Virus record (IMG/VR): IMGVR_UViG_3300010368_000009
Location: 1-64,000 of that record
DNA: 64,000 nt
Strand: one strand, 5' to 3'
Source of the DNA: a virus
Shown here: one piece after another, positions 1-64,000 of the stretch
Position numbering within the stretch: the stretch's first letter is position 1
Layout: the number at the start of each line of letters is the position of its first letter
Notes under the pieces: model-generated
Seen by the model: the letters and a program-made list of their open reading frames with translations, nothing else
The model's database searches: none
Told to the model about the DNA's origin: nothing
Made by a program: the position numbers and the translations under genes

Positions 1-51
1 TCGCATAGATCGTGATAATTTGTTACTAGGAATGGTTTGCCATCTACTAGT

Positions 52-450
52 TTAACGTTCATCTACTTCTTGTCCATCAGGTGAATGTGATCTATTAATC
101 AACGAGTTTGTAATATTTTCAAGCGAGGGAACAGTTGGACTACTTGGAGCTGGTGGTAAATTCGCAAGTGTTGTGTCTCGTTGATATTCAATATGTCTAC
201 GATATGCGTAGTTCAACATAGTAGCAGCTGATGATGCAGATGCACCAATGACGGCTACCAGTTGGTCTGGATAATATCCTAACACAACTAGCATCACAAC
301 GATATTAATCCAGACCAATGCTTTTGATAGACTCAGAACGGCACGACCGGGTTCCAGAAGGTTGAAGAATCTCAACCACTTGAATGCAAAATTATTCTTC
401 CAATAAAGGTTTTTATCTTCTTCAAGGGGTGTTCCGTGGGATTTGGGCAT
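52..450 (-). CDS. holin-like membrane protein
   Basis: A 132-residue protein of the lysis cassette, read just after the endolysin: its ATG lies 4 bases past the endolysin stop and an AGAGATG ribosome site overlaps the end of that gene. A GTG start further upstream is possible but would overlap the endolysin. The middle holds a hydrophobic helix (residues about 44-60, ALVWINIVVMLVV) and a second, Ala/Ser-rich weakly hydrophobic stretch (about 63-82), followed by a basic segment and a polar, Pro/Ser-rich C-terminal tail. Two helices beside an amidase suggest a class II holin or another inner-membrane lysis protein. The role is inferred from position and topology; I recognise no specific family. 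Confidence 0.6.
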   Translation of the reverse strand: MPKSHGTPLEEDKNLYWKNNFAFKWLRFFNLLEPGRAVLSLSKALVWINIVVMLVVLGYYPDQLVAVIGASASSAATMLNYAYRRHIEYQRDTTLANLPPAPSSPTVPSLENITNSLINRSHSPDGQEVDER

Positions 451-454
451 GCTT

Positions 455-1363
455 TCATCTCTTTGGTTTGAACCACCGTTGGAAAAAACCGCCGAGTGTT
501 CTACCACTATTTAGTGGTGGTAGTTCTCGGGGATGTAATATCGTGGAATTAGTCGGTTGATCAGCTGCACCCTGTGTATCGATATGGAACACACGTCTGA
601 TTGGTGCATCTTGAATAATCGTTACTTCTTCCTCTACATCAGCTTTGTCATCATCGCGGCTTGCTATAATGCCTCTGATGCGGTCTATCTGTGACAATGG
701 ACCCGGATCACGTTTTCGTGATGTTATTTCATCGTGGCCTACTAACTTAGAACCATACGTCGCATTGATGGTCTTGGTTAATCCTATCATCACGTTGATT
801 TGTTCTTTGGAATAAGGAATCCAACCCTTTATTGGTTCATTGGGATAAAGATTATGGGTTGATTCTACGATATCAACTCGTTCACGATATCCACGATCAC
901 GTAATGCTTTGGTGTTGATGATCAATGAGTTGAAATATACATCCCCGTACCAAGTTTTATAAACACCGGGAGAAATAATATCTAATGGACCGGGGTTAAT
1001 GACTTCTATGCCACACGAATAACTATTCAATCCAGTATAACCTTCATAGGCAGATCGCCCGGCATGCCAACATTTTTCGTTGAGGGGTGCTAGTTGAACC
1101 ACACGACCACCAGTATCTAATATCAAGTGAACATCGGCTTGGGTGTCTTTATCACGCAAGAAGGCTGTAACCCCATCGATACCGTAACGACCAGCTGTAT
1201 AATGGTATACAAAGTATTTTGGTTCAATGGTGGCTCGACCGGCACGTTTCTCGTGTGGTAGATATGGGATTTGAACCCCGTTCCGATAAACCATGTGATC
1301 AACGATAGTGAACACATCACCACCGTCTATATCTTTCATCTCTGGTAATTCACTAATTCCCAT
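455..1363 (-). CDS. N-acetylmuramoyl-L-alanine amidase (endolysin)
   Basis: A 302-residue amidase_2/PGRP-type endolysin that would cut the amide bond between MurNAc and L-alanine in peptidoglycan. The fold signature is clear: VYHYTAG (His54), WHAGRSAY (about 99-106), SCGIEV (117-122) and the C-terminal zinc and catalytic signature GHDEITSRKRDPGP (His210, Asp219). About 80 residues after the catalytic core look like a linker and basic tail (RWFKPKR end) rather than a recognisable wall-binding repeat. No signal peptide is visible, so release would depend on a holin, and a candidate lies immediately downstream. The start has a GAAGGAA ribosome site. Confidence 0.93.
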   Translation of the reverse strand: MGISELPEMKDIDGGDVFTIVDHMVYRNGVQIPYLPHEKRAGRATIEPKYFVYHYTAGRYGIDGVTAFLRDKDTQADVHLILDTGGRVVQLAPLNEKCWHAGRSAYEGYTGLNSYSCGIEVINPGPLDIISPGVYKTWYGDVYFNSLIINTKALRDRGYRERVDIVESTHNLYPNEPIKGWIPYSKEQINVMIGLTKTINATYGSKLVGHDEITSRKRDPGPLSQIDRIRGIIASRDDDKADVEEEVTIIQDAPIRRVFHIDTQGAADQPTNSTILHPRELPPLNSGRTLGGFFQRWFKPKR

Positions 1364-1392
1364 AGTACTATTCCTTCAAAGAATAGTACTTA

Positions 1393-1704
1393 TCAACCAC
1401 CAGATAAAAATCTAACAAGTAGACCAACAATTAATGCTGTTGCAGCACCGGCGATTGCCCCAAAGATGGTATTCGTGATCTTACCCGTATTAGCGGTGAC
1501 CGCTAATGCTTTATTAATATCGATTATTTTTTTATCCATGGAATCGATCTTGCCCGAATTGGATGGTACTTGTTTTAGTCTTTCATCAATACGCGCAACC
1601 AGAACGGTCATGGAATTAACTTGTTCTTCCATTTTACTGATCTTGGTATCCATCTTTTCCATAACATATGCCTGTTGTTTGAAGAGTTCGATTTCTGTTG
1701 ACAT
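1393..1704 (-). CDS. coiled-coil protein with C-terminal membrane anchor
   Basis: A 103-residue protein directly upstream of the endolysin. Residues 1-70 are a polar heptad-like coiled coil (KMDTKISKMEEQVNSM). Residues about 80-101 form one Gly/Ala/Ile-rich membrane helix (IFGAIAGAATALIVGLLVRFL), so it is probably tail-anchored with the coiled coil in the cytoplasm. The ATG at 1704 is preferred over an upstream ATG because GGAGG sits 5 bases before it. Position and topology suggest a lysis accessory protein such as a holin modulator, but no family is recognised. It starts one base after the upstream gene ends. Confidence 0.6.
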   Translation of the reverse strand: MSTEIELFKQQAYVMEKMDTKISKMEEQVNSMTVLVARIDERLKQVPSNSGKIDSMDKKIIDINKALAVTANTGKITNTIFGAIAGAATALIVGLLVRFLSGG

Positions 1705-1705
1705 G

Positions 1706-2281
1706 TTACCCTCCATTACTATCAGTCTCTTTTTTTGTAATTTTATTCTTTAAATTAGCCCGTTCATCTAATTCCTTTGTGGATTTTCGTATAAATTCGG
1801 CAGCACCTTCTGGTAAAGCTGAAATACACGGTATCAACATACCACATACAAAATCACGTCCGCTTGAAACAGGCCATTTGTAACTGAATATCTGTTTTGG
1901 TGGCGGCGTGTCTGTTCGGTTTTGTAATATGGCATCGATATCAGGTATTTCTTCGATGACGAGTTCTGGTTGTTTGGTTTGCCAAATTCGTTCATCTTTT
2001 GACAAGAAATCGGCAGCTACTTCTGGTCCCCATACTTCTTCGTCGGTTTTATTCAAATAGGTTGTGGCATCATTATTAAGAAACTGTCTAGCGTATTCTC
2101 TGTTAACGAACCACATCCGCCAATTACCATCACTCAGGCGTTCCTTTGCCCAAAATGGTAAGGGTGCGTTTTGAACAATGGAGAATAACTCATAATTGGT
2201 ATTGGTTTCATCCTCAACTTTCGCACGAGCAATTTCTGCTTGATCGATCATATAATGTAGTACTTTAAATTCGTCTTTCAT
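1706..2281 (-). CDS. PAS-domain-like protein
   Basis: A 191-residue soluble protein. The region from about residue 30 to 140 reads like a PAS sensor fold: a start like LFSIVQNAPLPFWAKE, then WRMWFVNREYARQF, NKTDEEVWGPEVAADFLSKD, a VIEEIPD strand, and a terminal strand GRDFVCGMLIPC. The C-terminus is a short charged helix. No kinase, cyclase or output domain is attached. The start at 2281 is chosen for its AGGAA site 8 bases upstream; the longer reading frame lacks one. It is co-directional with the lysis genes, so it could be a ligand-sensing regulator of lysis or simply a PAS-like structural fold. The assignment rests on pattern only. Confidence 0.55.
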   Translation of the reverse strand: MKDEFKVLHYMIDQAEIARAKVEDETNTNYELFSIVQNAPLPFWAKERLSDGNWRMWFVNREYARQFLNNDATTYLNKTDEEVWGPEVAADFLSKDERIWQTKQPELVIEEIPDIDAILQNRTDTPPPKQIFSYKWPVSSGRDFVCGMLIPCISALPEGAAEFIRKSTKELDERANLKNKITKKETDSNGG

Positions 2282-2363
2282 AAACCGATTCCTAATAGCC
2301 AACAGGTATTTACTATAAATGCAAATACCCACTGCTAATATATACGAATCGTATTATATTTAT

Positions 2364-2594
2364 TTATTTATTTAAAGAATTTTGTAATTCCATATACCCA
2401 CCAATATAGGTATCGCCTTGGAATATTTGTGGTACTGTGCGTGGTTCTGGGTGTCCTGATCTAACAACTCGTTCGATTAAGATATCTCGGTTGGTTGAAG
2501 CTTCGACTTCTTCGAACAGAAGACCGTTGGTTTCCAATAATGATTTGGCTTTAGTGCAATAACCACAGTTGTCACGTGAATAGATGGTATACAT
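2364..2594 (-). CDS. glutaredoxin
   Basis: A 76-residue glutaredoxin that would reduce the phage ribonucleotide reductase. The thioredoxin fold begins MYTIYSRDNCGYCTKAK with the active site CGYC at residues 10-13, followed by RTVPQIF (cis-proline loop) and GGYMEL, the usual glutathione-binding glycines. The length is typical of a minimal glutaredoxin. It lies just downstream of nrdB in the same direction, separated by 10 bases that hold its AGGA ribosome site. The ATG at 2594 gives a normal N-terminus; longer versions would run into nrdB. Confidence 0.93.
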   Translation of the reverse strand: MYTIYSRDNCGYCTKAKSLLETNGLLFEEVEASTNRDILIERVVRSGHPEPRTVPQIFQGDTYIGGYMELQNSLNK

Positions 2595-2604
2595 GTTTTT
2601 TCCT

Positions 2605-3765
2605 TTATAGTTCCATATCTGTAAATGAGTCTGAATCAACATCTTGGTCAACCTTACCAATAACGTATGACTCGACTTCGGTTTCTTGTGGCGCGACCTG
2701 ACGGCTACGCGATGAAATCCACGATTCGGTCCAAGGCAATGGATTTGCTGCCGGAAAATCGTGACGTGGTTTTAGTCCAACTGCTCGAATGCGCTGTGCA
2801 CCAATATAATCCACATAGTTTTTCAAAATAGGTTCATTCAAACCAAGGATCGACCCATCTTTGAAAAGATATTCGGCCCAATCTTTTTCTTGGTTCATGG
2901 CTGTCTCGTACATACCAAGACACTCTTCGGTAGTATCATCCTTGATTTGCTGAAAGATTGGATCATCCGCGATCATCAGGTTTCGTAATAGTTTTTGGGA
3001 AATGGACAAATGCAAATTCTCATCACGTGCGATGAATTTGATGATCTTAGCATTGCCTTCCATCCGTTTGTTTTCAGCGAAAGCCCATGAACAAGCAAAC
3101 GATACATAGAACCGAATACCTTCAAGGATATTAATAGCTGTCAGACAGAGCCATAATTTCTTCTTCAGCTCATACTCGGTGATGTTATGAGTGGTCGTGG
3201 TGTAAACGTTTGCAACCGATGAAGATTTAATCTCATGTATACCATATCCAAACGAACTCCATAGTTTCGCATATTCAATGAAGCTATCGTAATATTTGGT
3301 GATATCATCAGCGCAATCTAAAATCTCTTTAATATCAGTGACTTCATCAAATACAACAGAGGGGTCAGGGTAAACTCCACGAATGATATGTGTATACGAA
3401 TCACTGTGTAGGGTTTCAAAAGCACCCCACCACGAAATCAGTGGTTCCATTTCAGGAAGCGTCACATAGGGTAGCAAGGCAATACTGACTGCACGACCCT
3501 GAATACTATCCAACAGAATCTGGCGCTTGAGATTTGACGTGAAGATGTGTTTCTCGTGATCACTCAGTTGTAAGAAGTCTTTCTTATCGGTTGAGGTATC
3601 AACTTCGTCCGGTGTCCAAATGAAACTGCGCATCTTACGATACAACATATCCAAGTCTTTGTACTTCACGGTTTCATAACGAGCCACGTCAACACCACCA
3701 TTAGGGTCAAAGAACATCTTTGTATCTAAATGACTAATACTACGTGGTTTGAACATTGAATTCAT
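2605..3765 (-). CDS. nrdB: ribonucleotide reductase class Ia, beta subunit
   Basis: A 386-residue small subunit that would hold the diiron-tyrosyl radical cofactor. All metal ligands fit the class Ia spacing: Asp86, Glu117, His120 (FETLHS), Glu215, Glu249 and His252 (ARDENLH). The radical tyrosine is Tyr124, four residues after His120 as in the E. coli enzyme. The acidic tail DSDSFTDMEL would dock into the alpha subunit. It lies between nrdA upstream (18 bases) and glutaredoxin downstream, as a deoxynucleotide supply operon. The length is normal and the sequence appears intact. Confidence 0.97.
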   Translation of the reverse strand: MNSMFKPRSISHLDTKMFFDPNGGVDVARYETVKYKDLDMLYRKMRSFIWTPDEVDTSTDKKDFLQLSDHEKHIFTSNLKRQILLDSIQGRAVSIALLPYVTLPEMEPLISWWGAFETLHSDSYTHIIRGVYPDPSVVFDEVTDIKEILDCADDITKYYDSFIEYAKLWSSFGYGIHEIKSSSVANVYTTTTHNITEYELKKKLWLCLTAINILEGIRFYVSFACSWAFAENKRMEGNAKIIKFIARDENLHLSISQKLLRNLMIADDPIFQQIKDDTTEECLGMYETAMNQEKDWAEYLFKDGSILGLNEPILKNYVDYIGAQRIRAVGLKPRHDFPAANPLPWTESWISSRSRQVAPQETEVESYVIGKVDQDVDSDSFTDMEL

Positions 3766-3783
3766 TGGTAAGTTCTTTCTATA

Positions 3784-6132
3784 TTAGAGGATACAAGATT
3801 CGCATTCTTCTTCATCTTCGATGACTTCTTGCGCATCCGCTTTGTTTTCTTCTTCGGCAGCATCATATGTATTTTGATAATACAAGGTTTTACCACCATA
3901 TTTGTAATGCTCAAGAATATCACCAATCATTTCAGTCATTGATAAAGAACCGTTTTCTCGCAGTTCTGGATTATAACTCACGTTGACCGAAATAGCTTGA
4001 TCGATGTATTTTTGTAGCACAGCTGTTATGTGCAAATATCCTTTTGGTGATACTTGATCCCATAACAGATCGTATTTGTTTTTGAGTTTGCCAATTTCAG
4101 GAACCACCTGCTTGAAAACACCATGCTTTGAAACCTTCTCAGACACAAGCGCCCTTGGTGGTTCAATGCCGTTGGTCGCATTAGCAATTTGAGCACTGGT
4201 TTCGCTAGGCATAAGTGCCATCACTGTAGCATTACGAATCCCATGCTCTTTCAACATGCCGCGAAGCCATTCCCAATCAACTCGCTCTTGGTGTGGAACT
4301 AATTGATCAACTGATTTTTTATAAGTGTCGATAGGTAGAATACCTTGAGCATATTTAGTGTGCTCAACCATAAGACAAGGACCGCGCTCAATAGCTAATT
4401 CCATTGACGCCTTGATCAGATGGAAGGACCATGCTTCTGCATATTCTTGTACGAGTTCCAAGGCATTGTCATCATAACGACAATCGTTCTTAGCCAAAAA
4501 GTATGCAAGATTGATCATACCAATACCAAGTGGGCGGTAATCCATAGTATGTTTCTTGGCCGCTAATACCGGGTAGTCTTGATAATCCAATAGGTTATCA
4601 AGTGCCCGAACCGTCAAACGCGCAATACGTTCAAATTGATCCGTTGATTTGATCTTTCCGAGATTGTGTGCAGATAGGGTACAAAGAGCGATCAACCCAT
4701 CAGGGTCTTCGATGCCTTGCATTGGTCTTGTTGGTTGCGTTATTTCAACACATAAATTGGTTTGTCTGATTGGTGCTACTTCTGGAATATATGAGCCATG
4801 TGAATTACAGTGATCGATGTTCTGAATATAGATACGACCAGTTTCTTTACGTTGGGTCATCAGGGTTGTAAAGAATTCAATCGCCGATATAGAATAACTA
4901 CGAATGGATGGATCGTTTTCGTATTTGGCATACAGGGACTCAAACAAATCATTATCACCAGCATGGAAAGCTTCGATCAATCCCGGTGCTTCGGATGGAG
5001 AGAAGAATGAAATATCACCACCCTTGATAAGACGGGTATACAGCAAGCGATTTGCTTGAACGCAATAATCCAACATACGGATACGATCTTTTTCAATACC
5101 CTTGGATGATTTGAGCATCACGAGAGATTCAAACTCAGCGTGCCAAAATGGATAAGTGATCGTTGCGGAGCCACCACGAATACCACCCTGTGAACAAGAC
5201 TTCACCGCACCCTGAAATGATCTAAGAAATGGCTGAAGTCCGGTAGATTCAGTTTCACCACCACGGATACCCGAGCCGACTGATCTAATAGGCCCAACAT
5301 CGATCCCTAAGCCTGCTCTACGTGAGATGTAACGGTAGATGGCTGACGTGGTAGCTTCGATGCTCATCATCGTGTCACCGGTCGCTATGAGGACACAGGA
5401 CGCAAATTGACGAGTAGGTGTTCTGACACCAGCCATCACCGGTGTTGGTAAAGAAATATCATGAAGGGAGATTGCATCATAATATTCCTTGATCCAAACC
5501 ATACGATCAATAGGTTCGTTAATAAACATGGTGGCGGCAATCATCAAATATGCGACCTGTGGTGTTTCGTGAAAAGTTTCATTCACCCGGTTCTTTACTA
5601 GATACTTTCCACGGAATTGTTCAACCGCTGCATACACCAACGAGAAATCACGATTATGTTTGATAATATTTTCAAACTCTTCAAACTCTTCGTCCGTGAA
5701 AGTCAAAAGACTCTTATCATAAACACCGAGCGTGACGTTACGTTCAACAATTTTACGAATAGGCCACGGTTCGTGTTCACCATAGAGTTCTTTCCGTAAT
5801 TGGTAGTTAACCAAGCGGGCCGCAACGTATTGATAATTAGGGGTATTTTCTGAAATCAAATCAGCCGCAGATCGGATCAGGGTGTTATGTATTTCAGATG
5901 TTTTGATACCGGTTGTAAATTGTAATTTGGCGCTTAGTTCAATTTTCGAAACAGATACACCGGTGATGTCTTCACACGCCCAGAATAATACTTTATGAAT
6001 TTTGTCTAGGTCTAGTGGTTCTTTAGAACCATTGCGCTTTGTTACGATTATATTAGAGGTAGTGGGCATACTCGTTTTCTCCGGTATATGAACTAAGGTG
6101 TCATTACCAGAATATGATATTCTCGCGTCCAT
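3784..6132 (-). CDS. nrdA: ribonucleotide reductase class Ia, alpha subunit
   Basis: A 782-residue catalytic subunit that would reduce ribonucleoside diphosphates. An N-terminal ATP cone is visible (IIVTKRNGSKEPLDLDKIH, about residues 27-45), so dATP/ATP activity control may be kept. Core motifs include ASCVLIATGD (first redox cysteine), NLCVEITQP (radical cysteine with Asn and Glu) and LCTLSAHNLGK (second redox cysteine). The C-terminus ends CESC-I-L, giving the swinging thiol pair. The start has a GGAG site. It is the first gene of nrdA-nrdB-grx, divergent from the small gene at 6201, so the 68-base gap should hold both promoters. Confidence 0.97.
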   Translation of the reverse strand: MDARISYSGNDTLVHIPEKTSMPTTSNIIVTKRNGSKEPLDLDKIHKVLFWACEDITGVSVSKIELSAKLQFTTGIKTSEIHNTLIRSAADLISENTPNYQYVAARLVNYQLRKELYGEHEPWPIRKIVERNVTLGVYDKSLLTFTDEEFEEFENIIKHNRDFSLVYAAVEQFRGKYLVKNRVNETFHETPQVAYLMIAATMFINEPIDRMVWIKEYYDAISLHDISLPTPVMAGVRTPTRQFASCVLIATGDTMMSIEATTSAIYRYISRRAGLGIDVGPIRSVGSGIRGGETESTGLQPFLRSFQGAVKSCSQGGIRGGSATITYPFWHAEFESLVMLKSSKGIEKDRIRMLDYCVQANRLLYTRLIKGGDISFFSPSEAPGLIEAFHAGDNDLFESLYAKYENDPSIRSYSISAIEFFTTLMTQRKETGRIYIQNIDHCNSHGSYIPEVAPIRQTNLCVEITQPTRPMQGIEDPDGLIALCTLSAHNLGKIKSTDQFERIARLTVRALDNLLDYQDYPVLAAKKHTMDYRPLGIGMINLAYFLAKNDCRYDDNALELVQEYAEAWSFHLIKASMELAIERGPCLMVEHTKYAQGILPIDTYKKSVDQLVPHQERVDWEWLRGMLKEHGIRNATVMALMPSETSAQIANATNGIEPPRALVSEKVSKHGVFKQVVPEIGKLKNKYDLLWDQVSPKGYLHITAVLQKYIDQAISVNVSYNPELRENGSLSMTEMIGDILEHYKYGGKTLYYQNTYDAAEEENKADAQEVIEDEEECESCIL

Positions 6133-6200
6133 TAAATGCTCCGAGTGCTATAAATTATCTTAGGATGTGAATTTACTTACAGCAGAGCGGTATCCTTATT

Positions 6201-6644
6201 ATGAATGAATCGGCACCAGATTTAGTATTGGCTGACAATGATACACACAGTATAGTGGGTAAGATTATTGAGCACATGCCAGCATCACTTATGACACAAC
6301 TTGTTAAGAATCATTTAATAGAAACATCCGATGGAATCATTATTGGACGAAACTCAACTAGACTTAATATAGAATGCGCGCTTTATAATAACGAATTATC
6401 GCGCGCTGACTTTTTTGCAACGGGTGGTGTGTCAAATGGGTTTCATTTTAAAGCTGATGGAATATTTTGGTTTAAAAGAGATAATGAGTATGGCGGAATA
6501 CTATTACACGGCCAACGGGTAAAACCCATTGACCGTGTAAGAAAGACGGTAGCAGTTTTTTGTAAATCACCGTGGTCGGTTTTCGATGATCGAATTTGGT
6601 TTTCTACCGAGGAAGATACCAAAATTTGTTACTTGATGATTTGA
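6201..6644 (+). CDS. unknown protein (147 residues)
   Basis: An isolated plus-strand gene between two minus-strand operons; its stop abuts the end of the VWA gene. The 147-residue product is soluble, has no membrane segment, and has several short aromatic strands (FHFKADGIFWFKRD, YGGILLHGQR) suggesting a small mixed or beta domain. No family is recognised. It could be regulatory given its divergent position to nrdA, but nothing in the sequence demonstrates that. Only a weak ribosome site (GAGCGG) precedes the ATG. Confidence 0.6.
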   Translation: MNESAPDLVLADNDTHSIVGKIIEHMPASLMTQLVKNHLIETSDGIIIGRNSTRLNIECALYNNELSRADFFATGGVSNGFHFKADGIFWFKRDNEYGGILLHGQRVKPIDRVRKTVAVFCKSPWSVFDDRIWFSTEEDTKICYLMI

Positions 6645-8042
6645 TTATTCGTACTCATCATAATTAATTGTGACGCCCCAAGACGGTACTGGGAGATTGC
6701 CACCCCAACTTTGAACAATCACCCAAATCATTTTAGTGATCCACGACTTGTGATCTTCACACCAACCTTCACCATATCCATCAGTGAAGAAAACAATGGC
6801 ATCATATGGATCACCAGCTTCTAGTGATTTGTCCTTCATCCATTGTACGGCTGGTTCGAAGATCGTGCCACCACCACCATGGAATGGGTATTGAAGAATT
6901 TCATCACCGTTATCCAAATCATAATGACGATGATTATAAACTTGAGTATCACACGAGATGACATCGATATCATAAGAGTCAAACTGACTGATGATACCAT
7001 ATAGTTCACCAAGCACTTTGCGCAGGTCTTCTTCACCGATTGATCCAGATGTATCAACGATAACACCGATACGAACCGATGTTTCATATTCCATGCCTTC
7101 TAGAGTAATGCCGCTAGAAAACATACGAGGATCAACCCGAAGTGGGGAATAATCAGAAACCCGAAGCGAATCCATTTCAGCGGTGATATAGCTAGCCCAC
7201 GGAACACGTGGTTTGATCCATTCGTCAATCAGTCGCAAAATACCGGCTGGAATGTCGCCACGACCTTGACCACGTTCCTTGGCCTCATTAGCTGCTTGAA
7301 GCGTGGTTGATCGAGCTTGACGCGCAATCTCTTTCTTATCTTCTTCGTCCAACTCATCCATGAGATGTGTATCAATGGTTTGTTTATCACGATGAAGACC
7401 AGAACCCGATCCACCCTTCTGTCCTTCGTCTTCTTCCAACAGAACTTCATATACTTGTTCAGCAGAAAGACCGGCGAAGCGAGTATCATACAATCCAATG
7501 TAATCAGTATCGCTTTTGCCGAACGCTTCGTTCATCTTCTCAACCATTTCCAGATGTTCTGGATCGATATACTTTTTGGTTTCTTCAATGGCAGCTTGCA
7601 TTACATCGAGACGAGGCATAGGCATACCGAATTCAACCAAGGTTTGATTGATTACATAATCGGTAGCAACATTCCATAACTGCGGATCACGAGAACCACG
7701 ACGACCCATGGAATCAAAAACGACATGCATGATTTCATGACAGAACACGAACTTCTGCTCATCGTTGGTAATTTTGCCAGACTTCGGATTCAACAGATGC
7801 ATAAACAGTGCATTGAAATAAAAGTTGAATCCATCAGTAGCAGCCGTCGAAATCAATGGATGACCCGGTGCACAAATAACCGTAGGATATGAGATAACGA
7901 AATTGGCAAAGAATGGCATATCGTTGCTGATCGAGATACGCAATCTGGTCAATTCGCTATACGGATCAAACCCTAACTTATCCACATCCAATTTTGGTTG
8001 GTTGGGGTTAAGAAAGTTTTTGATAATTGTTTTCGGGTCCAT
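6645..8042 (-). CDS. VWA/metallopeptidase-like partner of MoxR ATPase
   Basis: A 465-residue protein of the VWA-like family that pairs with MoxR ATPases. The N-terminal half carries a zinc-protease-like motif FCHEIMHVVFD (HEIMH). The C-terminal half has a VWA domain with the MIDAS start VIVDTSGSIGEED and a later FFTDGYG. A charged linker with SGSGLHRDKQ separates them. The start codon lies 2 bases after the MoxR stop, so translation is probably coupled. Such pairs remodel or insert metals into protein complexes in bacteria; here the substrate is unknown. Zinc binding and protease activity are not proven by the motif alone. Confidence 0.85.
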   Translation of the reverse strand: MDPKTIIKNFLNPNQPKLDVDKLGFDPYSELTRLRISISNDMPFFANFVISYPTVICAPGHPLISTAATDGFNFYFNALFMHLLNPKSGKITNDEQKFVFCHEIMHVVFDSMGRRGSRDPQLWNVATDYVINQTLVEFGMPMPRLDVMQAAIEETKKYIDPEHLEMVEKMNEAFGKSDTDYIGLYDTRFAGLSAEQVYEVLLEEDEGQKGGSGSGLHRDKQTIDTHLMDELDEEDKKEIARQARSTTLQAANEAKERGQGRGDIPAGILRLIDEWIKPRVPWASYITAEMDSLRVSDYSPLRVDPRMFSSGITLEGMEYETSVRIGVIVDTSGSIGEEDLRKVLGELYGIISQFDSYDIDVISCDTQVYNHRHYDLDNGDEILQYPFHGGGGTIFEPAVQWMKDKSLEAGDPYDAIVFFTDGYGEGWCEDHKSWITKMIWVIVQSWGGNLPVPSWGVTINYDEYE

Positions 8043-8044
8043 GA

Positions 8045-9433
8045 TTAACCTGCCTTTCGCAGATCAGAAGAGTTCATCACTTTTGAAAGCTCGTTCTGCA
8101 TCGTGATCCAGTGACCACCAGCATCACCAAGAACTTCAGTGTAAATTTGTGTGATCTTGGGATCATCGGTATCAATATAGAATGAAGTTGTCCGCTTGAT
8201 GAGCATCATAGCCCATTCAGCATCTTCAATTCCTTTTTTGTTGATGAAGGCGGCAACATTTTGTGCCGACTCAACCGTGAAGCTCTTAGTCATCGTGCTA
8301 ATCAACGAATTGATGAAGGCAAACTTCATAGAAAGCGCTTTAGATTTAATCTGGCGATCATTAGACACGTTGCCTGATTTCTTCACGACCGCTTCGAAGT
8401 CAATATCCTTGACCTTGCCGCTCAACACCGTTTCTGGCTTAGGAAGATGGACATAAATATCAACCCAAGCCATGAAGTCAGCAGCAACACCTTCACCAAG
8501 TGTGCCCGACAGAACTGCTTCTGTGATTGTACGAAGGTCTTTCTCGGAATCCGGTAACATCTTGATATCTTTATAAATATCAGAAGCCATTTCCCAAGTA
8601 CGAGGACAAGGGTACGAAGATGAACCGCCGCGACCAGCCATTGTGTTGGCATCGAATTCAAAAATCATTTCTGGTTTAAAGTTCAAGAAGCCAAGAACTT
8701 CTGGAACGACATCATTAGCAAAAGCCCAATGACGCCATTTGTTATATGTTGGTTCATCGATGTGGATGTGAGTCATACGAGAAACCAGAGCCGGTGACAT
8801 CGCTGTGGCACCAACCTTGTCTTCAACCCGATTACCAGCGGCAACCATGTCCACATTTTCCGGCAACATATATTCACCAACTGCACGATCCAGAACCAAT
8901 TGAAGTGCAGCACCTTGAACCAATTTCGGAGCAAGGGACAATTCGTCAAGGAAAACAACAGCATGTTGATCGTGTAGACCGGATAGAATACGCGGCATCA
9001 AACGGTTGATCATGTCGGCATCGGCCAACAGATTACCATGAGCGTCAACACGGGTGATACGTTCGATCAGTTCTTCCAAGCGCTTGGGTGACATCGGGAA
9101 GTTATTGGTAGCCAACCATTCGGCTTCTTCCTTTTGTGCATTGAATACAGGAAGACCCTTAATATCGGTAGGGTTCATCAATAGAAGACGATTATCAAAT
9201 ACCCGACGACCCTTGAATGTTTTACCACAAACGTCTTTGAACGTTTCATGAAAATGCTTAAGAAGCCGTTCGTCAATTTGTACGGTATAATATTGCTCTG
9301 AAGCAATTTCACGAATCATAACGGATTTACCAACACCCGGTGGACCCCAAATCATGGCCACTTTGTTGGACTTCCATAATACTGCCAGAATACCGGGTAC
9401 TTTATCAATTGATACGCGGGAAAGATTTTGCAT
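8045..9433 (-). CDS. MoxR-type AAA+ ATPase
   Basis: A 462-residue AAA+ ATPase. Walker A is IWGPPGVGKSVMI (about residues 28-40) and Walker B is AVVFLDELSLAP, followed by a sensor-1-like VAAGNR and an arginine-rich stretch. The C-terminal 150 residues are helical, as in MoxR/RavA-type chaperones. It is the first gene of a two-gene operon with the VWA protein; ATPase plus VWA adaptor is the standard MoxR arrangement. A promoter with TTGACT and TATGAT lies just upstream on the minus strand. Confidence 0.9.
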   Translation of the reverse strand: MQNLSRVSIDKVPGILAVLWKSNKVAMIWGPPGVGKSVMIREIASEQYYTVQIDERLLKHFHETFKDVCGKTFKGRRVFDNRLLLMNPTDIKGLPVFNAQKEEAEWLATNNFPMSPKRLEELIERITRVDAHGNLLADADMINRLMPRILSGLHDQHAVVFLDELSLAPKLVQGAALQLVLDRAVGEYMLPENVDMVAAGNRVEDKVGATAMSPALVSRMTHIHIDEPTYNKWRHWAFANDVVPEVLGFLNFKPEMIFEFDANTMAGRGGSSSYPCPRTWEMASDIYKDIKMLPDSEKDLRTITEAVLSGTLGEGVAADFMAWVDIYVHLPKPETVLSGKVKDIDFEAVVKKSGNVSNDRQIKSKALSMKFAFINSLISTMTKSFTVESAQNVAAFINKKGIEDAEWAMMLIKRTTSFYIDTDDPKITQIYTEVLGDAGGHWITMQNELSKVMNSSDLRKAG

Positions 9434-9466
9434 AATTTGATGAACCTTGATTAATTGCCGTAATTC

Positions 9467-9494
9467 ATCATAGCACGGCGGATATATAAGTCAA
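9467..9494 (-). promoter_or_regulatory. sigma70-like promoter of the MoxR-VWA operon
   Basis: On the minus strand TTGACT (9494-9489) and TATGAT (9472-9467) are spaced by 16 bases and point into the MoxR gene, 33 bases away. Confidence 0.7.
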
Positions 9495-9497
9495 CAA

Positions 9498-9824
9498 TCA
9501 ATCATCATCAGATAACAGTTTATCTAACATCACCGTGCGTGGAACTAAATCGACAGTCAGTATGCAATCAAGCCCTGATGCAATATCCTGAAGAGTCGTC
9601 AATGATAAACTTTTATTTTCATGATTTTCAATTCTACTAATAGCGGGCTGTTTCAAACCCACCGATTCTGCAAGATCAGATTGCTTCATCTTCATAGATT
9701 TGCGTTGACGCTTAATTTTATCTTTGAAGGAAAATAGAAAAGCTTGGTTTAAAATTTCCAATGCTTCTTCTTTTGATCGCTTTAACCGGTTCACATCTTC
9801 GGGAATATAATCTTTAACACTCAT
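9498..9824 (-). CDS. XRE-family helix-turn-helix protein
   Basis: A 108-residue protein with a Cro/CI-type helix-turn-helix in the second half: KMKQSDLAESVGLKQPAISRIEN is the two-helix core, with SLTTLQDIASGL following. The N-terminal 45 residues are helical (RSKEEALEILNQAF), as in the antitoxin or regulator members of HigA-like families. The ATG at 9824 is preferred over an upstream TTG. No toxin-like gene is adjacent. It probably binds DNA near its own promoter or the neighbouring topoisomerase or MoxR promoters; the target is unknown. Confidence 0.85.
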   Translation of the reverse strand: MSVKDYIPEDVNRLKRSKEEALEILNQAFLFSFKDKIKRQRKSMKMKQSDLAESVGLKQPAISRIENHENKSLSLTTLQDIASGLDCILTVDLVPRTVMLDKLLSDDD

Positions 9825-9866
9825 TATTGTATCCAATATACTTATTAGGTATATTTAGGGACCAAA

Positions 9867-10241
9867 TCAGATAAACGCAATTGGAAGCACCGCACCGGGT
9901 CTTCGAACCATAATATTATCTTCACCCGTTACGAAACCGAAACTTTGAAGTTTACGTTTCATGGATGATTTGATTCCATCAATAACAACAGCGAGTGGTA
10001 AATTCTGCTCGTCTTGTCTTTTACAAATATATTGTAGCACTTCTAACATAGCATCACTTTTATTAGATGCTTCATCATCGAGTTCAATCTGGATGATGGT
10101 CGCATCACTGATGACAATCTTACATACCATATCAGTCTTCTCACCGCGAGAAATAGCAAGGACCACGATATTCTCGCCCTGTGCTTTTTCTTCGATGTCG
10201 AACTTGTTGGTGCTATTTTCTAATAAGTCTACAATACGCAT
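9867..10241 (-). CDS. unknown protein, weakly GNAT-like
   Basis: A 124-residue protein starting MRIVDLLENS, an N-terminal pattern shared by several unrelated small genes of this phage (see 21305 and 33192). The C-terminal half (LPLAVVIDGIKSSMKRKLQSFGFVTGED) looks like the last strand-helix-strand of a GNAT acetyltransferase, but the acetyl-CoA loop R/QxxGxG/A is not visible. It may be a degenerate GNAT fold or something unrelated. It begins 8 bases after the topoisomerase subunit gene and is probably cotranscribed with it. Confidence 0.55.
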   Translation of the reverse strand: MRIVDLLENSTNKFDIEEKAQGENIVVLAISRGEKTDMVCKIVISDATIIQIELDDEASNKSDAMLEVLQYICKRQDEQNLPLAVVIDGIKSSMKRKLQSFGFVTGEDNIMVRRPGAVLPIAFI

Positions 10242-10249
10242 ATTCTTAT

Positions 10250-11659
10250 TTATCGAACTTTGAGGTTCTTTAGCTCTTTTAATTCTGAAGCGAACACATT
10301 GCGGCGTTTTGTATTAGACATCACCAATCCTTTATATTTGGAAATGTCATTTTTCAAACGAGTGATTTCAGAAATAATCTTTTGATATGCTTCCTGAGTC
10401 CATGAATATGATGCTCGTGCCGATATACGATCAGCAATATCATCACTAGCCATAAGACCATCACGACTCGCACAATTAATGATGTCAGATTTCATGTCAG
10501 CTCGATTTTTCTTTTTTGAAATTCGATCTGGCATCTTGTGATCAAAGCACGCCTTGATGCAAAGAAGATAAAGAAGTTCAGCTTCCGCCAGCTTGATCAG
10601 GTTTTCATATCGAACAAGATATTGACTGAACCGCCACTTGGTCCATTCGCGAAGATATCGTTCAACAGGATCAGCATATTTCTGTTTAGCATCATGAATA
10701 TATTGAACAATGCCCTTGCCATCAAACGTGGTAACGACAAACGTTTCACTCGCTTCTTTACGAAGTTTGAGAAAGGTGATCGCGTCTTCTTCTGTCCATG
10801 TGCGACAACGGCCACGACGAAGTTTGATTTCAATGTTGATGGTTCGGGATGAAAAATCTTTAACATCATTGATTTCACCAGCATCCATCATCTCGTTTAA
10901 TTGTTCTTTAAACGAATCAATGGTGAGATTCATCGCTGGCAATTCAGTAACCACCAGTGTGCTCGCGTCTTTCACTTCGACCTTACCAGTGAATACCCAA
11001 ACCATGCCACCGGATTTATTATATCCCTTGAATACACCGCGTTGATTGTTCATAAAATCAAACGATGGTGCCAACCGTGGAAACTCTTCGGATTTATCAT
11101 CACGAAGACAAACGGAGATAGCATCGATTAAGTCATTGAGATTGCGAGGGAAAACCCGATCACTGTAACCAACACCGATTCCTTCTGCACCGTTCAACAG
11201 GTGAGTTGGCACCATCGGGAAAAATGTTTCTGGCATCAATCGAGAACCATCATGATTCTCAACCATTGGAATAATATCGGCATCCATGTAAAGCAAACTG
11301 TTGGTATATTCGGGTTTCTTCACATAGGTATAACGTGCACTAGCGAACGCGGTTGGTTTCAGAAGTGATCCGAACGAACCCTTACCGAGAAGCAAGGGCA
11401 CATTGTTCTTGAACGGTCCAGCCAATTGTGAAATTGAATCCGCAGCAGCCGTATCACCATGAACATAAAGTTCTTCAGCGATCATTGTGCCTGCAAGAGC
11501 AATCGTTTTAATTTTGTCGCGCCGATTTCGCATAAGGTACAACGCAATACGTTGCCCTTGTTTCAAACCATCGCGAGCATCAGGGATTGCCCGATTCTTA
11601 TTAACGTAAACAGCGAACCCGTGATACGCTTCTTCCAAAAATATGGTATTGGCTGACAT
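10250..11659 (-). CDS. type II topoisomerase, GyrA/ParC-like subunit (T4 gp52 type)
   Basis: A 469-residue DNA cleavage subunit of a T4-type topoisomerase. The N-terminus carries AIPDARDGLKQGQR, the hallmark of GyrA/ParC/gp52, and ASARYTYVK contains the catalytic tyrosine after its arginine. FFPMVPTHLLNGAEGIGVGY is the conserved tower-base region. It is the size of gp52, about half of a bacterial GyrA, with no C-terminal beta-pinwheel, as expected for phage enzymes. I chose the start MSANTIFLEEAYHGF, with AGGA 11 bases upstream; an in-frame ATG at 11692 is an alternative. It is divergent from the ATPase subunit gene. Confidence 0.93.
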   Translation of the reverse strand: MSANTIFLEEAYHGFAVYVNKNRAIPDARDGLKQGQRIALYLMRNRRDKIKTIALAGTMIAEELYVHGDTAAADSISQLAGPFKNNVPLLLGKGSFGSLLKPTAFASARYTYVKKPEYTNSLLYMDADIIPMVENHDGSRLMPETFFPMVPTHLLNGAEGIGVGYSDRVFPRNLNDLIDAISVCLRDDKSEEFPRLAPSFDFMNNQRGVFKGYNKSGGMVWVFTGKVEVKDASTLVVTELPAMNLTIDSFKEQLNEMMDAGEINDVKDFSSRTINIEIKLRRGRCRTWTEEDAITFLKLRKEASETFVVTTFDGKGIVQYIHDAKQKYADPVERYLREWTKWRFSQYLVRYENLIKLAEAELLYLLCIKACFDHKMPDRISKKKNRADMKSDIINCASRDGLMASDDIADRISARASYSWTQEAYQKIISEITRLKNDISKYKGLVMSNTKRRNVFASELKELKNLKVR

Positions 11660-11677
11660 GTTCACTGAAATCCTTTG

Positions 11678-11704
11678 TTGACAATTCGACATAACTACTA
11701 TACC
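11678..11704 (+). promoter_or_regulatory. promoter of the topoisomerase ATPase subunit
   Basis: TTGACA (11678-11683) and TATACC (11699-11704) with a 15-base spacer lie upstream of the plus-strand gene, within the region shared with the divergent gp52-like gene. Confidence 0.5.
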
Positions 11705-11737
11705 GTTCCCTTTCATAAGTCAAGCGGGAATTCACAC

Positions 11738-13603
11738 ATGGCACGTACCCCATCATCCCCAAAGCAACGCCAAAACAAAGAGTTGAGTGATTGGCAACAC
11801 GTGCGTCTTAAGACTGAGATGTATCTTGGATCACGTGATATCTCGACCGATACCATCGTTAACTATACCGGTAAGAAACTTGAACTCCAAGAAGTTCAAT
11901 ATGTTCCGGCACTTATGACCGCGTTTCGGGAATTGCTAGATAATGCCATGGATGAAATCGTTGGTCATGGTAATGGTAATATTATCAAAGTAACGTTTGA
12001 CCCGAATACTTTAACTATGTCGGTGCAAGATAACGGTGCTGGTATTCCTGTTGATCAGGTTGAAATGGTTTTTACTCGCCTTCGTGCCGGTTCGAATTTT
12101 AATGACCGTGAACAAGTAGTGGGTACAAATGGTATTGGTGCTTCTGCTGTCAACTTCGTATCTTCAAACTTTAAAGTTGATGTTTGGGCTAATAGTGTTC
12201 ATTACGAACAATCATATGAAGAAGATAATATTAACAACGAAGAAATTGTAATCAAACCACCACGTAAGAGTCCTGTTGGGCGCAAACGTGGTACGCGTGT
12301 ACAATTCACTCCATCGTCAACCGTCTTCAAACATATGGTGTTGCCAGAAGGATTGATTCGTGCCCGAATTCACGAATTGTCTTTCATCTATCCGAAAATC
12401 AAATTTTATTTTAATAATCAAATTATCAAAACGACTGATCTGTTCAAAGGACATGAATTCATTCGGGTTGATGTGAATTTGCCTGATAAGAAATTCTATA
12501 ACACCTTTTATATTGTTCCAAACTTCCACGATGGGAATGAGGAACATATGCATGCGGTTGTTAATGGTATCTGTGCATTCACTGGTGGCGAACACGTCAA
12601 GGCATTTCGTGCGAAGTTCTTTTCATCGATGCTTACCAACATCGCCAAGGAAGCCAAACAGCGTAAGGTCGTTCCTAACCGTTCTGATGTCGCTGCTGGA
12701 CTATTGGTGTTCGCGGTCACTCATATGGATGCACCAAACTTTAATTCACAGTCGAAACATTTTCTTGTGAACGCTGCTGCTGGTAAATGGATCACACAGG
12801 GCTTGGATGAAAAAGTCTTTGCCACCATTAAGCGCAAGCATCCTAAGTGGATCGAATCAATTATTGATCGTGCTGCTGTTCGTTCAAGCGCAAAAGATAT
12901 CAAGGACGCACAATCGTTCACCAAAAAAGCTGGTAAGACTAATGTTGTCAAATTGATTGATGCCACTGGTCGTGATCGGTCCAAATGTATTTTGATTATT
13001 GGTGAAGGCGATTCAGCTGTCAACCTTATCACCAGTGAACGGATCAATGCGATTCATGGTATCCTTCCATTGCGAGGGAAGATCATGAATGTTCACGGCG
13101 TCAAAGTTTCTGATGCTGTGAAATCGCCAGCGCTGGCCGATATTATTTCAGCTCTTGGTTTGGTATACGGTAAGACGGCAAAACGACATGAGTTGCGATA
13201 TGGTCAAATTCATATTGCGACAGACGAAGATCATGACGGTTATCATATCTTGTGTCTCTTTATCAACTTCCTGTATACGTATTGGCCTGAACTATTCGCC
13301 GATAAGAATAAACCATTCGCTTCGAAGATCATGACGCCCTTCATCATTTTGAAGAAAGGTGATCAGCGGAAATATGTTTATCAAACCGATTATCATAAAT
13401 TCGATCCATCAAAATATAAGGGATGGGAAATCACTCGTGCTAAGGGGCTTGGTACGCTTGAAAGCCCGGAGTGGAAAGATATTCTAGGTAACCCGAAACT
13501 GATTTCCTTCTGGGAAAATGGGAAAATGAAAGAAACATTAGATTTGATGTTTAATGGTAAACGTGCAGATGATCGTAAAGATTGGTTAGAGGTCGCTATC
13601 TGA
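11738..13603 (+). CDS. type II topoisomerase, GyrB/ParE-like subunit (T4 gp39/60 type)
   Basis: A 621-residue ATPase and Toprim subunit. The GHKL ATP site is seen in FRELLDNAMDEI (N box), VQDNGAGIPV (G1) and GTNGIGASAVN (lid). The Toprim domain shows IIGEGDSAVN and TDEDHDGYHI, which supplies the metal-binding acidic triad. It covers in one chain what T4 splits between genes 39 and 60. The ATG at 11738 follows a GCGGGAA site; longer reading frames lack one. It probably forms a heterotetramer with the divergent gp52-like subunit and supports replication. Confidence 0.95.
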   Translation: MARTPSSPKQRQNKELSDWQHVRLKTEMYLGSRDISTDTIVNYTGKKLELQEVQYVPALMTAFRELLDNAMDEIVGHGNGNIIKVTFDPNTLTMSVQDNGAGIPVDQVEMVFTRLRAGSNFNDREQVVGTNGIGASAVNFVSSNFKVDVWANSVHYEQSYEEDNINNEEIVIKPPRKSPVGRKRGTRVQFTPSSTVFKHMVLPEGLIRARIHELSFIYPKIKFYFNNQIIKTTDLFKGHEFIRVDVNLPDKKFYNTFYIVPNFHDGNEEHMHAVVNGICAFTGGEHVKAFRAKFFSSMLTNIAKEAKQRKVVPNRSDVAAGLLVFAVTHMDAPNFNSQSKHFLVNAAAGKWITQGLDEKVFATIKRKHPKWIESIIDRAAVRSSAKDIKDAQSFTKKAGKTNVVKLIDATGRDRSKCILIIGEGDSAVNLITSERINAIHGILPLRGKIMNVHGVKVSDAVKSPALADIISALGLVYGKTAKRHELRYGQIHIATDEDHDGYHILCLFINFLYTYWPELFADKNKPFASKIMTPFIILKKGDQRKYVYQTDYHKFDPSKYKGWEITRAKGLGTLESPEWKDILGNPKLISFWENGKMKETLDLMFNGKRADDRKDWLEVAI

Positions 13604-13842
13604 TGAATAAGATTTCCCAACGATACAAACGAATTCCGTATTCACCAAGAAGCAATATGGGTGAAGACCTTTGGAAACTTATTGATCAACAATTTACAAT
13701 CGAACTCATTCGTATGTTGGTCAAGGGCGAAACTACCATGCTATGGAACATGTATTCTGATTCCAAACTCATTGTTGAACTTCACACGTCTCTTAATAAT
13801 ACAAAATCAATAAACATCATGTTAATAAAACAAACTGCATAA
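13603..13842 (+). CDS. small unknown protein
   Basis: A 79-residue protein whose ATG overlaps the topoisomerase stop (TGATG), so translation is coupled to that gene. It is polar with no membrane segment or motif I recognise. The C-terminal half (SKLIVELHTSLNNTKSINIML) may be a small helical or strand unit. Its position suggests coexpression with the topoisomerase, not necessarily a related function. Confidence 0.55.
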   Translation: MNKISQRYKRIPYSPRSNMGEDLWKLIDQQFTIELIRMLVKGETTMLWNMYSDSKLIVELHTSLNNTKSINIMLIKQTA

Positions 13843-13867
13843 AAATGCATTTTGTTGAAAAAACCGT

Positions 13868-13896
13868 TTGACATTCTGATTTCAACCGGCTATACA
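13868..13896 (+). promoter_or_regulatory. sigma70-like promoter
   Basis: TTGACA (13868-13873), 17-base spacer, TATACA (13891-13896). It lies 370 bases before the next CDS-free tRNA pair and points into a segment with no coding sequence. Confidence 0.7.
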
Positions 13897-14195
13897 TATA
13901 AGCATAGGAAGACGGGGTGACCTGTTAACTGAAAACAAGACGAAGAAAACGTTCATTTCTTCACGACTGAGATATGGTTAGGACTATTGGAAAGACATAT
14001 AAAGTTGTACTTTATATATTCAATGGTGCTGACACTCGATAACTTCTTTAATGAAGACCGACGAAAGACCGATGATAAGGGTGAATGCGGATTGAGTAGA
14101 ACACCATAGGTAAATGTCGAACAAACGGACGTGACTGGTAAGAGAGTTACTTGGGAGAGGTATAAGGGGCGTCACCCCTTGCCTCTCCCAAACTT
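13897..14195 (+). ncRNA. candidate leader/non-coding RNA before two tRNA-Ser
   Basis: About 300 bases without a credible gene, starting at a good promoter. They contain a hairpin ATATAAAG/CTTTATAT near 13999-14018 and a strong compound hairpin at 14152-14190, where GGGAGAGG pairs with CCTCTCCC around an inner AGGGG/CCCCT stem. No T-run follows the hairpin, so it is more likely a folded transcript or processing structure than a simple terminator. The transcript would run into the tRNA-Ser genes. I recognise no RNA family. Confidence 0.4.
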
Positions 14196-14214
14196 TATGT
14201 ATAAGTATATCATT

Positions 14215-14300
14215 GGAAGATAGGAAGGCTTGGTGCCTTAACGGGTTTCGAAAGCCCGCCCACCTTACGGTTGATGGTTCGAATCCATTATCTTCCGCCA
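14215..14300 (+). tRNA. tRNA-Ser(CGA)
   Basis: Acceptor GGAAGAT/ATCTTCC, discriminator G and encoded CCA. Anticodon stem CGGGT/GCCCG closes the loop TTCGAAA, giving anticodon CGA. It has a long variable arm and a standard T-arm (GGTTCGAATCC), so it is class II. Confidence 0.93.
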
Positions 14301-14310
14301 CATTGGCTAT

Positions 14311-14401
14311 GGATAGGCAATCCGATTGGCGACGGAGCCGGTTTTGAACACCGTGTGAGCGTGAAAGCGCCTTGGGGGTTCGACTCCCTCCCTATCCGCC
14401 A
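14311..14401 (+). tRNA. tRNA-Ser(TGA)
   Basis: Acceptor GGATAGG/CCTATCC, discriminator G, CCA encoded. Loop TTTGAAC gives anticodon TGA. The long variable arm GAGCGTGAAAGCGC supports serine identity. It lies ten bases after the previous tRNA. Confidence 0.92.
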
Positions 14402-14412
14402 AGTCTTTTTAC

Positions 14413-14441
14413 TTGACAAATACTATTGAACCGTTTAAGTT
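14413..14441 (+). promoter_or_regulatory. sigma70-like promoter
   Basis: TTGACA (14413-14418), 17-base spacer, TAAGTT (14436-14441), then the leader ACGGGAGAGAATATATT before the ATG at 14468. Very similar GGGAGAGATTATT leaders precede the genes at 28217 and 28687. Confidence 0.65.
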
Positions 14442-14467
14442 AAACTTAACACGGGAGAGAATATATT

Positions 14468-15022
14468 ATGTCTGACACACGCACTCTGGATATTGATGAC
14501 TTCGGTATGCGCTTCCAAGTGTTTACTCGCAAGTATGCTGACTCTAAGTGGTCTGTTGCCATGTTCAATCTGTTTCAGTTGATCGATAATCGGATTTGGT
14601 CAGACTATATCAAGCACGTGCGGGCAAAGCTGCAATCTTCCGATATTCCTGAAAATAAGAGCTATCGATATTATCCATTTGATGCTGAAGCCGGTTGTAC
14701 ACAACGAAAGCTCACGGTTGGTGATCAGCGGGAAATGTTGAAACATATTTTGTATGAAGCCATGCAAACATATGAATTTAATCTTATGACACATCCCGAA
14801 TGGGGAATGGTGGGTGGCTATCCTATACCAGATAAATCATCAGACCATGTTGCTCTCACCGACACGGCCAAACATATCGCGTTGACTTTCTTTGCGACTA
14901 TCGCAACAATGCCGATGACAGAATTCGAAGGCTTTTTCAATTGTATGTTTGTCGATCCCGGCTGGGAAGGCGTGCGGGCACAACCATGGGCCAAGTTTAT
15001 CGAAAAGGAACTAGCAGCATGA
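14468..15022 (+). CDS. unknown protein (184 residues)
   Basis: A soluble 184-residue protein with a good GGGAGAG ribosome site and its own promoter. It is helical in prediction by eye, rich in aromatic residues, and has no motif I recognise. It starts a run of four tightly overlapping genes: the next gene overlaps its stop by ATGA. Function unknown. Confidence 0.7.
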   Translation: MSDTRTLDIDDFGMRFQVFTRKYADSKWSVAMFNLFQLIDNRIWSDYIKHVRAKLQSSDIPENKSYRYYPFDAEAGCTQRKLTVGDQREMLKHILYEAMQTYEFNLMTHPEWGMVGGYPIPDKSSDHVALTDTAKHIALTFFATIATMPMTEFEGFFNCMFVDPGWEGVRAQPWAKFIEKELAA

Positions 15023-15474
15023 ACAGTTTCGCAATCGTCAATGGACAACGTGTTCAAATTCCCAATGGTAGTGAAGTCTCTATCGTTGGAAGTAAACTCT
15101 ACATTGATGGTAAAGAATATAAAGCGGATGGTTCAGAGCCACTGATTTCTATTACCATTGAAGGTGATGTCGGTTCTCTCAAGGTTGATAAGGGCGACGT
15201 TTCGGTTCTGGGTAGTGTGAACGGTAATGTTGAAGCCGGTGGTTCCGTTGGTTGTGGTCAGGTTGATGGTCATGTTGTAGCAGGTGGATCGATCACCTGT
15301 GGTAACATTGATGGTCCAGTTGATTCTGGTGGTTCTGTGAACTGTATGAATATTACCGGTAATGTTGATTCTGGTGGTTCTGTGAACTGTATGAATATTG
15401 AAGGATCAGTTGATGCTGGTGGTTCTGTGAGATATAGCAAGGAAACTGATGATGGCAACGGAACCCTGCGTTAA
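15019..15474 (+). CDS. bactofilin-like beta-solenoid protein
   Basis: A 151-residue protein whose residues from about 60 to 145 consist of short Gly/Val repeats: VNGNVEAGGSVGCG, VDGHVVAGGSITCG, IDGPVDSGGSVNCM, ITGNVDSGGSVNCM and so on. The 17-residue periodicity with alternating strands and GG turns is typical of a right-handed beta-helix such as bactofilins (polymer-forming cytoskeletal proteins). The N-terminal 55 residues are a separate small beta region. It starts by ATGA overlap with the previous gene, with an AAGGAA site. It might polymerise or form a rigid rod; whether it is a virion or an intracellular protein cannot be told. Confidence 0.65.
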   Translation: MNSFAIVNGQRVQIPNGSEVSIVGSKLYIDGKEYKADGSEPLISITIEGDVGSLKVDKGDVSVLGSVNGNVEAGGSVGCGQVDGHVVAGGSITCGNIDGPVDSGGSVNCMNITGNVDSGGSVNCMNIEGSVDAGGSVRYSKETDDGNGTLR

Positions 15475-15814
15475 GAAGTGGCTTGTAATATACAAAGGTC
15501 ACAATCCGGCAAAAGCAGAAAATATAATTCGGGTTGTGGAAGCTACACATAAACCCGGTGGTAATACATATGATGTTTGGTATGTAGAGAACCATAAAGC
15601 GTATATCGGCGACGTGTTGTGGTATTTGCATGAATCTAGTCATGGTGCTGATCTTAGCTATGTTATGGAGGATGACTTTGACACTCCTGCGGATTTTATA
15701 AATTTGGTAAATCAATTTATCCGAAATGATCGTGCCAGACTTGAATTTCTGTTCAAAGAACACTGTATGGTTTGTGATAAAATCGCACACAATATGAAAA
15801 GAGCAAACCCATGA
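15449..15814 (+). CDS. unknown protein (121 residues)
   Basis: A 121-residue soluble protein that overlaps the end of the bactofilin-like gene by 26 bases and has an AAGGAA site inside that gene. It is acidic overall, with a CMVCDK pair of cysteines near the C-terminus. No family is recognised. It is followed by another gene through an ATGA overlap. Confidence 0.65.
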   Translation: MMATEPCVKKWLVIYKGHNPAKAENIIRVVEATHKPGGNTYDVWYVENHKAYIGDVLWYLHESSHGADLSYVMEDDFDTPADFINLVNQFIRNDRARLEFLFKEHCMVCDKIAHNMKRANP

Positions 15815-16191
15815 CCAACCGTGCTCATATACAGATACATACCACTGGCACAAACATTTGCTTTGTGTCTGATTATCCATATGGAATCATGTCTGATTTC
15901 GGTGAGAAGATCAAAGCATATCTATCCGAAGTGGTCACAGCTGCTGAAGGATTGGAACCAGCACAATATCATAGTGTTGATGATGTCGTTAAATGGTTCA
16001 TGCAATTTGGTTTAACCTTTTCAGAAACATGCAATATGGGTAAAGTTTATTGGTACAAGATTGATATCAAACCAGAATGTCGTGGGATTGATCTTCGTTA
16101 TTGCTCTCGCTGGTTGGATAATTGGGATGAATCAGATTTTGCCCTAAGTAATAGACTATTGACATCCGATCCTATCCTTAGTACACCGTGA
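15811..16191 (+). CDS. unknown protein (126 residues)
   Basis: A 126-residue soluble protein beginning MTNRAHIQIHTTG; the last of four overlapping genes and followed directly by tRNA-Thr. A strand-rich N-terminus and a helix (IKAYLSEVVTAAEG) are apparent, but no motif. Function unknown. Confidence 0.65.
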   Translation: MTNRAHIQIHTTGTNICFVSDYPYGIMSDFGEKIKAYLSEVVTAAEGLEPAQYHSVDDVVKWFMQFGLTFSETCNMGKVYWYKIDIKPECRGIDLRYCSRWLDNWDESDFALSNRLLTSDPILSTP

Positions 16192-16197
16192 TTATAT

Positions 16198-16273
16198 GCC
16201 GTCATAGCTCAGTTGGCAGAGCGCCTGCCTTGTAAGCAGGATGTCCGGGGTTCGAATCCTCGTGGCGGCACCA
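16198..16273 (+). tRNA. tRNA-Thr(TGT)
   Basis: A canonical 76-base tRNA: acceptor GCCGTCA/TGGCGGC, D-arm GCTCAGTTGGCAGAGC, loop CTTGTAA with anticodon TGT, T-arm GGGTTCGAATCC, A73 and CCA. Confidence 0.96.
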
Positions 16274-16295
16274 TTCCCCTCATGAAAGGTTTTTC

Positions 16296-16556
16296 ATGTC
16301 AGACCCGTATGTAGAATATCAAAACCTAAAAGCCCGCCACCAGAAAGAGTTGGTTGAGTGGATTCATTCGACGCCCGCAAATCTAGCTGCTTTTCAAGAA
16401 GATACGGGTTATGATACACCAGAAGAATATCTTGATGAATACGGATATAAGTTCTGCATCATAGCTCATATAGCACAAGATTTACGTCATCCTGATTATG
16501 AAACGTGGCGAGATGAATACATCCCGTATCATTTCTTGGAAGACCGATTCCATTAA
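16296..16556 (+). CDS. unknown small protein
   Basis: An 86-residue acidic helical protein (MSDPYVEYQNLKARHQKEL start) with an AAGG site 9 bases upstream. It contains a TGYDTPEEYLDEYGY stretch and no known motif. It lies between tRNA genes. Function unknown. Confidence 0.65.
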   Translation: MSDPYVEYQNLKARHQKELVEWIHSTPANLAAFQEDTGYDTPEEYLDEYGYKFCIIAHIAQDLRHPDYETWRDEYIPYHFLEDRFH

Positions 16557-16568
16557 CCGATTGAGTAT

Positions 16569-16754
16569 ATGATGTTAAAACGACACAAAGACACAGCATT
16601 TACTATAACCTTCATGCCCTTAAGGTGGAAATGGGGTTGCACCGATGCCATGGGGTGTAAATCATTTACAATGGGTCCGTTTCGGTTTGGGTATTATAAT
16701 CCACATTCTGCGAACAAGTCATATAATTTCACAACCAAACTCTACGACAAATAG
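16569..16754 (+). CDS. unknown small protein
   Basis: A 61-residue basic protein ending in TAG. The segment FTMGPFRFGYYNP is glycine- and aromatic-rich and looks like a short beta hairpin unit, which argues for a real gene. The ribosome site is weak (GAG). The stop codon lies one base before the following tRNA-like element, so with the suppressor tRNA at 17557 its end could be read through. Confidence 0.5.
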   Translation: MMLKRHKDTAFTITFMPLRWKWGCTDAMGCKSFTMGPFRFGYYNPHSANKSYNFTTKLYDK

Positions 16755-16755
16755 C

Positions 16756-16838
16756 GGGCAGGACTCTGGTAGGGAAACCGCTGCGGCGTTAATGAACAAA
16801 TGCAAACCCCATGGGTTCAATTCCCATCCTGTCCACCA
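16756..16838 (+). tRNA. tRNA-like element with abnormal anticodon arm
   Basis: Acceptor GGGCAGG/CCTGTCC (one G-T pair), A73, CCA and a perfect T-arm ATGGG-TTCAATT-CCCAT show a tRNA body of 83 bases. The D-arm contains GGT/ACC around AGGGAA. The best anticodon stem is GCGTT/AATGC, but it closes an 8-base loop AATGAACA without a T at position 33, so no normal anticodon can be assigned. It could be an expanded-loop tRNA, a degenerate tRNA or a tRNA mimic. Confidence 0.6.
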
Positions 16839-16852
16839 TTAATGAGTATATT

Positions 16853-17164
16853 ATGCTTGATGATCATCCGTTAATTCCGCAATTAAAAGAATATATGAAG
16901 CAATCAGTATCTGCTGATGGTGAACAACGTATTGGTGAATATTTCTGGTCTTCTGAATTGCCATCATATGATTTCACAAAAGAAGTTCTTGAACCGGGTT
17001 GTAGTGAAACCTTACCCGAAGGTGCAACAGGATTGAGAGTCGATGATGACTTCTGGATCGTTGGCATTATTCCCTACGAGTATAAAGATGTTCCAACCCG
17101 TGAACTGGTCGATGTGTTGTATCCATGGATACCAGAAGGAAAAGTAATTATACTTTCCGAATGA
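16853..17164 (+). CDS. unknown protein (103 residues)
   Basis: A 103-residue protein (MLDDHPLIPQLKEYM) with a helix followed by strand-rich sequence and a WIVGIIPYEY core. The start after GAGTATATT is preferred to an upstream ATG inside the tRNA-like element. It overlaps the next gene by ATGA. No family is recognised. Confidence 0.6.
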   Translation: MLDDHPLIPQLKEYMKQSVSADGEQRIGEYFWSSELPSYDFTKEVLEPGCSETLPEGATGLRVDDDFWIVGIIPYEYKDVPTRELVDVLYPWIPEGKVIILSE

Positions 17165-17520
17165 TGGTTATAAGTAAGTTCATGAAAGAACTTACTCTTG
17201 CAGTTCGACACGATAATAATCTAGCCTTTGCGGAATTTGATGAAGATGGTAACATCTTACATTGGAAGGTGAAGACTCAAGCAAAGTTCATAGAAGAATC
17301 ACTTGGTCGAGAATTACCGTACACATGGGTATTGGTCGTTGGCAAAGAAGAAAAAGATCAAACCATCATCTGTGAAGTTTTAGAGACTTTTCCAATGGAC
17401 GAGTATGGTGATACAATTAATATCCTAAACGAGCCGATGTTCCAGTTACAAGCAAGCGAGTTACTAATATCATATATGAAAGATCATAGATGTGATGTAT
17501 CAGCTGAAACTATTAATTGA
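17161..17520 (+). CDS. unknown protein (119 residues)
   Basis: A 119-residue protein starting by ATGA overlap; an internal ATG at 17182 is an alternative start. It shows a strand-rich pattern (NLAFAEFDEDGNILHWKV, YTWVLVVGKEEKDQT) suggestive of a small antiparallel beta fold. Nothing identifies its role. tRNA-Sup follows 36 bases later. Confidence 0.6.
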   Translation: MMVISKFMKELTLAVRHDNNLAFAEFDEDGNILHWKVKTQAKFIEESLGRELPYTWVLVVGKEEKDQTIICEVLETFPMDEYGDTINILNEPMFQLQASELLISYMKDHRCDVSAETIN

Positions 17521-17556
17521 CATTGATGGTTCACCCTGTATATTGATGTCTTCAAC

Positions 17557-17633
17557 GGCTGGTTAGCTTAATTGGTCAAAGTCGGAGCCTCTAAAACTCC
17601 CAGATATGGGTTCAAGTCCCATACCAGCCACCA
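17557..17633 (+). tRNA. tRNA-Sup(CTA), amber suppressor
   Basis: A class I tRNA: acceptor GGCTGGT/ACCAGCC, A73 and CCA; D-stem GCTT/AAGT; T-arm ATGGG-TTCAAGT-CCCAT. The anticodon stem is GGAG/CTCC plus a C-A mismatch at 31-39, enclosing CTCTAAA, so T33 is followed by anticodon CTA at 17591-17593, which reads UAG. A TCT (Arg) reading would need an off-centre loop with C at position 33 and would lose the stem. The amino acid cannot be told from sequence alone. Confidence 0.82.
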
Positions 17634-17647
17634 AATTTTACAGAGCG

Positions 17648-17947
17648 ATGAATATGTCAAAAGATAAAACAACTGACCGGGTTTACACTCTTGATGAGTG
17701 GAGAAACAGTGTCGCCAGAATGTGGTGGGCAATTATTCCATCTTCGAAGTCTGATCTTGAAAAAATCAAGGATTGGGTTCTGAAGAACAGCAAAACCCTT
17801 GGTGATAACGTTTTCTTCCTCACAGATGATAAAACGGTTAAGATCAGCTGTCCTGATGGATTTCGTAAACTTTGCGGAATCGTTAAAGATGAACTGAACA
17901 TCCAATTCAAGGTCAAGCCTTATGGCGACAACGATCTTGAACTTTAA
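17648..17947 (+). CDS. unknown protein (99 residues)
   Basis: A 99-residue protein (MNMSKDKTTDRVYTLDEWR) following the suppressor tRNA. It contains helices and a strand pattern FLTDDKTVKISCPDG; no family is recognised. MSKDK at 17654 is an alternative start. It overlaps the next gene by 26 bases. Confidence 0.6.
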   Translation: MNMSKDKTTDRVYTLDEWRNSVARMWWAIIPSSKSDLEKIKDWVLKNSKTLGDNVFFLTDDKTVKISCPDGFRKLCGIVKDELNIQFKVKPYGDNDLEL

Positions 17948-18203
17948 AGTGTTTTTGGATTCATACGCAGCTTCATATAATTGGGCAGCAATTGTTTTCC
18001 CAATGAGTGATTTCGAATTAGCTATAGCATTCAAAGAGTTAGCAGAACCATACCTAACTGACCAAGTTGTTTTATTGGGATGTGAAGTTCGCTGCATTGA
18101 TAATCTATTAATGCTTAAAATTGTTGAGGCAGCGAAAGCCAAAGGAATTGATATCAAGTCGATTCAATTAAAATATGCAGGATGTGATATACTGATGGGT
18201 TGA
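17922..18203 (+). CDS. unknown protein (93 residues)
   Basis: A 93-residue protein overlapping its upstream neighbour. The pattern of alternating hydrophobic helix and strand (ILNFKVFLDSYAASYNWAAIVFP, LLMLKIVEAAKAKGID) suggests a compact alpha/beta domain. No motif is recognised. It ends shortly before the peptidyl-tRNA hydrolase gene. Confidence 0.55.
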   Translation: MATTILNFKVFLDSYAASYNWAAIVFPMSDFELAIAFKELAEPYLTDQVVLLGCEVRCIDNLLMLKIVEAAKAKGIDIKSIQLKYAGCDILMG

Positions 18204-18228
18204 CAACCCTAATACATCTTGATAACTA
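18200..18228 (+). promoter_or_regulatory. possible promoter of the PTH2 gene
   Basis: TTGACA (18200-18205) and TAACTA (18223-18228) at 17-base spacing; a TATAAT at 18229-18234 overlaps but is too far from this -35. It lies 30-50 bases before an AGGAG-ATG start. Confidence 0.45.
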
Positions 18229-18256
18229 TATAATATGACAACCACAGGAGATAGTC

Positions 18257-18682
18257 ATGACGTAGATTACTAAACAAGAACTACTTAAGAATAACACGAA
18301 CGAAGTGTCGGATAATAATCTTTATCTTTACGCTATCATTCGCAAAGACCTTGAAATGCCTTCGGGCAAGCTTGCGTCCCAAGCTGGTCATGCTTTCACT
18401 GACAGTCTTTGTCAGGCTTTAGATCAATCACCTGAACGGTTTCATAATTACCGTACCGGCCATGGTGGATCGAAAGTCGTTCTGAAAGCCAAGGGCGAAA
18501 CCCAACTCATCAATACCTATAATCGAATTCGCGAATCTGGCATTCCTTGTGCCTTGATCGTGGATCAGAAACATATCATGCCGCCGCACTTTGATGGTAA
18601 TCCCATCATCACGGCGCTTGGTATTGGTCCGTGTCGCCGCGAAGAGATTTACCCGATCATTAAAAAGTTTGGGTGCGTGTGA
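18257..18682 (+). CDS. peptidyl-tRNA hydrolase 2 with in-frame amber codon
   Basis: A PTH2-family peptidyl-tRNA hydrolase, which releases stalled peptidyl-tRNA by cutting the ester bond. Family motifs from the GTG at 18305 onward are GKLASQAGHAF (catalytic His region), SKVVLKAKG, ALIVDQKH (catalytic Asp) and ALGIGP. The only good ribosome site (AGGAG, 6 bases upstream) serves an ATG at 18257 that reads Met-Thr-TAG-Ile-Thr-Lys and stays in frame into the PTH2 body. So either the gene starts at ATG and needs readthrough of the third codon, or translation begins at the poorly placed GTG. A CUA-anticodon tRNA lies 620 bases upstream. Confidence 0.85.
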
Positions 18683-19275
18683 TGGCCAAGGATTATACGA
18701 AAATCAAAAATATTGATGAACTTGGATGCATGATGATGAAATGCAAACAGTTCAAGGATCAAGATGTGTTGGAACACGGATATTCAATCTATGATTACTT
18801 CCGTGATCTTCAGGATCATATACTTTATGATTCACCTACAACATATGAATGGAAATTACCTAATTGGATTTATAATGAAAAGTTATGGGATCAACTATTA
18901 GATCACAAGACGATTCGTACATATCAAATCTATCACGATTGTGGTAAACCATTCTGTAGAACCATCGATACGGAAGGTCGTCACCATTTCCCAGATCATG
19001 CTAATATATCAGCTGATCTATGGATGCATCTAATGGGTGATCAACAGATTTCCGATTTGATGCGAATGGATATGGATATTCATTTGATGCGTGCAGATGG
19101 GATTGAAGAATTCGCATCTCGTAAAGAGGCAGCAACGTTGCTTATAACGGGTTTATGTGAACTTCACAGCAATGCGCGTATGTTTGGTGGAATCTCATCC
19201 ACGGGCTTCAAAATCAAGTGGAAGGCCATGAACAAGTATGGTGGTCGCATTGCCGAAATACTTTGTCAAAAATGA
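18682..19275 (+). CDS. HD-domain-like protein
   Basis: A 197-residue protein whose ATG overlaps the PTH2 stop (TGATG). The sequence YQIYHDCGKPF, then HHFPDHANISADLWMHL, then MDMDIHLMRAD gives the H...HD...H...D order of a metal-dependent HD phosphohydrolase fold, similar to the HD part of tRNA-repair or nucleotide hydrolases. The coupling to PTH2 suggests a role in tRNA or nucleotide turnover, which is inference. The substrate is unknown. Confidence 0.65.
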   Translation: MAKDYTKIKNIDELGCMMMKCKQFKDQDVLEHGYSIYDYFRDLQDHILYDSPTTYEWKLPNWIYNEKLWDQLLDHKTIRTYQIYHDCGKPFCRTIDTEGRHHFPDHANISADLWMHLMGDQQISDLMRMDMDIHLMRADGIEEFASRKEAATLLITGLCELHSNARMFGGISSTGFKIKWKAMNKYGGRIAEILCQK

Positions 19276-19280
19276 TTGTT

Positions 19281-19304
19281 CGGGGAGTCTTAACCGGCTC
19301 CCCG
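19281..19304 (+). terminator. hairpin after the PTH2-HD operon
   Basis: CGGGGAG (19281-19287) pairs with CTCCCCG (19298-19304). No T-run follows, so it may act as an mRNA end stabiliser rather than an intrinsic terminator. Confidence 0.5.
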
Positions 19305-19320
19305 ATATCATATATAGACG

Positions 19321-19349
19321 TTGACATTGATACATAAGTACTGTAACAT
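19321..19349 (+). promoter_or_regulatory. sigma70-like promoter of tRNA-Thr
   Basis: TTGACA (19321-19326), 17-base spacer, TAACAT (19344-19349), ending 10 bases before the tRNA. Confidence 0.6.
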
Positions 19350-19358
19350 GTTAATAAT

Positions 19359-19433
19359 GCCGATTTCGTCCAATGGCTAAGATGTCTGTTTCGTACTCAG
19401 GAGATAACAGTTCGATTCTGTTAATCGGCTCCA
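19359..19433 (+). tRNA. tRNA-Thr(CGT)
   Basis: Acceptor GCCGATT/AATCGGC, T73, CCA; T-arm AACAG-TTCGATT-CTGTT. Anticodon loop TTCGTAC gives CGT; the stem has a T-T mismatch at 31-39. Confidence 0.85.
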
Positions 19434-19447
19434 TTAATAGGTGATGC

Positions 19448-19948
19448 ATGTTCAAGATTAAACAAAAGCCCAAGTTCAAAGAGCTTCCTGATGAAGTTAT
19501 TGAAGTACATCTTAGTCGTGCTTATGGCAGTGATGAGTTCACTCTTGAAGAGATTGTTAAACAACTGCTTGATAAGATGCATGAGTTTAATAAACGTCAC
19601 GAAAATATTGTGATACCGGACCCGATTGATGTTTATAAATTAAAATTTGAAGCAGATAATGATGATTATGAATATGATTGTCATGCTTCCCCACATCTAG
19701 AAGTTCGATGCATGGTTCGCCCGTCTGATCGTTTATGTGAAGCCCATCTACTCGCATACGAAAAGAAACTCAAAGTGTTTGAGAAATGGGAAGAAGACAA
19801 CAAGGACAAGATCGCTGCTGAATTGGTGCGTCGAGTTGAACAGGAAAAGCTTGATAAGATTCGCGCCAAGGATCAGACACAGGTGAAATTGAACGAAGAA
19901 CGTGAGCGTTTGCAAAAACGATTGGCAGAAATAGAAAAGAAATTATAA
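19448..19948 (+). CDS. unknown coiled-coil protein
   Basis: A 166-residue protein with an AGGTG ribosome site. The first 90 residues form a mixed domain; residues about 95-166 are a long charged helix (KWEEDNKDKIAAELVRRVEQEK ... LQKRLAEIEKKL) that should form a coiled coil. No family is recognised. The next gene begins one base after its stop. Confidence 0.65.
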   Translation: MFKIKQKPKFKELPDEVIEVHLSRAYGSDEFTLEEIVKQLLDKMHEFNKRHENIVIPDPIDVYKLKFEADNDDYEYDCHASPHLEVRCMVRPSDRLCEAHLLAYEKKLKVFEKWEEDNKDKIAAELVRRVEQEKLDKIRAKDQTQVKLNEERERLQKRLAEIEKKL

Positions 19949-19949
19949 A

Positions 19950-20345
19950 ATGTATTTTGCAAAAATATTATTGTCAGCCAACAGTACCGATTTAGCGTGC
20001 TTGTGTGATGCTTACTATCCAAATCAGGATGGTCAATGGTTTGACTGTGGTGATACCGATATGGCAACGCGCCTATATAATGCTTGTCTGGTGAACCGTT
20101 CGGCTGATCCTGATTCTAGTATGATCAAGCTAACGGAAAATGGTGAAGATTTCTTAGTGGAAGTCGCTCGACGTGCCTTGGCACAAGGTATGTTCTTATC
20201 CCCTGAATTGAGCCGCGACGAACTTGATTACATCAAAACTATGAAAGATGCACAGGCGGAAGGAATTGTATTAGCCGAAGCAGCAGCAAAGAAGAAAGAA
20301 GACCGTGCTGCTGGCCAACGTGCATTAGCCAAGGCAGGTCAATAG
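19950..20345 (+). CDS. unknown protein (131 residues)
   Basis: A 131-residue protein starting MYFAKILLSANSTDLACLCDAYYP. The N-terminal 70 residues look like a small helical or winged unit (NACLVNRSADPDSSMIKLTENGEDFL), reminiscent of a winged-helix reading on a template, but this is weak. The C-terminal 50 residues are a charged helix. It ends in TAG directly followed by the next ATG. Confidence 0.6.
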   Translation: MYFAKILLSANSTDLACLCDAYYPNQDGQWFDCGDTDMATRLYNACLVNRSADPDSSMIKLTENGEDFLVEVARRALAQGMFLSPELSRDELDYIKTMKDAQAEGIVLAEAAAKKKEDRAAGQRALAKAGQ

Positions 20346-20597
20346 ATGGTGGATTTCATACTCAGTATAGTAAGTGGCAGCATGGCCGTGTTGTTCTTTT
20401 ATATGAGTGTGGAATCCCTTTTCATGCCTAATCGTGCCAAACGAAGATATGAAAAGTATTTGAACCAACGAATTAATGTTTGTTATGTTGACAGAAATAA
20501 TAAAATAGTGTTTCTAAGAACAGTTGCCGAGAAGATGGAACACGACCGAATTCAAAACCGAGACTGGTGGCGAGCCATTATTAGACATTCGCTATAA
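20346..20597 (+). CDS. small membrane protein
   Basis: An 83-residue protein with an N-terminal membrane helix (residues about 3-25, FILSIVSGSMAVLFFYMSVESLF) and a basic cytoplasmic tail. Its ATG follows the previous TAG with no gap. Function unknown. Confidence 0.6.
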   Translation: MVDFILSIVSGSMAVLFFYMSVESLFMPNRAKRRYEKYLNQRINVCYVDRNNKIVFLRTVAEKMEHDRIQNRDWWRAIIRHSL

Positions 20598-20611
20598 GTA
20601 TTAACAAGATT

Positions 20612-20687
20612 GCCGTCTTAGCTCAGTTGGCAGAGCGTTACATTGGTATTGTAAAGGTCACTGGTTCGACTCCAGTAGACGGCACCA
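20612..20687 (+). tRNA. tRNA-Thr(GGT)
   Basis: Canonical: acceptor GCCGTCT/AGACGGC, D-arm GCTCAGTTGGCAGAGC, anticodon stem TTACA/TGTAA around TTGGTAT (anticodon GGT), A73 and CCA. A TATAAG element lies at 20593-20598. Confidence 0.96.
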
Positions 20688-20696
20688 AATTAATAC

Positions 20697-20723
20697 TTGA
20701 CAAGAACAAGGTAAACGTATAAT
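20697..20723 (+). promoter_or_regulatory. promoter with consensus TATAAT
   Basis: TTGACA (20697-20702), 15-base spacer, TATAAT (20718-20723), upstream of the 50-residue gene at 20764. Confidence 0.55.
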
Positions 20724-20763
20724 GTCATTTGTGTCGGTACTAAAGAAATTAAACGAGGATGCT

Positions 20764-20916
20764 ATGAGCGATATTGAACAACTCCTGATCGAAGCCAACG
20801 AACAACTCAATAATTCGAAGATCACCCGTATGTCCGGTGATGACCTCATCCGCGAGAACCTTCGCTTGATCGAGGAAATGGAAAACGAGTCCCAGAAGAA
20901 CGTTCTCACCGCCTAA
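20764..20916 (+). CDS. small acidic helical protein
   Basis: A 50-residue protein (MSDIEQLLIEANEQL) made almost entirely of charged amphipathic helix. It is chosen over a longer frame because GAGG lies 6 bases before this ATG and the promoter at 20697 leaves room only for this start. No family is recognised; its size and acidity would fit a small binding or inhibitory protein. Confidence 0.6.
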   Translation: MSDIEQLLIEANEQLNNSKITRMSGDDLIRENLRLIEEMENESQKNVLTA

Positions 20917-20948
20917 TCCGTTTTTAATCATCAACGATTGATCATACT

Positions 20949-21293
20949 ATGAGCAATAGGTATATTAAATCGAGGGAAGCCATCTCCAAGGCTGACCCTA
21001 TTTTCAGGAAAAACGTCAGCATATTCGAAAAGCTAATTATTAAGGGTCACAATAGGACGCCCGAAGAAGAAGACCTATTAAAACGATTCAATCCACATGT
21101 GATCAAACATGCCAATACCCGAAAGGGTAAAGCGTTATTCAAACAACATCAGCGTGGCAATTTTCGTATATGGCAAGCGCACATCCCATCATCGGGTAGC
21201 AATACTCAACACATCGTGGCTATGGCAATCGATGCTAAATCGAAGGTAGTCAGGTTTCTTCTAGTCGGGACACACGCCGATACATCTGGTTGA
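20949..21293 (+). CDS. unknown protein, paralogue of next gene
   Basis: A 114-residue basic protein. Its C-terminal part (RKGKALFKQHQRGNFRIWQAHIPSSG ... IVAMAIDAKSKVVRFLLVGTHADT) closely matches the neighbouring gene and has the strand order and ending of small RelE/ParE-fold proteins (R-W-A-H-I, then VGTHxDT). That would be a ribonuclease toxin-like or RNA-binding fold, but catalytic residues cannot be verified by eye, and no antitoxin gene is obvious. Confidence 0.6.
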   Translation: MSNRYIKSREAISKADPIFRKNVSIFEKLIIKGHNRTPEEEDLLKRFNPHVIKHANTRKGKALFKQHQRGNFRIWQAHIPSSGSNTQHIVAMAIDAKSKVVRFLLVGTHADTSG

Positions 21294-21304
21294 TAAATAA
21301 CCAT

Positions 21305-21739
21305 ATGAGATTGGTAGATTTATTTGAAAAGAATAAAAAGAAACCGGTGCAACCACAGCAACCGGTTTCTTCTGTATTTGCGGTTGAGTTGACCAACAAG
21401 TATGAGAAAACCAAAGAGACGCTATCAAAAAGTGATCCTATTCTCAAAAAGAATATTCTCGTATTTGAAATGCTGGCTACCAAGGGACCAACGCGTTCAC
21501 CCGAGGAAGAAGAATTATATAAAAATCGGTTCAATGCTCATATTGTTAAATTTTCTAACTCTCGTAAGGGACAAGCATTATTCAATCGACATAATCAAGC
21601 CGGGTTTCGTATGTGGCAAGCCCATATTCCTTCTACTCAAACCAAGGGTAGATATGTTATGGCGTACTCGATTAACAATAAGAGCAAAATTATAAGATTT
21701 ATTTTAGTTGGAACTCACGATGATACGACCGGTGGATGA
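21305..21739 (+). CDS. unknown protein, paralogue of previous gene
   Basis: A 144-residue protein starting MRLVDLFEKNKKK; a TTG at 21290 would extend it slightly. Residues about 35-144 align by eye with the 20949 product: SKSDPILKKNILVFEML, RKGQALFNRHNQAGFRMWQAHIP and FILVGTHDDT. It is a tandem duplication with a possible RelE/ParE-like fold. A GATAAATA late-type element lies directly upstream at 21293-21300. Confidence 0.65.
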   Translation: MRLVDLFEKNKKKPVQPQQPVSSVFAVELTNKYEKTKETLSKSDPILKKNILVFEMLATKGPTRSPEEEELYKNRFNAHIVKFSNSRKGQALFNRHNQAGFRMWQAHIPSTQTKGRYVMAYSINNKSKIIRFILVGTHDDTTGG

Positions 21740-21933
21740 TTTTTATTCTCGGTTGATTGTAATCGTTTGAAGGTCATCGCCTTGATGTCAGCTGTTCGCA
21801 CACGTTCATGCTTTCGGAAATATACATAATTTCCTTTCTTGCTTTCCCATTGATCGAGAAAGTTTGTTCCATCTTTCAACTTCACAAACACGTGTGCTGA
21901 TTTGGGAAAAGTGGTGTGTGGTGACTTAGCCAT
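21715..21933 (-). CDS. unknown small protein
   Basis: A 72-residue basic protein (HVFVKLKDGTNFLDQWESKKGNYVYF) with a strand-rich pattern like a small SH3-type barrel. It overlaps the end of the convergent upstream gene by 25 bases. No ribosome site is clear, so confidence is limited. Confidence 0.45.
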   Translation of the reverse strand: MAKSPHTTFPKSAHVFVKLKDGTNFLDQWESKKGNYVYFRKHERVRTADIKAMTFKRLQSTENKNHPPVVSS

Positions 21934-21942
21934 AACATTAAT

Positions 21943-21950
21943 TATAAATA
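21943..21950 (+). promoter_or_regulatory. T4-late-like promoter octamer TATAAATA
   Basis: A perfect match to the T4 late promoter octamer, 21 bases before the ATG at 21971 and without a TTGACA upstream. Confidence 0.55.
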
Positions 21951-21970
21951 CTACTACGATTGGATGCGCA

Positions 21971-22336
21971 ATGAAAAAACTATTGAATTACATTTTGACA
22001 GAAAGCGAAAATGCAGAGTTTGATTTCAAACCATTTATTGCATTCGCTACCAAACACTTAAAGCTGGATGAAGAACCGAAGATCGACATCGTTGATGTTA
22101 TCGAAGGACTCACCGCGTTCGGGTGTCATAATCTAATGGATAGAAGCATCACCGTTGCCAAAGGTGGGCGTCACCAGATTGATGTGATGAGAACCATAGC
22201 ACATGAGATGGTTCACTACAAACAATCAGCGACGTACACACCGGATGGTCAAACTGGATCAGATGATGAAAACGAAGCGAATGCAGTTGCCGGAATCATT
22301 TTGAGAGATTACGCACAAACTGCATTCAACGATTAA
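21971..22336 (+). CDS. HExxH metallopeptidase-like protein
   Basis: A 121-residue protein (MKKLLNYILTE start, resembling the leader of other late genes here). It contains TIAHEMVHYKQ, a gluzincin-type HExxH zinc motif, followed 20 residues on by DENEANAVAG, whose Glu could be the third ligand. It could be a small protease or a bound-zinc structural protein. An upstream ATG (21902) is rejected because the late-type promoter lies between the two starts. Confidence 0.7.
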   Translation: MKKLLNYILTESENAEFDFKPFIAFATKHLKLDEEPKIDIVDVIEGLTAFGCHNLMDRSITVAKGGRHQIDVMRTIAHEMVHYKQSATYTPDGQTGSDDENEANAVAGIILRDYAQTAFND

Positions 22337-22515
22337 ACCAATTTATTACTAATGATTAACGCAGATCGCGTTTCTCTGAATTCCGAATCGGTTTGTTCGG
22401 CTTGATATTCTTCCGCGACTTCGATGTCAGAATAAGACTGGCAAAGTTCTGGCATAAGACTGCTTCCGCGACCGGTCACAAACTTATATACCAAGACGGT
22501 GTGAATTCGCTGCAT
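22333..22515 (-). CDS. unknown small protein
   Basis: A 60-residue acidic protein with a strong GGAGA site 6 bases before its ATG, which decides that it is a real gene and not a shadow of the convergent one it touches. It lies downstream of the HD hydrolase gene on the same strand. No motif is recognised. Confidence 0.6.
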   Translation of the reverse strand: MQRIHTVLVYKFVTGRGSSLMPELCQSYSDIEVAEEYQAEQTDSEFRETRSALIISNKLV

Positions 22516-22558
22516 TGGATTCTCCGATTAATGTTTAACACATTAATACCATATGACA

Positions 22559-23080
22559 TTAATCGGAAAATACGAGGGACCAATCCCGTGACAAGATTTC
22601 AAGAACATCCATATAAAGGAAACGGTTACCTTCGGTGAGAACACCAAGCAGTAACACCTTCTCTTTAAAATAGACCCGTGCGAAATCACGATCATTCTTA
22701 ACAATATCTTTGAGATTTGATTTCAAATCTGCCAGTTTGATCGTCTTGACTTCGGGTGGTGCCGACGCGATGAACTCACGGTCACGCTTCTTGCGTTCGG
22801 CCCGGCTCAACTTCAACCCGTTACTGACATCGGTCAGATAGACCACATAATCAGAAACCGTTTTACCGAATTCTTGATACACCAGTGGATGTGACCAATG
22901 GGTGTCTTCCACAATATCGTGAAGATAAGCTGCTGCAACCTGTTCAGCAGTTCCACCATGGAACTCGACACTCTTAGCAACTTCTTCAACATGTGTGAAA
23001 TATGGAAGGCTCGTGTACTTTCGTACTTGTCCTTCGTGCGCTTCTAAGGCTGTAGCGCGTGCCTTTTCTACTATATTCAT
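22559..23080 (-). CDS. HD-domain hydrolase, SpoT/MESH1-like
   Basis: A 173-residue HD phosphohydrolase. ALEAHEGQVRKYTSLPYFTHVEEVA, AYLHDIVEDTHW and IKLADLKSNLKD match the (p)ppGpp hydrolase (SpoT N-terminal/MESH1) arrangement, including the HD pair with the following ED and the distal Asp. No synthetase domain is present, so it would only degrade alarmone or a related pyrophosphate nucleotide. Its effect could be to blunt the host stringent response, which is inference. A TTGACT/TAAATA promoter lies upstream. Confidence 0.82.
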   Translation of the reverse strand: MNIVEKARATALEAHEGQVRKYTSLPYFTHVEEVAKSVEFHGGTAEQVAAAYLHDIVEDTHWSHPLVYQEFGKTVSDYVVYLTDVSNGLKLSRAERKKRDREFIASAPPEVKTIKLADLKSNLKDIVKNDRDFARVYFKEKVLLLGVLTEGNRFLYMDVLEILSRDWSLVFSD

Positions 23081-23137
23081 TTTCTTTTCCTTTATAAGCC
23101 GAATTGCTTATCATTTCTAGATTTTCTCTATTGGTGT

Positions 23138-23166
23138 TATTTATCATGTCATTCCATATGAGTCAA
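23138..23166 (-). promoter_or_regulatory. promoter of the HD hydrolase gene
   Basis: On the minus strand TTGACT (23166-23161), 17-base spacer, TAAATA (23143-23138). The -10 is also part of GATAAATA, so both promoter classes overlap here. Confidence 0.65.
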
Positions 23167-23179
23167 TAATAAAAAGTTC

Positions 23180-23208
23180 TTGCTATAGGACAAACACTCT
23201 GCTATAAG
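23180..23208 (+). promoter_or_regulatory. promoter of tRNA-Leu(TAG)
   Basis: TTGCTA (23180-23185), 17-base spacer, TATAAG (23203-23208), 24 bases before the tRNA. Confidence 0.6.
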
Positions 23209-23232
23209 TAAGTTGTACGTAATTGATCGTAT

Positions 23233-23317
23233 GGGGATGTGGCGGAATTGGTAGACGCCCCAGATTTAGGTTCTGGTGTTGCAAGACGTGGGAGTTCGAG
23301 TCTCTCCATCCCTACCA
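23233..23317 (+). tRNA. tRNA-Leu(TAG)
   Basis: A class II tRNA: acceptor GGGGATG/CATCCCT with G1-T72, A73, CCA; anticodon stem CCAGA/TCTGG around TTTAGGT (anticodon TAG); long variable arm; T-arm GGAGTTCGAGTCTC. Confidence 0.94.
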
Positions 23318-23340
23318 TCATTTAAGAAAGAATATTTCTA

Positions 23341-23829
23341 ATGTTGTGTAATGTTGAAATCAAAACGGTTGATGATTTTCTTGATCCAATGGATAAAGAA
23401 GGGGTTCAATCCTTGCTGGATTATATTCAAAAACATACTGACTTTACTGGTATCCAGACCTTTGTTGAAAATCATTTATGGAACGAAAACCCAACCGAGG
23501 GTGTCTACATCTGTGATCTGAATTATTCATACAACATCAAGACGAAGCTCATTAATTATCCCGAGGATGTTGATTTTCCATCCTATGGCGTTGCTGATAA
23601 TTATGAACAGATCATTGATAAATATCATGAACTAACCAGTTTGAGCCAACGTAAATTTTGCATCCTGTGCACACCAATGCGCAAATCTGAACAATATTCA
23701 GAAGGTGGATGGCGTTGGCATAAATGGGGTGAGTACATCGGTACAGAAGAGCCGACATGTGAATACCTTTATGACGAACCCGTCATCGAAGAAGTCTATG
23801 TTTTTCACATTTACGAAATCAATGAGTAG
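23341..23829 (+). CDS. unknown protein (162 residues)
   Basis: A 162-residue acidic protein following tRNA-Leu. Clear mixed secondary structure is suggested (TVDDFLDPMDKEGVQSLLDYIQKH helix, then YICDLNYSYNIK strands, WRWHKWGEYIG), but no known motif. It is followed by two further unknown genes in the same direction. It ends in TAG. Confidence 0.65.
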   Translation: MLCNVEIKTVDDFLDPMDKEGVQSLLDYIQKHTDFTGIQTFVENHLWNENPTEGVYICDLNYSYNIKTKLINYPEDVDFPSYGVADNYEQIIDKYHELTSLSQRKFCILCTPMRKSEQYSEGGWRWHKWGEYIGTEEPTCEYLYDEPVIEEVYVFHIYEINE

Positions 23830-23837
23830 GAACACCG

Positions 23838-24236
23838 ATGCCCGAAGTCGATTTTGGACCCGAAGTAATAGTTAACCGACAGAAGAAACTTTTTTATAAG
23901 AAGTATCGCTATTCTGTAGTCGTTAGTTATGGATGGGGTCCAGATTACACCCATGGGTTTATCACTCAGGAAATGTCAGATTGGCGTGATGCTATTGCTG
24001 CACGTATCCGTGCAGCGTTGAAGGAAGGCCAACTACCAACCATTGTTGGTAATAATCATTCTCGCAATTTTGGAGAATACGGGCCGCATAAAAGAATATA
24101 CACAAACGATATCAACGAAGTTAACACTATCATCGGTTATATTCTTGACATGAATGTCAGACCAGAGATTGGTGTAGCAACAGAAGATACATCATGTCCA
24201 AAACAATCAAATTTACCCCACTGGAAGATAAAGTAG
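23838..24236 (+). CDS. unknown protein (132 residues)
   Basis: A 132-residue basic protein with a GGAA site. Strand YRYSVVVSYGW and helix WRDAIAARIRAALKEG are visible, without a recognised motif. It overlaps the next gene by 43 bases. It ends in TAG; readthrough would add only two residues before TAA. Confidence 0.6.
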   Translation: MPEVDFGPEVIVNRQKKLFYKKYRYSVVVSYGWGPDYTHGFITQEMSDWRDAIAARIRAALKEGQLPTIVGNNHSRNFGEYGPHKRIYTNDINEVNTIIGYILDMNVRPEIGVATEDTSCPKQSNLPHWKIK

Positions 24237-24535
24237 TTCGAATAAAACTGAGAACTGGTAAATCCGGTTGGCCATTAGCACCATCCGGGTTAGTTATAAG
24301 TTATATTCCAACCGGGTTCGACCAGCTTCCAACCCAATGGTTTTATTCTGATTATCAGGGTGGTGTTACGGGTCCATTCATATCTTCGGGTCAAGCAATT
24401 TATGAATTCTACAATTATGTCATGGATAAACATCGTGATTATCATGATGATCCGGGCGAAGGGGGATGGGTTCATTATAAGGGCAATCGGATACCACCTG
24501 TATATAAAGGCAGACCATTGAAACTTTATGTTTGA
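24194..24535 (+). CDS. unknown protein (113 residues)
   Basis: A 113-residue protein rich in glycine, proline and tyrosine, strand-like throughout. GAAG precedes its ATG inside the upstream gene. No family is recognised. Confidence 0.6.
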   Translation: MSKTIKFTPLEDKVVRIKLRTGKSGWPLAPSGLVISYIPTGFDQLPTQWFYSDYQGGVTGPFISSGQAIYEFYNYVMDKHRDYHDDPGEGGWVHYKGNRIPPVYKGRPLKLYV

Positions 24536-24567
24536 CGCATACGACTTTCATGATAAGTAAATCTACT

Positions 24568-24655
24568 GGAAGGTAGGAAGGCACGGTGCCTTAACGAGCT
24601 TGGAAAGCTTGCCCACCCTTACGGGTTGATGGTTCGAGTCCATTACCTTCCGCCA
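24568..24655 (+). tRNA. tRNA-Ser(GGA)
   Basis: Acceptor GGAAGGT/ACCTTCC, G73, CCA; anticodon stem CGAGC/GCTTG around TTGGAAA (anticodon GGA); long variable arm CCACCCTTACGGGTTG. Strongly similar to tRNA-Ser(CGA) at 14215, so probably a duplication. Confidence 0.93.
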
Positions 24656-24663
24656 CTACTTGT

Positions 24664-24738
24664 CGTCGTGTAGCTCAATGGCTAGAGCAGATACCTTATA
24701 AGTGTCAGATGCGAGTTCAATTCTCGTCGCGACAACCA
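24664..24738 (+). tRNA. tRNA-Ile(TAT)
   Basis: D-arm GCTCAATGGCTAGAGC, anticodon stem GATAC/GTGTC around CTTATAA (anticodon TAT), T-arm GCGAG-TTCAATT-CTCGT, A73, CCA. The acceptor pairs at six of seven positions; 1-72 appears as C-A. Confidence 0.85.
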
Positions 24739-24766
24739 TCCCATCAGCATATTCAGGAGTGTTCCA

Positions 24767-25339
24767 ATGACCGAAGTCGAAATTCTGGCAATGGAAACCG
24801 AATTAAATAGATTGAGTGATGCTTTTGATGAACGGGTTCGCATCGTGCGTGGTGAACATACTTGGCCTTGCCGCATTTGTGATGAGTCGTCAAAATTTAA
24901 AGACATCACCATCTATTCCACGCAATGGTACACTTCGCCTCATGGATGTACTGGTGGTGATTACTGGAACATCAATGATGAAGAAGTTGTGTGGCAATGT
25001 GGATTATGCGAATCAGTAAACCGGATGCTATTTCAATCATGGTATGATAATAAACCGGCTAGTCTCCCACGTAAAAAAATCAAAACATTAGAACCGTTCA
25101 TGCGTAGATTTGAAAGATCATTCAAAGACCGAAAGGTTTTGAACGGTCATTTCTGTAGTAACGGGTTTCGATCTTATAACAATTATTACATGTATGATCC
25201 GGCGATTTACAAAGAACTCATACCAGATTTCAAACATGATTTACCGAAAATTAATAAACACTCAATAAATCCTGTTGGTGGTGATCCATCAGTTATAAAG
25301 AAACCCAATCCTGTTCAACTATGTGACCATACAGAATAA
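24767..25339 (+). CDS. unknown protein with zinc-ribbon-like cysteines
   Basis: A 190-residue protein with an AGGAG site. The pair WPCRICDESS and WQCGLCESVN are two CxxC knuckles about 45 residues apart, as in a zinc ribbon. The C-terminal half is basic (RRFERSFKDRKVLNGHFC). A nucleic-acid- or protein-binding role is plausible, but no family is recognised. Confidence 0.65.
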   Translation: MTEVEILAMETELNRLSDAFDERVRIVRGEHTWPCRICDESSKFKDITIYSTQWYTSPHGCTGGDYWNINDEEVVWQCGLCESVNRMLFQSWYDNKPASLPRKKIKTLEPFMRRFERSFKDRKVLNGHFCSNGFRSYNNYYMYDPAIYKELIPDFKHDLPKINKHSINPVGGDPSVIKKPNPVQLCDHTE

Positions 25340-25765
25340 TTATTGATTGGATTCAATTTGGTGTTGAATACTATCATAATCAGATTGAGCACGTGCCAGT
25401 AAGGTTACGAGTATTTGGTGTTCTGGTGTATTATCCATATTTTGGTTAATATTTTTTTGAATTAAAGTGTTCAAATCTGCTATCTGTTCAATGGCGGCTC
25501 GACGACTTTCGTTCAAATCAACAAACTGAATGGTCCAATTACGAATATTGCCTTCTAACATTATACCGCGTTCGCGCAATGTGGTACTATCACGAAGGCG
25601 ATTGTTTTCTTCTAACCGGGCGTCAACCCAACCCTTTTGTGCCAATGCGAACGGCGAGGATTGAAATGCAATTACAGCTGAAACGATGACAACCACAGAA
25701 CCAACAATGCTGGCAATGATACCAAGCTTGGATTGTATCATTTGGATTATTGATTGTTCTTCCAT
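25340..25765 (-). CDS. membrane-anchored coiled-coil protein
   Basis: A 141-residue protein with one N-terminal membrane helix (residues about 14-34, LGIIASIVGSVVVIVSAVIAF) and a C-terminal coiled coil. This is the shape of an inner-membrane spanin or of phage anti-holin-type proteins; no outer-membrane partner with a lipobox is nearby, so the role is unsure. The start has AAGGGAA, and a late-type TATAAATA octamer precedes it. Confidence 0.6.
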   Translation of the reverse strand: MEEQSIIQMIQSKLGIIASIVGSVVVIVSAVIAFQSSPFALAQKGWVDARLEENNRLRDSTTLRERGIMLEGNIRNWTIQFVDLNESRRAAIEQIADLNTLIQKNINQNMDNTPEHQILVTLLARAQSDYDSIQHQIESNQ

Positions 25766-25787
25766 GATGAAATTCCCTTAGATGTAA

Positions 25788-25795
25788 TATTTATA
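25788..25795 (-). promoter_or_regulatory. T4-late-like promoter octamer TATAAATA
   Basis: A perfect octamer on the minus strand, 22 bases before the ATG of the coiled-coil membrane protein; consistent with late expression. Confidence 0.55.
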
Positions 25796-25819
25796 TCTAG
25801 AAGGTTATACAGGTGCGCC

Positions 25820-26203
25820 ATGAGAGTTTTAGTTTGCGGTGGTAGAAAGTTTGATGACACTGATATGTTAGATCAAGCTTTACGAACCATACATGATAAT
25901 GTTGGCATCAGTTGCATAATCCATGGTGCCGCTAAAGGTGCAGACCTTATGGGTGCAGGATGGGGTTCAAAGAATCACATTGAATCTATCTCAGCGTTTG
26001 TAGCATTATGGAATGAACATGGTAAAAAGGCAGGCGTGTTACGAAACACTCAAATGATTAAAGAAGGTCATCCTGATATCATTGTCGCATTCCCCGGTGG
26101 AGTGGGTACTGAAAATATGAAAAGACAGGGTAGACAAAACAATATTATGGTGGTAGAAGTATCGAAAGATGATAACGGCACCGTTTGTTTCGGAGAGTTC
26201 TAA
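25820..26203 (+). CDS. SLOG/YspA-like protein
   Basis: A 127-residue protein of the SLOG (Rossmann-like, YspA/DUF2493) type. MRVLVCGGRKFDD gives the first strand and Gly loop, IHGAAKGADLMGA the second motif, and IIVAFPGGVGTENMKRQ the third. These domains bind nucleotides or nucleotide-derived signals in bacterial defence and phage proteins. No effector domain is attached. It is coupled to the PTH2-like gene that follows immediately. Its ligand is unknown. Confidence 0.8.
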   Translation: MRVLVCGGRKFDDTDMLDQALRTIHDNVGISCIIHGAAKGADLMGAGWGSKNHIESISAFVALWNEHGKKAGVLRNTQMIKEGHPDIIVAFPGGVGTENMKRQGRQNNIMVVEVSKDDNGTVCFGEF

Positions 26204-26641
26204 ATGAAGACCGAAGATTACCCAGTTCAGATTATTCTGATGCGATCCGATTTGGCTTCTATGACTCCGGGTCGTGGCATGGCCCAAGCTGCACATGCAT
26301 CAAGCGTTCTTGCAGCGGCCCTACCAAGTTTCACAGACGAAATGAGTAAGGCATACGATAAATGGGAAAACACCACCACTCAAGGTTTCGGCACCTGTCT
26401 GGTGTTTGATGCCCACAATGAAGAAACAATCAAGAATATCGTGGATGATGTTCAAAAAGAATTAACTAAAACCGTGTTCGCGGCAATGGTGAATGATCCA
26501 ACATATCCAATCCATGATGGCTCATTCATTCATCTGGCCAGCGTCAATACATGCGGTGTGCTCTTCGGAATGAAATCCCAAATTGATATTATTCTTCAAC
26601 AATGGACTATCGATCTTCATCGTACTGGGTATGGGATTTAA
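26204..26641 (+). CDS. divergent peptidyl-tRNA hydrolase 2-like protein
   Basis: A 145-residue PTH2-like protein. It keeps the first motif in altered form (GRGMAQAAHASSV), a variable middle, and AMVNDPTYP where the catalytic Asp would lie. The final family motif GIGP is replaced by NTCGVLFG. It is probably the third PTH2 homologue of this window and the least conserved, so activity may have changed. It starts right after the SLOG gene with GGAG, and the two are likely translated together. Confidence 0.7.
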   Translation: MKTEDYPVQIILMRSDLASMTPGRGMAQAAHASSVLAAALPSFTDEMSKAYDKWENTTTQGFGTCLVFDAHNEETIKNIVDDVQKELTKTVFAAMVNDPTYPIHDGSFIHLASVNTCGVLFGMKSQIDIILQQWTIDLHRTGYGI

Positions 26642-26643
26642 TA

Positions 26644-26955
26644 ATGTTTGAGTTCTTTGCCGCACTACCAGTATATGCAAAACCAGCCGCATTGATGGGC
26701 TTTATATTATTCATATATTTTGGAAACATGTTTTTCTGGTGGTTGGTTTTTCAAGCTATGAAACAAATCATGATTGGTATGGAAATCAATCATCATGAAT
26801 TTTTCACCGGTAGTTCTCGTTCAGACAGTCCAAAGAAGGATGTGTTTCAGTGCTTCATGGTGATTCCGGGTTACTCGATATACTTCGCAATCAAATGGAT
26901 TGTCGCAAATTGGTTGATACTGATTGGTAAAACCATCAAACGAGTGGTTAAATAA
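26644..26955 (+). CDS. membrane protein
   Basis: A 103-residue protein with two hydrophobic segments (residues about 14-37 and 72-95) and a polar loop between them. It starts two bases after the PTH2-like stop. It heads a run of four small membrane protein genes. Function unknown. Confidence 0.65.
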   Translation: MFEFFAALPVYAKPAALMGFILFIYFGNMFFWWLVFQAMKQIMIGMEINHHEFFTGSSRSDSPKKDVFQCFMVIPGYSIYFAIKWIVANWLILIGKTIKRVVK

Positions 26956-26958
26956 ATC

Positions 26959-27276
26959 ATGGAACCGGAACCACTCAACCTAATCCCATTTATTGTACTA
27001 GGTAGTTATGCCGGTATGATATTTGTTCATATGCTGTTTTGGAATATGCTGAAAGGTATTTTACGAGAAGTGACAGGATCAAACAGTGCATATATTGATC
27101 GTTACTGTGTGACAAAATGGGGGGAATCAGGATATAACCCTAGTCACTTCGTCGTGATATCGTGTTTTTTCCCACCTTTGTTATGGGGATGGATCATCAC
27201 TAAGATATTTTACTTCATTGGTAAGATCATTGGTGCTTGGTGTAGAATATTAATGAGCTGTCTTCCGAAACACTAA
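26959..27276 (+). CDS. membrane protein
   Basis: A 105-residue protein with two membrane helices (about residues 8-30 and 62-85) around a polar loop, so it has the same topology as its upstream neighbour. Function unknown. tRNA-Met follows closely. Confidence 0.65.
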   Translation: MEPEPLNLIPFIVLGSYAGMIFVHMLFWNMLKGILREVTGSNSAYIDRYCVTKWGESGYNPSHFVVISCFFPPLLWGWIITKIFYFIGKIIGAWCRILMSCLPKH

Positions 27277-27281
27277 CATAT

Positions 27282-27358
27282 CGGCACGTAGCATAGCGAT
27301 CTAATGCCGTCAGCTCATAACTGATTGATCGCAGGTTTGAATCCTGCCGTGCCGACCA
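27282..27358 (+). tRNA. tRNA with CAT anticodon (Met or Ile2)
   Basis: Acceptor CGGCACG/CGTGCCG fully paired, A73, CCA; D-arm GCAT/ATGC; loop CTCATAA with anticodon CAT; T-arm GCAGG-TTTGAAT-CCTGC. The C1-G72 pair argues against an initiator. A lysidine-modified tRNA-Ile2 is also possible. Confidence 0.88.
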
Positions 27359-27375
27359 CTTTTTAGGAATGCCCG

Positions 27376-27759
27376 ATGTTTGAATGGCTTATCACTACCA
27401 ATAATGAAATAGTGACGCAATACATACGGGCGTTCATTGATAGTATAGGTGTATCTGAATTCTGGTTCGGTGTATGGGTTTTATGGACAGTGATAGTGGT
27501 CGTCTTTATAACGGTTATGTTCAAACTGTCACCACCAGAGAAACACGATTTCTCTCCCGATGTGGTTTGGGGCGGGTTCGTTTTATATCTTATTTTCGGT
27601 GGAATGTTTGGTGGGATTGTTGTTCTACTCACTAATATCCCGATGTTTATATTGGGATTGGCGATTATGGCCTTGTTTCTCTTCTATATTTCAAATGCCA
27701 CATCAATGATAGTAAACATCATGACTGATCCTGTAGACAGTTCAACCGATAACGAGTAG
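27376..27759 (+). CDS. membrane protein, MFEWL family
   Basis: A 127-residue protein with three hydrophobic helices (about 32-55, 68-92, 94-112). It begins MFEWL and is paralogous to the next gene, which has the same start and helix layout. It ends in TAG. The GGAA site is good. Function unknown. Confidence 0.65.
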   Translation: MFEWLITTNNEIVTQYIRAFIDSIGVSEFWFGVWVLWTVIVVVFITVMFKLSPPEKHDFSPDVVWGGFVLYLIFGGMFGGIVVLLTNIPMFILGLAIMALFLFYISNATSMIVNIMTDPVDSSTDNE

Positions 27760-27796
27760 TGTTCAAAACGGTTATCGTATATAAGGGAATACTGAA

Positions 27797-28165
27797 ATGT
27801 TTGAATGGTTGACTAGAATGAATGCCGAATGGGTTACCAAGGTAGCTAGACCGTTTATAACCACCGTTGGTGCTGCTGAATTGTTGGTGATATGGATAAT
27901 TGTGTGGACAATAATTATTGCATCTCTCATCAACTTACACAAAATACAAAATGGTAACCGACCAATTACAGATGATGGTGATGCCCTCATGGCTATTATA
28001 GTGGGTTATTTTGTTGGCGGTATAATAATGTTTATCATACTGACCGGCGTGTTGTACAGCTTTGTGTTTAGTGTGGCTGGTGTTGTTGGTATTCTATTAT
28101 TGATTTGTATTTTCATGGGTACTGATAGAATAGCTAAAACCTTTATTACTGATAATGATGCTTGA
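27797..28165 (+). CDS. membrane protein, MFEWL family
   Basis: A 122-residue protein, also MFEWL at the start, with three hydrophobic helices; a tandem duplicate of the previous gene with strong sequence divergence. The stop overlaps the -35 box of the next promoter. Function unknown. Confidence 0.65.
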   Translation: MFEWLTRMNAEWVTKVARPFITTVGAAELLVIWIIVWTIIIASLINLHKIQNGNRPITDDGDALMAIIVGYFVGGIIMFIILTGVLYSFVFSVAGVVGILLLICIFMGTDRIAKTFITDNDA

Positions 28166-28190
28166 CAAATAGTTCTCTCCCGTTTATAAG
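28162..28190 (+). promoter_or_regulatory. sigma70-like promoter
   Basis: TTGACA (28162-28167), 17-base spacer, TATAAG (28185-28190), followed by an AACGGGAGAGATTATT leader and the gene at 28217. Confidence 0.75.
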
Positions 28191-28216
28191 TTATATCAAC
28201 AACGGGAGAGATTATT

Positions 28217-28621
28217 ATGAAGTATTTTAATCGACTTGTTATTTTGATTGGTGCTATGCTGGTTTCTCTGATGATCGGAGGCGCGCTGGCCATCTTCTAT
28301 CCACTTGATATCACCGAATCCGAACCACTCCCAATGGCACGGATGATTGGTTATGGTTTTGTCGAGTATGGTGAATTCGGTGACCAACCGGAATACCAAA
28401 CACTTGGATCAGTGAATGATACTGATCGATACGGTCGTTTGGATGTTCGTATTGGTGGAACGACTCCAGTAGAATATGTCACCATGGCTCATTGTCGATA
28501 TACCCAAGAAGCGGTGATGATATTGGACCGCCGTCCTGAAGAATATCGTTCCTTTGTTATTTGTTTACGGGTAATACAAAACGAAGATGGTACTTTTCGC
28601 CAACCCCGTATCAATGAATAG
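28217..28621 (+). CDS. secreted or membrane-anchored unknown protein
   Basis: A 134-residue protein with an N-terminal hydrophobic helix (residues 8-28, LVILIGAMLVSLMIGGALAIF), probably an anchor since no clear signal-peptidase site follows. The rest is a small polar domain with two cysteines (AHCRY and VICLR) that could form a disulfide outside the membrane. Strong promoter and ribosome site. Function unknown. Confidence 0.65.
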   Translation: MKYFNRLVILIGAMLVSLMIGGALAIFYPLDITESEPLPMARMIGYGFVEYGEFGDQPEYQTLGSVNDTDRYGRLDVRIGGTTPVEYVTMAHCRYTQEAVMILDRRPEEYRSFVICLRVIQNEDGTFRQPRINE

Positions 28622-28633
28622 TGTAATTACTAC

Positions 28634-28661
28634 TTGACTAATATTACATCACGTATATAGT
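28634..28661 (+). promoter_or_regulatory. promoter of the CCA-adding enzyme gene
   Basis: TTGACT (28634-28639), 16-base spacer, TATAGT (28656-28661), then the same GGGAGAGATTATT leader as the upstream gene. Confidence 0.72.
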
Positions 28662-28686
28662 AATACAAGTTGAGGGAGAGATTATT

Positions 28687-29817
28687 ATGATGAAAACTTA
28701 TCTGGTTGGCGGCGCTGTCCGTGATAGCATGATGAACCGGAAATCAAAGGACAACGATTTCGTTGTTGTTGGTTCCACTCCTGAACAAATGCTTTCCAAT
28801 GGTTTCACCAAGGTTGGTGCAGACTTTCCAGTCTTCCTTCATCCTGAAACCAAGGACGAATACGCACTGGCACGTCGCGAGCGCAAGACTGGTACGGGCT
28901 ACAACGGGTTTGAAGTTGTCTTTGATCCTTCGGTAACCCTGATCGAAGATTTGGCTCGTCGTGACCTGACCATCAATGCAATCGCTATGGATGACGATGG
29001 CGTGGTTGTTGATCCGTTTAACGGGCAACGTGATATCTATGATCGTGTTCTTCGTCCGGTTAGCCGCGAAGCATTTGCTGAAGACCCGGTTCGTGCTCTT
29101 CGTGTTCTTCGGTTCCTTGCCCGGTTTGGTAACAACTGGAAGATGGCTGATGAACTGGTCGAGCTGCTGGTTGATATGCGTGATTCAGGTGAGTTTGAAC
29201 ATCTGGTCAAGGAACGTGTTCTTGCTGAAATGATGAAGGCGATGTCAGAACCACATTGGTATCTCTTCTTCACCACCAAGATCATGGGTCGGCCACTGTT
29301 TGAAGAAATCATCGAACAGATGGTTCCGGTGAATTTTAAAGTCAACATGGGCCATCTTGACCTGTCACGCGCTGAGTTGATTCAGGTTAAACGAATAAAA
29401 ACCAACAAACATCGTTTTTCGTGTGCCGTTGAAATGGTTCATGGTTTCGAAGACCTGTTGAAGTTCCTGAAGGCATCAACTGCTACACATAATCAAGTCA
29501 AAGCTGACATGGCCATCCAATGTGTACACAGGGTATACTGGGGTGATAAAGTATCCCCGGCGGAAATGGCCAAAATAGCGGTCGATAAACTCGAACTGTT
29601 TGATGATCAAAGTCCGATTTTTCGTTTTGTTCAAAATCATGCTGATAACCAATTGGTATCGATGATGTTGAAAGCACGTGAAAAAGCCATGATGGTCAAA
29701 TTTCATAATGCTATACTGCCGGGTGACACGAACCAAGAAGCGGCACAACGTCTTCATGATTTTAGACTGGCGGTAATGTGTCGGGAAATAGCGAACGCTA
29801 CTGATAATGAAGTGTAA
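28687..29817 (+). CDS. cca: CCA-adding tRNA nucleotidyltransferase
   Basis: A 376-residue class II tRNA nucleotidyltransferase that adds or repairs the 3' CCA. MKTYLVGGAVRDSMM is the nucleotide-binding GG/R start, KDNDFVVVGSTP carries the metal carboxylates, EYALARRERKTG and RRDLTINAIAMDDDG are the family motifs, and EDPVRALRVLRFLARF is the neck helix. The tail is helical without a clear HD domain. Two adjacent ATGs fit the GGGAGAG site. Most tRNA genes here already encode CCA, so repair is as likely as synthesis. Confidence 0.94.
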   Translation: MMKTYLVGGAVRDSMMNRKSKDNDFVVVGSTPEQMLSNGFTKVGADFPVFLHPETKDEYALARRERKTGTGYNGFEVVFDPSVTLIEDLARRDLTINAIAMDDDGVVVDPFNGQRDIYDRVLRPVSREAFAEDPVRALRVLRFLARFGNNWKMADELVELLVDMRDSGEFEHLVKERVLAEMMKAMSEPHWYLFFTTKIMGRPLFEEIIEQMVPVNFKVNMGHLDLSRAELIQVKRIKTNKHRFSCAVEMVHGFEDLLKFLKASTATHNQVKADMAIQCVHRVYWGDKVSPAEMAKIAVDKLELFDDQSPIFRFVQNHADNQLVSMMLKAREKAMMVKFHNAILPGDTNQEAAQRLHDFRLAVMCREIANATDNEV

Positions 29818-29821
29818 TACG

Positions 29822-29850
29822 AAAGAGCCGGTGTAAAAACCGGCTCTTTT
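29822..29850 (+). terminator. intrinsic terminator after cca
   Basis: AAAGAGCCGG/CCGGCTCTTT hairpin followed by T-rich sequence; works on both strands and also ends the convergent gene at 29856. Confidence 0.88.
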
Positions 29851-29855
29851 GCTTA

Positions 29856-30674
29856 TTATTTTATACCGCGTAATGCACGTGGCCGTCTATCAATGACATA
29901 GTAATCACTTTTTCTATTAAAAATCAACACGTTGTACTGCCAGTAATATTCTTTGGTATCGGTGTGTTTGTTACTAATACTAACATCTGGACGCTTGAGT
30001 CTAAGCTTGATCGCACTCAACATGGATTCTTTATCATAAAAATAATCAATCAAGTCTAATTTATTTTTATTGTTCTTTTTATAAAATCCCCATGACTTCA
30101 TGATATCATACATTTCGCTGATGGTTTCTTTATCAGTCTTGTTTTCAGAAACTTTTGCTTTCTTCTTTGAAACATTTCTCTTCGGTGGAAATTTACGAAG
30201 TTGAGCCTTTACGGTGCCAGTTTCGTTTTCATCATCCGAACCCCAATGTGCAACATCAATACGACCATGACGATCTAGTTTTGCGGATTCATTAACAACA
30301 TCTTCAAAAACATCATCAGTGTCTTCCGGCTTTGCTAACAATGAGGCAAAACCGCTGCGTCTCATATACATACCAATGATGCTATCTACTGCATCTTCAG
30401 CTCTATCATAACCCATGTTCTCATGATAAAATTCAGCGGTTTGTCTTGCTGCTTCTTCAATGTTCTCTGGATTAACTGCACCAAGATCACTCAACGCACC
30501 ATTCATGTAATCCATGGCAGCTGTCCAATCAGATGAACCCCAATCTTCAACCAATTCGTTTTCAACAATCCGATTCAGTTTCTTAGAAGTGACAGGGCCA
30601 GTATCACCACGTGATGTCGGTTTAATCGAACCATCTAGAATACCATTGAGATTTTTAGATGTAGGCTTACGCAT
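29856..30674 (-). CDS. unknown protein (272 residues)
   Basis: A hydrophilic protein starting MRKPTSKNLNG, selected for its GAGGAAG site; the ATG overlaps the TAA of the upstream gene. The first half is acidic with an EEAARQTAEFYHENMGYDRAEDAVD helix; the middle is Lys-rich (PPKRNVSKKKAKVSENKTDKE) and likely disordered; the end is strand-rich. No family is recognised; it may be a virion-associated or ejected protein, on composition only. Confidence 0.65.
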   Translation of the reverse strand: MRKPTSKNLNGILDGSIKPTSRGDTGPVTSKKLNRIVENELVEDWGSSDWTAAMDYMNGALSDLGAVNPENIEEAARQTAEFYHENMGYDRAEDAVDSIIGMYMRRSGFASLLAKPEDTDDVFEDVVNESAKLDRHGRIDVAHWGSDDENETGTVKAQLRKFPPKRNVSKKKAKVSENKTDKETISEMYDIMKSWGFYKKNNKNKLDLIDYFYDKESMLSAIKLRLKRPDVSISNKHTDTKEYYWQYNVLIFNRKSDYYVIDRRPRALRGIK

Positions 30675-31272
30675 TAAACTCTTCCTCGTCTTGTTCTTCT
30701 TTGCTAATAGGACCGGGTTTATTACCGGCTTCACGTTCACGGCGACGTTTCATTGTTCCGGGCACTGATTCACCAAGGGCGTCAGCAATATTAAAATCTT
30801 CATCATCGGTATCAACCGTGTGAGTATTACCGCCAGCCATCCCGTCATCATACGTTTTACCCTCAGTTTCTAGGAAACGTATAATTAATTCCATATACTG
30901 TTCGCGTGAAATTGTGCCGCGCATTTCTTCAACAAGCCGGTCGCCGCGCGCTTTGGCGTCATCTAGTGATGCATAACCGCGTGATGCACTCTTTGGTCCA
31001 ATCTGAACATACCATTCCTCATCGAACAACAATACGGCTAAATGTTCAATTTGTCTCACTGCCGATGGCATCGGTTTACCATCACTACCGATATCCAATG
31101 TCTGTTTCATTGCCTCACTCATGCTACTGAATGGCCCACGTATATCTTGTCCTTCGGGTTTGTCCGCGAAATAGATATAATAACCGGGTTGAGAATTAGC
31201 ACCACCATCGTGTTCTGGCCGTTCTTGTTCAAATAGGATTGAATTTAATTTACTGCGAAACATATCGGTCAT
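30667..31272 (-). CDS. unknown protein (201 residues)
   Basis: A 201-residue protein starting MTDMFRSKLNSILFEQE, similar in style to other late unknowns here. The first 120 residues look like a compact alpha/beta unit (GYYIYFADKPEG, WYVQIGPKSASRGYASLDDAKARGDRLVEEM); the last 70 are acidic and disordered. AAGGAA ribosome site. Cotranscribed with the next gene. Function unknown. Confidence 0.65.
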   Translation of the reverse strand: MTDMFRSKLNSILFEQERPEHDGGANSQPGYYIYFADKPEGQDIRGPFSSMSEAMKQTLDIGSDGKPMPSAVRQIEHLAVLLFDEEWYVQIGPKSASRGYASLDDAKARGDRLVEEMRGTISREQYMELIIRFLETEGKTYDDGMAGGNTHTVDTDDEDFNIADALGESVPGTMKRRREREAGNKPGPISKEEQDEEEFNA

Positions 31273-31331
31273 GAGTTATTCCTTGAGAAACGGGTTTGGT
31301 TTATTTATGCCTGTCATATGATAAGGGTGAT

Positions 31332-31796
31332 ATGAAACCATCCATTCAACAACATCTTCTTTCGCTCAACGATGATGAACCATCTCATATGGTTACATTA
31401 ACTCTTGAATCACCCGACAAGATAAATGATGTGGTCAAATGGAATCATACAATCTGTAACGAATACACCACCCATACTAATCATGTTGCCAATATCATAA
31501 AGAGAACTTCGGGACTGCGCAACCAAAATATAAAAATGTTGGTGACGCGCGAAACACATGATAAGTATGAAAACATCAAACCCGTCCACTACCATGGATT
31601 ACTGTTTCTTACTGAAGACCAAACCATCATATTCGATAGTAAAACACCCATCGTCAAACAACTGCTGTGTAACAAATTCAAAAATGATTTTCCAAATTGT
31701 CAGACCGATATCAGAAAACTCGTAAATTCAGATCGTGCAATATCGTATGTCCTTAAAGATGTGAACAATCACATCGAATGTGTCTTCCTCTCGTAA
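31332..31796 (+). CDS. HUH-endonuclease-like protein
   Basis: A 154-residue protein with the three landmarks of a single-tyrosine HUH Rep domain: a strand HMVTLTLES (residues 19-27, motif I), HYHGLLFL with His86 and His88 (motif II), and SYVLKD with Tyr139 and Lys142 (motif III, YxxK). The size equals a bare HUH domain with no helicase. HUH enzymes nick single-stranded DNA at hairpins; two perfect hairpins follow the gene. The start is chosen at MKPSIQQ after an AAGGGTGAT site. The call rests on motif spacing only. Confidence 0.6.
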   Translation: MKPSIQQHLLSLNDDEPSHMVTLTLESPDKINDVVKWNHTICNEYTTHTNHVANIIKRTSGLRNQNIKMLVTRETHDKYENIKPVHYHGLLFLTEDQTIIFDSKTPIVKQLLCNKFKNDFPNCQTDIRKLVNSDRAISYVLKDVNNHIECVFLS

Positions 31797-31809
31797 ATCC
31801 CCCATGTTC

Positions 31810-31843
31810 AAATTCCACCACTAGGCAATGTCGGGTGGAATTT
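31810..31843. repeat. perfect 10-bp inverted repeat after the HUH-like gene
   Basis: AAATTCCACC pairs with GGTGGAATTT around a 14-base loop. No T-run follows, so it could be an mRNA end structure or a nicking substrate. Confidence 0.6.
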
Positions 31844-31866
31844 ACCCCGCAATATCAAATACTTAG

Positions 31867-31889
31867 TGTTATGTGGATCGCCCATAACA
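31867..31889. repeat. second inverted repeat after the HUH-like gene
   Basis: TGTTATG pairs with CATAACA around a 9-base loop, between the first hairpin and the tail-collar promoter. Confidence 0.5.
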
Positions 31890-31940
31890 GATGATAGGGT
31901 AATGGTTAAACGCTATACATCCTTTAAGTGACCAGTTTTT

Positions 31941-31948
31941 GATAAATA
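31941..31948 (+). promoter_or_regulatory. late-type promoter octamer GATAAATA
   Basis: GATAAATA followed by CTATAAAAGG, 20 bases before the tail collar gene; the same octamer precedes other probable virion genes. Confidence 0.5.
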
Positions 31949-31968
31949 CTATAAAAGGTGATTATCAA

Positions 31969-33192
31969 ATGACTACAAAGGTTCCCGGTACATTAATAAT
32001 CGACGGTTCTATCACGAGTACTCAACTCGGAACGGCCAGTGTCACATCTACAAAGGTTGGCACAGGTGCTATCGTCGAAGCAGCGTATGCCGCTACCAGT
32101 ATTCCAACAGCGGCATATAAAGTCGGTTCGGTAAATGATGTTGCATTAGGAGCATCCGCTGTAACCAGTGCTAAGATAGCCGCAGCTGCAATTATTGAAA
32201 ACCATTATGGTGCAGTATCTATCCCATCGGGTGCATATAAGATTGGTTCTATTGGAACTACCGCTTTAGCAGATCGGGCTGTTACTCAAATCAAACATGC
32301 ATTATTATCTGTTGGCACCCCTGAATTGATAGACGGTAGTGTGACGCGTTTGAAACTGGCAGCAAGTGCGGTTGGCACGACTGAGATAGAAGATTTCTCA
32401 ATAACCCCTACCGATTATGTAAAGGGCACGAAGGGTGATATCTTTGTGGCTACAGAAACTGATGGAACATGGACACGTGTACCAGTTGGAACCGCTGATT
32501 CGGTATTAGCGGTAAAGAATGGTTTACCTACATGGTCTGGTAACATTTTACCGGCAGGTGTTATGATGGATTATTGTGGAATTGCTGCACCGAGTGGATG
32601 GGTATTAGCGAATGGTCGAACGATTGGTAATGCCGCCTCTGGTGCAACGGGACGAGCAAACGCTGATACGAGCGCATTGTTTACTGTGTTGTGGGATAAC
32701 TTTGCTGATGCTCAAGCTGCCGTTTCTGGTGGCCGTGGTGCTTCGGCTACAGCAGACTTTAGTGCGAATAAGACAATCGCCTTACCGGACCTTAGAGGGC
32801 GTATGAGTGCTGGTCGTGATAATATGGAAGCCACGTCTACTAATCGTCTAACAACGGCTACAGCGACCGCTGGTGGTAATGTGTTGGGTGCTTCTGGTGG
32901 TAGTGAAACTCATATTCTAACAGCTGCCCAATTACCGGCTCATAAGCATTACACGGTTACGGACAATGGTATTGACCAAGACCTAGCGAGTGGTGCAACA
33001 TCGGCTTTCCCTTCTACGACCTTATCAATCCATCGTCGTGGTTCGGGTAGTGATAGAAACTATGTATTGTTTGCTGATGGTGCACATCCAACCTTGACCC
33101 CAACCAAGTCACCAACATCCGTGATTGGTTCTGGTACAGCACATAGTAACATGTCGCCATTTCTGGTAGTTAGCAAGATTGTGAAATTATAA
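31969..33192 (+). CDS. tail fibre protein with phage tail collar domain
   Basis: A 407-residue structural protein. The first 190 residues are repetitive, of the form GTLIIDGSITSTQL, SVTSTKVGTGAI, AVTSAKIAAAAI, VTRLKLAASAVGTTEI, typical of trimeric fibre shafts. Residues from about 195 onward hold a tail collar domain: ILPAGVMMDYCGIAAPSGW, KTIALPDLRGRMSAGRDNM, GGSETHILTAAQLPAHKH and a C-terminal SNMSPFLVVSKIVKL. It would sit at the distal tail or collar. The start has an AAAGGTG site, and the gene continues into three coupled downstream genes. Confidence 0.93.
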   Translation: MTTKVPGTLIIDGSITSTQLGTASVTSTKVGTGAIVEAAYAATSIPTAAYKVGSVNDVALGASAVTSAKIAAAAIIENHYGAVSIPSGAYKIGSIGTTALADRAVTQIKHALLSVGTPELIDGSVTRLKLAASAVGTTEIEDFSITPTDYVKGTKGDIFVATETDGTWTRVPVGTADSVLAVKNGLPTWSGNILPAGVMMDYCGIAAPSGWVLANGRTIGNAASGATGRANADTSALFTVLWDNFADAQAAVSGGRGASATADFSANKTIALPDLRGRMSAGRDNMEATSTNRLTTATATAGGNVLGASGGSETHILTAAQLPAHKHYTVTDNGIDQDLASGATSAFPSTTLSIHRRGSGSDRNYVLFADGAHPTLTPTKSPTSVIGSGTAHSNMSPFLVVSKIVKL

Positions 33193-34115
33193 TGTATATT
33201 AAAGATTTATTTGAAGCGTATACTGCGACTGAAGGACAGGACATTATTCAGAATGTTTCTAATTTTCTAGAATGGCGTGAAGGTATCATTCCTGAAGTTC
33301 GGGAATTGCGTAATAGATATATGGCTGAGTTGAGTGCCCATCGTGAAACCGTCAAGGCAGACAATGATGCCAAGCGTGCACATAATGCGGATGCTAAGCA
33401 GACCAAGGCAGCAACCGGTGAGAAGCCTGACAAGTATGAAGGTTTAACTAAGGAAGAACGCCGAACGCCTAATTTTTATTCCCAACCATTGGAGAATCGG
33501 ATAGCCCGTTATGGTCGTGTTGGTATTGCATTTATTAGTAGTGCTGAAGGCGGTGAGTATTGTGGCCGTACTGAGTTACCGGGACTTGGATCATTCAATT
33601 GTTATAATGGAATGTATTCGGCTTTATCTTATTCTGGGTCACCGGGACAATTCACCTTATTGAATTCGAATGCGTTTAGTGTATTATTTCACGAATGGTG
33701 GCATTCGACACAATCGGTATTTGATGATCAGAAGATACCGCATGGTAAATTGATTCATGAAATTGAAGCGGTTGTTGCAACCTCGTTGGCCAAGTTTGTT
33801 GCCACGATGTTACAACAAGGGAATGGGAATGCGGCTGGATTTATGAAGAAGCGTGGGTTCAGAGATGATTATGGTCATTTCGTCAGAGAATTTTTACCGG
33901 ACAGGTTATCGTTTGTGAAGAACATATTATCCCATACGGGTGGTGGCAGTGATCCGGGTGCGTATATAACCCAAGACAAGGGTCGGGCGATGGCGATTCA
34001 TAAAATGTTCTTTGCATATTTCAGAGCATTTTATCGGGGTGAGTATCATGAGGGTATGAATTTCCCTGCGGATTATTGGAAAGATCGCGAGGGTCGAACC
34101 AGAGGGAAGCACTAA
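33192..34115 (+). CDS. zincin-like protein (HEWWH)
   Basis: A 307-residue protein starting MYIKDLFEAYT, overlapping the collar gene stop by one base. FSVLFHEWWHSTQSVFDD contains an HExxH zinc motif and LIHEIEAVVATSLAKF lies 20 residues later, where the third Glu ligand would fit. A charged helical region (about 40-80) precedes the domain. It may be a virion-associated or late protease. The motif is clear; the substrate is unknown. Confidence 0.75.
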   Translation: MYIKDLFEAYTATEGQDIIQNVSNFLEWREGIIPEVRELRNRYMAELSAHRETVKADNDAKRAHNADAKQTKAATGEKPDKYEGLTKEERRTPNFYSQPLENRIARYGRVGIAFISSAEGGEYCGRTELPGLGSFNCYNGMYSALSYSGSPGQFTLLNSNAFSVLFHEWWHSTQSVFDDQKIPHGKLIHEIEAVVATSLAKFVATMLQQGNGNAAGFMKKRGFRDDYGHFVREFLPDRLSFVKNILSHTGGGSDPGAYITQDKGRAMAIHKMFFAYFRAFYRGEYHEGMNFPADYWKDREGRTRGKH

Positions 34116-34837
34116 TGGGTAATATCAAGCGGCGTGTGAACATCATTCTTACTGAAGACGTGAGTGATGGTATGACGGTAAGGATGACACATGATGAATG
34201 TGTTGTTTACCGTACTGTGTCATTGATTGGTAGTGGAATAATGGAATTCATTTCTGGTGTTGCGACAACAGTAAAAGATAATACTACATCGGTTAATGAC
34301 AAGGTAATCTTTATAAAGGAACCATTGTTTGTTAGTGGGGTTCGGCGTGAAGGATATGATGAAGCATTACAAGCTGATATTTCATCCATTCCTGAAGTCA
34401 AGTTGAGCAAGGGTTATGTTTATTTGTCATATGATGGTAATGGTGAACCTTATATGTTTGAAGCCATCATTGGTGAGAGGACAATGGATTTCACTATTAT
34501 TGATAATATCGAAACTCCACAAATATTATTAACGCTTGATAAAGGTATCAACCCGAAAGAGATTATCAAGCGTGTTGCCCATAGTCTCGATACTACAGCG
34601 GTTATACCGGGCAATGGTAGTGAACCAGATAAGCCTATTGGTATGTTGAGTGATAAGACCAAGATGATGGGTGCAAAGAAGACTGTGATATATCATGGTG
34701 TGCCCGTGAATATTGTTAGTACTATTTTTAAAGCTGGCGGTGAATATAAGTTACGCATTACGGCGACCTTAGCGTATTCGGCTGGCACCGCTGATGTGGT
34801 TCGTTCTGCTATTACTGCGATACGGTCAGTCATATGA
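34115..34837 (+). CDS. unknown protein (240 residues)
   Basis: A protein starting MGNIKRRVNIILTEDV, coupled by a one-base overlap to the HEWWH gene and overlapping the next gene by ATGA. It is rich in beta-strand pattern throughout, which would fit a virion or tail domain. No family is recognised. Confidence 0.65.
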   Translation: MGNIKRRVNIILTEDVSDGMTVRMTHDECVVYRTVSLIGSGIMEFISGVATTVKDNTTSVNDKVIFIKEPLFVSGVRREGYDEALQADISSIPEVKLSKGYVYLSYDGNGEPYMFEAIIGERTMDFTIIDNIETPQILLTLDKGINPKEIIKRVAHSLDTTAVIPGNGSEPDKPIGMLSDKTKMMGAKKTVIYHGVPVNIVSTIFKAGGEYKLRITATLAYSAGTADVVRSAITAIRSVI

Positions 34838-35859
34838 TTACGCGTTCGGTTCTTCAGTCTATTTTATTAGAGGGTGATTTTGATTGGGATGCCATTGAGC
34901 GTGGTATCATTCAGGTTCATGATCTATCCGAGTTGTTACCATTGATACCAGAAAACAGATTCATGTCTGTCTGGTGGAATGTTAAAACGCGTGAGTGTTG
35001 GGCGCATACGATTGCTATACGTGTACACCATACGCAGATGGCACCATTCGTTGATAATACGATCAAGGACAAGTTGACGGTTGATTATGATATAGCGACC
35101 ATTAATAAGATGTTTGGTAATGGTTGGGTTCGGGTAAGTCTTGGATATAACAATGATCGCATAACAGATGATGCTGTATCGCTGTGCATCCATCATTCTG
35201 ACATGGGATACATCAAACGTACTGGTCGCGTCTTTGGTCCATTGTTCCGCGTTATCAATGATCTTGTTTTAGAGACATCCATGACTGGTTATACGGTGAT
35301 TGATGATCAGGATGATATTAGTGCATTTATTTCCAGTGGTAAGCTACCGCGTCGTATGCCTGCTCTTACAGAATCTGATGATGGTCAATATGATGGTCGT
35401 AGTGGTTGGGTTTCCATAGAGAAATTTCCAATTACTCGTGAGGGTAAGTTTTGGATGAATGCTACTACGGGCGTCATATATATGTGGCATGATTCTCGGA
35501 TTGAGCATTCGGGGATAGCGAGTGATTTAGATAATCGAGTTGATTCGACAACGAGTCCTTGGGATGATGCAGTTTTGGATGCGATGTTTGGTTTCAAGTG
35601 GGTTCGTGGACTTATGTGGCAGAATGATGATGGCACCACTATTGGTTTGCATGGTGATTCATTACCGATACGCAAATCAATGAAGGTGTTTGAAGATCAA
35701 TTCAGTAAGATGATTGATGTTTATACATTGGATTTACGTATTACTGGTAATGTGAAAGGTGTTCGTTTCTACAAGAACGAGAGCGTTGATGCTATTCCTC
35801 TCTTTATAAAACGAGGCATTATACCACGACCAGACATGATGCGTGAAGACATCAGCTAA
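34834..35859 (+). CDS. unknown protein with internal duplication (341 residues)
   Basis: A 341-residue protein. Two halves look related: FMSVWWNVKTRECWAHTIAIRVHH with INKMFGNGWVRV, and FWMNATTGVIYMWHDSRIEHS with LDAMFGFKWVRG. This suggests a repeated 150-residue module, each ending in a short acidic helix. Last gene of the collar-led unit; it overlaps the convergent gene by 8 bases. Function unknown. Confidence 0.65.
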   Translation: MITRSVLQSILLEGDFDWDAIERGIIQVHDLSELLPLIPENRFMSVWWNVKTRECWAHTIAIRVHHTQMAPFVDNTIKDKLTVDYDIATINKMFGNGWVRVSLGYNNDRITDDAVSLCIHHSDMGYIKRTGRVFGPLFRVINDLVLETSMTGYTVIDDQDDISAFISSGKLPRRMPALTESDDGQYDGRSGWVSIEKFPITREGKFWMNATTGVIYMWHDSRIEHSGIASDLDNRVDSTTSPWDDAVLDAMFGFKWVRGLMWQNDDGTTIGLHGDSLPIRKSMKVFEDQFSKMIDVYTLDLRITGNVKGVRFYKNESVDAIPLFIKRGIIPRPDMMREDIS

Positions 35860-36310
35860 TTTTATCACCACCGGATATATAACCTTTTTCCAGAAATGCA
35901 TTCAGTGCTTTGTCTTCTAGTAGATAGACATCGATATCATCATGGTTAACGCCAAGCCGTTTCACAATAATCAAATGGATGATTGGGGATTTTGATTGAA
36001 TCCATTGTGCGGTGGAATGAATTACTTTTTTATCGGTGCCTTCGATACGTATTTTTTCATCACTTGCTATTGTATTGGTGAATATTTTTGTCCAGCCTTG
36101 ATTTAGAGCATTATAACATAATTCATTATCATCATCCGTGAAGTGTAAATCAAAGTGTTCTTGGTTGTTTCTAATTAGTTCTGCAAATGAGTCTTTGTGT
36201 GCTGATGGTATTATTATTCCTTTATCAATATTACATAATAGTTGTCTGTATGATAATATAGAATAGGTTTCCATATTGGGTAGATTGTCTTCGAAGAGAT
36301 TCATAATCAT
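35852..36310 (-). CDS. unknown protein, paralogue of upstream gene
   Basis: A 152-residue protein starting MIMNLFEDNLPNM, chosen for a GGAGG site 6 bases upstream. TAQWIQSKSPIIHLIIVKR matches TAQWINSKVIILTLSIIIR of the neighbouring product, and both have a DKALNAF/SLKSFC helix near the end. It is therefore a tandem duplicate; function unknown. Confidence 0.65.
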   Translation of the reverse strand: MIMNLFEDNLPNMETYSILSYRQLLCNIDKGIIIPSAHKDSFAELIRNNQEHFDLHFTDDDNELCYNALNQGWTKIFTNTIASDEKIRIEGTDKKVIHSTAQWIQSKSPIIHLIIVKRLGVNHDDIDVYLLEDKALNAFLEKGYISGGDKIS

Positions 36311-36326
36311 AATAATCCTCCGGTTC

Positions 36327-36830
36327 TTAGACCGGTGATGGCGCGGGGGTTTGGCCGCTATCACAAAAGGATTTTAATGATCCATCATGATGATGTAGAG
36401 TGTGTACTACTCTACTGCTATCATCTTTGCTTTGTCTGATTATAATAGACAGGGTTAATATGATAACTTTAGAATTGATCCATTGTGCGGTTTGTATTAG
36501 GTCATCTATGTTGACGCCTTCGATTGATGAATGAATGTGTGGTTTGTTGATATCGATTAAGACTCTGACTGCACCACGTTTCATCGCCGCATATAGGATT
36601 GGTCCGTAATATTCTGGTATTTCCGTTCTTCGGAATTTTTTTGTTATTTTGAAATATTTTTGATCAAGTAGTACCACCCGTGAATGGCTTAAGGTGGGTG
36701 GATATGCTGGCACGGTGCAGCATTCATTGGCTTTTGGAAGATGCCATATTCTAGACGTTTCGCGGCTCTTTCCGAGTGCGATTTTATCGTCTTTTATAAT
36801 CAATGGCTTATGTGACTTATCAAAAATCAT
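36327..36830 (-). CDS. unknown protein, paralogue of downstream gene
   Basis: A 167-residue protein related to the 35852 product in its C-terminal half (YYGPILYAAMKRGAVRVLID, DLIQTAQWINSKVI). The N-terminal 60 residues differ. The ribosome site is weak. A minus-strand AATAAATA octamer lies at 36837-36844 in front. Function unknown. Confidence 0.6.
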   Translation of the reverse strand: MIFDKSHKPLIIKDDKIALGKSRETSRIWHLPKANECCTVPAYPPTLSHSRVVLLDQKYFKITKKFRRTEIPEYYGPILYAAMKRGAVRVLIDINKPHIHSSIEGVNIDDLIQTAQWINSKVIILTLSIIIRQSKDDSSRVVHTLHHHDGSLKSFCDSGQTPAPSPV

Positions 36831-36844
36831 AGTTATATATTTAT

Positions 36845-37165
36845 TATTCCGGTGTATGTCTCTTACGAATGCCTGTAATTATCATATGATAATCATGTTG
36901 GCGACCTTTATGTAAGCCCAACGAGGCCATGAAGAAATCGAATTAGGCAGCGATTGAAATACCCTTGGTCTTCCCTTTGTTAGATTTGTGGTTGGTAGAC
37001 CCACATCGTGTTGTGCCTGCAACAAGCTCATGCAATAGACGGACTTCATTGTTAAGATGTGAGTATGAGTTCGATTGTGATATTGTGTTAGTATGTTAGT
37101 GTTGAACATCAGCCGTCAAGACCTTAGATAAGAAAACGGGTTTCATTTTTCTGATGTTCAAACAC
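36845..37165. other. non-coding, structured segment
   Basis: About 320 bases without a credible gene. It contains the inverted repeat CACATC/GATGTG spanning about 37002-37060 and, at 37102-37161, a long hairpin: TTGAACATCAG pairs with CTGATGTTCAA and inside it CCGT pairs with ACGG. No T-run follows. The strand of any transcript is unclear. It could be a small RNA or the leader of the tRNA-Leu unit. Confidence 0.4.
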
Positions 37166-37168
37166 GCC

Positions 37169-37198
37169 TTGACTACTAGCATTTATTATGACTAAATA
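37169..37198 (+). promoter_or_regulatory. promoter of tRNA-Leu(CAA)
   Basis: TTGACT (37169-37174), 18-base spacer, TAAATA (37193-37198), 12 bases before the tRNA. Confidence 0.55.
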
Positions 37199-37210
37199 TC
37201 CACTGGTTAT

Positions 37211-37295
37211 GGGGATATGGTGGAACTGGTAGACACGACAGATTCAAAATCTGTTGCCGCAAGGCGTGGGGGTTCGATTCCCTCTATCCCTACCA
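37211..37295 (+). tRNA. tRNA-Leu(CAA)
   Basis: Class II: acceptor GGGGATA/TATCCCT, A73, CCA; anticodon stem ACAGA/TCTGT around TTCAAAA (anticodon CAA); long variable arm; T-arm GGGGTTCGATTCCC. Confidence 0.94.
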
Positions 37296-37311
37296 ACAAA
37301 GGAAGAATGAT

Positions 37312-37509
37312 ATGAAACTTATTGCAACTGGTAATGTGTTTATGGGCCATGCCGACCACGTAAAAGACTGTGTTGTTATCTTACCTGCATCATTGGTCTT
37401 TACTGATATTATTGCTTATGGCGGTGCGGGTGATTCGGTAACAGATGATATTTTGGTAATTGGCGATGCTGGTATCTTATATCCCATTAAAGATGATATA
37501 AATTCATAA
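37312..37509 (+). CDS. unknown small protein
   Basis: A 65-residue glycine- and valine-rich protein (MKLIATGNVFMGHADHV) with beta-like periodicity (VVILPASLVF, ILVIGDAGILYPI). GGAAG ribosome site right after tRNA-Leu. No family is recognised. Confidence 0.6.
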   Translation: MKLIATGNVFMGHADHVKDCVVILPASLVFTDIIAYGGAGDSVTDDILVIGDAGILYPIKDDINS

Positions 37510-37517
37510 ATAAACCC

Positions 37518-37904
37518 ATGAATGTTCAATCTTTACAATACCGATTTCTTAAAGTCGATGAATTCAAAAAGCGCGATTTACCATTGCCTCGATTTTATGA
37601 TGGTGTTCATGATCATCATAATAATGAAACCTTTGGTGAATTTATTTGTATTACCCCTGACTTTGATTGGGATCATAAGGTTTCAAAAGAGATATATGGT
37701 GTCATCACTTATGGAATATATAATAATGAAGAAACCATTATTAAGATGATAGAAACCAATGAGATATATCGTGGTCTTGGTATTGCTGCTGAGATGGTCA
37801 GTCAGCTTTCATTGAGACATAAGACTAAAATTGTAATGAGTCACACGACTGAAGATGGTGCCAAGTTGGTAGATTTTCTGAATGCAAATGGTTTTGAATT
37901 ATAA
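37518..37904 (+). CDS. GNAT-like acetyltransferase
   Basis: A 128-residue protein with the acetyl-CoA loop EIYRGLGIAAEMVSQL (R-x-x-G-x-A) and a C-terminal DGAKLVDFLNANGFEL, the usual GNAT ending. Strand 4 is KEIYGVITYGIYN. The domain is complete in length for a small GNAT. The substrate cannot be told. A CATAAATA late-type octamer overlaps the upstream stop. Confidence 0.72.
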   Translation: MNVQSLQYRFLKVDEFKKRDLPLPRFYDGVHDHHNNETFGEFICITPDFDWDHKVSKEIYGVITYGIYNNEETIIKMIETNEIYRGLGIAAEMVSQLSLRHKTKIVMSHTTEDGAKLVDFLNANGFEL

Positions 37905-37933
37905 TTGACAAGCTTCAATTATTAATCTATAAG
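37905..37933 (+). promoter_or_regulatory. promoter of tRNA-Ser(GCT)
   Basis: TTGACA (37905-37910), exactly 17 bases, TATAAG (37928-37933), 9 bases before the tRNA. The clearest example of the tRNA promoter class. Confidence 0.8.
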
Positions 37934-37942
37934 TACAGTATT

Positions 37943-38034
37943 GGATGGGTGACCGAGAGGCTTAAGGTGCTCGCCTGCTAAGTGAGTGAGCGATGAAAAT
38001 TGTTCCGAGGGTTCGAATCCCTCCCCATCCGCCA
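37943..38034 (+). tRNA. tRNA-Ser(GCT)
   Basis: Acceptor GGATGGG/CCCATCC, G73, CCA; anticodon stem CTCGC/GTGAG around CTGCTAA (anticodon GCT); long variable arm; T-arm GAGGGTTCGAATCCCTC. Confidence 0.94.
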
Positions 38035-38053
38035 AGCTTCACGAGTTCCCTTC

Positions 38054-38239
38054 ATGAAAAAACCACAAAAAGATGAGCCGGGTAGATATAAAGTCTATTC
38101 GTGTCCTTGTTGTGAAACATGTCGCTTTGATTTGAAATTCAATAGATGTGTTCAAGGTGGTCCATACAAAGGTTATGTCAATGTCGGAGAAACCAGTGAT
38201 CATTTGGTGGAAACCGGGGATGCGGTCATCAACGATTGA
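38054..38239 (+). CDS. small cysteine-rich protein
   Basis: A 61-residue protein with CPCCETC followed by FNRC, four to five cysteines that could form a zinc knuckle. The start MKKPQKDE is chosen since the longer frame begins inside the tRNA. No family is recognised. Confidence 0.55.
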   Translation: MKKPQKDEPGRYKVYSCPCCETCRFDLKFNRCVQGGPYKGYVNVGETSDHLVETGDAVIND

Positions 38240-38507
38240 TAATAAGGTAAAACACAGTCGTATATTTGATCGACCAATTCATCTTTATATTCATATTGAT
38301 GTCCATGCTGGTATAAGTCAGAGTCGTATATTTGATATTATCCCTAGTCGGTGTGGGTATACGTGTGACGTGATTTTAATATATCATGGTGGGTTCGACC
38401 TCGTATTAAAAAACCGCTATTCTCCCCCTGAAGGATTACAGATTTTCAAACGATCAATGGTTCGTGGTAATTTTATAAAGCTTCCTACCAGTTTCAAGAT
38501 AAAATAA
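38181..38507 (+). CDS. unknown protein
   Basis: A 108-residue basic protein (start probably MSEKPVIIWW) overlapping the previous gene by 59 bases in another frame. It contains two SRIFD repeats (HSRIFDRPIHLYIHIDVH and QSRIFDIIPSRCGY). It ends inside a terminator stem. The overlap lowers confidence in the exact start. Confidence 0.5.
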   Translation: MSEKPVIIWWKPGMRSSTIDNKVKHSRIFDRPIHLYIHIDVHAGISQSRIFDIIPSRCGYTCDVILIYHGGFDLVLKNRYSPPEGLQIFKRSMVRGNFIKLPTSFKIK

Positions 38508-38535
38508 AACCCGCTGGATTGCTCCAACGGGTTTT
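38506..38535. terminator. bidirectional intrinsic terminator
   Basis: AAAACCCG (38506-38513) pairs with CGGGTTTT (38528-38535), extended by GGA/TCC near the loop; A- and T-rich flanks let it stop both the plus-strand gene and the convergent Ro gene. Confidence 0.85.
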
Positions 38536-38556
38536 ATCTTTGTGGTGGTTCAGTAG

Positions 38557-40188
38557 TTACCGAACGAATTCAGCCATTACCGATGGTGCGTTAGCATCAA
38601 ATCCAACGATGTCGAGCATGCCCGGATCGTCTGGGTTAGCAATAGTGAACTCCGTTGCAGTCATACCAACAACAACCAGCTTTGCGTTGATGCCGGTCTT
38701 CTTGCGATAGTCACGAAGTGCTTCATGTGGATGAATGCCACCAGCCCATGTTTCATTATCCGTGTAGATAACAAAGACATCAACTTCAATACCATTATCC
38801 ATTGCATAAAGCATTGGTGCTGCGCAATCGGTTCCACCGAATGGAAGACCACTGACCTTGCTAATCACGCCACTAAGCGTTGACGCCCGGCCAAAGTTTA
38901 GTGGCGTGACACCACGATCACCTACCGAAGACGATCCACGACCCCAACCACCACGTGAAGGACTCGTGAAAGAAACAGTATGAGTAACCGGTTCTGTCTT
39001 CATTGTGATGAGAGCCATTGCAGCTGAAGCATCACGTGCAGTCAGATTGGTATTCATAATGTTTTCCCAACCCATTGAGCCGGAAACATCAAGTGCAAGC
39101 AGATGACGCTTTCCAGTAGGAACAACATTCTTGAAGGCCAACATAAATGCTTCTTCAAGAGCGGACGTAATGTTTCCATTAACATTCCATGTGTTATTAC
39201 CACGGAAACCCTTACCACTTTCGTAAGTCTTCAGAGCAAGAAGCACCGCCATTGGGTGGATACGTGACTTATGGATCAAATTTTGGTCCGTAAGACGACG
39301 CACTGCTTCTTGTTCAAACTCGGACATTGGCTTGAATAGATTGATCTTATCCGAAGACATATTTCCGAGATTACGGATCATAGCGGTCATTGGCATCTTA
39401 TCAAAAAGAGCTTCCCAAACCTTTGGTTCGTTCAACATTTCCGTTGGAAGTGCTTCACGAGGCAGGTTAGCGTTCTTGATCAGATCAATCGTTTCCTTCA
39501 CTGTTGCTGTCTTCACCATTTCGTATGCAGTGATGATAGCAGGCAGGTTAGCGGCATCTACTGGACGCCCGGACAGCCAACGGAAGAGCGAGTTACGCTC
39601 TGTGTCGTCTGTCTTAGGGTGTGCCAGACGAAGCAGGTCAAGGTGTGTCCAACCTTCGCGTTGACGATACTTCGTTGTCTGATAGGCAAGATCATCAACC
39701 GTTTGGTTGATATACCAATTACCGACAGCACGACGAAGCGCTGGACCCCAACCACGGAACTGTTCTATGAATTCCGCGAACTGGAACAGGTGTGTACCGA
39801 TACGAGCAACACGAGGCAGAGCCGCAAGAGCGTATGCAGCAACCTTTGGGTTAGCTGGATCACAAGCCATTGCGAGTGCAAACAGAGCTGCATCGTTACG
39901 ATATGCACGACCGTTAACAGAAACGTCAACAATAAGATCGACTGCACGGAAACCATTTTCAGCGATTGCCGTCTTCATGGAGTCTGCATTGCTAAGCGTG
40001 AGTTCACGAGCGGATGCATAATATGATGGTGCATCCGATCCAAGAATCAGGAATCGTTCAAGACGACCGAAGCTATCCAGCGTGAACGAATATCCGCCCG
40101 CGTTGTTTTCCGCCTGCTTAGGGGAAGCTGCTTCTGTTTGTGGGGTTTGTCGGTTACGAGTTCCGACATTCTTATATGCAGTTGCCAT
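38557..40188 (-). CDS. rsr: Ro60/TROVE RNA-binding protein
   Basis: A 543-residue Ro60 (Rsr) homologue, a ring protein that binds Y RNAs outside its ring and misfolded or processed RNA ends inside. TROVE landmarks are FGRLERFLILG (40-50), a HEAT-like repeat region, and TTKYRQREGWTHLDLLRLAHPK (171-192). The C-terminal VWA domain has the MIDAS LALDVSGSMGWEN (364-376) with later FGGTD and YTDNETWAGG. Both domains are full length. GAAGGAA precedes the ATG at 40188. It is the last gene of a minus-strand unit that begins with five Y-RNA-like elements (40253-40828), which supports the call. Confidence 0.95.
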   Translation of the reverse strand: MATAYKNVGTRNRQTPQTEAASPKQAENNAGGYSFTLDSFGRLERFLILGSDAPSYYASARELTLSNADSMKTAIAENGFRAVDLIVDVSVNGRAYRNDAALFALAMACDPANPKVAAYALAALPRVARIGTHLFQFAEFIEQFRGWGPALRRAVGNWYINQTVDDLAYQTTKYRQREGWTHLDLLRLAHPKTDDTERNSLFRWLSGRPVDAANLPAIITAYEMVKTATVKETIDLIKNANLPREALPTEMLNEPKVWEALFDKMPMTAMIRNLGNMSSDKINLFKPMSEFEQEAVRRLTDQNLIHKSRIHPMAVLLALKTYESGKGFRGNNTWNVNGNITSALEEAFMLAFKNVVPTGKRHLLALDVSGSMGWENIMNTNLTARDASAAMALITMKTEPVTHTVSFTSPSRGGWGRGSSSVGDRGVTPLNFGRASTLSGVISKVSGLPFGGTDCAAPMLYAMDNGIEVDVFVIYTDNETWAGGIHPHEALRDYRKKTGINAKLVVVGMTATEFTIANPDDPGMLDIVGFDANAPSVMAEFVR

Positions 40189-40252
40189 AATATTATTTCC
40201 TTCTCTCTTATACTTTCTCTTTAATAAGACAATATAAGACGAAGCGGATATC

Positions 40253-40335
40253 TTAACGAGCAAATGAGTTGCAGTGGATATGGTTTGTCAAAGTATGAGT
40301 CTGATTATGATAATCCATTACATCCGGCACGTTAA
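40253..40335 (-). ncRNA. Y-RNA-like element 1 (nearest Ro)
   Basis: Read on the minus strand, the ends TTAACG/CGTTAA close a stem, followed by TGC-CGG-ATG on the 5' side and CAT-TT-GC on the 3' side. This gives the internal loop CGG/TT between paired GC and ATG/CAT. The interior has TGGATTATC paired with ATATCCA. No tRNA-like body is present. It ends 64 bases upstream of the Ro start codon. Confidence 0.72.
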
Positions 40336-40353
40336 TATTACTATATTACTAAT

Positions 40354-40499
40354 ATGGCTTTGTGAGCAAATGTATAGAAAATAGGGTTTAAGCGCTCTAC
40401 CGCTGAGCTACCAAGCCGCGAACGACCTGAGTTGGATTCGAACCAACGACCTCTCCATTACAAGTGGATAACCTATTTTCATCCGGCTCACAAAGCCAT
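40354..40499 (-). ncRNA. Y-RNA-like element 2 with permuted tRNA body
   Basis: Minus strand: a 13-bp outer stem ATGGCTTTGTGAG/CTCACAAAGCCAT, the CGG/TT internal loop, then GAAAATAGG paired with CCTATTTTC. Inside lies a tRNA in permuted order. First comes the 3' half, with CCACTTGTAATGG (loop CTTGTAA, TGT) and T-arm GTTGG-TTCGAAT-CCAAC. Next is the acceptor strand TCAGGTC, a 6-base linker, and the 5' half GGCTTGG-TA with D-arm AGCTCAGCGGTAGAGC. Acceptor strands pair at all seven positions with three wobbles. No CCA is encoded. Confidence 0.78.
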
Positions 40500-40504
40500 T
40501 TTAG

Positions 40505-40651
40505 TAAGACGAGTAAATGAAATGACAAAGGGATAATATACAGTTGCGTCTACCAATTCCGCCACTCCCCGTTAGATTGGTCGGGGAGACAGGACTTGAA
40601 CCTGTAATACTCACTGTTCCTTAGATAACCCTAAATCTCCGACACGTCTTA
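40505..40651 (-). ncRNA. Y-RNA-like element 3 with permuted tRNA-Leu body
   Basis: Minus strand: outer stem TAAGACG/CGTCTTA; the GC pairs next to the CGG/TT loop are changed to GT/AC, a compensatory change that supports the helix. Inside is a permuted class II tRNA. The 3' half carries CTAAGGA-ACAGT, T-arm ACAGG-TTCAAGT-CCTGT and acceptor CTCCCCG plus ACCA. A linker ATCTAA leads to the 5' half CGGGGAG, a Leu-type D-arm and ACTGT. ACTGT pairs with ACAGT, and the loop would read AAG (Leu). The acceptor is perfectly paired. Confidence 0.8.
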
Positions 40652-40682
40652 AATCATTTCCTTCTTTGTTCAGTCGTTAGTA

Positions 40683-40751
40683 GTTACGAGCAAATTGTTG
40701 AAAATGGGGGTTCATCAACAAAAGATAACCCACTCTCATCCGGCACGTAAC
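40683..40751 (-). ncRNA. Y-RNA-like element 4 (short)
   Basis: Minus strand: stem GTTACG/CGTAAC, TGC-CGG-ATGA opposite CATTTTC...ATTTGC, inner stem GTGGGTT/AACCC with extra Cs, and the conserved GGTTATC. 69 bases, without a tRNA body. Confidence 0.74.
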
Positions 40752-40760
40752 CGCTTTAGT

Positions 40761-40828
40761 ACTGCGAGCAAATTGTTTGAAATGGGGGTTCATCGTTGCA
40801 AGATAACCCACTTCATCCGGCCCGCAGT
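40761..40828 (-). ncRNA. Y-RNA-like element 5 (promoter-proximal, short)
   Basis: Minus strand: stem ACTGCG/CGCAGT, GCCGGATGA opposite ATTTGC, inner GTGGGTTATC with GATGAACCCCCA. It is nearly identical to element 4 in the core but has a different, compensated outer stem. It begins about 18 bases after the -10 box of the array promoter. Confidence 0.75.
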
Positions 40829-40846
40829 CTTATTGCGATGTGGATA

Positions 40847-40875
40847 TACTTAAGGGTAATAATTCGGGGTGTCAA
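40847..40875 (-). promoter_or_regulatory. promoter of the Y-RNA array and Ro gene
   Basis: Minus strand TTGACA (40875-40870), 17-base spacer, TAAGTA (40852-40847); transcription would start just before element 5 and run through all five elements into the Ro gene. Confidence 0.78.
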
Positions 40876-40912
40876 ACGGTTTTATGATTTTTCTGCATTT
40901 TTCTCTTTTTTG

Positions 40913-40940
40913 TTGCACATGGAGTGAAACGTGCTATAAG
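40913..40940 (+). promoter_or_regulatory. promoter of tRNA-Met
   Basis: TTGCAC (40913-40918), 16-base spacer, TATAAG (40935-40940), 8 bases before the tRNA; divergent from the Y-RNA promoter. Confidence 0.65.
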
Positions 40941-40948
40941 TATTATCT

Positions 40949-41025
40949 TGCGGGTTAGAGAAGTTGGTCATCTCGTTAGACTCATAATCTGAAAACCGGT
41001 GGTTCGAGTCCACCACCCGCTCCCA
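40949..41025 (+). tRNA. tRNA-Met(CAT), initiator-like
   Basis: Acceptor TGCGGGT/ACCCGCT with an unpaired 1-72 (T-T), C73, CCA; D-stem GAGA/TCTC containing an A11-T24 pair; anticodon stem TTAGA/TCTGA around CTCATAA; T-arm GGTGG-TTCGAGT-CCACC. The unpaired 1-72 and A11-T24 are initiator features, but the three G-C pairs of the initiator anticodon stem are missing. Confidence 0.88.
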
Positions 41026-41044
41026 GTTTTACGTAGGAATAATT

Positions 41045-41209
41045 ATGAACAGAAAAGTAGAATTATTCCCAACGATTCATATCACCGAAGAAACTGTAGC
41101 TGACTTGAAAGAAATATATGATTTCGATGTCACGGCACCCATTGTTATTCCATGGGGTGATGGAGACACGATTACTATAACACTGAAAGTTGTCACTGAG
41201 AATACTTGA
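41045..41209 (+). CDS. small unknown protein
   Basis: A 54-residue protein (MNRKVELFPTIHITEETVADL) following tRNA-Met with an AGGAAT site 5-6 bases before the ATG. It looks like a small alpha/beta unit ending in strands (ITITLKVVTENT). Its stop overlaps the -35 box of the next promoter. Confidence 0.6.
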   Translation: MNRKVELFPTIHITEETVADLKEIYDFDVTAPIVIPWGDGDTITITLKVVTENT

Positions 41210-41234
41210 CATATAGTTGTAGACCTATTAGAGT
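41206..41234 (+). promoter_or_regulatory. sigma70-like promoter
   Basis: TTGACA (41206-41211), 17-base spacer, TAGAGT (41229-41234), before the gene at 41262. Confidence 0.65.
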
Positions 41235-41261
41235 GATAGCATAATCACTTAGGGAACTACT

Positions 41262-41525
41262 ATGTCTAGCAATCCTTTTGAATTTGTGAAGTTTTCAACC
41301 AATTATATGGTGCCCCTGACAAATGAACAACGGCGGGTGCTGTTCCAACGGGGTGATCGGTTTCATAATAACAACTCGCCAGATGCAGACATTATGGCCA
41401 TCGAGGGCGTCGAAGAGTTCCGTCTTCAGTGTTTGGTCTATGTTGTGGAAATCAATGTCAATCATGATACACCCGAAACACATTTGGCCGTTTCTAACAT
41501 GATACGCAAACATCTGGCCGCTTGA
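41262..41525 (+). CDS. unknown small protein
   Basis: An 87-residue soluble protein (MSSNPFEFVKFSTNYMVPLTNEQ) with an AGGGAA ribosome site. It has a helix-strand-helix look and no motif I recognise. A GATAAATA octamer directly follows its stop. Confidence 0.62.
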   Translation: MSSNPFEFVKFSTNYMVPLTNEQRRVLFQRGDRFHNNNSPDADIMAIEGVEEFRLQCLVYVVEINVNHDTPETHLAVSNMIRKHLAA

Positions 41526-41536
41526 TAAATACCTTC

Positions 41537-41638
41537 ATGATATATGTAATAATTATTGGTTGTATTGTTGCCGTGATTGTGTTACCACTAGCACATTATG
41601 TGGTGTTCGGTAAAAATCCACTGGACAAATTTATATAA
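41537..41638 (+). CDS. single-helix membrane micro-protein
   Basis: A 33-residue protein consisting of one membrane helix (residues 2-24, IYVIIIGCIVAVIVLPLAHYVVF) and a short basic tail. A late-type GATAAATA octamer at 41524-41531 is close upstream. It could be a small regulator of a membrane protein; no family is recognised. Confidence 0.5.
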   Translation: MIYVIIIGCIVAVIVLPLAHYVVFGKNPLDKFI

Positions 41639-41650
41639 AGAACCAGTACG

Positions 41651-42397
41651 ATGAAAATTGTTTCGAAATTCCAAGACTACTATGATTGTGGTCTGGCATA
41701 CGGTGTTGACGAAAATATCGTTTATACTCGTACCGAACATGTTGAACGTATCAAGATGGTGAATGGTTCGAACACACGCGAGGTCCGGCTTCGTGATAAT
41801 CGCCCAACTCGCTATGGTATTAATAGTCCCAGCTGGTATCGATTACAACCGAATTATCTTCACTTCTGTGGTATGGTGTATCCATTCTATCGTCTTTTCA
41901 AATCTGAAAAGATCGGTCGTGACCGTAAGACTGGCGAGGATGTGATACGAGAGTGGACTGAATATTATTGGGATAATGAATCAGTATCGAAGGAATATTC
42001 AGTTAGCCGTGAAAAAAGTCGGCATGCATACAATCCCGGTGAGCCATTCGATATGGCCAATGAATGGAATGTAATTATCGATGATGAATTGAATCAACGA
42101 TATCAGTCACCCATTGTTGTTGAAGTTTTTGGTACAATCGAACAACGCCAAGCTTTTAGACCAATATATCATGATGTTAGTGAAGTTAATCATATCATCA
42201 ACCCGTGTCTGAAAGATTATGGGTTCGGTAATCTAATCGATCCATATACCGCCTTCCAAGAAATCAGTATGTATCTTGGTATGTTGCAGAACCCGGAAGA
42301 TAAAGACTTGGACCCGACTGCAACCGATGTCGAAAAAATCAACCAACATGGAATGGACCCAGTTTATGGCTTCAGAAAACCACCAGTTTCAAAATGA
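41651..42397 (+). CDS. unknown protein (248 residues)
   Basis: A 248-residue charged protein with many aromatic residues (YDCGLAYGVDENIVYTR, WYRLQPNYLHFCGMVYPFYRLF). The C-terminal third is acidic (QNPEDKDLDPTATDVEKINQHG). Secondary structure appears mixed; no motif is recognised. It overlaps the next gene by 32 bases. Confidence 0.68.
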   Translation: MKIVSKFQDYYDCGLAYGVDENIVYTRTEHVERIKMVNGSNTREVRLRDNRPTRYGINSPSWYRLQPNYLHFCGMVYPFYRLFKSEKIGRDRKTGEDVIREWTEYYWDNESVSKEYSVSREKSRHAYNPGEPFDMANEWNVIIDDELNQRYQSPIVVEVFGTIEQRQAFRPIYHDVSEVNHIINPCLKDYGFGNLIDPYTAFQEISMYLGMLQNPEDKDLDPTATDVEKINQHGMDPVYGFRKPPVSK

Positions 42398-42608
42398 TAT
42401 TGGCACAGCCACTGAAGAATTTCGATCTATGGTCGAAAAGTGGTATCGAGATATTATCATTCCTGCTGTAGCAGCAGATCAACCGAGAAATAATTGTCGG
42501 ATCGTGGTCATGTTGATTCGCGATGATGAGAAAGATGCCGAACGAGGCGTTATTATGGATCGTATTAAAATCATGGAAAATATGGAAATAGGAGCTGGAC
42601 ATGAATAA
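42366..42608 (+). CDS. unknown small protein
   Basis: An 80-residue protein (MASENHQFQNDIGTATEEF) mostly helical, with one strand IVVMLIRDD. The start is chosen at MASE to limit overlap; MEWTQF at 42348 is an alternative. It overlaps the next gene by 8 bases. Confidence 0.55.
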   Translation: MASENHQFQNDIGTATEEFRSMVEKWYRDIIIPAVAADQPRNNCRIVVMLIRDDEKDAERGVIMDRIKIMENMEIGAGHE

Positions 42609-42801
42609 ATCGGATTATAATAAAACTGTCGTGTATAGTGTGGCGATTATCGGTGTCATTATTGTTCTATCGGGTTTTACTGTGTCCGATATAATGCGAA
42701 ATAAAGCTATGAGTGAAGTGGGAATTGCCGGTATGGAATTACAACAGGCGTGTGTGGAACATGATATTCCGCTGGCCGAATGTCGAGTGCGTATCAGATA
42801 A
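42601..42801 (+). CDS. small membrane protein
   Basis: A 66-residue protein with an N-terminal membrane helix (residues about 11-30, VYSVAIIGVIIVLSGFTV) and a C-terminal part with two cysteines (QQACVEHDIPLAECRV) that could be oxidised outside the cell membrane. AGGAG ribosome site. Function unknown. Confidence 0.62.
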   Translation: MNKSDYNKTVVYSVAIIGVIIVLSGFTVSDIMRNKAMSEVGIAGMELQQACVEHDIPLAECRVRIR

Positions 42802-42849
42802 CGTTGATTCGTTCCCGGTGTGCCATCCATAGTGTTCCCAAAACGTTGT

Positions 42850-42882
42850 ATCCAACCCAACCAGTAGCCGGTTGGGATGGAT
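42850..42882. terminator. hairpin between convergent genes
   Basis: ATCC..CCCAACC pairs with GGTTGGG..GGAT around a short loop, between convergent stops at 42801 and 42885; no long T-run. Confidence 0.6.
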
Positions 42883-42884
42883 AA

Positions 42885-43301
42885 TCAGTCAACATCGATT
42901 TGTTCCATTGCGTCAAAGATTTTATCTGTCCAGTATATATCATATTTCTTTAACGTTTTCAATAGATGAAAACATTTTGCTGCTAATAACTCTCGGTCTT
43001 TTAAATTATATGCTCTATAACAAGCACATGAAGCTGCAATGATTCTGGAAGTATAAAGATACGCATTACCATCGAAATTCCAATTGGTAAGACATTTCTT
43101 TAAGACGGTGAACTTATCATCATTGGTTTCGGCAAAATCAGTTTCACACGCGATTCGTAATCCACAATCCAATATAACGCTGCATAGAAATTCAATTCGA
43201 TACATTGGTGCACCGAGAATCACCCGTTTGATTTCTGTCTGCGGATCAAACATCTCCTTCAGATCATTATCTAATTCATCGGTATCCAAAAAATCTTCCA
43301 T
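42885..43301 (-). CDS. unknown protein (138 residues)
   Basis: A 138-residue cysteine-containing helical protein (SRIIAASCACYRAYNLKDRELLAAKCFHLL). It is convergent with the preceding plus-strand genes. A TATAAATT element lies just upstream on the minus strand. No family is recognised. Confidence 0.65.
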   Translation of the reverse strand: MEDFLDTDELDNDLKEMFDPQTEIKRVILGAPMYRIEFLCSVILDCGLRIACETDFAETNDDKFTVLKKCLTNWNFDGNAYLYTSRIIAASCACYRAYNLKDRELLAAKCFHLLKTLKKYDIYWTDKIFDAMEQIDVD

Positions 43302-43328
43302 GATTAATTTATAGCTGCAAAATTATAA

Positions 43329-43357
43329 TTGACAAGGAAAATCATTCTGCCTATAAG
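43329..43357 (+). promoter_or_regulatory. promoter of the NAD salvage operon
   Basis: TTGACA (43329-43334), 17-base spacer, TATAAG (43352-43357), the strongest match of this promoter class. Confidence 0.8.
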
Positions 43358-43413
43358 TAATATTAACGAGACACTGCTGAAGGCGTCTTGGCTATAATAA
43401 CATGGAGTGTGTT

Positions 43414-44565
43414 ATGTCCAAACTAACAGGGGTTGATCCCCGTGCCGTATATAATGACGGAAAAATCCTAACCGATTCTCTCGGGCCGGATCAAAAGCAT
43501 GACCTGTTGGTATTCATTGGCCGTTTTCAGCCATTGCATTATGGACACATGCGAGTAATCGATATTGCTCTTACTCGCGCCAAGCAAACATTGATCTTGG
43601 TAGGTTCGGCAAATGTCGGACGAACTCTTTACAACACCTTTACATATCAAGAACGCTACGCGATGATTGCTTCCCAATATCAGGAAGCGATTGATGATGG
43701 CCGTCTTGTGCTTCGTCCACTGGATGATCACACCTACGCTGATGCCGATTGGCTCGAACAGGTTCAAGATATCGTTGAACACGATGTTCTCAAGAATAAA
43801 ACTGCAAAGACTATCAGTCTGATTGGTTGTGAGAAAGATCACACCAGTTATTACCTTGGTCTGTTTCCGCAGTGGGGCAACATTGGTGTTGAATTCAAGG
43901 TGCCGTTGAACAGTACTGATGTTCGCAAAGCTGTATTCCTTCAAAAGAATAGTTATAATCCCGGTCCCGGTTCTGGTCGCATCATTAATGAAGAATACGA
44001 GTTTATTCATAAAGCGTGTCCTCCTGAAATCGCACGGTTGCTGTATGCCTTTACGATGCGATCTGAGTATGAAGACATCAAAGAAGAATGGGGTTTTATC
44101 AACACGTATCGTAACAACCGCCAAAAAGGTAATGAATATCCCGTCATCGATCATACGGTTGATGCATGTGTTGTTCAGTCGGGTCACGTGTTGGTTGTTC
44201 AACGTCGCTGGCGTCCGGGTAAAGGACTGTTTGCTCTTCCGGGTGGCTTCCTTAATGAATTTGAACCGGTTGATCATGCCATCCTTCGGGAACTTCGTGA
44301 AGAAACTCAAATTGATGTGAGTGATACGGTTCTTCGTGCCGGTTTTGTGAAACGTGAACAGTTCAGTGATCCACGCCGGTCTGATCGTGGCCGCATCATT
44401 ACTGAGTGTGGTTTGTTCAAACTTCAAGATCGCGCCAAGCTTCCAACGGTTAAGGGTGCCGATGATGCCGCCTGTGCATTCTGGTTGCCATTGAATAAAG
44501 TTGATCCAAGTGCATTTTTTGAAGACCATGCATTCATCATTCGCAAACTGACAAAAGATTTGTGA
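43414..44565 (+). CDS. nadM: bifunctional NMN adenylyltransferase / Nudix hydrolase
   Basis: A 383-residue two-domain enzyme. The N-terminal nucleotidyltransferase (LLVFIGRFQPLHYGHMRVID, with GRFQP and HxGH-type HYGH) would join NMN and ATP to NAD; the later SIxxxR-type region is DHTSYYLGLFPQW/NSTDVRKAV. The C-terminal Nudix domain shows ALPGGFLNEFEPVDHAILRELREETQI. This NadM-NudF arrangement occurs in cyanobacteria and large phages. It is the first gene of a unit with NAMPT two genes on. The start at 43414 is chosen for GGAG. Confidence 0.95.
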   Translation: MSKLTGVDPRAVYNDGKILTDSLGPDQKHDLLVFIGRFQPLHYGHMRVIDIALTRAKQTLILVGSANVGRTLYNTFTYQERYAMIASQYQEAIDDGRLVLRPLDDHTYADADWLEQVQDIVEHDVLKNKTAKTISLIGCEKDHTSYYLGLFPQWGNIGVEFKVPLNSTDVRKAVFLQKNSYNPGPGSGRIINEEYEFIHKACPPEIARLLYAFTMRSEYEDIKEEWGFINTYRNNRQKGNEYPVIDHTVDACVVQSGHVLVVQRRWRPGKGLFALPGGFLNEFEPVDHAILRELREETQIDVSDTVLRAGFVKREQFSDPRRSDRGRIITECGLFKLQDRAKLPTVKGADDAACAFWLPLNKVDPSAFFEDHAFIIRKLTKDL

Positions 44566-44575
44566 GGAGAACACT

Positions 44576-44737
44576 ATGGAAGATGACACCTATCAAATCA
44601 TTCAAAAACTGAAAGATATGGTTGATGAAATCGATCTATATGAAATTGAAATCGCCGCTGCTCGCGAGCGTATCACACAGAACCGGCTGGTAATCAAAGC
44701 ATTGAAGGCCGAAACCGAAAAAGAAAAAGGAAATTAA
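44576..44737 (+). CDS. small coiled-coil protein between NAD genes
   Basis: A 53-residue charged helix (MEDDTYQIIQKLKDMVDEIDLYE ... AETEKEKGN) with an excellent GAGGAG site, placed between nadM and the NAMPT gene with gaps of 10 and 4 bases. It should form a coiled coil. It may bind one of the neighbouring enzymes, an inference from position alone. Confidence 0.7.
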   Translation: MEDDTYQIIQKLKDMVDEIDLYEIEIAAARERITQNRLVIKALKAETEKEKGN

Positions 44738-44741
44738 TATC

Positions 44742-46205
44742 ATGACCATCATTGTAAACGTAAATGAAATCGAACGCATTCTTTCCAATCCGATTCTTAT
44801 GTCAGATTCGTATAAGTTTTCACATTGGAAGCAATACCCACAAAAATCTTTGTATGTGAATAGCTACATTGAATCTCGCGGCATGTGTACCGAATTGGTC
44901 AACAGTGGCCTCGACAACGAGTTGGTATTCTTTGGTATCCAAGGATTTATCAAGCGTTACCTGTCTCGCCAAATCACACCCCAACATATTGATGAAGCTG
45001 AAAAATTCTGCAAGAATCATGGTGAACCATTCAATCGTCGTGGCTTTGAAATAATCGTGAATGATTACAACGGCTATTACCCTGTCAGTATTCAGGCTAT
45101 TCCAGAAGGAACAGTCATCAGTGCACACAATGTTATGGTTCAAGTAATCAATACTGACTCTCGGTTGTACTGGTTGACCTCGTTTCTGGAAACTGCATTG
45201 CTTCGCGCCGTGTGGTATCCAGTTTCCGTGGCTACCAAGAGCCGGGAAATCAAAAAGGTTATTGCCAAATATATGGATGATACGGTTGGCAATCGTGATG
45301 GTTTGGAATTCAAACTTCATGATTTCGGTGCCCGTGGTGTTTCTTCTCAAGAATCGGCCATGATTGGTGGCGCTGCCCATCTGGTGAACTTCATGGGAAC
45401 TGATACCGTTGAAGCCGCTGTATGGCTCTCTGCACTGTATAGTGAGCCTATGGCCGGGTTCTCGGTGCCAGCCGCTGAGCATAGCACCACGACGACTTGG
45501 GGTGGACCGGAAGGCGAAGAAGCTAGTTTCTTGAATATGCTGGAACAATTCCAAGGCAACTACCCGATTATCTCGGTGGTATCTGATAGCTATGACATTT
45601 ACAATGCGATCACCAATCTTTGGGGTGGCACATTGAAGGAAGCTGTTATCGCTGCTTCAAAAATGGGTAGCAAGTTGGTCGTTCGTCCAGACAGTGGTGA
45701 TCCAACAACGGTTCCTATCGATTGTGTTAAACTACTGATGGAAGTCTTTGGATACACGACTAATGATCTTGGGTATAAGGTATTGCCACCATATATCGGT
45801 GTGCTTCAGGGTGATGGTATCAACATCAATTCCATTCGTGCCATTCTTGAAAACATGAAGCGTGCTGGACTGTCGGTGGAAAACATTGTGTTCGGTATGG
45901 GCGGTGAGTTGCTTCAGGGTCATATGCGTGATGATCACAAATTCGCCATGAAGGCTTCTGAGATTCGGGTTGGTGATGAAGTTCGGGATGTGTTCAAGCA
46001 GCCGGTTACGGATGCTATGAAAATTTCAAAGAAGGGTCGATTGGCACTTATTGAAACCAGCGGCGTTGGTTCTCGTGGCTACAACACATTGCGTGAATGT
46101 AATTTGGGCTACTTGGATAAAAACCTACTGCGGGAAATTTACCGTAATGGTGAAATTTTAATCGATGACACCTTTACAACCATTCGGAAGCGTGCCAGTA
46201 TCTGA
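44742..46205 (+). CDS. nadV: nicotinamide phosphoribosyltransferase
   Basis: A 487-residue NAMPT (NadV) that makes NMN from nicotinamide and PRPP. Matching segments are NPILMSDSYKFSHWKQYP (N-terminal), GLEFKLHDFGARGVSSQESA (active site His and Arg), SVPAAEHSTTTTWGG, VVSDSYDIYNAIT, VVRPDSGDP and IVFGMGGELLQ. It is full length. Together with nadM it gives a complete two-step nicotinamide-to-NAD route, as in the phage NARP2 pathway that restores NAD during defence-induced depletion. AAGGAAA ribosome site. Confidence 0.96.
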   Translation: MTIIVNVNEIERILSNPILMSDSYKFSHWKQYPQKSLYVNSYIESRGMCTELVNSGLDNELVFFGIQGFIKRYLSRQITPQHIDEAEKFCKNHGEPFNRRGFEIIVNDYNGYYPVSIQAIPEGTVISAHNVMVQVINTDSRLYWLTSFLETALLRAVWYPVSVATKSREIKKVIAKYMDDTVGNRDGLEFKLHDFGARGVSSQESAMIGGAAHLVNFMGTDTVEAAVWLSALYSEPMAGFSVPAAEHSTTTTWGGPEGEEASFLNMLEQFQGNYPIISVVSDSYDIYNAITNLWGGTLKEAVIAASKMGSKLVVRPDSGDPTTVPIDCVKLLMEVFGYTTNDLGYKVLPPYIGVLQGDGININSIRAILENMKRAGLSVENIVFGMGGELLQGHMRDDHKFAMKASEIRVGDEVRDVFKQPVTDAMKISKKGRLALIETSGVGSRGYNTLRECNLGYLDKNLLREIYRNGEILIDDTFTTIRKRASI

Positions 46206-46269
46206 TTGTCATACTGGCGTGGTTAGCTGTATGACGGTACTTCATGTTCTGATTATCCTTTGCGTAGAA

Positions 46270-46306
46270 GGGTCAGCGAAAGAATTTAAACACCTTTCGC
46301 TGACCC
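46270..46306. terminator. bidirectional terminator after nadV
   Basis: GGGTCAGCGAAAG (46270-46282) pairs with CTTTCGCTGACCC (46294-46306); the stop codon of the convergent gene lies inside the loop. Confidence 0.8.
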
Positions 46307-46762
46307 TGATATGTCTACACCATTAGATAATATTTGTTTGCATAAACGCTGTTGGGTTTCAGTTTTAAAACGATCCCAACCACTGTCCGATCCGGTATAA
46401 AACGCAAAATCCAAACCTTCGAATCGGTATCTACCTTGTAAGTTGGTGGATGAATACTTCCATTCGCTCGGGGTTGGTTCTTGGTTTTGCGGTGTTACGA
46501 AACCCATCGCATATGGGATACCCATATTAAAACTGTACCCTTCTTGTTTCTCAAGTACGTTTAATATGGTTAGATGAGTACCAAGACCAGCCGCAAACAG
46601 AAACATGGTATTATCATAAACTAGAAACCGGCCTTCGTTTAATCGGAAGCTAGGTAAAACGCTTTTGACCTTAAACCAAGACGGGTCAATATAAATTGTG
46701 ATATCAACCTGACCGTCCTTGGTTTTAATAAAACTGCGTTCTAAAAGTTTATTGAGCTTCAT
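46286..46762 (-). CDS. unknown protein (158 residues)
   Basis: A 158-residue protein (MKLNKLLERSFIKTKDG), last of three minus-strand genes. It is beta-rich in pattern (IDPSWFKVKSVLPSFRLNEGRFLVYD) with a final helix. It overlaps the upstream gene by 14 bases. It begins with the MKL..L pattern seen in several late genes here. Function unknown. Confidence 0.65.
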   Translation of the reverse strand: MKLNKLLERSFIKTKDGQVDITIYIDPSWFKVKSVLPSFRLNEGRFLVYDNTMFLFAAGLGTHLTILNVLEKQEGYSFNMGIPYAMGFVTPQNQEPTPSEWKYSSTNLQGRYRFEGLDFAFYTGSDSGWDRFKTETQQRLCKQILSNGVDISGSAKGV

Positions 46763-47522
46763 TACTCATATTGCTTTCTGGGCCGGGTTTGAGTTTTTTA
46801 TATTTTATTTTACTGATGAACATATCAACGGTTAGTTGTTGTTTTTGCTTCTCGTTACCATTGCCTTTCACTATAAGTGATGGTTCCATTTTAAATTTAT
46901 TAATATATTGTTTGAACAGTTCGGAGATAGCTTTTCTTGCGAGCGTCATTATTTTGTCTTTTTCTATAACGGTTGGTTCAGAATAAGCTTGAACGATGAT
47001 CATGCAATCGTTGTTTAACATAGTTGCGGCTAGGGCAGCAATCTCTGACGCAGCGGCATTCTTGTTGAGTGCTTTAGCAACACTCTGCATATTCCGCTGA
47101 TTCATTTTTTCTATTTCGGCATCGGTCCATTTTATTAAGGCTTGAACTCCCCTCTCTTTCGCGGCAGCTTCTCTTTCGTCATTCTTGGCAGAACGCTCTT
47201 TTTGTTCTAGATCGGCCACGTTCATATTATTACCATGGGCTAGTTTTTTCTTTTTCAAACTTTTAATGGCGGCTGAATTACCGGGGTATAGGTTTTCGGT
47301 TTTCTCGATAACTTCGCCGGTCGCATCAATTGTAAGAACGCGTTTTTCTTTAGTGATGCCCTTAATTACCCATCCGGCATCGGATGTCTGTACTTCGTAG
47401 ATCGCAATGATGTTGTAACCAACGTCTAATAGGCGGGTGAATAGTGGAGTGTCATACATCATTGTTATGTTATCAATGCCGAAGAATTCTAACATTTCTC
47501 TTTGAGTGCTAAAGGTTTTCAT
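46749..47522 (-). CDS. unknown protein (257 residues)
   Basis: A 257-residue protein. The first 75 residues suggest a small alpha/beta unit (YNIIAIYEVQTSDAGWVIKGI); residues about 85-170 form a charged helix rich in Lys/Glu/Ala (DLEQKERSAKNDEREAAAKERG), and the C-terminal part is again mixed. GGAAG ribosome site. Middle gene of a three-gene unit; no family is recognised. Confidence 0.65.
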   Translation of the reverse strand: MKTFSTQREMLEFFGIDNITMMYDTPLFTRLLDVGYNIIAIYEVQTSDAGWVIKGITKEKRVLTIDATGEVIEKTENLYPGNSAAIKSLKKKKLAHGNNMNVADLEQKERSAKNDEREAAAKERGVQALIKWTDAEIEKMNQRNMQSVAKALNKNAAASEIAALAATMLNNDCMIIVQAYSEPTVIEKDKIMTLARKAISELFKQYINKFKMEPSLIVKGNGNEKQKQQLTVDMFISKIKYKKLKPGPESNMSNEAQ

Positions 47523-47890
47523 TATCTTCCACCTGCTTTGACTACAACGGAGCGTTTCTTATTGAAGTTCTTATCAATATTATAAACATTACGACTGACC
47601 GCAAAATAGCACCCAAGGTAAACACCTTTAGGATCACTATCTATAAAGATTTGATCTGGAAAGGTTTCACCTTCCCCCCATATTTCTTTATATTTTTCAC
47701 TTAATGGGATTGCCATCACGTTTTTAGCACCGAATGCTGCAACGAGTGATGCTTCGTCGGCAAATGGCTTTAGTTCCGCCCGTGATAAGAATTTTTTAAT
47801 TTTACGACCAGCGGTCTTTACCATTTCTGGCATCTCATCAAGTTGTTCAGACTCGATGATCAATTTGATTTTTTGTTTTATTTCATCCAT
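47522..47890 (-). CDS. unknown protein (122 residues)
   Basis: A 122-residue protein with a basic middle (GRKIKKFLSRAELKPFADEASLVAAFG) and strand-like end. Its TAA overlaps the next start (TAATG). It begins directly after the HNH-gene terminator, with only GGGTG near the start. Function unknown. Confidence 0.6.
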   Translation of the reverse strand: MDEIKQKIKLIIESEQLDEMPEMVKTAGRKIKKFLSRAELKPFADEASLVAAFGAKNVMAIPLSEKYKEIWGEGETFPDQIFIDSDPKGVYLGCYFAVSRNVYNIDKNFNKKRSVVVKAGGR

Positions 47891-47895
47891 AAGAA

Positions 47896-47937
47896 AAACA
47901 CCCGTTGCTTTTACTATTTAGTAAGCAACGGGTGTTT
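47896..47937 (-). terminator. intrinsic terminator after the HNH gene
   Basis: AAACACCCGTTGCTT pairs perfectly with AAGCAACGGGTGTTT (15 bp); on the minus strand it is followed by TTTTTCTT. Confidence 0.9.
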
Positions 47938-47944
47938 CGTGGTT

Positions 47945-48652
47945 CTAATATCCGAGTGCTTCTACACCAACTGGTTCACACTCTGGACCGGATATTTGAA
48001 ATGTCGATCCATTACTATTACGAATGAACAATGGACCTTCCCAATTTAGATATTCTTCCCATCCAGATTTCTCAGGAATGATAAGCTTTCTCTTCTTCAT
48101 CTTGTTTGCAAGATCGAAGTAATCGGGCTTGTATGGCTTATGAATCGGACCCTTCTTCCCAGATGGACCAACCCATGTTTCGCTGTTGCCTTTTTTGCGA
48201 TTACAAACATCACAAGCCGACACAATGTTATACCAATCGGTTCCACCGCCCTTTGAGCGAGGGATAACGTGGTCAAACGTCAATTCGGAACCAGAGAAAT
48301 GCTTACTGCAATACTGGCAGGTATAATTGTCTCGCAGGAAGATATTCTTCTTGCTAAACGGAAGTGTTTGTTCCGGCTTCTGATATTTCTTGACGGCCAC
48401 GATGGATGGCAGCGGAACAGAAATTGATGGTGACCTGATAGCCACGTTCTGATATTCCGCAACTACATCATACTTTTCCGTGATGACGCCAACCACAGCT
48501 TCGCGCCAACCGATAGCAGATATCGGAATTACGCTAAATGGGTTGTAATCGGCATTCAGAACAAGAATTCTGAAATGGTCAAGGTGACCAAGTTGTCCAG
48601 CAGTAGCAGCAAGGACTTCTTGATACGTCATCTTGTCAAACGGCAAGCTCAT
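47945..48652 (-). CDS. HNH endonuclease
   Basis: A 235-residue protein with an HNH nuclease core: LRDNYTCQYCSKHFSGSELTFDHVIPRSKGG, then NIVSACDVCNRKKGN. The two CxxC pairs are the zinc knuckles of the HNH_5 type and the His of FDHVIP is catalytic. The N-terminal 85 residues are extra. Because it has its own promoter and terminator and stands alone, it may be a free-standing homing endonuclease, or a phage nuclease used in replication or host DNA attack. Confidence 0.93.
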   Translation of the reverse strand: MSLPFDKMTYQEVLAATAGQLGHLDHFRILVLNADYNPFSVIPISAIGWREAVVGVITEKYDVVAEYQNVAIRSPSISVPLPSIVAVKKYQKPEQTLPFSKKNIFLRDNYTCQYCSKHFSGSELTFDHVIPRSKGGGTDWYNIVSACDVCNRKKGNSETWVGPSGKKGPIHKPYKPDYFDLANKMKKRKLIIPEKSGWEEYLNWEGPLFIRNSNGSTFQISGPECEPVGVEALGY

Positions 48653-48675
48653 GATAATCTCCTATGCTTAAATTA

Positions 48676-48704
48676 TATTTACACGGTGAAACTCTTCTTG
48701 TCAA
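48676..48704 (-). promoter_or_regulatory. promoter of the HNH gene
   Basis: Minus strand TTGACA (48704-48699), 17-base spacer, TAAATA (48681-48676), 24 bases before the ATG. Confidence 0.75.
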
Positions 48705-48749
48705 CCCGGTTGGTTATATGTATGATAAATCTAAGATGAGGATAATATT

Positions 48750-49109
48750 ATGAAAATGTATGCCATCGTTCTTAACGAAGCACTTGCTGTCATGGGTGAT
48801 AATCGTGGAAAGATTGCCGCCCAATGCGGACACGCGTTTGTTACGGTTGCCATGAAATGCAAATCCAGTGATCCGAAACGCTGGAAAGAATATGATGAAT
48901 CAAGCTATCATGGCAAAGTTGTATTGAAGGCTGATATGGAAGAAGTTCAATCTTTGATGGATGAACTTAAAGGCAAAGTACCGATGCAACTTATTCGTGA
49001 TGCTGGTCTAACTGTGTTTGATGGTCCTACAAATACTGTATTAGGCATCGGTCCTATTCGAGATAGTGAACAGCCTAAGAGCTTGAAAGAATTGAAGTTA
49101 CTCAGATAA
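48750..49109 (+). CDS. peptidyl-tRNA hydrolase 2
   Basis: A 119-residue canonical PTH2. MKMYAIVLNEALAVMG is the first strand, RGKIAAQCGHAFVTVA carries the catalytic His motif, GKVVLKADMEEVQSL the second, QLIRDAGLTVFDGPT the catalytic Asp, and VLGIGPI the final motif. The length is that of archaeal PTH2. AGGAT ribosome site. It is the best conserved of three PTH2-like proteins in the window. Confidence 0.93.
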   Translation: MKMYAIVLNEALAVMGDNRGKIAAQCGHAFVTVAMKCKSSDPKRWKEYDESSYHGKVVLKADMEEVQSLMDELKGKVPMQLIRDAGLTVFDGPTNTVLGIGPIRDSEQPKSLKELKLLR

Positions 49110-49111
49110 CA

Positions 49112-51568
49112 TTAATCCCAGACGGAACTCATTTCATCGTGGAGTCTATTTTCGAAACTTTCTTTAGCAGCGTCTTCATCATGACCTGACCAACCGTGAT
49201 ATGGTTCATCAATATTAATAACTTTTTCATCGCTTCCATTGAATTCTGACAAATCTTCAAATCCGTGTTCAATCCAATGATCAGAAAAATATGCATCATT
49301 GAATACTTTTAATATATCTTTCTTCGGGAAGATAACCCATACTGTTGAATCAATGGAGTATTCCTTGGATAATGTTTTCATTGATATATCTTTCTTTTTA
49401 CCGGCATCTTTGTCTTGATACGGTTGTTCGTGGAACATAACGGTAGCCGACAACCCGCCCGATACAGGATGTTCAACACCGCCATTTAGTGCTGATCGAA
49501 GTGTTTCATAAACTTCATTCTCGGCACCGACGCTAGCATCATCCATCGCCGCCATATGTGCTGCTGCCTTAAACTCTTCAATGAATTCCAATGCAAAATC
49601 AATAACTAATCGCTTGTTATCCAGATCAACGCCTTCTTCTTCAACTTCATCTTCCATATTGGTTTTAATGTAGTCTAGTAGCTTCGCGTAATCTGCGTCA
49701 GTTATCCAATTTTCCACTTCCCATGAATCTGGTTCTTCCGCATAGTCACCACTATTGTGGAAGTCTTCGTCGCCGGTCACGACATCAATACAAAAGTTAG
49801 CAGTTCGGTTGCCATATTTTCCAACATAATCTTTAACCGTGTCACCAGATTCATATTTAAGATAGTAATAATCTGCATCAAAGCTTTCGAGATTTTCCCA
49901 ACCGATACCTGTTTCGTCGGCCACTTTTTCAAAACGGGCCATTGCAACCTTTGAATCGGTTCCAAGCATGTCCACATATGTTTCAACTCTTATAGCTTCG
50001 GGTTTACGTTTCAATATAAGTGCCTTGGCTTCATCCGGTAATGCGTTTGCTTTGGAAATAGAAATTCGGCTTTCTTCTTCTTCCCATTCTTCCAGTGCGT
50101 CCAGTGATTTCTGAAAACCCTCAGACATTGGACCAAACAATCTAGCACTATCAGAAATATCGAGCAAATCTGGTCGCATCGTTTTGATGTAATCAATGTC
50201 ATTCTCGGTGTATATACGTGATGGTTTCTCGAAACCGCCCTTGCGTTGAAGGAACTGGATGAATCTTAGAAATTCGTCTTGTCTATTAAGACCAAGAACC
50301 CATTTCTTCATTTCTTCGGATTTCAATCCAAAGACTCGCTCGATGGTATACATGTCCAAGAATTCAGGCTTTAGTGCGTAAGCCTTCTTCACCGTATCTG
50401 GTTCAAGTTTGGGTACTAGTTTAAGGAATGATCCCTTATCGGTTAGCTTCTTGATATATTCCCAGAAGTCTTCCGTTCCTTCTTTGAAATAATCTAATAC
50501 ACGATCTGGTTCAATTAGATTAGGTTTCATCTTGGCTAAGGTTCGTGCCTGTGCTTCTGGTAGATCACTAAGGGTGAAGTTTGTCGCAGCACTATAACCA
50601 CCGCCTACGATGCCCTCGACATAATCAGATTCCAGAAGCTTTGCAATATATTTGTGATATTTGGAATCTGGTTTTGCGTTTCCGAAACCCTTCATTTCGT
50701 AGAGAACTTTATCTTTGGTCATGAAGGTGGCAACTGGTTTCAACCATTCTTTGCCTTTACGTTTGACCATTTCCCGCAATGAGTAAACAGTTCCGCCCGT
50801 TCCAGATGTTCTTGGATCAGTGCAACAATGTCGCATTGTTCGACCTTCATCACGACTGCTGCCAGTTTGAAGATCATACCAAGCAAAACCATCATTGAAA
50901 TCAATGAGTACTTTAATGTTGTCGGTCATTTGACTGATCAGGATGTACCGGTCATCGGCACCCATTTCCTGTGTCCACTTGGTTTCCAATGAGCGTAAAT
51001 CAATCAATGCGGTTTCCCATGATCGACCTGTGACGTTGTACTGGTCGATTGGTGGATATTCTAAACTAGCATAATGAATAAGCTGATCACGCAACGAGGT
51101 CCAATTTCCAATTCGATCACCCGGTGACCAATCGAAGTTACCAGATTTACCGCGTTTCAAACCAAGTACTCTTTGTATTTGTGCTTCGGTGTTCCCCAAT
51201 GCCATTACTTTAGCAACATACGTGTTGATAATTTTGAACACCGCTGAACCATGTGGCCATTCAATATGAAGATTGCTGATTATAGATTGAAATACTTCAG
51301 CCGCGATGAGTGGTCTATATATCAGTAACAACCATGATGCCCGATCACTGCGGTTGATACCTTGAATTATGGTGGTGATGCTTATTCGAACTAACTTTCC
51401 TACTTTTTTCTTTGTGGTCGCCCGGTCTTCTATTCTGAATACTTCATCCGGGTAACTGTCAAGTTCAGCATTGAACGTTTCAATGAATGCAGAGAACATG
51501 TTGACGTAGTTCTGCCTATTCTTTTCGAGAAGCAGTTCGTCTTCAAATAATTTCATCAATATGGACAT
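49112..51568 (-). CDS. large unknown protein (818 residues), possible PcfJ-like core
   Basis: An 818-residue mainly helical, acidic protein. Around residues 245-300, GRTMRHCCTDPR followed by GGTVYSLREMVKRKG resembles the M-R-H-C core of PcfJ-type proteins. Later come repeats of a short helical unit (DVALKPEF-type segments such as MRPDLLDISDSARLFG and LKPEFLDMYTIERVFG), and the C-terminus is EDAAKESFENRLHDEMSSV. The start MSILMKLFED is slightly uncertain against MKLFED. No enzymatic motif is certain; it may be a virion or host-takeover protein. Confidence 0.7.
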   Translation of the reverse strand: MSILMKLFEDELLLEKNRQNYVNMFSAFIETFNAELDSYPDEVFRIEDRATTKKKVGKLVRISITTIIQGINRSDRASWLLLIYRPLIAAEVFQSIISNLHIEWPHGSAVFKIINTYVAKVMALGNTEAQIQRVLGLKRGKSGNFDWSPGDRIGNWTSLRDQLIHYASLEYPPIDQYNVTGRSWETALIDLRSLETKWTQEMGADDRYILISQMTDNIKVLIDFNDGFAWYDLQTGSSRDEGRTMRHCCTDPRTSGTGGTVYSLREMVKRKGKEWLKPVATFMTKDKVLYEMKGFGNAKPDSKYHKYIAKLLESDYVEGIVGGGYSAATNFTLSDLPEAQARTLAKMKPNLIEPDRVLDYFKEGTEDFWEYIKKLTDKGSFLKLVPKLEPDTVKKAYALKPEFLDMYTIERVFGLKSEEMKKWVLGLNRQDEFLRFIQFLQRKGGFEKPSRIYTENDIDYIKTMRPDLLDISDSARLFGPMSEGFQKSLDALEEWEEEESRISISKANALPDEAKALILKRKPEAIRVETYVDMLGTDSKVAMARFEKVADETGIGWENLESFDADYYYLKYESGDTVKDYVGKYGNRTANFCIDVVTGDEDFHNSGDYAEEPDSWEVENWITDADYAKLLDYIKTNMEDEVEEEGVDLDNKRLVIDFALEFIEEFKAAAHMAAMDDASVGAENEVYETLRSALNGGVEHPVSGGLSATVMFHEQPYQDKDAGKKKDISMKTLSKEYSIDSTVWVIFPKKDILKVFNDAYFSDHWIEHGFEDLSEFNGSDEKVINIDEPYHGWSGHDEDAAKESFENRLHDEMSSVWD

Positions 51569-51576
51569 GTTTCTAT

Positions 51577-51690
51577 TTACCGGTATTTATTATTATATTG
51601 CTTTCTTGAAAGCTTCATGTGTTCAAACACGTTTTTGTTGAAATATTCTCTGGCGGCGTCCTCATCAAATCCATTTTTATCTAACGACAT
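51577..51690 (-). CDS. micro-gene resembling the C-terminus of the 818-residue protein
   Basis: A 37-residue ORF (MSLDKNGFDEDAAREYFNKNV). GFDEDAAREYFNKN resembles GHDEDAAKESFENR at the end of the large protein that lies downstream of it. It starts directly after the stop of the upstream gene. It may be a remnant of a duplicated gene or a separate small protein. An AATAAATA late octamer follows at 51584-51591, overlapping its end and preceding the large gene. Confidence 0.45.
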   Translation of the reverse strand: MSLDKNGFDEDAAREYFNKNVFEHMKLSRKQYNNKYR

Positions 51691-51691
51691 A

Positions 51692-52027
51692 TTATGCTGC
51701 CCAAGTCACCACTGAATCATTTGATGAACCAGCCGTTCGTTGAATTACCCAAATTGGAATCGGTGAAACTTCAACAATTGCGGTTGCAGTATAAGATGCC
51801 ATTTCAATCCATGCGTCAGCCGCAAGATATTTTCCGTATAGTTTTAATGTGTCACCACTACCAACGACGACCTGAAGTCTAATCTTTGATCCACTGTCCC
51901 GGCCACGCCAAACCCGGTATCCGTCACCAAATCCATCTGCGTGAGTGTCATCGCCAGTAACAACGGAACCATATCCGCTGCCGTCTTCGGTTGCTGTAGT
52001 GTATACATCATAAGCGGTAATAGCCAT
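51692..52027 (-). CDS. probable virion protein (111 residues)
   Basis: A 111-residue Gly/Ser/Thr-rich, beta-strand-rich protein (MAITAYDVYTTATEDGSGYG, YRVWRGRDSGSKIRLQVVVGSGDTLKLYG). This composition is typical of small capsid-decoration or neck/tail proteins. A GATAAATA late-type octamer stands upstream, which fits late expression. No family is recognised. Confidence 0.62.
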   Translation of the reverse strand: MAITAYDVYTTATEDGSGYGSVVTGDDTHADGFGDGYRVWRGRDSGSKIRLQVVVGSGDTLKLYGKYLAADAWIEMASYTATAIVEVSPIPIWVIQRTAGSSNDSVVTWAA

Positions 52028-52058
52028 TAATTTAATCCTCGGTAATCTATAGTTATAT

Positions 52059-52066
52059 TATTTATC
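52059..52066 (-). promoter_or_regulatory. late-type promoter octamer GATAAATA
   Basis: Minus strand GATAAATA, 31 bases before the ATG of the beta-rich protein. Confidence 0.5.
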
Positions 52067-52083
52067 CCCCTTCACCATAATGA

Positions 52084-52112
52084 TTGACATAGGATGATGC
52101 GTGTGGTAGCTT
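52084..52112 (+). promoter_or_regulatory. promoter of the rII region
   Basis: TTGACA (52084-52089), 17-base spacer, TAGCTT (52107-52112), upstream of the 67-residue gene and rIIA/rIIB. Confidence 0.6.
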
Positions 52113-52143
52113 AATGTTTGAATTTATCTTTTGGAGAATACCA

Positions 52144-52347
52144 ATGGCCAAACTTCCCTTCCGCACAAAGCGATATATTGTTCTAGCTCCTCATGGTGGT
52201 GGAATGATTAATGCTATCGGTGATACAATCTCTCGCGCACATGAAAATGCTATTCATGAACTTGGTAATCAATTTACAGTTGACAAACTGAATTCTTACG
52301 GTTATCGTACAATTGAAGTTGAGCTAGTCGAAGTGACTCGCAAATAA
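52144..52347 (+). CDS. small unknown protein upstream of rIIA
   Basis: A 67-residue protein (MAKLPFRTKRYIVLAPHGGG) with a GGAGAA site; a longer frame from 52114 lacks one. Strand-helix-strand pattern; HGGGMINAIGDTISRAHENAI is a possible helix. First gene of the rII unit. Function unknown. Confidence 0.65.
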   Translation: MAKLPFRTKRYIVLAPHGGGMINAIGDTISRAHENAIHELGNQFTVDKLNSYGYRTIEVELVEVTRK

Positions 52348-52370
52348 CAATATAACCGGGGTGATATATT

Positions 52371-54539
52371 ATGAGAGTTTCACAGGTTGAACGCAAAGTT
52401 GAAATTACTGGTGCGGTTTCGCAAGAGCAATTCACTATTGCGATGAATGCCAAGATGTTCGAAATGCTTTCTAAGAAAGTGTACGAGCGTCCAGCCGAAG
52501 CAGTTCTTCGCGAAATTTGTGCAAACGCATATGACTCCAATCGTGAAGCCGGTAATGGTGATGAGCCAATTACTGTTGTGATGCCAACCCTACTGGTTCC
52601 TGTTCTTCGGGTTCGTGATAATGGTCTTGGTATGTCGCATGATTTTGTTATGCGTAACTATACCAAGTATGGTGAATCCACTAAGGATGGTTCGGACGAA
52701 TCAATTGGTGGCTTCGGTCTTGGTTGTAAATCCCCCTTTGCTGTCACCGATACATTCACCGTAATCTCACGCCACGAAGGTGTTCAACGCACCTATACCG
52801 CAGTGATCGGCACCACTGGTTTCCCAACAATCAATTGTCTGGATGAACATCCTACAGATGAACGCAATGGTGTTGAAGTCATCGTTCCTTGTTCGGATGA
52901 TATGCTTCGTAAATTCACGGAAGCCGCCCCAAAGGTTTTCGAATATTATGATGTGATGCCGACCTTCAAGAATTATGATGCTCGTCAAATTAATCAACTT
53001 CGTGAACAACTGCTTCTCGATACCGATACACTCACGATGTATAAGAACAATAATTATTATCGCGAGAGTTCGCTTCGTATTCAGATGGGTATTGTGGGTT
53101 ATCCGGTTGAACTGGGTGAAATGGATATTTCACGTGATGTTAGAGACTTCATTTCGAACCTGCGTCTTACCCTGAAGCTGCCAATCGGTTCCGTTCCGTT
53201 GGCACCATCACGCGAACGTTTGAATTATGATAATGAAACTATCAAGTTGCTGGCCGACGCGCTTAACGATGCTCGCCAAGAAATTCTTGATTATTATTTG
53301 GAGCCGGTTCACTCGATCAGTGAATATTACGAAGCTTGTTGTGCATTTATCAAGGTTCGCGAAAACCTTCCGTTTTTGCCTTCTGAGTATACTCATGGTG
53401 ATCGCACTCTGAGAACAGCGACGACATTCACCTTTAATAAGAAACGTGGATTTTCGGTTATCAAAGCTGGCCGCAGTGAATTGTATAATGGTCGTATGCC
53501 TCGTGCTACCAATGATAATCGCGTGAATATCGCGTATGATCCTAAAACCATTTTCGTTATCGATGATGTTTATCGGTGTCATGCTCGTGCAGAACGAATC
53601 GAGCGTGCCTGTCGTGATCATACGACTGTTGTTATTCTATCCAGTTCGCGTCTGAACCACGATAATCACGATACTGTTTCTCATGCATTGGATGTTGAAC
53701 TTCAAGATATCTTCCGTCAAATCGGATATCCAAATGAAGATCAATTCTGTATTCTTTCAGAAACTGAAGAGGTTGAAAAACACCGAAACAATACTGGTGG
53801 ATGGCGTACATCTGTTGGTGGCATTCGTCTCGCCACTGAACGGTTCCGTGCTAAACCAAGAGCTGTTAGTAATAATGATGGTGTATTGAGCGCCACGACT
53901 GAACCAAAGGAAGATGATGAAGGCAATCTTCTTCTTCCAGCGGATGCTCTGTACGTTAATATGTCACGTGGTAAGCCAACCATTCAAGAATCGGTTATCT
54001 ACCAGTTCGTGATGAATGATCCGCGTCCACTTTATTTTATTCCGAAAACTCTGATTAAGAAGATTCCAGAATCTTGGAAGCCTTTGGAAAGCGTTGTTGA
54101 TGGGATTGTGGACAAGGTTCGTGTTTCATCATATATTAAGTTGAAGAAGTTGTATGATAATCAGAAATTATCACATGGTGCACTTTACAAATTGATGAAT
54201 AATAAAAACACACCAACGCGTAATCGAATTCTTGCGTTCGTTGAAAAATATCCAGAGAATCAACTTTCACAACTGATTAAAATGTATCAACGCGCTCATA
54301 CTCATAAGGCCAACGCGCATATTGATGCCGTCATCACTTATAAGCATGTGCCACTGGTTAACAGTATTGAATTTCGTACCACCAAAAAGGTTAACACCTT
54401 GTTCGCCGGGTTTGAGCATGCTCATTACCTGTTGTTCCGGGCGATCACATCTTTGGGTGAAAACACTTATAGTTCGTCGCACAAGCAACAAGCATATAAA
54501 ATGATTGACAACGTATTAGACACCGTATACGGTGTCTAA
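52371..54539 (+). CDS. rIIA: rIIA-like protein
   Basis: A 722-residue rIIA homologue. It has a GHKL ATPase-like N-terminus: LREICANAYDSNREAG (N box), RVRDNGLGMSHDF (G1), SIGGFGLGCKSPFA (G2). The remaining 450 residues match no motif I can name. rIIA/rIIB are membrane-associated T4 proteins that influence lysis inhibition and exclusion by lambda-type systems. It is followed by the rIIB-like gene 20 bases on. The protein is full length. Confidence 0.92.
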   Translation: MRVSQVERKVEITGAVSQEQFTIAMNAKMFEMLSKKVYERPAEAVLREICANAYDSNREAGNGDEPITVVMPTLLVPVLRVRDNGLGMSHDFVMRNYTKYGESTKDGSDESIGGFGLGCKSPFAVTDTFTVISRHEGVQRTYTAVIGTTGFPTINCLDEHPTDERNGVEVIVPCSDDMLRKFTEAAPKVFEYYDVMPTFKNYDARQINQLREQLLLDTDTLTMYKNNNYYRESSLRIQMGIVGYPVELGEMDISRDVRDFISNLRLTLKLPIGSVPLAPSRERLNYDNETIKLLADALNDARQEILDYYLEPVHSISEYYEACCAFIKVRENLPFLPSEYTHGDRTLRTATTFTFNKKRGFSVIKAGRSELYNGRMPRATNDNRVNIAYDPKTIFVIDDVYRCHARAERIERACRDHTTVVILSSSRLNHDNHDTVSHALDVELQDIFRQIGYPNEDQFCILSETEEVEKHRNNTGGWRTSVGGIRLATERFRAKPRAVSNNDGVLSATTEPKEDDEGNLLLPADALYVNMSRGKPTIQESVIYQFVMNDPRPLYFIPKTLIKKIPESWKPLESVVDGIVDKVRVSSYIKLKKLYDNQKLSHGALYKLMNNKNTPTRNRILAFVEKYPENQLSQLIKMYQRAHTHKANAHIDAVITYKHVPLVNSIEFRTTKKVNTLFAGFEHAHYLLFRAITSLGENTYSSSHKQQAYKMIDNVLDTVYGV

Positions 54540-54559
54540 TATACCTTGGGAGAATAAAA

Positions 54560-55888
54560 ATGATTATGCGTCCACCTATTGTTCAATCTGGCGAAACCAT
54601 TACCGTTTATGTTGATGGCTTGCCTGAAACGATCAACCGCGACCATTCCAATTGGGAACGCGTGAAGCAAGCCATTCGTGATGAACAATGGGATCAACTG
54701 GTTCCATTGATGAACATCCCGAAAGGACTGGTTCAATATAGTGAAGGCAACATCACGATTGTTGATGATGTGTTCCTTTTCCGTGGCATTGAAGTTGCGG
54801 ATTATCTCGTCACGAAGATCATGGAAATGTTTCATGATAAGATGCCTATCCAGCCAATGGTTCGGTATTTTGAAAACCTGATGACCAATCCGAACCCGGA
54901 AGCACGCAAAGACCAATTCAAATGGTTGGAAGCTGGCAACATGCCGATCACCGATGATGGTTATGTCATCGGGTACAAGTATGTTGATGAAAACTACAAG
55001 TCTTGTCACAACGGCGTTTGGGAACTGAAGGGTGGCAAGGATTGGATTCTCAATACTGGTCGGTATTATGATCACGTTATTGGTTCCATTGTTACCATGC
55101 CACGTGAAAAGTGTGATGAAAACAGCCGCGCTACCTGTTCGACTGGTCTTCACTTCTGTTCGTTCTCGTATCTGAACTCTGGATATACGAAGTCCAAACG
55201 AATTGTTCTGGTCAAGATCAATCCGCGTGACATTGTTGCGGTTCCAGCCGATTATTCATTCGCCAAGGCTCGGTGCTGTGAATATGAAGTTATTACTGAA
55301 ATCGATGTTCAAGAACACGGTGATATTCTGGCCGGGAAGCGTGTTGTTCGTGCTTCGCAAAAGATTACCACTCTTGATGATCTGATCTTCTCGCCAACAC
55401 CGGCAGCTGTCGAAACTGATGCAGAGCGTCATGATCGTATTCTTGAAGAAGAGGAAGATGAACTTTATGAGGATCAATACAGTCTTCATGAAGATCATGT
55501 TGATTTTGATCGTGACGATGACGATGAAGACGTTGATGATGGTGAAACTGAAACCTTCTACCATGAAGCAACGGATCAACGGTTCACTGCGGCTGAAGTA
55601 TTGAACCTGTTGAGCAAATATGGTTCACAAGGTGCGGTTGCCCGTGAAACTTGTATTCCTCGATCAACGTTTGGTGGATGGTTGAACAAGATTACGGAAG
55701 ATCGCGAATCATCTTCTGAAGTTCAACTTTCGTTTTTCCACGAAGGCACCAACCAAACCTTTACGGCACAAGGGGTTCTTGACCTGCTGTCCGCTCATGG
55801 TTCACAGGGTGCAGTTGAACGCAACATCGGTATTCCTCGATCCACTCTTCGTGGATGGTTGAACCGGATAGAAGCAGCCAACGGCTAA
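54560..55888 (+). CDS. rIIB: rIIB-like protein with two C-terminal helix-turn-helix repeats
   Basis: A 442-residue protein. Residues 1-290 match the rIIB style (MNIPKGLVQYSEGNITIVDD, FRGIEVADYLVTKIMEMF, DGYVIGYKYVDENYKSCHNG). After an acidic linker (about 300-330) come two copies of a 55-residue module: RFTAAEVLNLLSKYGSQGAVARE, then the second with FTAQGVLDLLSAHGSQGAVERN; each ends IPRSTFGGWLN or IPRSTLRGWLN. These look like helix-turn-helix units. GGGAGAA precedes the ATG. DNA binding is inferred. Confidence 0.85.
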   Translation: MIMRPPIVQSGETITVYVDGLPETINRDHSNWERVKQAIRDEQWDQLVPLMNIPKGLVQYSEGNITIVDDVFLFRGIEVADYLVTKIMEMFHDKMPIQPMVRYFENLMTNPNPEARKDQFKWLEAGNMPITDDGYVIGYKYVDENYKSCHNGVWELKGGKDWILNTGRYYDHVIGSIVTMPREKCDENSRATCSTGLHFCSFSYLNSGYTKSKRIVLVKINPRDIVAVPADYSFAKARCCEYEVITEIDVQEHGDILAGKRVVRASQKITTLDDLIFSPTPAAVETDAERHDRILEEEEDELYEDQYSLHEDHVDFDRDDDDEDVDDGETETFYHEATDQRFTAAEVLNLLSKYGSQGAVARETCIPRSTFGGWLNKITEDRESSSEVQLSFFHEGTNQTFTAQGVLDLLSAHGSQGAVERNIGIPRSTLRGWLNRIEAANG

Positions 55889-55923
55889 CGTTCCCCCAGA
55901 CGTTATGTTGACGGTTGCATCGG

Positions 55924-55957
55924 AGAATGGCTCTTGGAAACAAGGGCCATTCTTTTT
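55924..55957 (+). terminator. intrinsic terminator after rIIB
   Basis: AGAATGGC/GCCATTCT with inner CTTG/CAAG closed by a GAAA tetraloop-like turn, followed by TTTTT. Confidence 0.9.
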
Positions 55958-55980
55958 ATGTAAACTTTGAAATATTTTTA

Positions 55981-56008
55981 TTGACTCTATTGGTGATTTG
56001 CCTATAAG
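55981..56008 (+). promoter_or_regulatory. promoter of the tRNA-Gly/tRNA-Met pair
   Basis: TTGACT (55981-55986), 16-base spacer, TATAAG (56003-56008), 9 bases before tRNA-Gly. Confidence 0.75.
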
Positions 56009-56017
56009 TAACATGAT

Positions 56018-56093
56018 GCGGATGTAGCTCAGTTGGCAGAGCGACAGATTTCCAATCTGTATGTCGTCGGTTCGAACCCGTCCATCCGCTCCA
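56018..56093 (+). tRNA. tRNA-Gly(TCC)
   Basis: Acceptor GCGGATG/CATCCGC, T73, CCA; D-arm GCTCAGTTGGCAGAGC; anticodon stem ACAGA/TCTGT around TTTCCAA (anticodon TCC); T-arm GTCGG-TTCGAAC-CCGTC. Confidence 0.94.
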
Positions 56094-56099
56094 AGATTT

Positions 56100-56177
56100 G
56101 GTGCTGTAGCTCAGTTGGGAGAGCGCCACGCTCATAACGTGGGTCAGTCATCGGTTCGAGTCCGATCAGCACTACCA
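56100..56177 (+). tRNA. tRNA with CAT anticodon (Met or Ile2)
   Basis: Acceptor GGTGCTG/CAGCACT with G1-T72, A73, CCA; anticodon stem CCACG/CGTGG around CTCATAA; T-arm ATCGG-TTCGAGT-CCGAT. The third CAT tRNA of the window; decoding AUA as lysidine-modified tRNA-Ile2 cannot be excluded. A small hairpin CCATC-GAAA-GATGG follows at 56181-56194. Confidence 0.9.
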
Positions 56178-56285
56178 ATTCCATCGAAAGATGGAAACAT
56201 TAACTTGCGGTTGCTACAGTTCCTCACCTGAAGAGATAGGCCGGTAGCATTAAATTAAATGGATGCGTTCAGCCGTATTTTATAC

Positions 56286-56314
56286 TTGACTTATAGAAAT
56301 TCAACCTGTATACA
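56286..56314 (+). promoter_or_regulatory. promoter of the basic micro-gene
   Basis: TTGACT (56286-56291), 17-base spacer, TATACA (56309-56314), 36 bases before the ATG at 56351. Confidence 0.75.
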
Positions 56315-56350
56315 GATAATACAGAAACAACATACAAGGTAATAAACATC

Positions 56351-56497
56351 ATGGCAAAGCACGCATCTGGTAATACTCATGTCGTTGGTGTACGTAAGCG
56401 CACCAGCATTGGTAACTCCTTCCGTTCGGGCGACAAGTCCAAGAATGCGAAAAGCCGTAATGGTTCTCGCTTCACACGTGGTCAAGGTCGTCCGTGA
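56351..56497 (+). CDS. small very basic protein
   Basis: A 48-residue protein (MAKHASGNTHVVGVRKRT ... RFTRGQGRP) with about a quarter Lys/Arg and almost no acidic residues, Ser/Gly-rich and probably disordered when free. It has its own promoter and an AAGG site somewhat far from the ATG. It resembles a ribosomal-protein-like or nucleic-acid-coating tail. It stands directly before the large structured RNA block, so RNA binding is a fair guess but only that. Confidence 0.6.
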   Translation: MAKHASGNTHVVGVRKRTSIGNSFRSGDKSKNAKSRNGSRFTRGQGRP

Positions 56498-56516
56498 ATA
56501 AAATGCAGTAACGGGG

Positions 56517-56545
56517 TTGACTTTATATAGATCGCCCTGTATAGT
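56517..56545 (+). promoter_or_regulatory. promoter of the structured RNA block
   Basis: TTGACT (56517-56522), exactly 17 bases, TATAGT (56540-56545). Transcription would begin at the foot of a strong hairpin. Confidence 0.78.
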
Positions 56546-56551
56546 ATAAAT

Positions 56552-57200
56552 CATCGGCGGGGAGTTACTTCCTAGTAACTCCCCGCCGAAAGAATTGAAT
56601 GCTCTTTGACATTGTTGTGTGAAGCTTAGAACAGCTTCCGTTGGAGCATCGGGATAGATACTCCTTGTTTAACGAAAATAAACACTGTTGTGCTATTGGC
56701 ATGGTATGATGGGTTCCGGTGTTTCATCGCAAGTTGTTCTAAAAGTTTGTTGACACAGATGCATGTGTTGTATTGGTGACCATAACCGGAGTACGGGGCG
56801 GAACTTTTACTGATCATTGCGGAATGCCTAGTTTAAATGGCGTGTGTCAAAGCCGGTGTCCCGTTTAAATCTGGGGATGTGACCGGCCTCGTCATCTTAC
56901 AAAAGAGAGTCCAAACGTTTTCTAGAAACGACAAAAACTCAGCTCTGGTGGCCACAGAGAACCGGATATTCTCTTAATAGAGATAGCTTCGGGTGACGAG
57001 ATATAGTTTTCGTGTACTGACTAGAGTGCACACAAGTTCCCTTCGGGGAAGGCATCTTATGGTGTCTTAGTGAATGGACTGACAAAAGAGAATATGGGCG
57101 GTAACCTGTAGGATCACAAATCAGTCGCCTTTACCGAGGAAAATCGGTTATTGTCATTCTGTTGGCATCACCACCAGAGTGGCTTACAGTCGGGAATTAG
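56552..57200 (+). ncRNA. large structured non-coding RNA
   Basis: About 650 bases with no credible gene, starting just after a strong promoter. The 5' end is a perfect 14-bp hairpin (GGCGGGGAGTTACT/AGTAACTCCCCGCC, 56556-56587). Further hairpins are CTCTGG-TGGCCA-CAGAG (56944-56960), TCTCT-TAAT-AGAGA (56970-56983), TTCCC-TTCG-GGGAA (57037-57050, a UUCG tetraloop), GGCATC-TTAT-GGTGTC (57051-57066) and ACCGA/TCGGT (57133-57148). Size, phage origin and position next to tRNAs resemble ornate RNAs such as GOLLD or ROOL, but I cannot confirm a family. It leads without a gap into the tRNA-like array. Confidence 0.65.
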
Positions 57201-57323
57201 TTTAGAGATGGGACGTAGCTCAATATGGTAGAGCTTCTTAATCCCGGCCACTTTGGAAAACGAACTGGTCCGGTAATGTCAAACGTTGTATGCGGGTTCG
57301 ATTCCCGTCGCCTGTCATCTAAA
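57201..57323 (+). ncRNA. tRNA-like element A with enlarged anticodon arm
   Basis: Normal D-arm TAGCTCAATATGGTAGAGC and T-arm GCGGG-TTCGATT-CCCGT, with GATG-GGACG paired to CGCCTGT-CATC as a lengthened acceptor, itself flanked by TTT/AAA. In place of a 7-base anticodon loop is a long arm: TTA-CCGG-CCA pairs with TGG-CCGG-TAA. A CAA-ACG-TTG variable arm follows. No decoding anticodon is apparent. Confidence 0.6.
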
Positions 57324-57358
57324 CTAGCTGTTTCGTCCAAATGGACAACAATAACTAT

Positions 57359-57442
57359 GCGTGCCGACTTAGACACATAGTCCGTAATACAAATGAGTGT
57401 CTGGATACGGTTGTAATGGGTTCGACTCCCGGTAGGCATGCA
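57359..57442 (+). ncRNA. tRNA-like element B with possible pseudoknot
   Basis: Acceptor GCGTGCC/GGCATGC (7 bp) and T-arm TGGG-TTCGACT-CCCG. The centre holds two interlocked pairings: AGACAC (57371) with GTGTCT (57397), and CCGTA (57382) with TACGG (57406). These cross, so a pseudoknot or alternative folds are possible. No standard D-arm or anticodon loop. Confidence 0.55.
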
Positions 57443-57453
57443 AATGATCTTAT

Positions 57454-57575
57454 AGTCGTTGGCTGTATTATCAGAAACAACACAAGGCCGTTGAGAATCC
57501 AGCGTGTTGTTTCTGGTAGGTGTCTAGATGGATATAGCTACCATCTAAGGAGTTCAAGTCTCTTAACGACTGCCA
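57454..57575 (+). ncRNA. tRNA-like element C with hairpin in the D region
   Basis: Acceptor AGTCGTT/AACGACT fully paired, G73, CCA and T-arm AGGAG-TTCAAGT-CTCTT. The D region holds an inserted perfect 11-bp hairpin AGAAACAACAC/GTGTTGTTTCT with a 20-base loop. The anticodon-position arm is TAGATGG/CCATCTA with a 9-base loop ATATAGCTA lacking a normal anticodon. 122 bases. Confidence 0.65.
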
Positions 57576-57736
57576 ATAATATCGAGTGAAGCACTGTCAT
57601 AACATAGTTCGCGCAGAGGCTTATTATTTCGGGCTGGTATACTGATGTGGAGTAGCGTAAGCTGACACCGATTAGTAATCAGTCAGGAATATACTCGGTA
57701 TTTTGTCAAGACAAATATACCTTATGATTATGGGGT
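57576..57736 (+). other. spacer between tRNA-like elements
   Basis: 160 bases without a gene. Contains a strong hairpin where GGTAT-TTTGTC pairs with GACAAA-TATACC (about 57698-57721). Probably part of the same transcript. Confidence 0.4.
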
Positions 57737-57813
57737 TGATCGATAATGCTCAGTCTGGTAGAGCTTTCTTACAAAAACTAGGAAGGTCGTTGGTTCAAAT
57801 CCAACTCGGTCGC
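57737..57813 (+). ncRNA. tRNA-like element D with 9-base anticodon loop
   Basis: Acceptor TGATCGA/TCGGTCG (7 bp with wobbles), D-arm GCTCAGTCTGGTAGAGC, T-arm GTTGG-TTCAAAT-CCAAC. The anticodon stem TTCTT/AGGAA closes a 9-base loop ACAAAAACT with no T33. No CCA is encoded. The closest of the set to a normal tRNA, yet unlikely to decode. Confidence 0.65.
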
Positions 57814-57821
57814 ATAAATAC

Positions 57822-57992
57822 TATCTATCAGTGCACGGGGTATGTGCACGCCTATATGTGAATCGCCCGTCCATCATCTGGTTACTGAGTAACAAGTAGG
57901 TAACAAATGGAGCAACGGGGGCAGTGAAGCAAGCGTTGAAAGTCGTCGAGGTTATGTAGACGATGGTTGGTTCGAATCCAATCTGATAGATA
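57822..57992 (+). ncRNA. tRNA-like element E, strongly expanded
   Basis: TATCTATCAG pairs with CTGATAGATA (10 bp) as an extended acceptor. A GTGCAC/GTGCAC hairpin takes the D-arm place, an insertion with GCCCGTCCAT/ATGG..ACGGG and GTTAC-TGA-GTAAC follows, then TCGTC/GACGA with an 11-base loop, and the T-arm TTGG-TTCGAAT-CCAA. 171 bases in total. Confidence 0.55.
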
Positions 57993-57994
57993 TA

Positions 57995-58130
57995 ATGGTG
58001 GCGTCATCTAGGAGCGGTGAAGTGTGCGTTCCGGGTGTTGCAGGCATGCAAACCTATGCGGCAGTCCTTTTCCGAGGGCGAGTCGATTCTAGTCGTTTAA
58101 CGAGCGACATGGCACCCCATCATTAAACGA
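57995..58130 (+). ncRNA. structured element F
   Basis: Opens with ATGG pairing to CCAT at 58117-58120 and ends with the hairpin CGTTTAA/TTAAACG (58094-58129) just before the ATP-grasp gene. A clear T-arm is not visible, so this may be a further degenerate tRNA-like unit or the 3' end of the long transcript. Confidence 0.4.
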
Positions 58131-58138
58131 GAAACATA

Positions 58139-58939
58139 ATGTTTTGGATAGTACAAGAAGATTTATATAACGAATACAATTATGATTCGTTTCTTGATTC
58201 GTTGAAAAGAATGAATATTGATCATGTATTGGTCAAGCCAATTCCATTTACCAATACACTGGTTGATGAAGATCAAATTCATATCGATGATACCAAACCG
58301 ATAATCGTATCAGGATCAATGGGATTAGTTCGTGTGGCTCGCCGTAGAGGTTGGAAGCCCGGATCATTCCTTGATGAAGATTTCGAATTCACTCAATGGC
58401 GTGATGGCTTCGGTAAAAAACATTGTATGAATGGATGGGGCAAGGTCAGTAAATTACGGGATGCATCTTTTTCCGGTAGCGATATATTCGTTCGTCCGAC
58501 AGCTGATAATAAATCTTTCAACGGAACTATTATGAACCGGGAAGAGTTTATTTGCTGGCGTGACCATTATGCGGACATCGAACCAACCGATGAATTTCAA
58601 TTACTCCATGCTGATACAGAAATTATGTTATGTCAGCCTAAAAACATTTCGGCTGAATACAGATTCTTTATCGCTGGTGGCCAAATTCTAACCGGAAGCC
58701 TGTATTCTAGAAATAGACGCGTCCTTTATCAAGAATGTGTTGATGCAGGGCCGATAGCATTCATCAATGCAATGATCGCCATATATCAACCAGCGGAAGC
58801 ATTCGTTCTAGATATAGCTTATATTCATGGTGAGTATAAAATAATTGAAGTTAATAATTTCAATTCATCTGGTTATTATGCTTGTGATGTTCAGAAAATC
58901 ATTGACGGGGTTGAACAATTAACTTACAAGTATGAATAA
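58139..58939 (+). CDS. ATP-grasp domain protein
   Basis: A 266-residue protein with an ATP-grasp ligase fold of the DUF4343 type found in phages and bacteria. The C-terminal core SAEYRFFIAGGQILTGSLY and FVLDIAYIHGEYKIIEVNNFNSSGYY supplies the Asp/Glu/Asn metal site; SDIFVRPTADNKSFNG is the earlier ATP-binding strand. Such enzymes ligate amino acids or similar groups using ATP. The substrate is unknown. It directly follows the tRNA-like array, and a GAG site precedes the ATG. Confidence 0.8.
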   Translation: MFWIVQEDLYNEYNYDSFLDSLKRMNIDHVLVKPIPFTNTLVDEDQIHIDDTKPIIVSGSMGLVRVARRRGWKPGSFLDEDFEFTQWRDGFGKKHCMNGWGKVSKLRDASFSGSDIFVRPTADNKSFNGTIMNREEFICWRDHYADIEPTDEFQLLHADTEIMLCQPKNISAEYRFFIAGGQILTGSLYSRNRRVLYQECVDAGPIAFINAMIAIYQPAEAFVLDIAYIHGEYKIIEVNNFNSSGYYACDVQKIIDGVEQLTYKYE

Positions 58940-58953
58940 AGAGGATAACATTG

Positions 58954-59355
58954 ATGACAACAATGGTTTGGCTCGACGAAGAGAATAAAATAGCCTATAC
59001 GGATTATGACCGTAATGATAGTCGTGTCGAATCGCGTGCGCAAGATGTTCCAAGCGGAACCACACCGGGTGATAAACTTTATATTGTTTCGGTGGTTTAT
59101 GAGTGGTATGATTCTGAAAGTCGTGAAGGTCCGTATTCCAAAGTTATAGCGATGACGGTTGATGTTGTTGCTGTTGCAAAGTTGAAAATTGCTTTGAACG
59201 AATTATTGTTCGGTAGAAAACGGTATGACAATGATAAGGATCATACGGTTGAGTCTAAGATCGAATTCGAAGGCTATATGATCAATTATGGTGAATTCTT
59301 GGGATGGGGAACATCCGCAAAAGAATTAAAACTTGAAGTTTACAACGTGGTGTGA
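58954..59355 (+). CDS. unknown protein (133 residues)
   Basis: A 133-residue protein with strand-rich first half (MVWLDEENKIAYTDYD, KLYIVSVVYEWYDSE) and a helical middle (VDVVAVAKLKIALNELLFG). GAGGAT ribosome site. Second gene after the ATP-grasp gene; no family is recognised. Confidence 0.65.
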   Translation: MTTMVWLDEENKIAYTDYDRNDSRVESRAQDVPSGTTPGDKLYIVSVVYEWYDSESREGPYSKVIAMTVDVVAVAKLKIALNELLFGRKRYDNDKDHTVESKIEFEGYMINYGEFLGWGTSAKELKLEVYNVV

Positions 59356-59357
59356 TT

Positions 59358-59657
59358 ATGAAGCAAGAAATTTTAGATAAGTGGATTGCCAGACTTCGTG
59401 ATCCATCAGCGAAGAAGGCCCGTGGGCAACTGTGGAATAAAAGCGGCATGTGCTGCTTGGGTCATCTTGGTGATGTCTGCGGTTTGTCTAAGTCTGATAT
59501 GTCGAATGGAAACGGCGAGTCAATGCTACACCTTGATATGGCGTTTCTCCAAAAGGTTGAACTTCCGACTTCCCTATCAACGGAATTAGCTGATTTGAAT
59601 GATACAAAAGCTGGTTTCCCCATCGATGAGATAATTAAACTAGTACCGACCGATTGA
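59358..59657 (+). CDS. conserved phage small protein (GMCCLGHLGDVCG type)
   Basis: A 99-residue protein. ILDKWIARLRDPSAKKARGQLWNKSGMCCLGHLGDVCG is a pattern I know from small uncharacterised phage proteins: a helix, then a cysteine-containing loop. It begins 2 bases after the previous stop. The function of the family is unknown to me. Confidence 0.68.
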   Translation: MKQEILDKWIARLRDPSAKKARGQLWNKSGMCCLGHLGDVCGLSKSDMSNGNGESMLHLDMAFLQKVELPTSLSTELADLNDTKAGFPIDEIIKLVPTD

Positions 59658-59659
59658 AA

Positions 59660-60043
59660 AATAGAATTTGTACTAAACTGGACGCAGGTCCGATGAAACT
59701 GCGGCGGGAAGTAGCTACCTTAGCCGTATGGAGGATATGTACAAATACGGGTGCATTAGAGGAAGTTACTAATGCAGTAAAAAAGGAACGAAGCGTGATC
59801 CCTTGTTCCACCCACCATTATTAGTAGGCCGTCAGTCTAACCGTTTCTGAAGGTAAAAGCGAAGGTTATAAAGCATCCGCTGCCTACACGGTGGTTCTTG
59901 ATAACAGTTATCAAGAATATGATGTGCCTTATCAATGGCTCTGGGGTACATCATTAAAAACCCATTAGCTGGCCCTTTCGAGGCATGCCATAGACAAATA
60001 TCGAACGTTGTATAGTACACAGCGAAACCGCGATTGTCGGTCG
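59660..60043 (+). ncRNA. structured non-coding RNA ending in a strong terminator
   Basis: 384 bases without a gene. Stems include ATTTGTAC/GTACAAAT (59666/59737 region), GGAC-GCAG-GTCC, TGCATTAG/CTAATGCA (59752-59776), GTAGGC/GCCTAC (about 59826-59893) enclosing CAG/CTG and AGCG/CGCT, and the hairpin CTTGATAA/TTATCAAG (about 59906-59925). It continues into the terminator at 60044. The nested long-range stems suggest one folded RNA of about 430 bases. No T-arm or other known motif is certain. Confidence 0.5.
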
Positions 60044-60091
60044 GGGGAGAGATTGATTGGCGAATAGGTCAATAATCTCTCCCCTTTTTTT
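60044..60091. terminator. strong bidirectional intrinsic terminator
   Basis: GGGGAGAGAT-T-GATTG pairs with CAAT-A-ATCTCTCCCC (ends 60084), followed by TTTTTTT; also ends the convergent gene at 60090. Confidence 0.93.
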
Positions 60092-60722
60092 ATCTAGTTT
60101 TGAATGATACTGTGATATTGTTCGGATCAACCGGCCAATGACCGTCACTCTTGCATGAATAAGAGATATCTTCTGGCCAAGCACCGGGAATATTATCTAG
60201 TGCTTTGTTGATAAGTTCATCAGTTTGTCGTGCTGTATCACTTACAACTTTACGCTCGCCCAGTTTCTTCATGATTTCACTGAACTCGCTGCCTTTATTA
60301 AAGAGGTTTTCATTTAATGTGCGGAACCCCATTTGATTGAAATCACCACTCAATAACTCTTTTAATGTTTTGCGGTGCTTGCGCGCCATCTTCTTATCCA
60401 ACGATGATGTCACATCCATGAATCGCTGCATCTTATCATCTGGCAAATCATTGATATAATCGTAGGTGTGTTTCAGCATTTTATCAACTTTGAGATAAGG
60501 CGGAAGATCATTGAACTCTGGTCCTACATCGGCATCGGTTCTATATGTTTCTTCCATATGCTCTTCTTCGCATTCTGGATACTCGTCGGAATCGGGACAT
60601 TCGGGTGTAGCATCCACGAAGGAGTCATTATTAAATAGCGCGTTCACAATAGGACGCACTAATACTTCTGCCATGGTTTTGGCGATAGCTTCTCTTTCGT
60701 CTTCATTAAGATAAATTTGCAT
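60090..60722 (-). CDS. unknown protein (210 residues)
   Basis: A 210-residue acidic, helical protein (MQIYLNEDEREAIAKTMAEVL). A central CPDSDEYPECEEE stretch is likely a disordered linker; the rest is helical with a KKMARKHRKTLKELL basic patch. AAGG ribosome site. Function unknown. Confidence 0.65.
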   Translation of the reverse strand: MQIYLNEDEREAIAKTMAEVLVRPIVNALFNNDSFVDATPECPDSDEYPECEEEHMEETYRTDADVGPEFNDLPPYLKVDKMLKHTYDYINDLPDDKMQRFMDVTSSLDKKMARKHRKTLKELLSGDFNQMGFRTLNENLFNKGSEFSEIMKKLGERKVVSDTARQTDELINKALDNIPGAWPEDISYSCKSDGHWPVDPNNITVSFKTR

Positions 60723-60768
60723 GGGTGATTAACCTTTCGTTTGCTATAAGTATAATATGATAATTTAC

Positions 60769-60843
60769 GCAGTATTAGTTATAAGGGTAGAACAAGACCG
60801 TGCCATGGTCTAGGTGACGGTTCGAATCCGTCATACCGCTCCA
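60769..60843 (+). tRNA. tRNA-Gly(GCC)
   Basis: Acceptor GCAGTAT/ATACCGC with an A3-C70 mismatch, T73, CCA; D-stem GTTA/GAAC; anticodon stem AGACC/GGTCT around GTGCCAT (anticodon GCC); T-arm GACGG-TTCGAAT-CCGTC. A TATAAGTATAAT element lies at 60745-60756. Confidence 0.85.
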
Positions 60844-60844
60844 A

Positions 60845-61396
60845 TTATCTTAATATTTTCAATGTATTGATATAAGTCCTGACCTTGCTGCAAAGCAAAG
60901 TCACACCACCTTCGTTTCCGGGGATTGTTTCATATGTGTATTCGTGTCGATCAAGTAATGATTTGACGGTTGTGTCAATCTCTATTGATTGTTCTAATGT
61001 ATGTACTCGACCCTTTGGGTTAAATTGTTTTACTCTATTCAAGAAAAAGTTTTTATTGTCGTGCTGATCATATTGCCATTTGACCAAATCATCAAACGCT
61101 TGTGGATAATGTTCGCCTCTATAGATAGAACATAATAGTAATGGGCTATCGGTGATGATTGCATCAACCTTGCCTCTTAGCATTTCAATCCGGTTGGTTT
61201 GTTTGCCCAATAGATATATTTGATTAGCTAGCGTTTTGTTTCGTTCTTCCCATACTAGTTCTTTTGCATATTCAGTAACGAGTTCAACATTGTATCCATG
61301 TTGTTTGAGATGACCAAATAATAGGGCGGCAGATGTTGATTTACCACTTCCGGGTCCACCAAATAAATTAATCACCAAAGGCTTTAAAGGAATCAT
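60845..61396 (-). CDS. AAA P-loop ATPase, NadR/Ttd14-like
   Basis: A 183-residue P-loop protein starting MIPLKPLVINLFGGPGSGKSTSA (Walker A at residues 13-20), with TEYAKELVWEERN, a Walker-B-like AIITDSPLLL and a FNPKGR loop. This is the AAA_28 (NadR kinase/Ttd14-like) pattern, seen in small kinases. The start is moved to 61396 because GGAGAT lies 7 bases upstream. Given the phage NAD genes it might be a nicotinamide riboside or similar small-molecule kinase, but that is speculative. Confidence 0.82.
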   Translation of the reverse strand: MIPLKPLVINLFGGPGSGKSTSAALLFGHLKQHGYNVELVTEYAKELVWEERNKTLANQIYLLGKQTNRIEMLRGKVDAIITDSPLLLCSIYRGEHYPQAFDDLVKWQYDQHDNKNFFLNRVKQFNPKGRVHTLEQSIEIDTTVKSLLDRHEYTYETIPGNEGGVTLLCSKVRTYINTLKILR

Positions 61397-61469
61397 TTTT
61401 ATCTCCGTGTTCTTTTTATTATATGACATGTAAAACCCCATCCTATGCCTCTAAGTATATCACTGACAG

Positions 61470-61477
61470 AATAAATA
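61470..61477 (+). promoter_or_regulatory. late-type promoter octamer AATAAATA
   Basis: AATAAATA followed by TGCC, 28 bases before the first gene of the last cluster (61506); a weaker match than the TATAAATA sites. Confidence 0.4.
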
Positions 61478-61505
61478 TGCCTGTCGATAATTTGGAGAGA
61501 CATAA

Positions 61506-61763
61506 ATGAGTGCTAATAAAAAAGACGATACAGCCGAACACAACCCCGGTGCAGAAGTCGCCGCGACGAACCCAAGTCAAGAAAAGGCTAATTTGCCACT
61601 TGAAGATTTGGTGGTTCAAGATGGAGTCATCATGCTTCAGCTGGTTGATCGACTCTTTAAAAATGGTGGCGTCCAAGGCCGTGAAGCCCTTCCGGTTGGT
61701 ATCTTACGTCAAAAGATCAGTGAGTCTTTGGCTAAGCAGGGTGTTACGGAACAACAAGGATAA
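61506..61763 (+). CDS. unknown small acidic protein
   Basis: An 85-residue protein: a disordered acidic N-terminus (SANKKDDTAEHNPGAE) and a helical C-terminus (LPLEDLVVQDGVIMLQLVDRLF). GGAGAG ribosome site. First of six closely packed plus-strand genes that look like late virion genes. No family is recognised. Confidence 0.62.
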   Translation: MSANKKDDTAEHNPGAEVAATNPSQEKANLPLEDLVVQDGVIMLQLVDRLFKNGGVQGREALPVGILRQKISESLAKQGVTEQQG

Positions 61764-61770
61764 TAATTAC

Positions 61771-62622
61771 ATGAGAAATTTTGGTGAACACGAAGGCGAA
61801 CCTTGTTTGCTTCTTGGATATAGAGCAAACAATGGTAATATGCTGTTGGTACATTTGAATGATATTAGTGGTACTGCTGAAGTAGATACCATGATTAATT
61901 TCTTACAACGGCACAGAATGGACAATCGTAATATTGCAGCAATTCTTGCAGCAGAACCATCCCCGTTTATGGGATATCCAAGCATGATTGCATATTACTC
62001 TGGTAAGGCGGGTCATGATGGAAGTTCATCTTCGCTTCGCCAAATTCCTGAATTTTATATTTCGATGTATGATCAGCAGCAATCCGAAAGCTGGATTGGA
62101 TCATCTGCTAGATATAAAGCTAAGCAGAAATCTCATCCGTTCTTGGATAGATTTAAAGCATCATTGGGTCAACCTATTACAAAGTCGGATGAGCCATTGA
62201 TTGAAAACAGACCAACCATCGCACCGGCACAATCTGAAAAGATTGAGGGTGATGCTGCACTTGCCTATCTCAAGCAACACAACCTACCGATCCCAGATCA
62301 ACTTAAGCCGATGGTGGAACCTGTTGCCGAACCAATGGAACTTGAAGAATTTGTTTCTGGTGGCGGTAGTGGTCGCGGAACCAAGGTGGAAACATTGGAT
62401 ACGGTAGCAGAACAGCAATTGGCAGCATTGATGCAAATTGTTACATTACAGAAGAACCTACTTGAGCAACAGGCCGAAGCATCTGGTCAAATCAAACGCG
62501 TTCTAGGACGTGTTGATGCTGTGGACAAATCTCTTCGCAGTGCCGCTAGAAATATGGAAAAGGCTGGTTTTGAAAAACCGGTTGTCCCTCCTACTAAGGC
62601 ATCTCGTGGAAAGTCCAGTTAA
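61771..62622 (+). CDS. probable virion protein with C-terminal coiled coil
   Basis: A 283-residue protein starting MRNFGEHEGEPCLLLGYRAN. The first 120 residues are alpha/beta with VDTMINFLQRHRMDNRNIAAIL. A Pro/Glu linker follows, and residues about 215-275 are helical (TVAEQQLAALMQIVTLQKNLLEQQAEASGQIKRVLGRVDA) with coiled-coil periodicity. The AGGAT site and the ATG at 61771 decide the start; an overlapping longer frame is spurious upstream. The next gene begins inside its end. Function unknown. Confidence 0.65.
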   Translation: MRNFGEHEGEPCLLLGYRANNGNMLLVHLNDISGTAEVDTMINFLQRHRMDNRNIAAILAAEPSPFMGYPSMIAYYSGKAGHDGSSSSLRQIPEFYISMYDQQQSESWIGSSARYKAKQKSHPFLDRFKASLGQPITKSDEPLIENRPTIAPAQSEKIEGDAALAYLKQHNLPIPDQLKPMVEPVAEPMELEEFVSGGGSGRGTKVETLDTVAEQQLAALMQIVTLQKNLLEQQAEASGQIKRVLGRVDAVDKSLRSAARNMEKAGFEKPVVPPTKASRGKSS

Positions 62623-63016
62623 GAAACCCCTGTCGGTGGGTGTACCGAAGCTTCCTGTTAGATTCGAATACGATGATAACGGGAAGCTTCACATTCATTT
62701 TGATGGGGATACCGAATTACATTTCCATGGAACCAAATCTGAAGTCATTGAAGACTCTTCGGTGGAATTCATACATGGTGACAAAATCATTATTACTTCG
62801 GGAGTGCATCACGTGAATCCATGGGGTGCAGAATTTTATGATCAAATTCTAAATAATATTATAGAAAATGATACATTGAGAGAAGTAATGGAAGCTAAAC
62901 TGAAGCTTCATAAAGAACAAGAAGTAAATAGTATTAAAGCGAACCGTTCTTTAAGTCTTCGTGAAAAATTATTTAAACGTATTATGAAAAAAGGTAAAAA
63001 GTGTTCTTGTGGCTGA
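62606..63016 (+). CDS. unknown protein (136 residues), GTG start
   Basis: A 136-residue protein beginning with GTG (VESPVKKPLSVGVPKLPVRFEYD) inside the previous gene, with an AAGG site. The first half is strand-rich with many histidines (HIHFDGDTELHFHG, FIHGD), as in a small beta sandwich; the second is a basic helix ending KKGKKCSCG. Overlaps the next gene by 8 bases. Function unknown. Confidence 0.6.
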   Translation: MESPVKKPLSVGVPKLPVRFEYDDNGKLHIHFDGDTELHFHGTKSEVIEDSSVEFIHGDKIIITSGVHHVNPWGAEFYDQILNNIIENDTLREVMEAKLKLHKEQEVNSIKANRSLSLREKLFKRIMKKGKKCSCG

Positions 63017-63377
63017 ATTAGATAACCAGAAGCTAGATCAAATCATTGATCTATTACAACAACTCGTTACCGTGACGAAGAATCCATCGGGTATCACGGT
63101 TGAGGAACGTCCTTGGTCTTTCCGATTGCTACAAGAATTGGCTAGCGGTGAAGATGCTGATGGCAACAACATGGTGTACGGTCATGATTTCATTTTCAAT
63201 CAGGTGATCGATTGGCATCCACCAGCATTGCAATCATCTGCCGATAGTCTGACTCGGACATTCAAGGGCAATAAACGCATAACCTTTATTGAATACGCAC
63301 AAAGTTTACCAGTTGATGACGTAAAGATTGAAAAAATTCTTGATTTCGTTGATAGTAAGAAACAATTAAATGGCTAA
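63009..63377 (+). CDS. unknown protein (122 residues), GTG start
   Basis: A 122-residue protein (MAELDNQKLDQIIDLLQQLV start, GTG codon) with an N-terminal amphipathic helix and a compact C-terminal helical part. It overlaps neighbours at both ends by 8 bases. Likely cotranscribed with the virion genes around it. Confidence 0.6.
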   Translation: MAELDNQKLDQIIDLLQQLVTVTKNPSGITVEERPWSFRLLQELASGEDADGNNMVYGHDFIFNQVIDWHPPALQSSADSLTRTFKGNKRITFIEYAQSLPVDDVKIEKILDFVDSKKQLNG

Positions 63378-63777
63378 TGTTGCCTTCGTCACATCACTGA
63401 GTACTGTATTTTTTGAATGCACACCGGATCAAGCTGTAACTGGATCACCTGATACGTTTGTTAATGGACTAGCTGTTCATCGGAAAAATGATAAGTGGTC
63501 AGTTCATGCGTGTGCTCATGGGAACAGTTATGATGCATATCTTCAAGAAGGCGCTCCAACTCATTTAACCAACGGTCTGAACACGGGTCGTGTCGGTGAT
63601 CCAATCACGCGCTGGCAGAAGGTCGCTGGATCGCAACCCTATCGCACTGGTACGGCTTTCGTTGCTACGGGTTCGCGCGATACCTTTATTGGTGGAACGG
63701 GTGCTGGTGGCACTACCACGGGATATTTTCGTGCTGGTAAAGCTCGTGCTGGTAGCAAGCTTTATACAATTGGTTAA
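63370..63777 (+). CDS. PAAR-like spike-tip protein
   Basis: A 135-residue protein with PAAR repeats: GSPDTFVNGLAVHRKNDKWSVHACAHG (first), GLNTGRVGDPI (second) and VATGSRDTFIGGTGAGGT (third), with His/Cys pairs able to bind the metal at the apex. PAAR proteins sharpen the tip of contractile-tail spikes, as gp5.4 does in T4. The length is usual. It overlaps the previous gene by 8 bases and is convergent with a gene leaving the window. Confidence 0.85.
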   Translation: MANVAFVTSLSTVFFECTPDQAVTGSPDTFVNGLAVHRKNDKWSVHACAHGNSYDAYLQEGAPTHLTNGLNTGRVGDPITRWQKVAGSQPYRTGTAFVATGSRDTFIGGTGAGGTTTGYFRAGKARAGSKLYTIG

Positions 63778-64000
63778 TTGAGAGAAGTCACAAACGGTCG
63801 CTGATCCATTGCGATGTTTCGGGCCAAATAGATTGGTCCACCGATCATAGACGATAGAAACAACACAACACGAGAAAAGATGGGAGAATTACCCAACTCG
63901 AATCTAAACCCTTCGGGAACATATTCAGTTGGGTAAAACCGGTACAGACCGAGATACCAGATGTATTCAATAAGACCAGCGATCAACCATAGTGATAGAC
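63774..64000 (-). CDS. membrane protein, 5' end outside the window
   Basis: At least 75 codons open to the right edge of the window without a stop, so the start is probably beyond it. Hydrophobic segments (LIEYIWYLGLYRF and VVLFLSSMIGGPIYLA) indicate a membrane protein. It convergently overlaps the PAAR gene end by 4 bases. No family is recognised. Confidence 0.5.
   Translation of the reverse strand, partial: LSLWLIAGLIEYIWYLGLYRFYPTEYVPEGFRFELGNSPIFSRVVLFLSSMIGGPIYLARNIAMDQRPFVTSLN

What the first reader, a model, noticed from the sequence alone, without database searches (positions are those of the whole stretch)
57201..58130. Array of tRNA-like RNAs with replaced anticodon arms
Five consecutive units keep acceptor pairing and a near-consensus T-arm (TTCGATT, TTCGACT, TTCAAGT, TTCAAAT, TTCGAAT loops), but have non-decoding or absent anticodon loops. 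There is a long CCGG-based arm in A, a possible pseudoknot in B, an 11-bp hairpin in the D region of C, a 9-base loop in D and a large insertion in E. A row of decayed tRNAs would lose stems; here the inserted stems are perfect, which suggests selection. They could be decoys for tRNA-targeting host defences or nucleases, substrates for EF-Tu or RNase P, or modules of one giant RNA with the block at 56552.
Basis: partly seen in the sequence, partly recalled or inferred. Interest (0 to 1): 0.82.

Follow-up and report, generated by a model that had tools for sequence, protein, structure and literature searches.

The report
Phage tRNA-like RNA array with boxA
A giant bacteriophage carries a 1.6-kilobase non-protein-coding RNA gene that starts with the same signal bacteria use to make ribosomal RNA and contains five tRNA-shaped pieces that cannot read codons, so the pieces look like parts of a large structured RNA of unknown job rather than dead tRNA genes.

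Summary
Five T-arm-plus-acceptor units lie on the + strand at 57198-57992 (5 found, 0.035 expected in shuffles); none has a decoding anticodon arm. They are the 3' part of one ORF-poor, strand-specifically structured region, about 56552-58127, not a free-standing array. It has a sigma-70-like promoter (TTGACT-17-TATAGT), a 16-bp 5' hairpin, then TGCTCTTTGACATTGTTG. That 18-mer is the boxA antitermination leader of alphaproteobacterial rRNA operons: 16S starts 184-371 nt after it in 25 of 38 testable bacterial loci. The 12-nt boxA core occurs once in this 101-kb contig and once in a 335-kb relative. There it heads an ORF-poor RNA of about 3.1 kb at the corresponding locus, closed by a 21-bp leader-trailer helix and again holding tRNA-like units. 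Nothing in Rfam matches either RNA (GOLLD, ROOL included), and the two bodies are not alignable, so covariation could not be tested. Other boxA-led phage operons contain tRNAs and, twice, true GOLLD with a tRNA inside. Best reading: a new giant phage RNA, transcribed like rRNA, with tRNA-derived modules as folding and processing elements. Decoys remain possible; a row of decayed tRNAs is unlikely.

The parts
56517..56545 (+). sigma-70-like promoter TTGACT-17-TATAGT
   Evidence: best of 10 matches in 55900-58300 (10 of 12); shuffles give 5.4 matches, so the match alone is weak. Its position just before the 5' hairpin, and TTGACT-17-TATAAA before boxA in the relative (L052:11874-11902, read), support it.
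56554..56589 (+). 16-bp G+C-rich hairpin at the expected 5' end of the transcript
56600..56617 (+). rRNA-type boxA TGCTCTTTGACATTGTTG
   Evidence: identical in G001; in 25 of 38 testable bacterial loci 16S starts 184-371 nt after it; its 12-nt core TGCTCTTTRACA occurs once in G000 and once in G001
56618..57190 (+). structured 5' domain of the RNA, no ORF of 70 aa or more from 56555
   Evidence: z -5.1 for 56540-57190
57198..57326 (+). unit A: long bulged acceptor, consensus D arm, CCGG arm in place of the anticodon arm, T arm
   Evidence: z -3.6, MFE and centroid structure identical
57358..57442 (+). unit B: 8-bp acceptor, no D or anticodon arm, AGACAC/GTGTCT stem with possible CCGTA/TACGG pseudoknot, T arm
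   Evidence: z -1.1
57453..57575 (+). unit C: acceptor TAGTCGTT/AACGACTG, 16+4-bp hairpin in D position, 7-bp hairpin with 9-nt loop in anticodon position, T arm, encoded CCA after the acceptor
   Evidence: z -4.4
57590..57733 (+). stem-rich module without a T arm between C and D
   Evidence: z -2.6
57737..57812 (+). unit D: most tRNA-like, 7-bp acceptor, D arm by sequence, 10-nt loop in anticodon position, T arm, no CCA
   Evidence: tRNA model 29.7 bits; z -1.5
57822..57992 (+). unit E: 10-bp acceptor, 7-bp hairpin in D position, roughly 90-nt structured insert, T arm
   Evidence: z -2.4
57993..58127 (+). module F: closed multi-stem domain without a T arm, ends just before the start codon at 58139
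   Evidence: z -2.6, MFE and centroid identical

Best explanation
This is one long noncoding RNA gene of a large phage of an alphaproteobacterial host. Host RNA polymerase starts at about 56552. The boxA at 56600 recruits the host rRNA antitermination factors (NusB and S10 first), so that about 1.6 kb of untranslated RNA escapes Rho and folds as it is made. The body is an ornate domain of about 0.6 kb followed by modules built on the tRNA elbow (acceptor stacked on T arm). These have exchanged decoding parts for other stems and act as folding units and as sites where RNase P, RNase Z or RNase III cut the transcript, as in rRNA-tRNA operons. The product works like the giant ornate phage RNAs of tRNA islands (GOLLD, ROOL): an abundant structured RNA, perhaps oligomeric, with tRNA-like modules as its outer parts. 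Shown by computation: the units, the strand-specific structure, the boxA, the positional counterpart. Inferred: transcription, antitermination, processing, abundance and the final role.
For: Five units against 0.035 by chance. z -5.1 and -3.9 for the two halves. Stable structure on the + strand only. The 18-nt boxA is the rRNA leader of Alphaproteobacteria; its core occurs once in each phage and at this RNA only. The relative G001 has at the corresponding locus, between homologs of the flanking small ORF and of ORF 58951, an ORF-poor RNA of about 3.1 kb with boxA, a 21-bp leader-trailer helix (11928-11948/14990-15010 of L052) and tRNA-like units (2 against 0.025). boxA heads tRNA arrays in other viral contigs: 13 of 47 distinct contexts have tRNAs within 1.5 kb, 0 of 11 for the reversed control. 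Two of these contigs hold GOLLD with a tRNA inside, and in L071 a tRNA-like unit with a 14-bp acceptor follows GOLLD by about 20 nt. In E. coli boxA is necessary and sufficient to recruit the antitermination factors, and a leader-trailer helix over 17 bp is critical for active 30S (PMC10250234).
Against: There are no transcript data. Only one relative has a counterpart, and the bodies do not align, so neither homology of the bodies nor covariation is shown. No leader-trailer helix was found in the window's own RNA. Units B and D are not more stable than shuffles. The unit count differs between the two phages. boxA in other phages mostly heads ordinary tRNA operons, so it marks the transcription mode, not the product.
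Confidence: 0.5

Rival explanations
1. Decoys: each unit is released and competes for host tRNA-directed enzymes (anticodon nucleases and other tRNA-targeting defences, CCA enzyme, RNase P, EF-Tu), binding through acceptor and T arm and offering no cleavable anticodon.
For: All five lack a decoding anticodon arm but keep the T arm and acceptor; C ends in an encoded CCA. [quoted passage not shown] Phage tRNAs are proposed to escape anticodon nucleases (PMC10264068).
Against: Anticodon nucleases read mainly the anticodon loop (own knowledge), which is missing. Only C has CCA. The units sit in a longer structured transcript with an unrelated 0.6-kb domain. The extended acceptors of A and E are unlike free tRNA ends.
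Confidence: 0.2
2. A polycistron of separate small RNAs: boxA drives a tRNA-operon-like transcript that is cut into A to F, each with its own function.
For: In the predicted fold the modules are mostly separately closed with short linkers, and no leader-trailer helix joins them. boxA-led operons in other phages are tRNA polycistrons.
Against: G001 has one RNA of about 3.1 kb closed by a 21-bp helix.
Confidence: 0.18
3. Graveyard: decayed tRNA genes in a former tRNA island, with insertions.
For: The units clearly derive from tRNAs, and two intact tRNAs lie just upstream (56018-56177).
Against: Long uninterrupted stems in A, C and E (z -3.6, -4.4, -2.4), one-strand structure, promoter, a boxA found nowhere else in the contig, a boxA-led counterpart in a relative; no unit is a recognisable copy of the contig's intact tRNAs, the only other blastn match being a Y RNA module.
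Confidence: 0.07
4. Leader of the downstream ATP-grasp gene (58139): a long 5' UTR with regulatory structure.
For: The last module ends 12 nt before the start codon and no terminator-like site was found there.
Against: In G001 the ATP-grasp gene lies upstream of the RNA, and a different ORF follows it.
Confidence: 0.05

Closest known systems
GOLLD RNA (Rfam RF02032)
   Same: Giant structured phage RNA near tRNA islands, sometimes with tRNAs in its linker region (PMC12286853). Two other boxA contigs found here hold GOLLD with a tRNA inside (L071, L096).
   Different: Neither RNA matches the GOLLD model even at E up to 10; here the tRNA-like units are several and do not decode.
ROOL RNA
   Same: Large ornate RNA of phages and prophages near tRNA islands, reported as abundant as 16S rRNA (PMC12286853).
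   Different: No match to any Rfam family of giant RNAs.
Bacterial rRNA operon leader (boxA and leader-trailer helix)
   Same: Identical 18-nt boxA; in the relative a 21-bp leader-trailer helix starting right at boxA.
   Different: The body is not rRNA: no SSU or LSU match in Rfam.
Bacterial Y RNAs (YrlA) with Ro60
   Same: tRNA-like module that does not decode; unit D shares 30 nt at 93% with a Y RNA module of the same phage.
   Different: The array has no recognisable Ro-binding stem GCCGGATGA-N-GGGTTATC and no Ro gene beside it; the true Y RNAs lie at 40.3-40.83 kb.
tmRNA
   Same: tRNA-like end with a long insert in place of the anticodon arm.
   Different: No tmRNA found by ARAGORN and only fragmentary Rfam matches far below the threshold.

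Membership tests
Canonical tRNA gene | 7-nt anticodon loop on a 5-bp stem | tested here: not met
   ARAGORN with and without introns finds none in the array; folds show replaced arms or, in D, a 10-nt loop
Canonical tRNA gene | T arm and acceptor stem | tested here: met
   five units
GOLLD (RF02032) | match to the covariance model (conserved 3' region) | tested here: not met
   positive control: L071 and L096 pass the gathering score
ROOL, OLE, raiA and other Rfam giant RNAs | match to the covariance model | tested here: not met
   searches list none at E up to 10
GOLLD or ROOL-like function | homo-oligomeric RNA particle, high abundance | not testable with these tools
   needs expression data and cryo-EM
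rRNA-type antiterminated transcript | boxA sequence near the 5' end of a long untranslated transcript | tested here: met
   for the sequence; transcription itself untested
rRNA-type antiterminated transcript | leader-trailer helix over 17 bp | tested here: inconclusive
   met in G001 (21 bp), not found in the window's RNA
tmRNA | tRNA-like domain with tag reading frame, recognised by model | tested here: not met
   ARAGORN -m finds none in 56500-58200; Rfam matches of 13.6 and 14.8 bits against a threshold of 47
Y RNA (YrlA) | Ro-binding stem motif and adjacent Ro60/TROVE gene | tested here: not met
   Ro60 is at 38557-40263 with its own Y RNAs; YrlA matches in the array region overlap only the intact upstream tRNAs

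The most novel reading that the evidence does not exclude
A phage makes its own rRNA-operon-like giant RNA. It borrows the host's rRNA boxA (and in one relative a leader-trailer helix) to produce a very abundant RNA of 1.6-3.1 kb assembled from several non-decoding tRNA-fold modules: a class of giant RNA apart from GOLLD and ROOL, perhaps forming an RNA particle or competing with ribosome assembly and tRNA enzymes.
Probability: 0.3. Interest if true: 0.9.

Novelty: new variant of a known kind. Interest (0 to 1): 0.7.

Why it matters
Giant noncoding phage RNAs have no known function. The finding points to a shared way of making them: phage noncoding operons, including true GOLLD loci, carry the host's rRNA antitermination signal. 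That gives a 16-18 nt handle for finding more of them and a testable mechanism (NusB-S10 recruitment). It also shows tRNA folds reused several times in one RNA after loss of decoding.

Tried and rejected
Rfam at E up to 10 on both RNAs: nothing but tRNA and chance hits. Intron-bearing tRNAs: ARAGORN with introns finds none. blastn against 50,697 phage records: only short tRNA-like matches for the window's RNA and four weak short matches for G001's. Relatives through RIIA (none), ATP-grasp (one, G001) and the 48-aa small ORF (80 loci, none with boxA or a long ORF-free region in the right place). Sequence alignment of the two RNA bodies: no better than shuffles. A leader-trailer helix in the window's RNA: not found. 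Structured-looking windows at 81.9-86.2 kb include tRNAs and, from the sequence, an apparent intergenic hairpin.

Full report
Observation. A scan for a GC-closed T arm followed by an acceptor strand with an upstream partner finds 5 in 56500-58140, against a mean of 0.035 and a maximum of 1 in 200 dinucleotide shuffles. One caution: unit A was counted through an alternative 7-bp partner. Its best acceptor has bulges (57198-57215 with 57309-57326) and appears in the fold; without A the count is 4. ARAGORN finds no tRNA in the array by default or with introns of 0-400 nt, and only D just reaches the Rfam tRNA threshold (29.7 against 29 bits). Fold z-scores are -3.6 (A), -1.1 (B), -4.4 (C), -1.5 (D), -2.4 (E), with -2.6 for the module between C and D and -2.6 for a closed module after E. 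The claim of perfect inserted stems therefore holds best for C, fairly for A and E, and not for B and D.

Extent. The array is the 3' part of a longer feature. There is no ORF of 70 aa or more in 56555-57196 or 57590-58138, and the two ORFs of 80-82 aa in between (57197-57439 minus, 57341-57589 plus) were not otherwise tested. Region 56540-57190 folds with z -5.1 and 57185-58135 with z -3.9. In 240-nt windows over the whole contig, corrected for G+C, the region averages z -1.28 on the + strand and +0.86 on the - strand, which gives the RNA its direction. The best promoter match, TTGACT-17-TATAGT at 56517-56545, lies just before a 16-bp hairpin at 56554-56589.

boxA. At 56600 stands TGCTCTTTGACATTGTTG. 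Searched in one genome for each of about 85,000 bacterial and archaeal species, this 18-mer occurs mostly in Alphaproteobacteria. Of the 80 loci kept, 38 reach far enough downstream to test, and in 25 of them 16S rRNA starts 184-371 nt later. It is the rRNA leader boxA (gammaproteobacterial consensus GYTCTTTAANA, PMC5725501). The core TGCTCTTTRACA occurs once in this contig and once in the 335-kb relative G001, each time at the start of the ORF-poor RNA, and in none of three other large phages searched.

Relative. G001 (IMGVR_UViG_3300031957_002643) shares the gene order around the locus (RIIA, RIIB, tRNA-Gly, tRNA-Met, ATP-grasp at 69% identity, tRNA-Gly; its RIIA and RIIB were read from the sequence). 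Between homologs of the 48-aa small ORF (54% over 35 residues) and of ORF 58951 (30%) it has an ORF-poor stretch of about 3.6 kb. There boxA is followed at once by CATTGTTGGGAAATAAGTGAG, which pairs with CTCACTTATTTTCCAACAATG 3.06 kb downstream: 21 bp with one G-U, present in the minimum-energy fold. This is the layout of an rRNA leader-trailer helix, which in E. coli must exceed 17 bp for active 30S subunits (PMC10250234). The G001 RNA also holds tRNA-like units: 2 by the scan against 0.025 expected and one more by eye near L052:12304. The two RNA bodies cannot be aligned above chance, so this is a positional and architectural counterpart and not a proven homolog, and no covariation test was possible.

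Wider setting. The 16-nt form of boxA occurs in 71 viral-contig stretches, its reversed control in 22. Among distinct contexts 26 of 47 are outside ORFs and 13 of 47 have a same-strand tRNA within 1.5 kb, against 1 and 0 of 11 for the control. So boxA heads tRNA operons in these phages. Two of the boxA contigs contain GOLLD above the Rfam threshold with a tRNA inside it (L071, E 7e-51; L096, E 3e-46); in L096 the GOLLD lies about 4.4 kb after boxA, so their sharing one transcript is inferred. In L071 a tRNA-like unit with a 14-bp acceptor follows GOLLD by about 20 nt. I found no paper on boxA in phage noncoding operons or at GOLLD in the open-access library; this is no proof of absence.

What it is. 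Best reading: a giant noncoding phage RNA made with the host's rRNA antitermination machinery, in which tRNA-elbow modules serve as folding and processing units. Like GOLLD and ROOL it is large, ornate and placed near tRNAs, but it fails the membership test for both, since no Rfam model matches. The decoy idea stays open, with YrlA as a published suggestion of the same kind (PMC7790460). The graveyard idea is weakened by the promoter, the boxA found only there, one-strand structure, the long stems in A, C and E, and the counterpart in G001; blastn finds no copy of the contig's intact tRNAs in the array. No step of transcription, processing or function has been shown here.

Limits. One relative, no RNA data, no covariation. 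The G+C-corrected window z-scores are modest within the array itself (-0.2 to -1.7 for most windows, +0.1 for one), the strong value being at the 5' end (-4.5).

Noticed in passing
window 40300-40830 (-), Ro60 gene 38557-40263 (-); G001 L051:13250-13730 (-): Ro60/TROVE gene with an upstream array of about five Y RNAs; two hold a permuted tRNA (3' half before 5' half) in the loop. Conserved in G001; similar sequence in Caulobacter phage CcrColossus and Mycobacterium phages Sparky and Nappy.
   Followed up: partly
window 16756-16838 (+): Another non-decoding tRNA-like RNA with T arm, 7-bp acceptor and encoded ACCA; tmRNA model 29.8 bits, below its threshold of 47.
   Followed up: partly
L071:1079-1643 (-), L096:6859-7338 (+): GOLLD RNAs with a tRNA inside, in contigs with boxA-led tRNA operons; a tRNA-like unit with a 14-bp acceptor follows GOLLD in L071.
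   Followed up: partly
L082, L086, L117, L121, L122, L136: Second boxA context: boxA followed by a CACTAGGG-type hairpin, with 0.4 to 1.1 kb to the next ORF of 120 aa and no nearby tRNA.
   Followed up: no
window 56351-56494 (+): 48-aa basic ORF ending TRGQGRP beside the RNA; relatives in at least 80 viral contig stretches, none with boxA.
   Followed up: partly
window 17557-17633 (+): tRNA with CUA anticodon (amber suppressor type); TAG still ends 7 of 49 ORFs of 180 aa or more, so no wholesale recoding.
   Followed up: partly
L052:11400-11790 (+): In G001 a further ORF-poor, structured stretch of about 0.4 kb between the small ORF and the promoter of the giant RNA.
   Followed up: no
L076:9806-9999 (-): Group I intron directly after boxA, inside a tRNA-Leu-like gene.
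   Followed up: no
window 28687-29814 (+): Poly(A) polymerase / CCA-adding enzyme head domain encoded by the phage.
   Followed up: no
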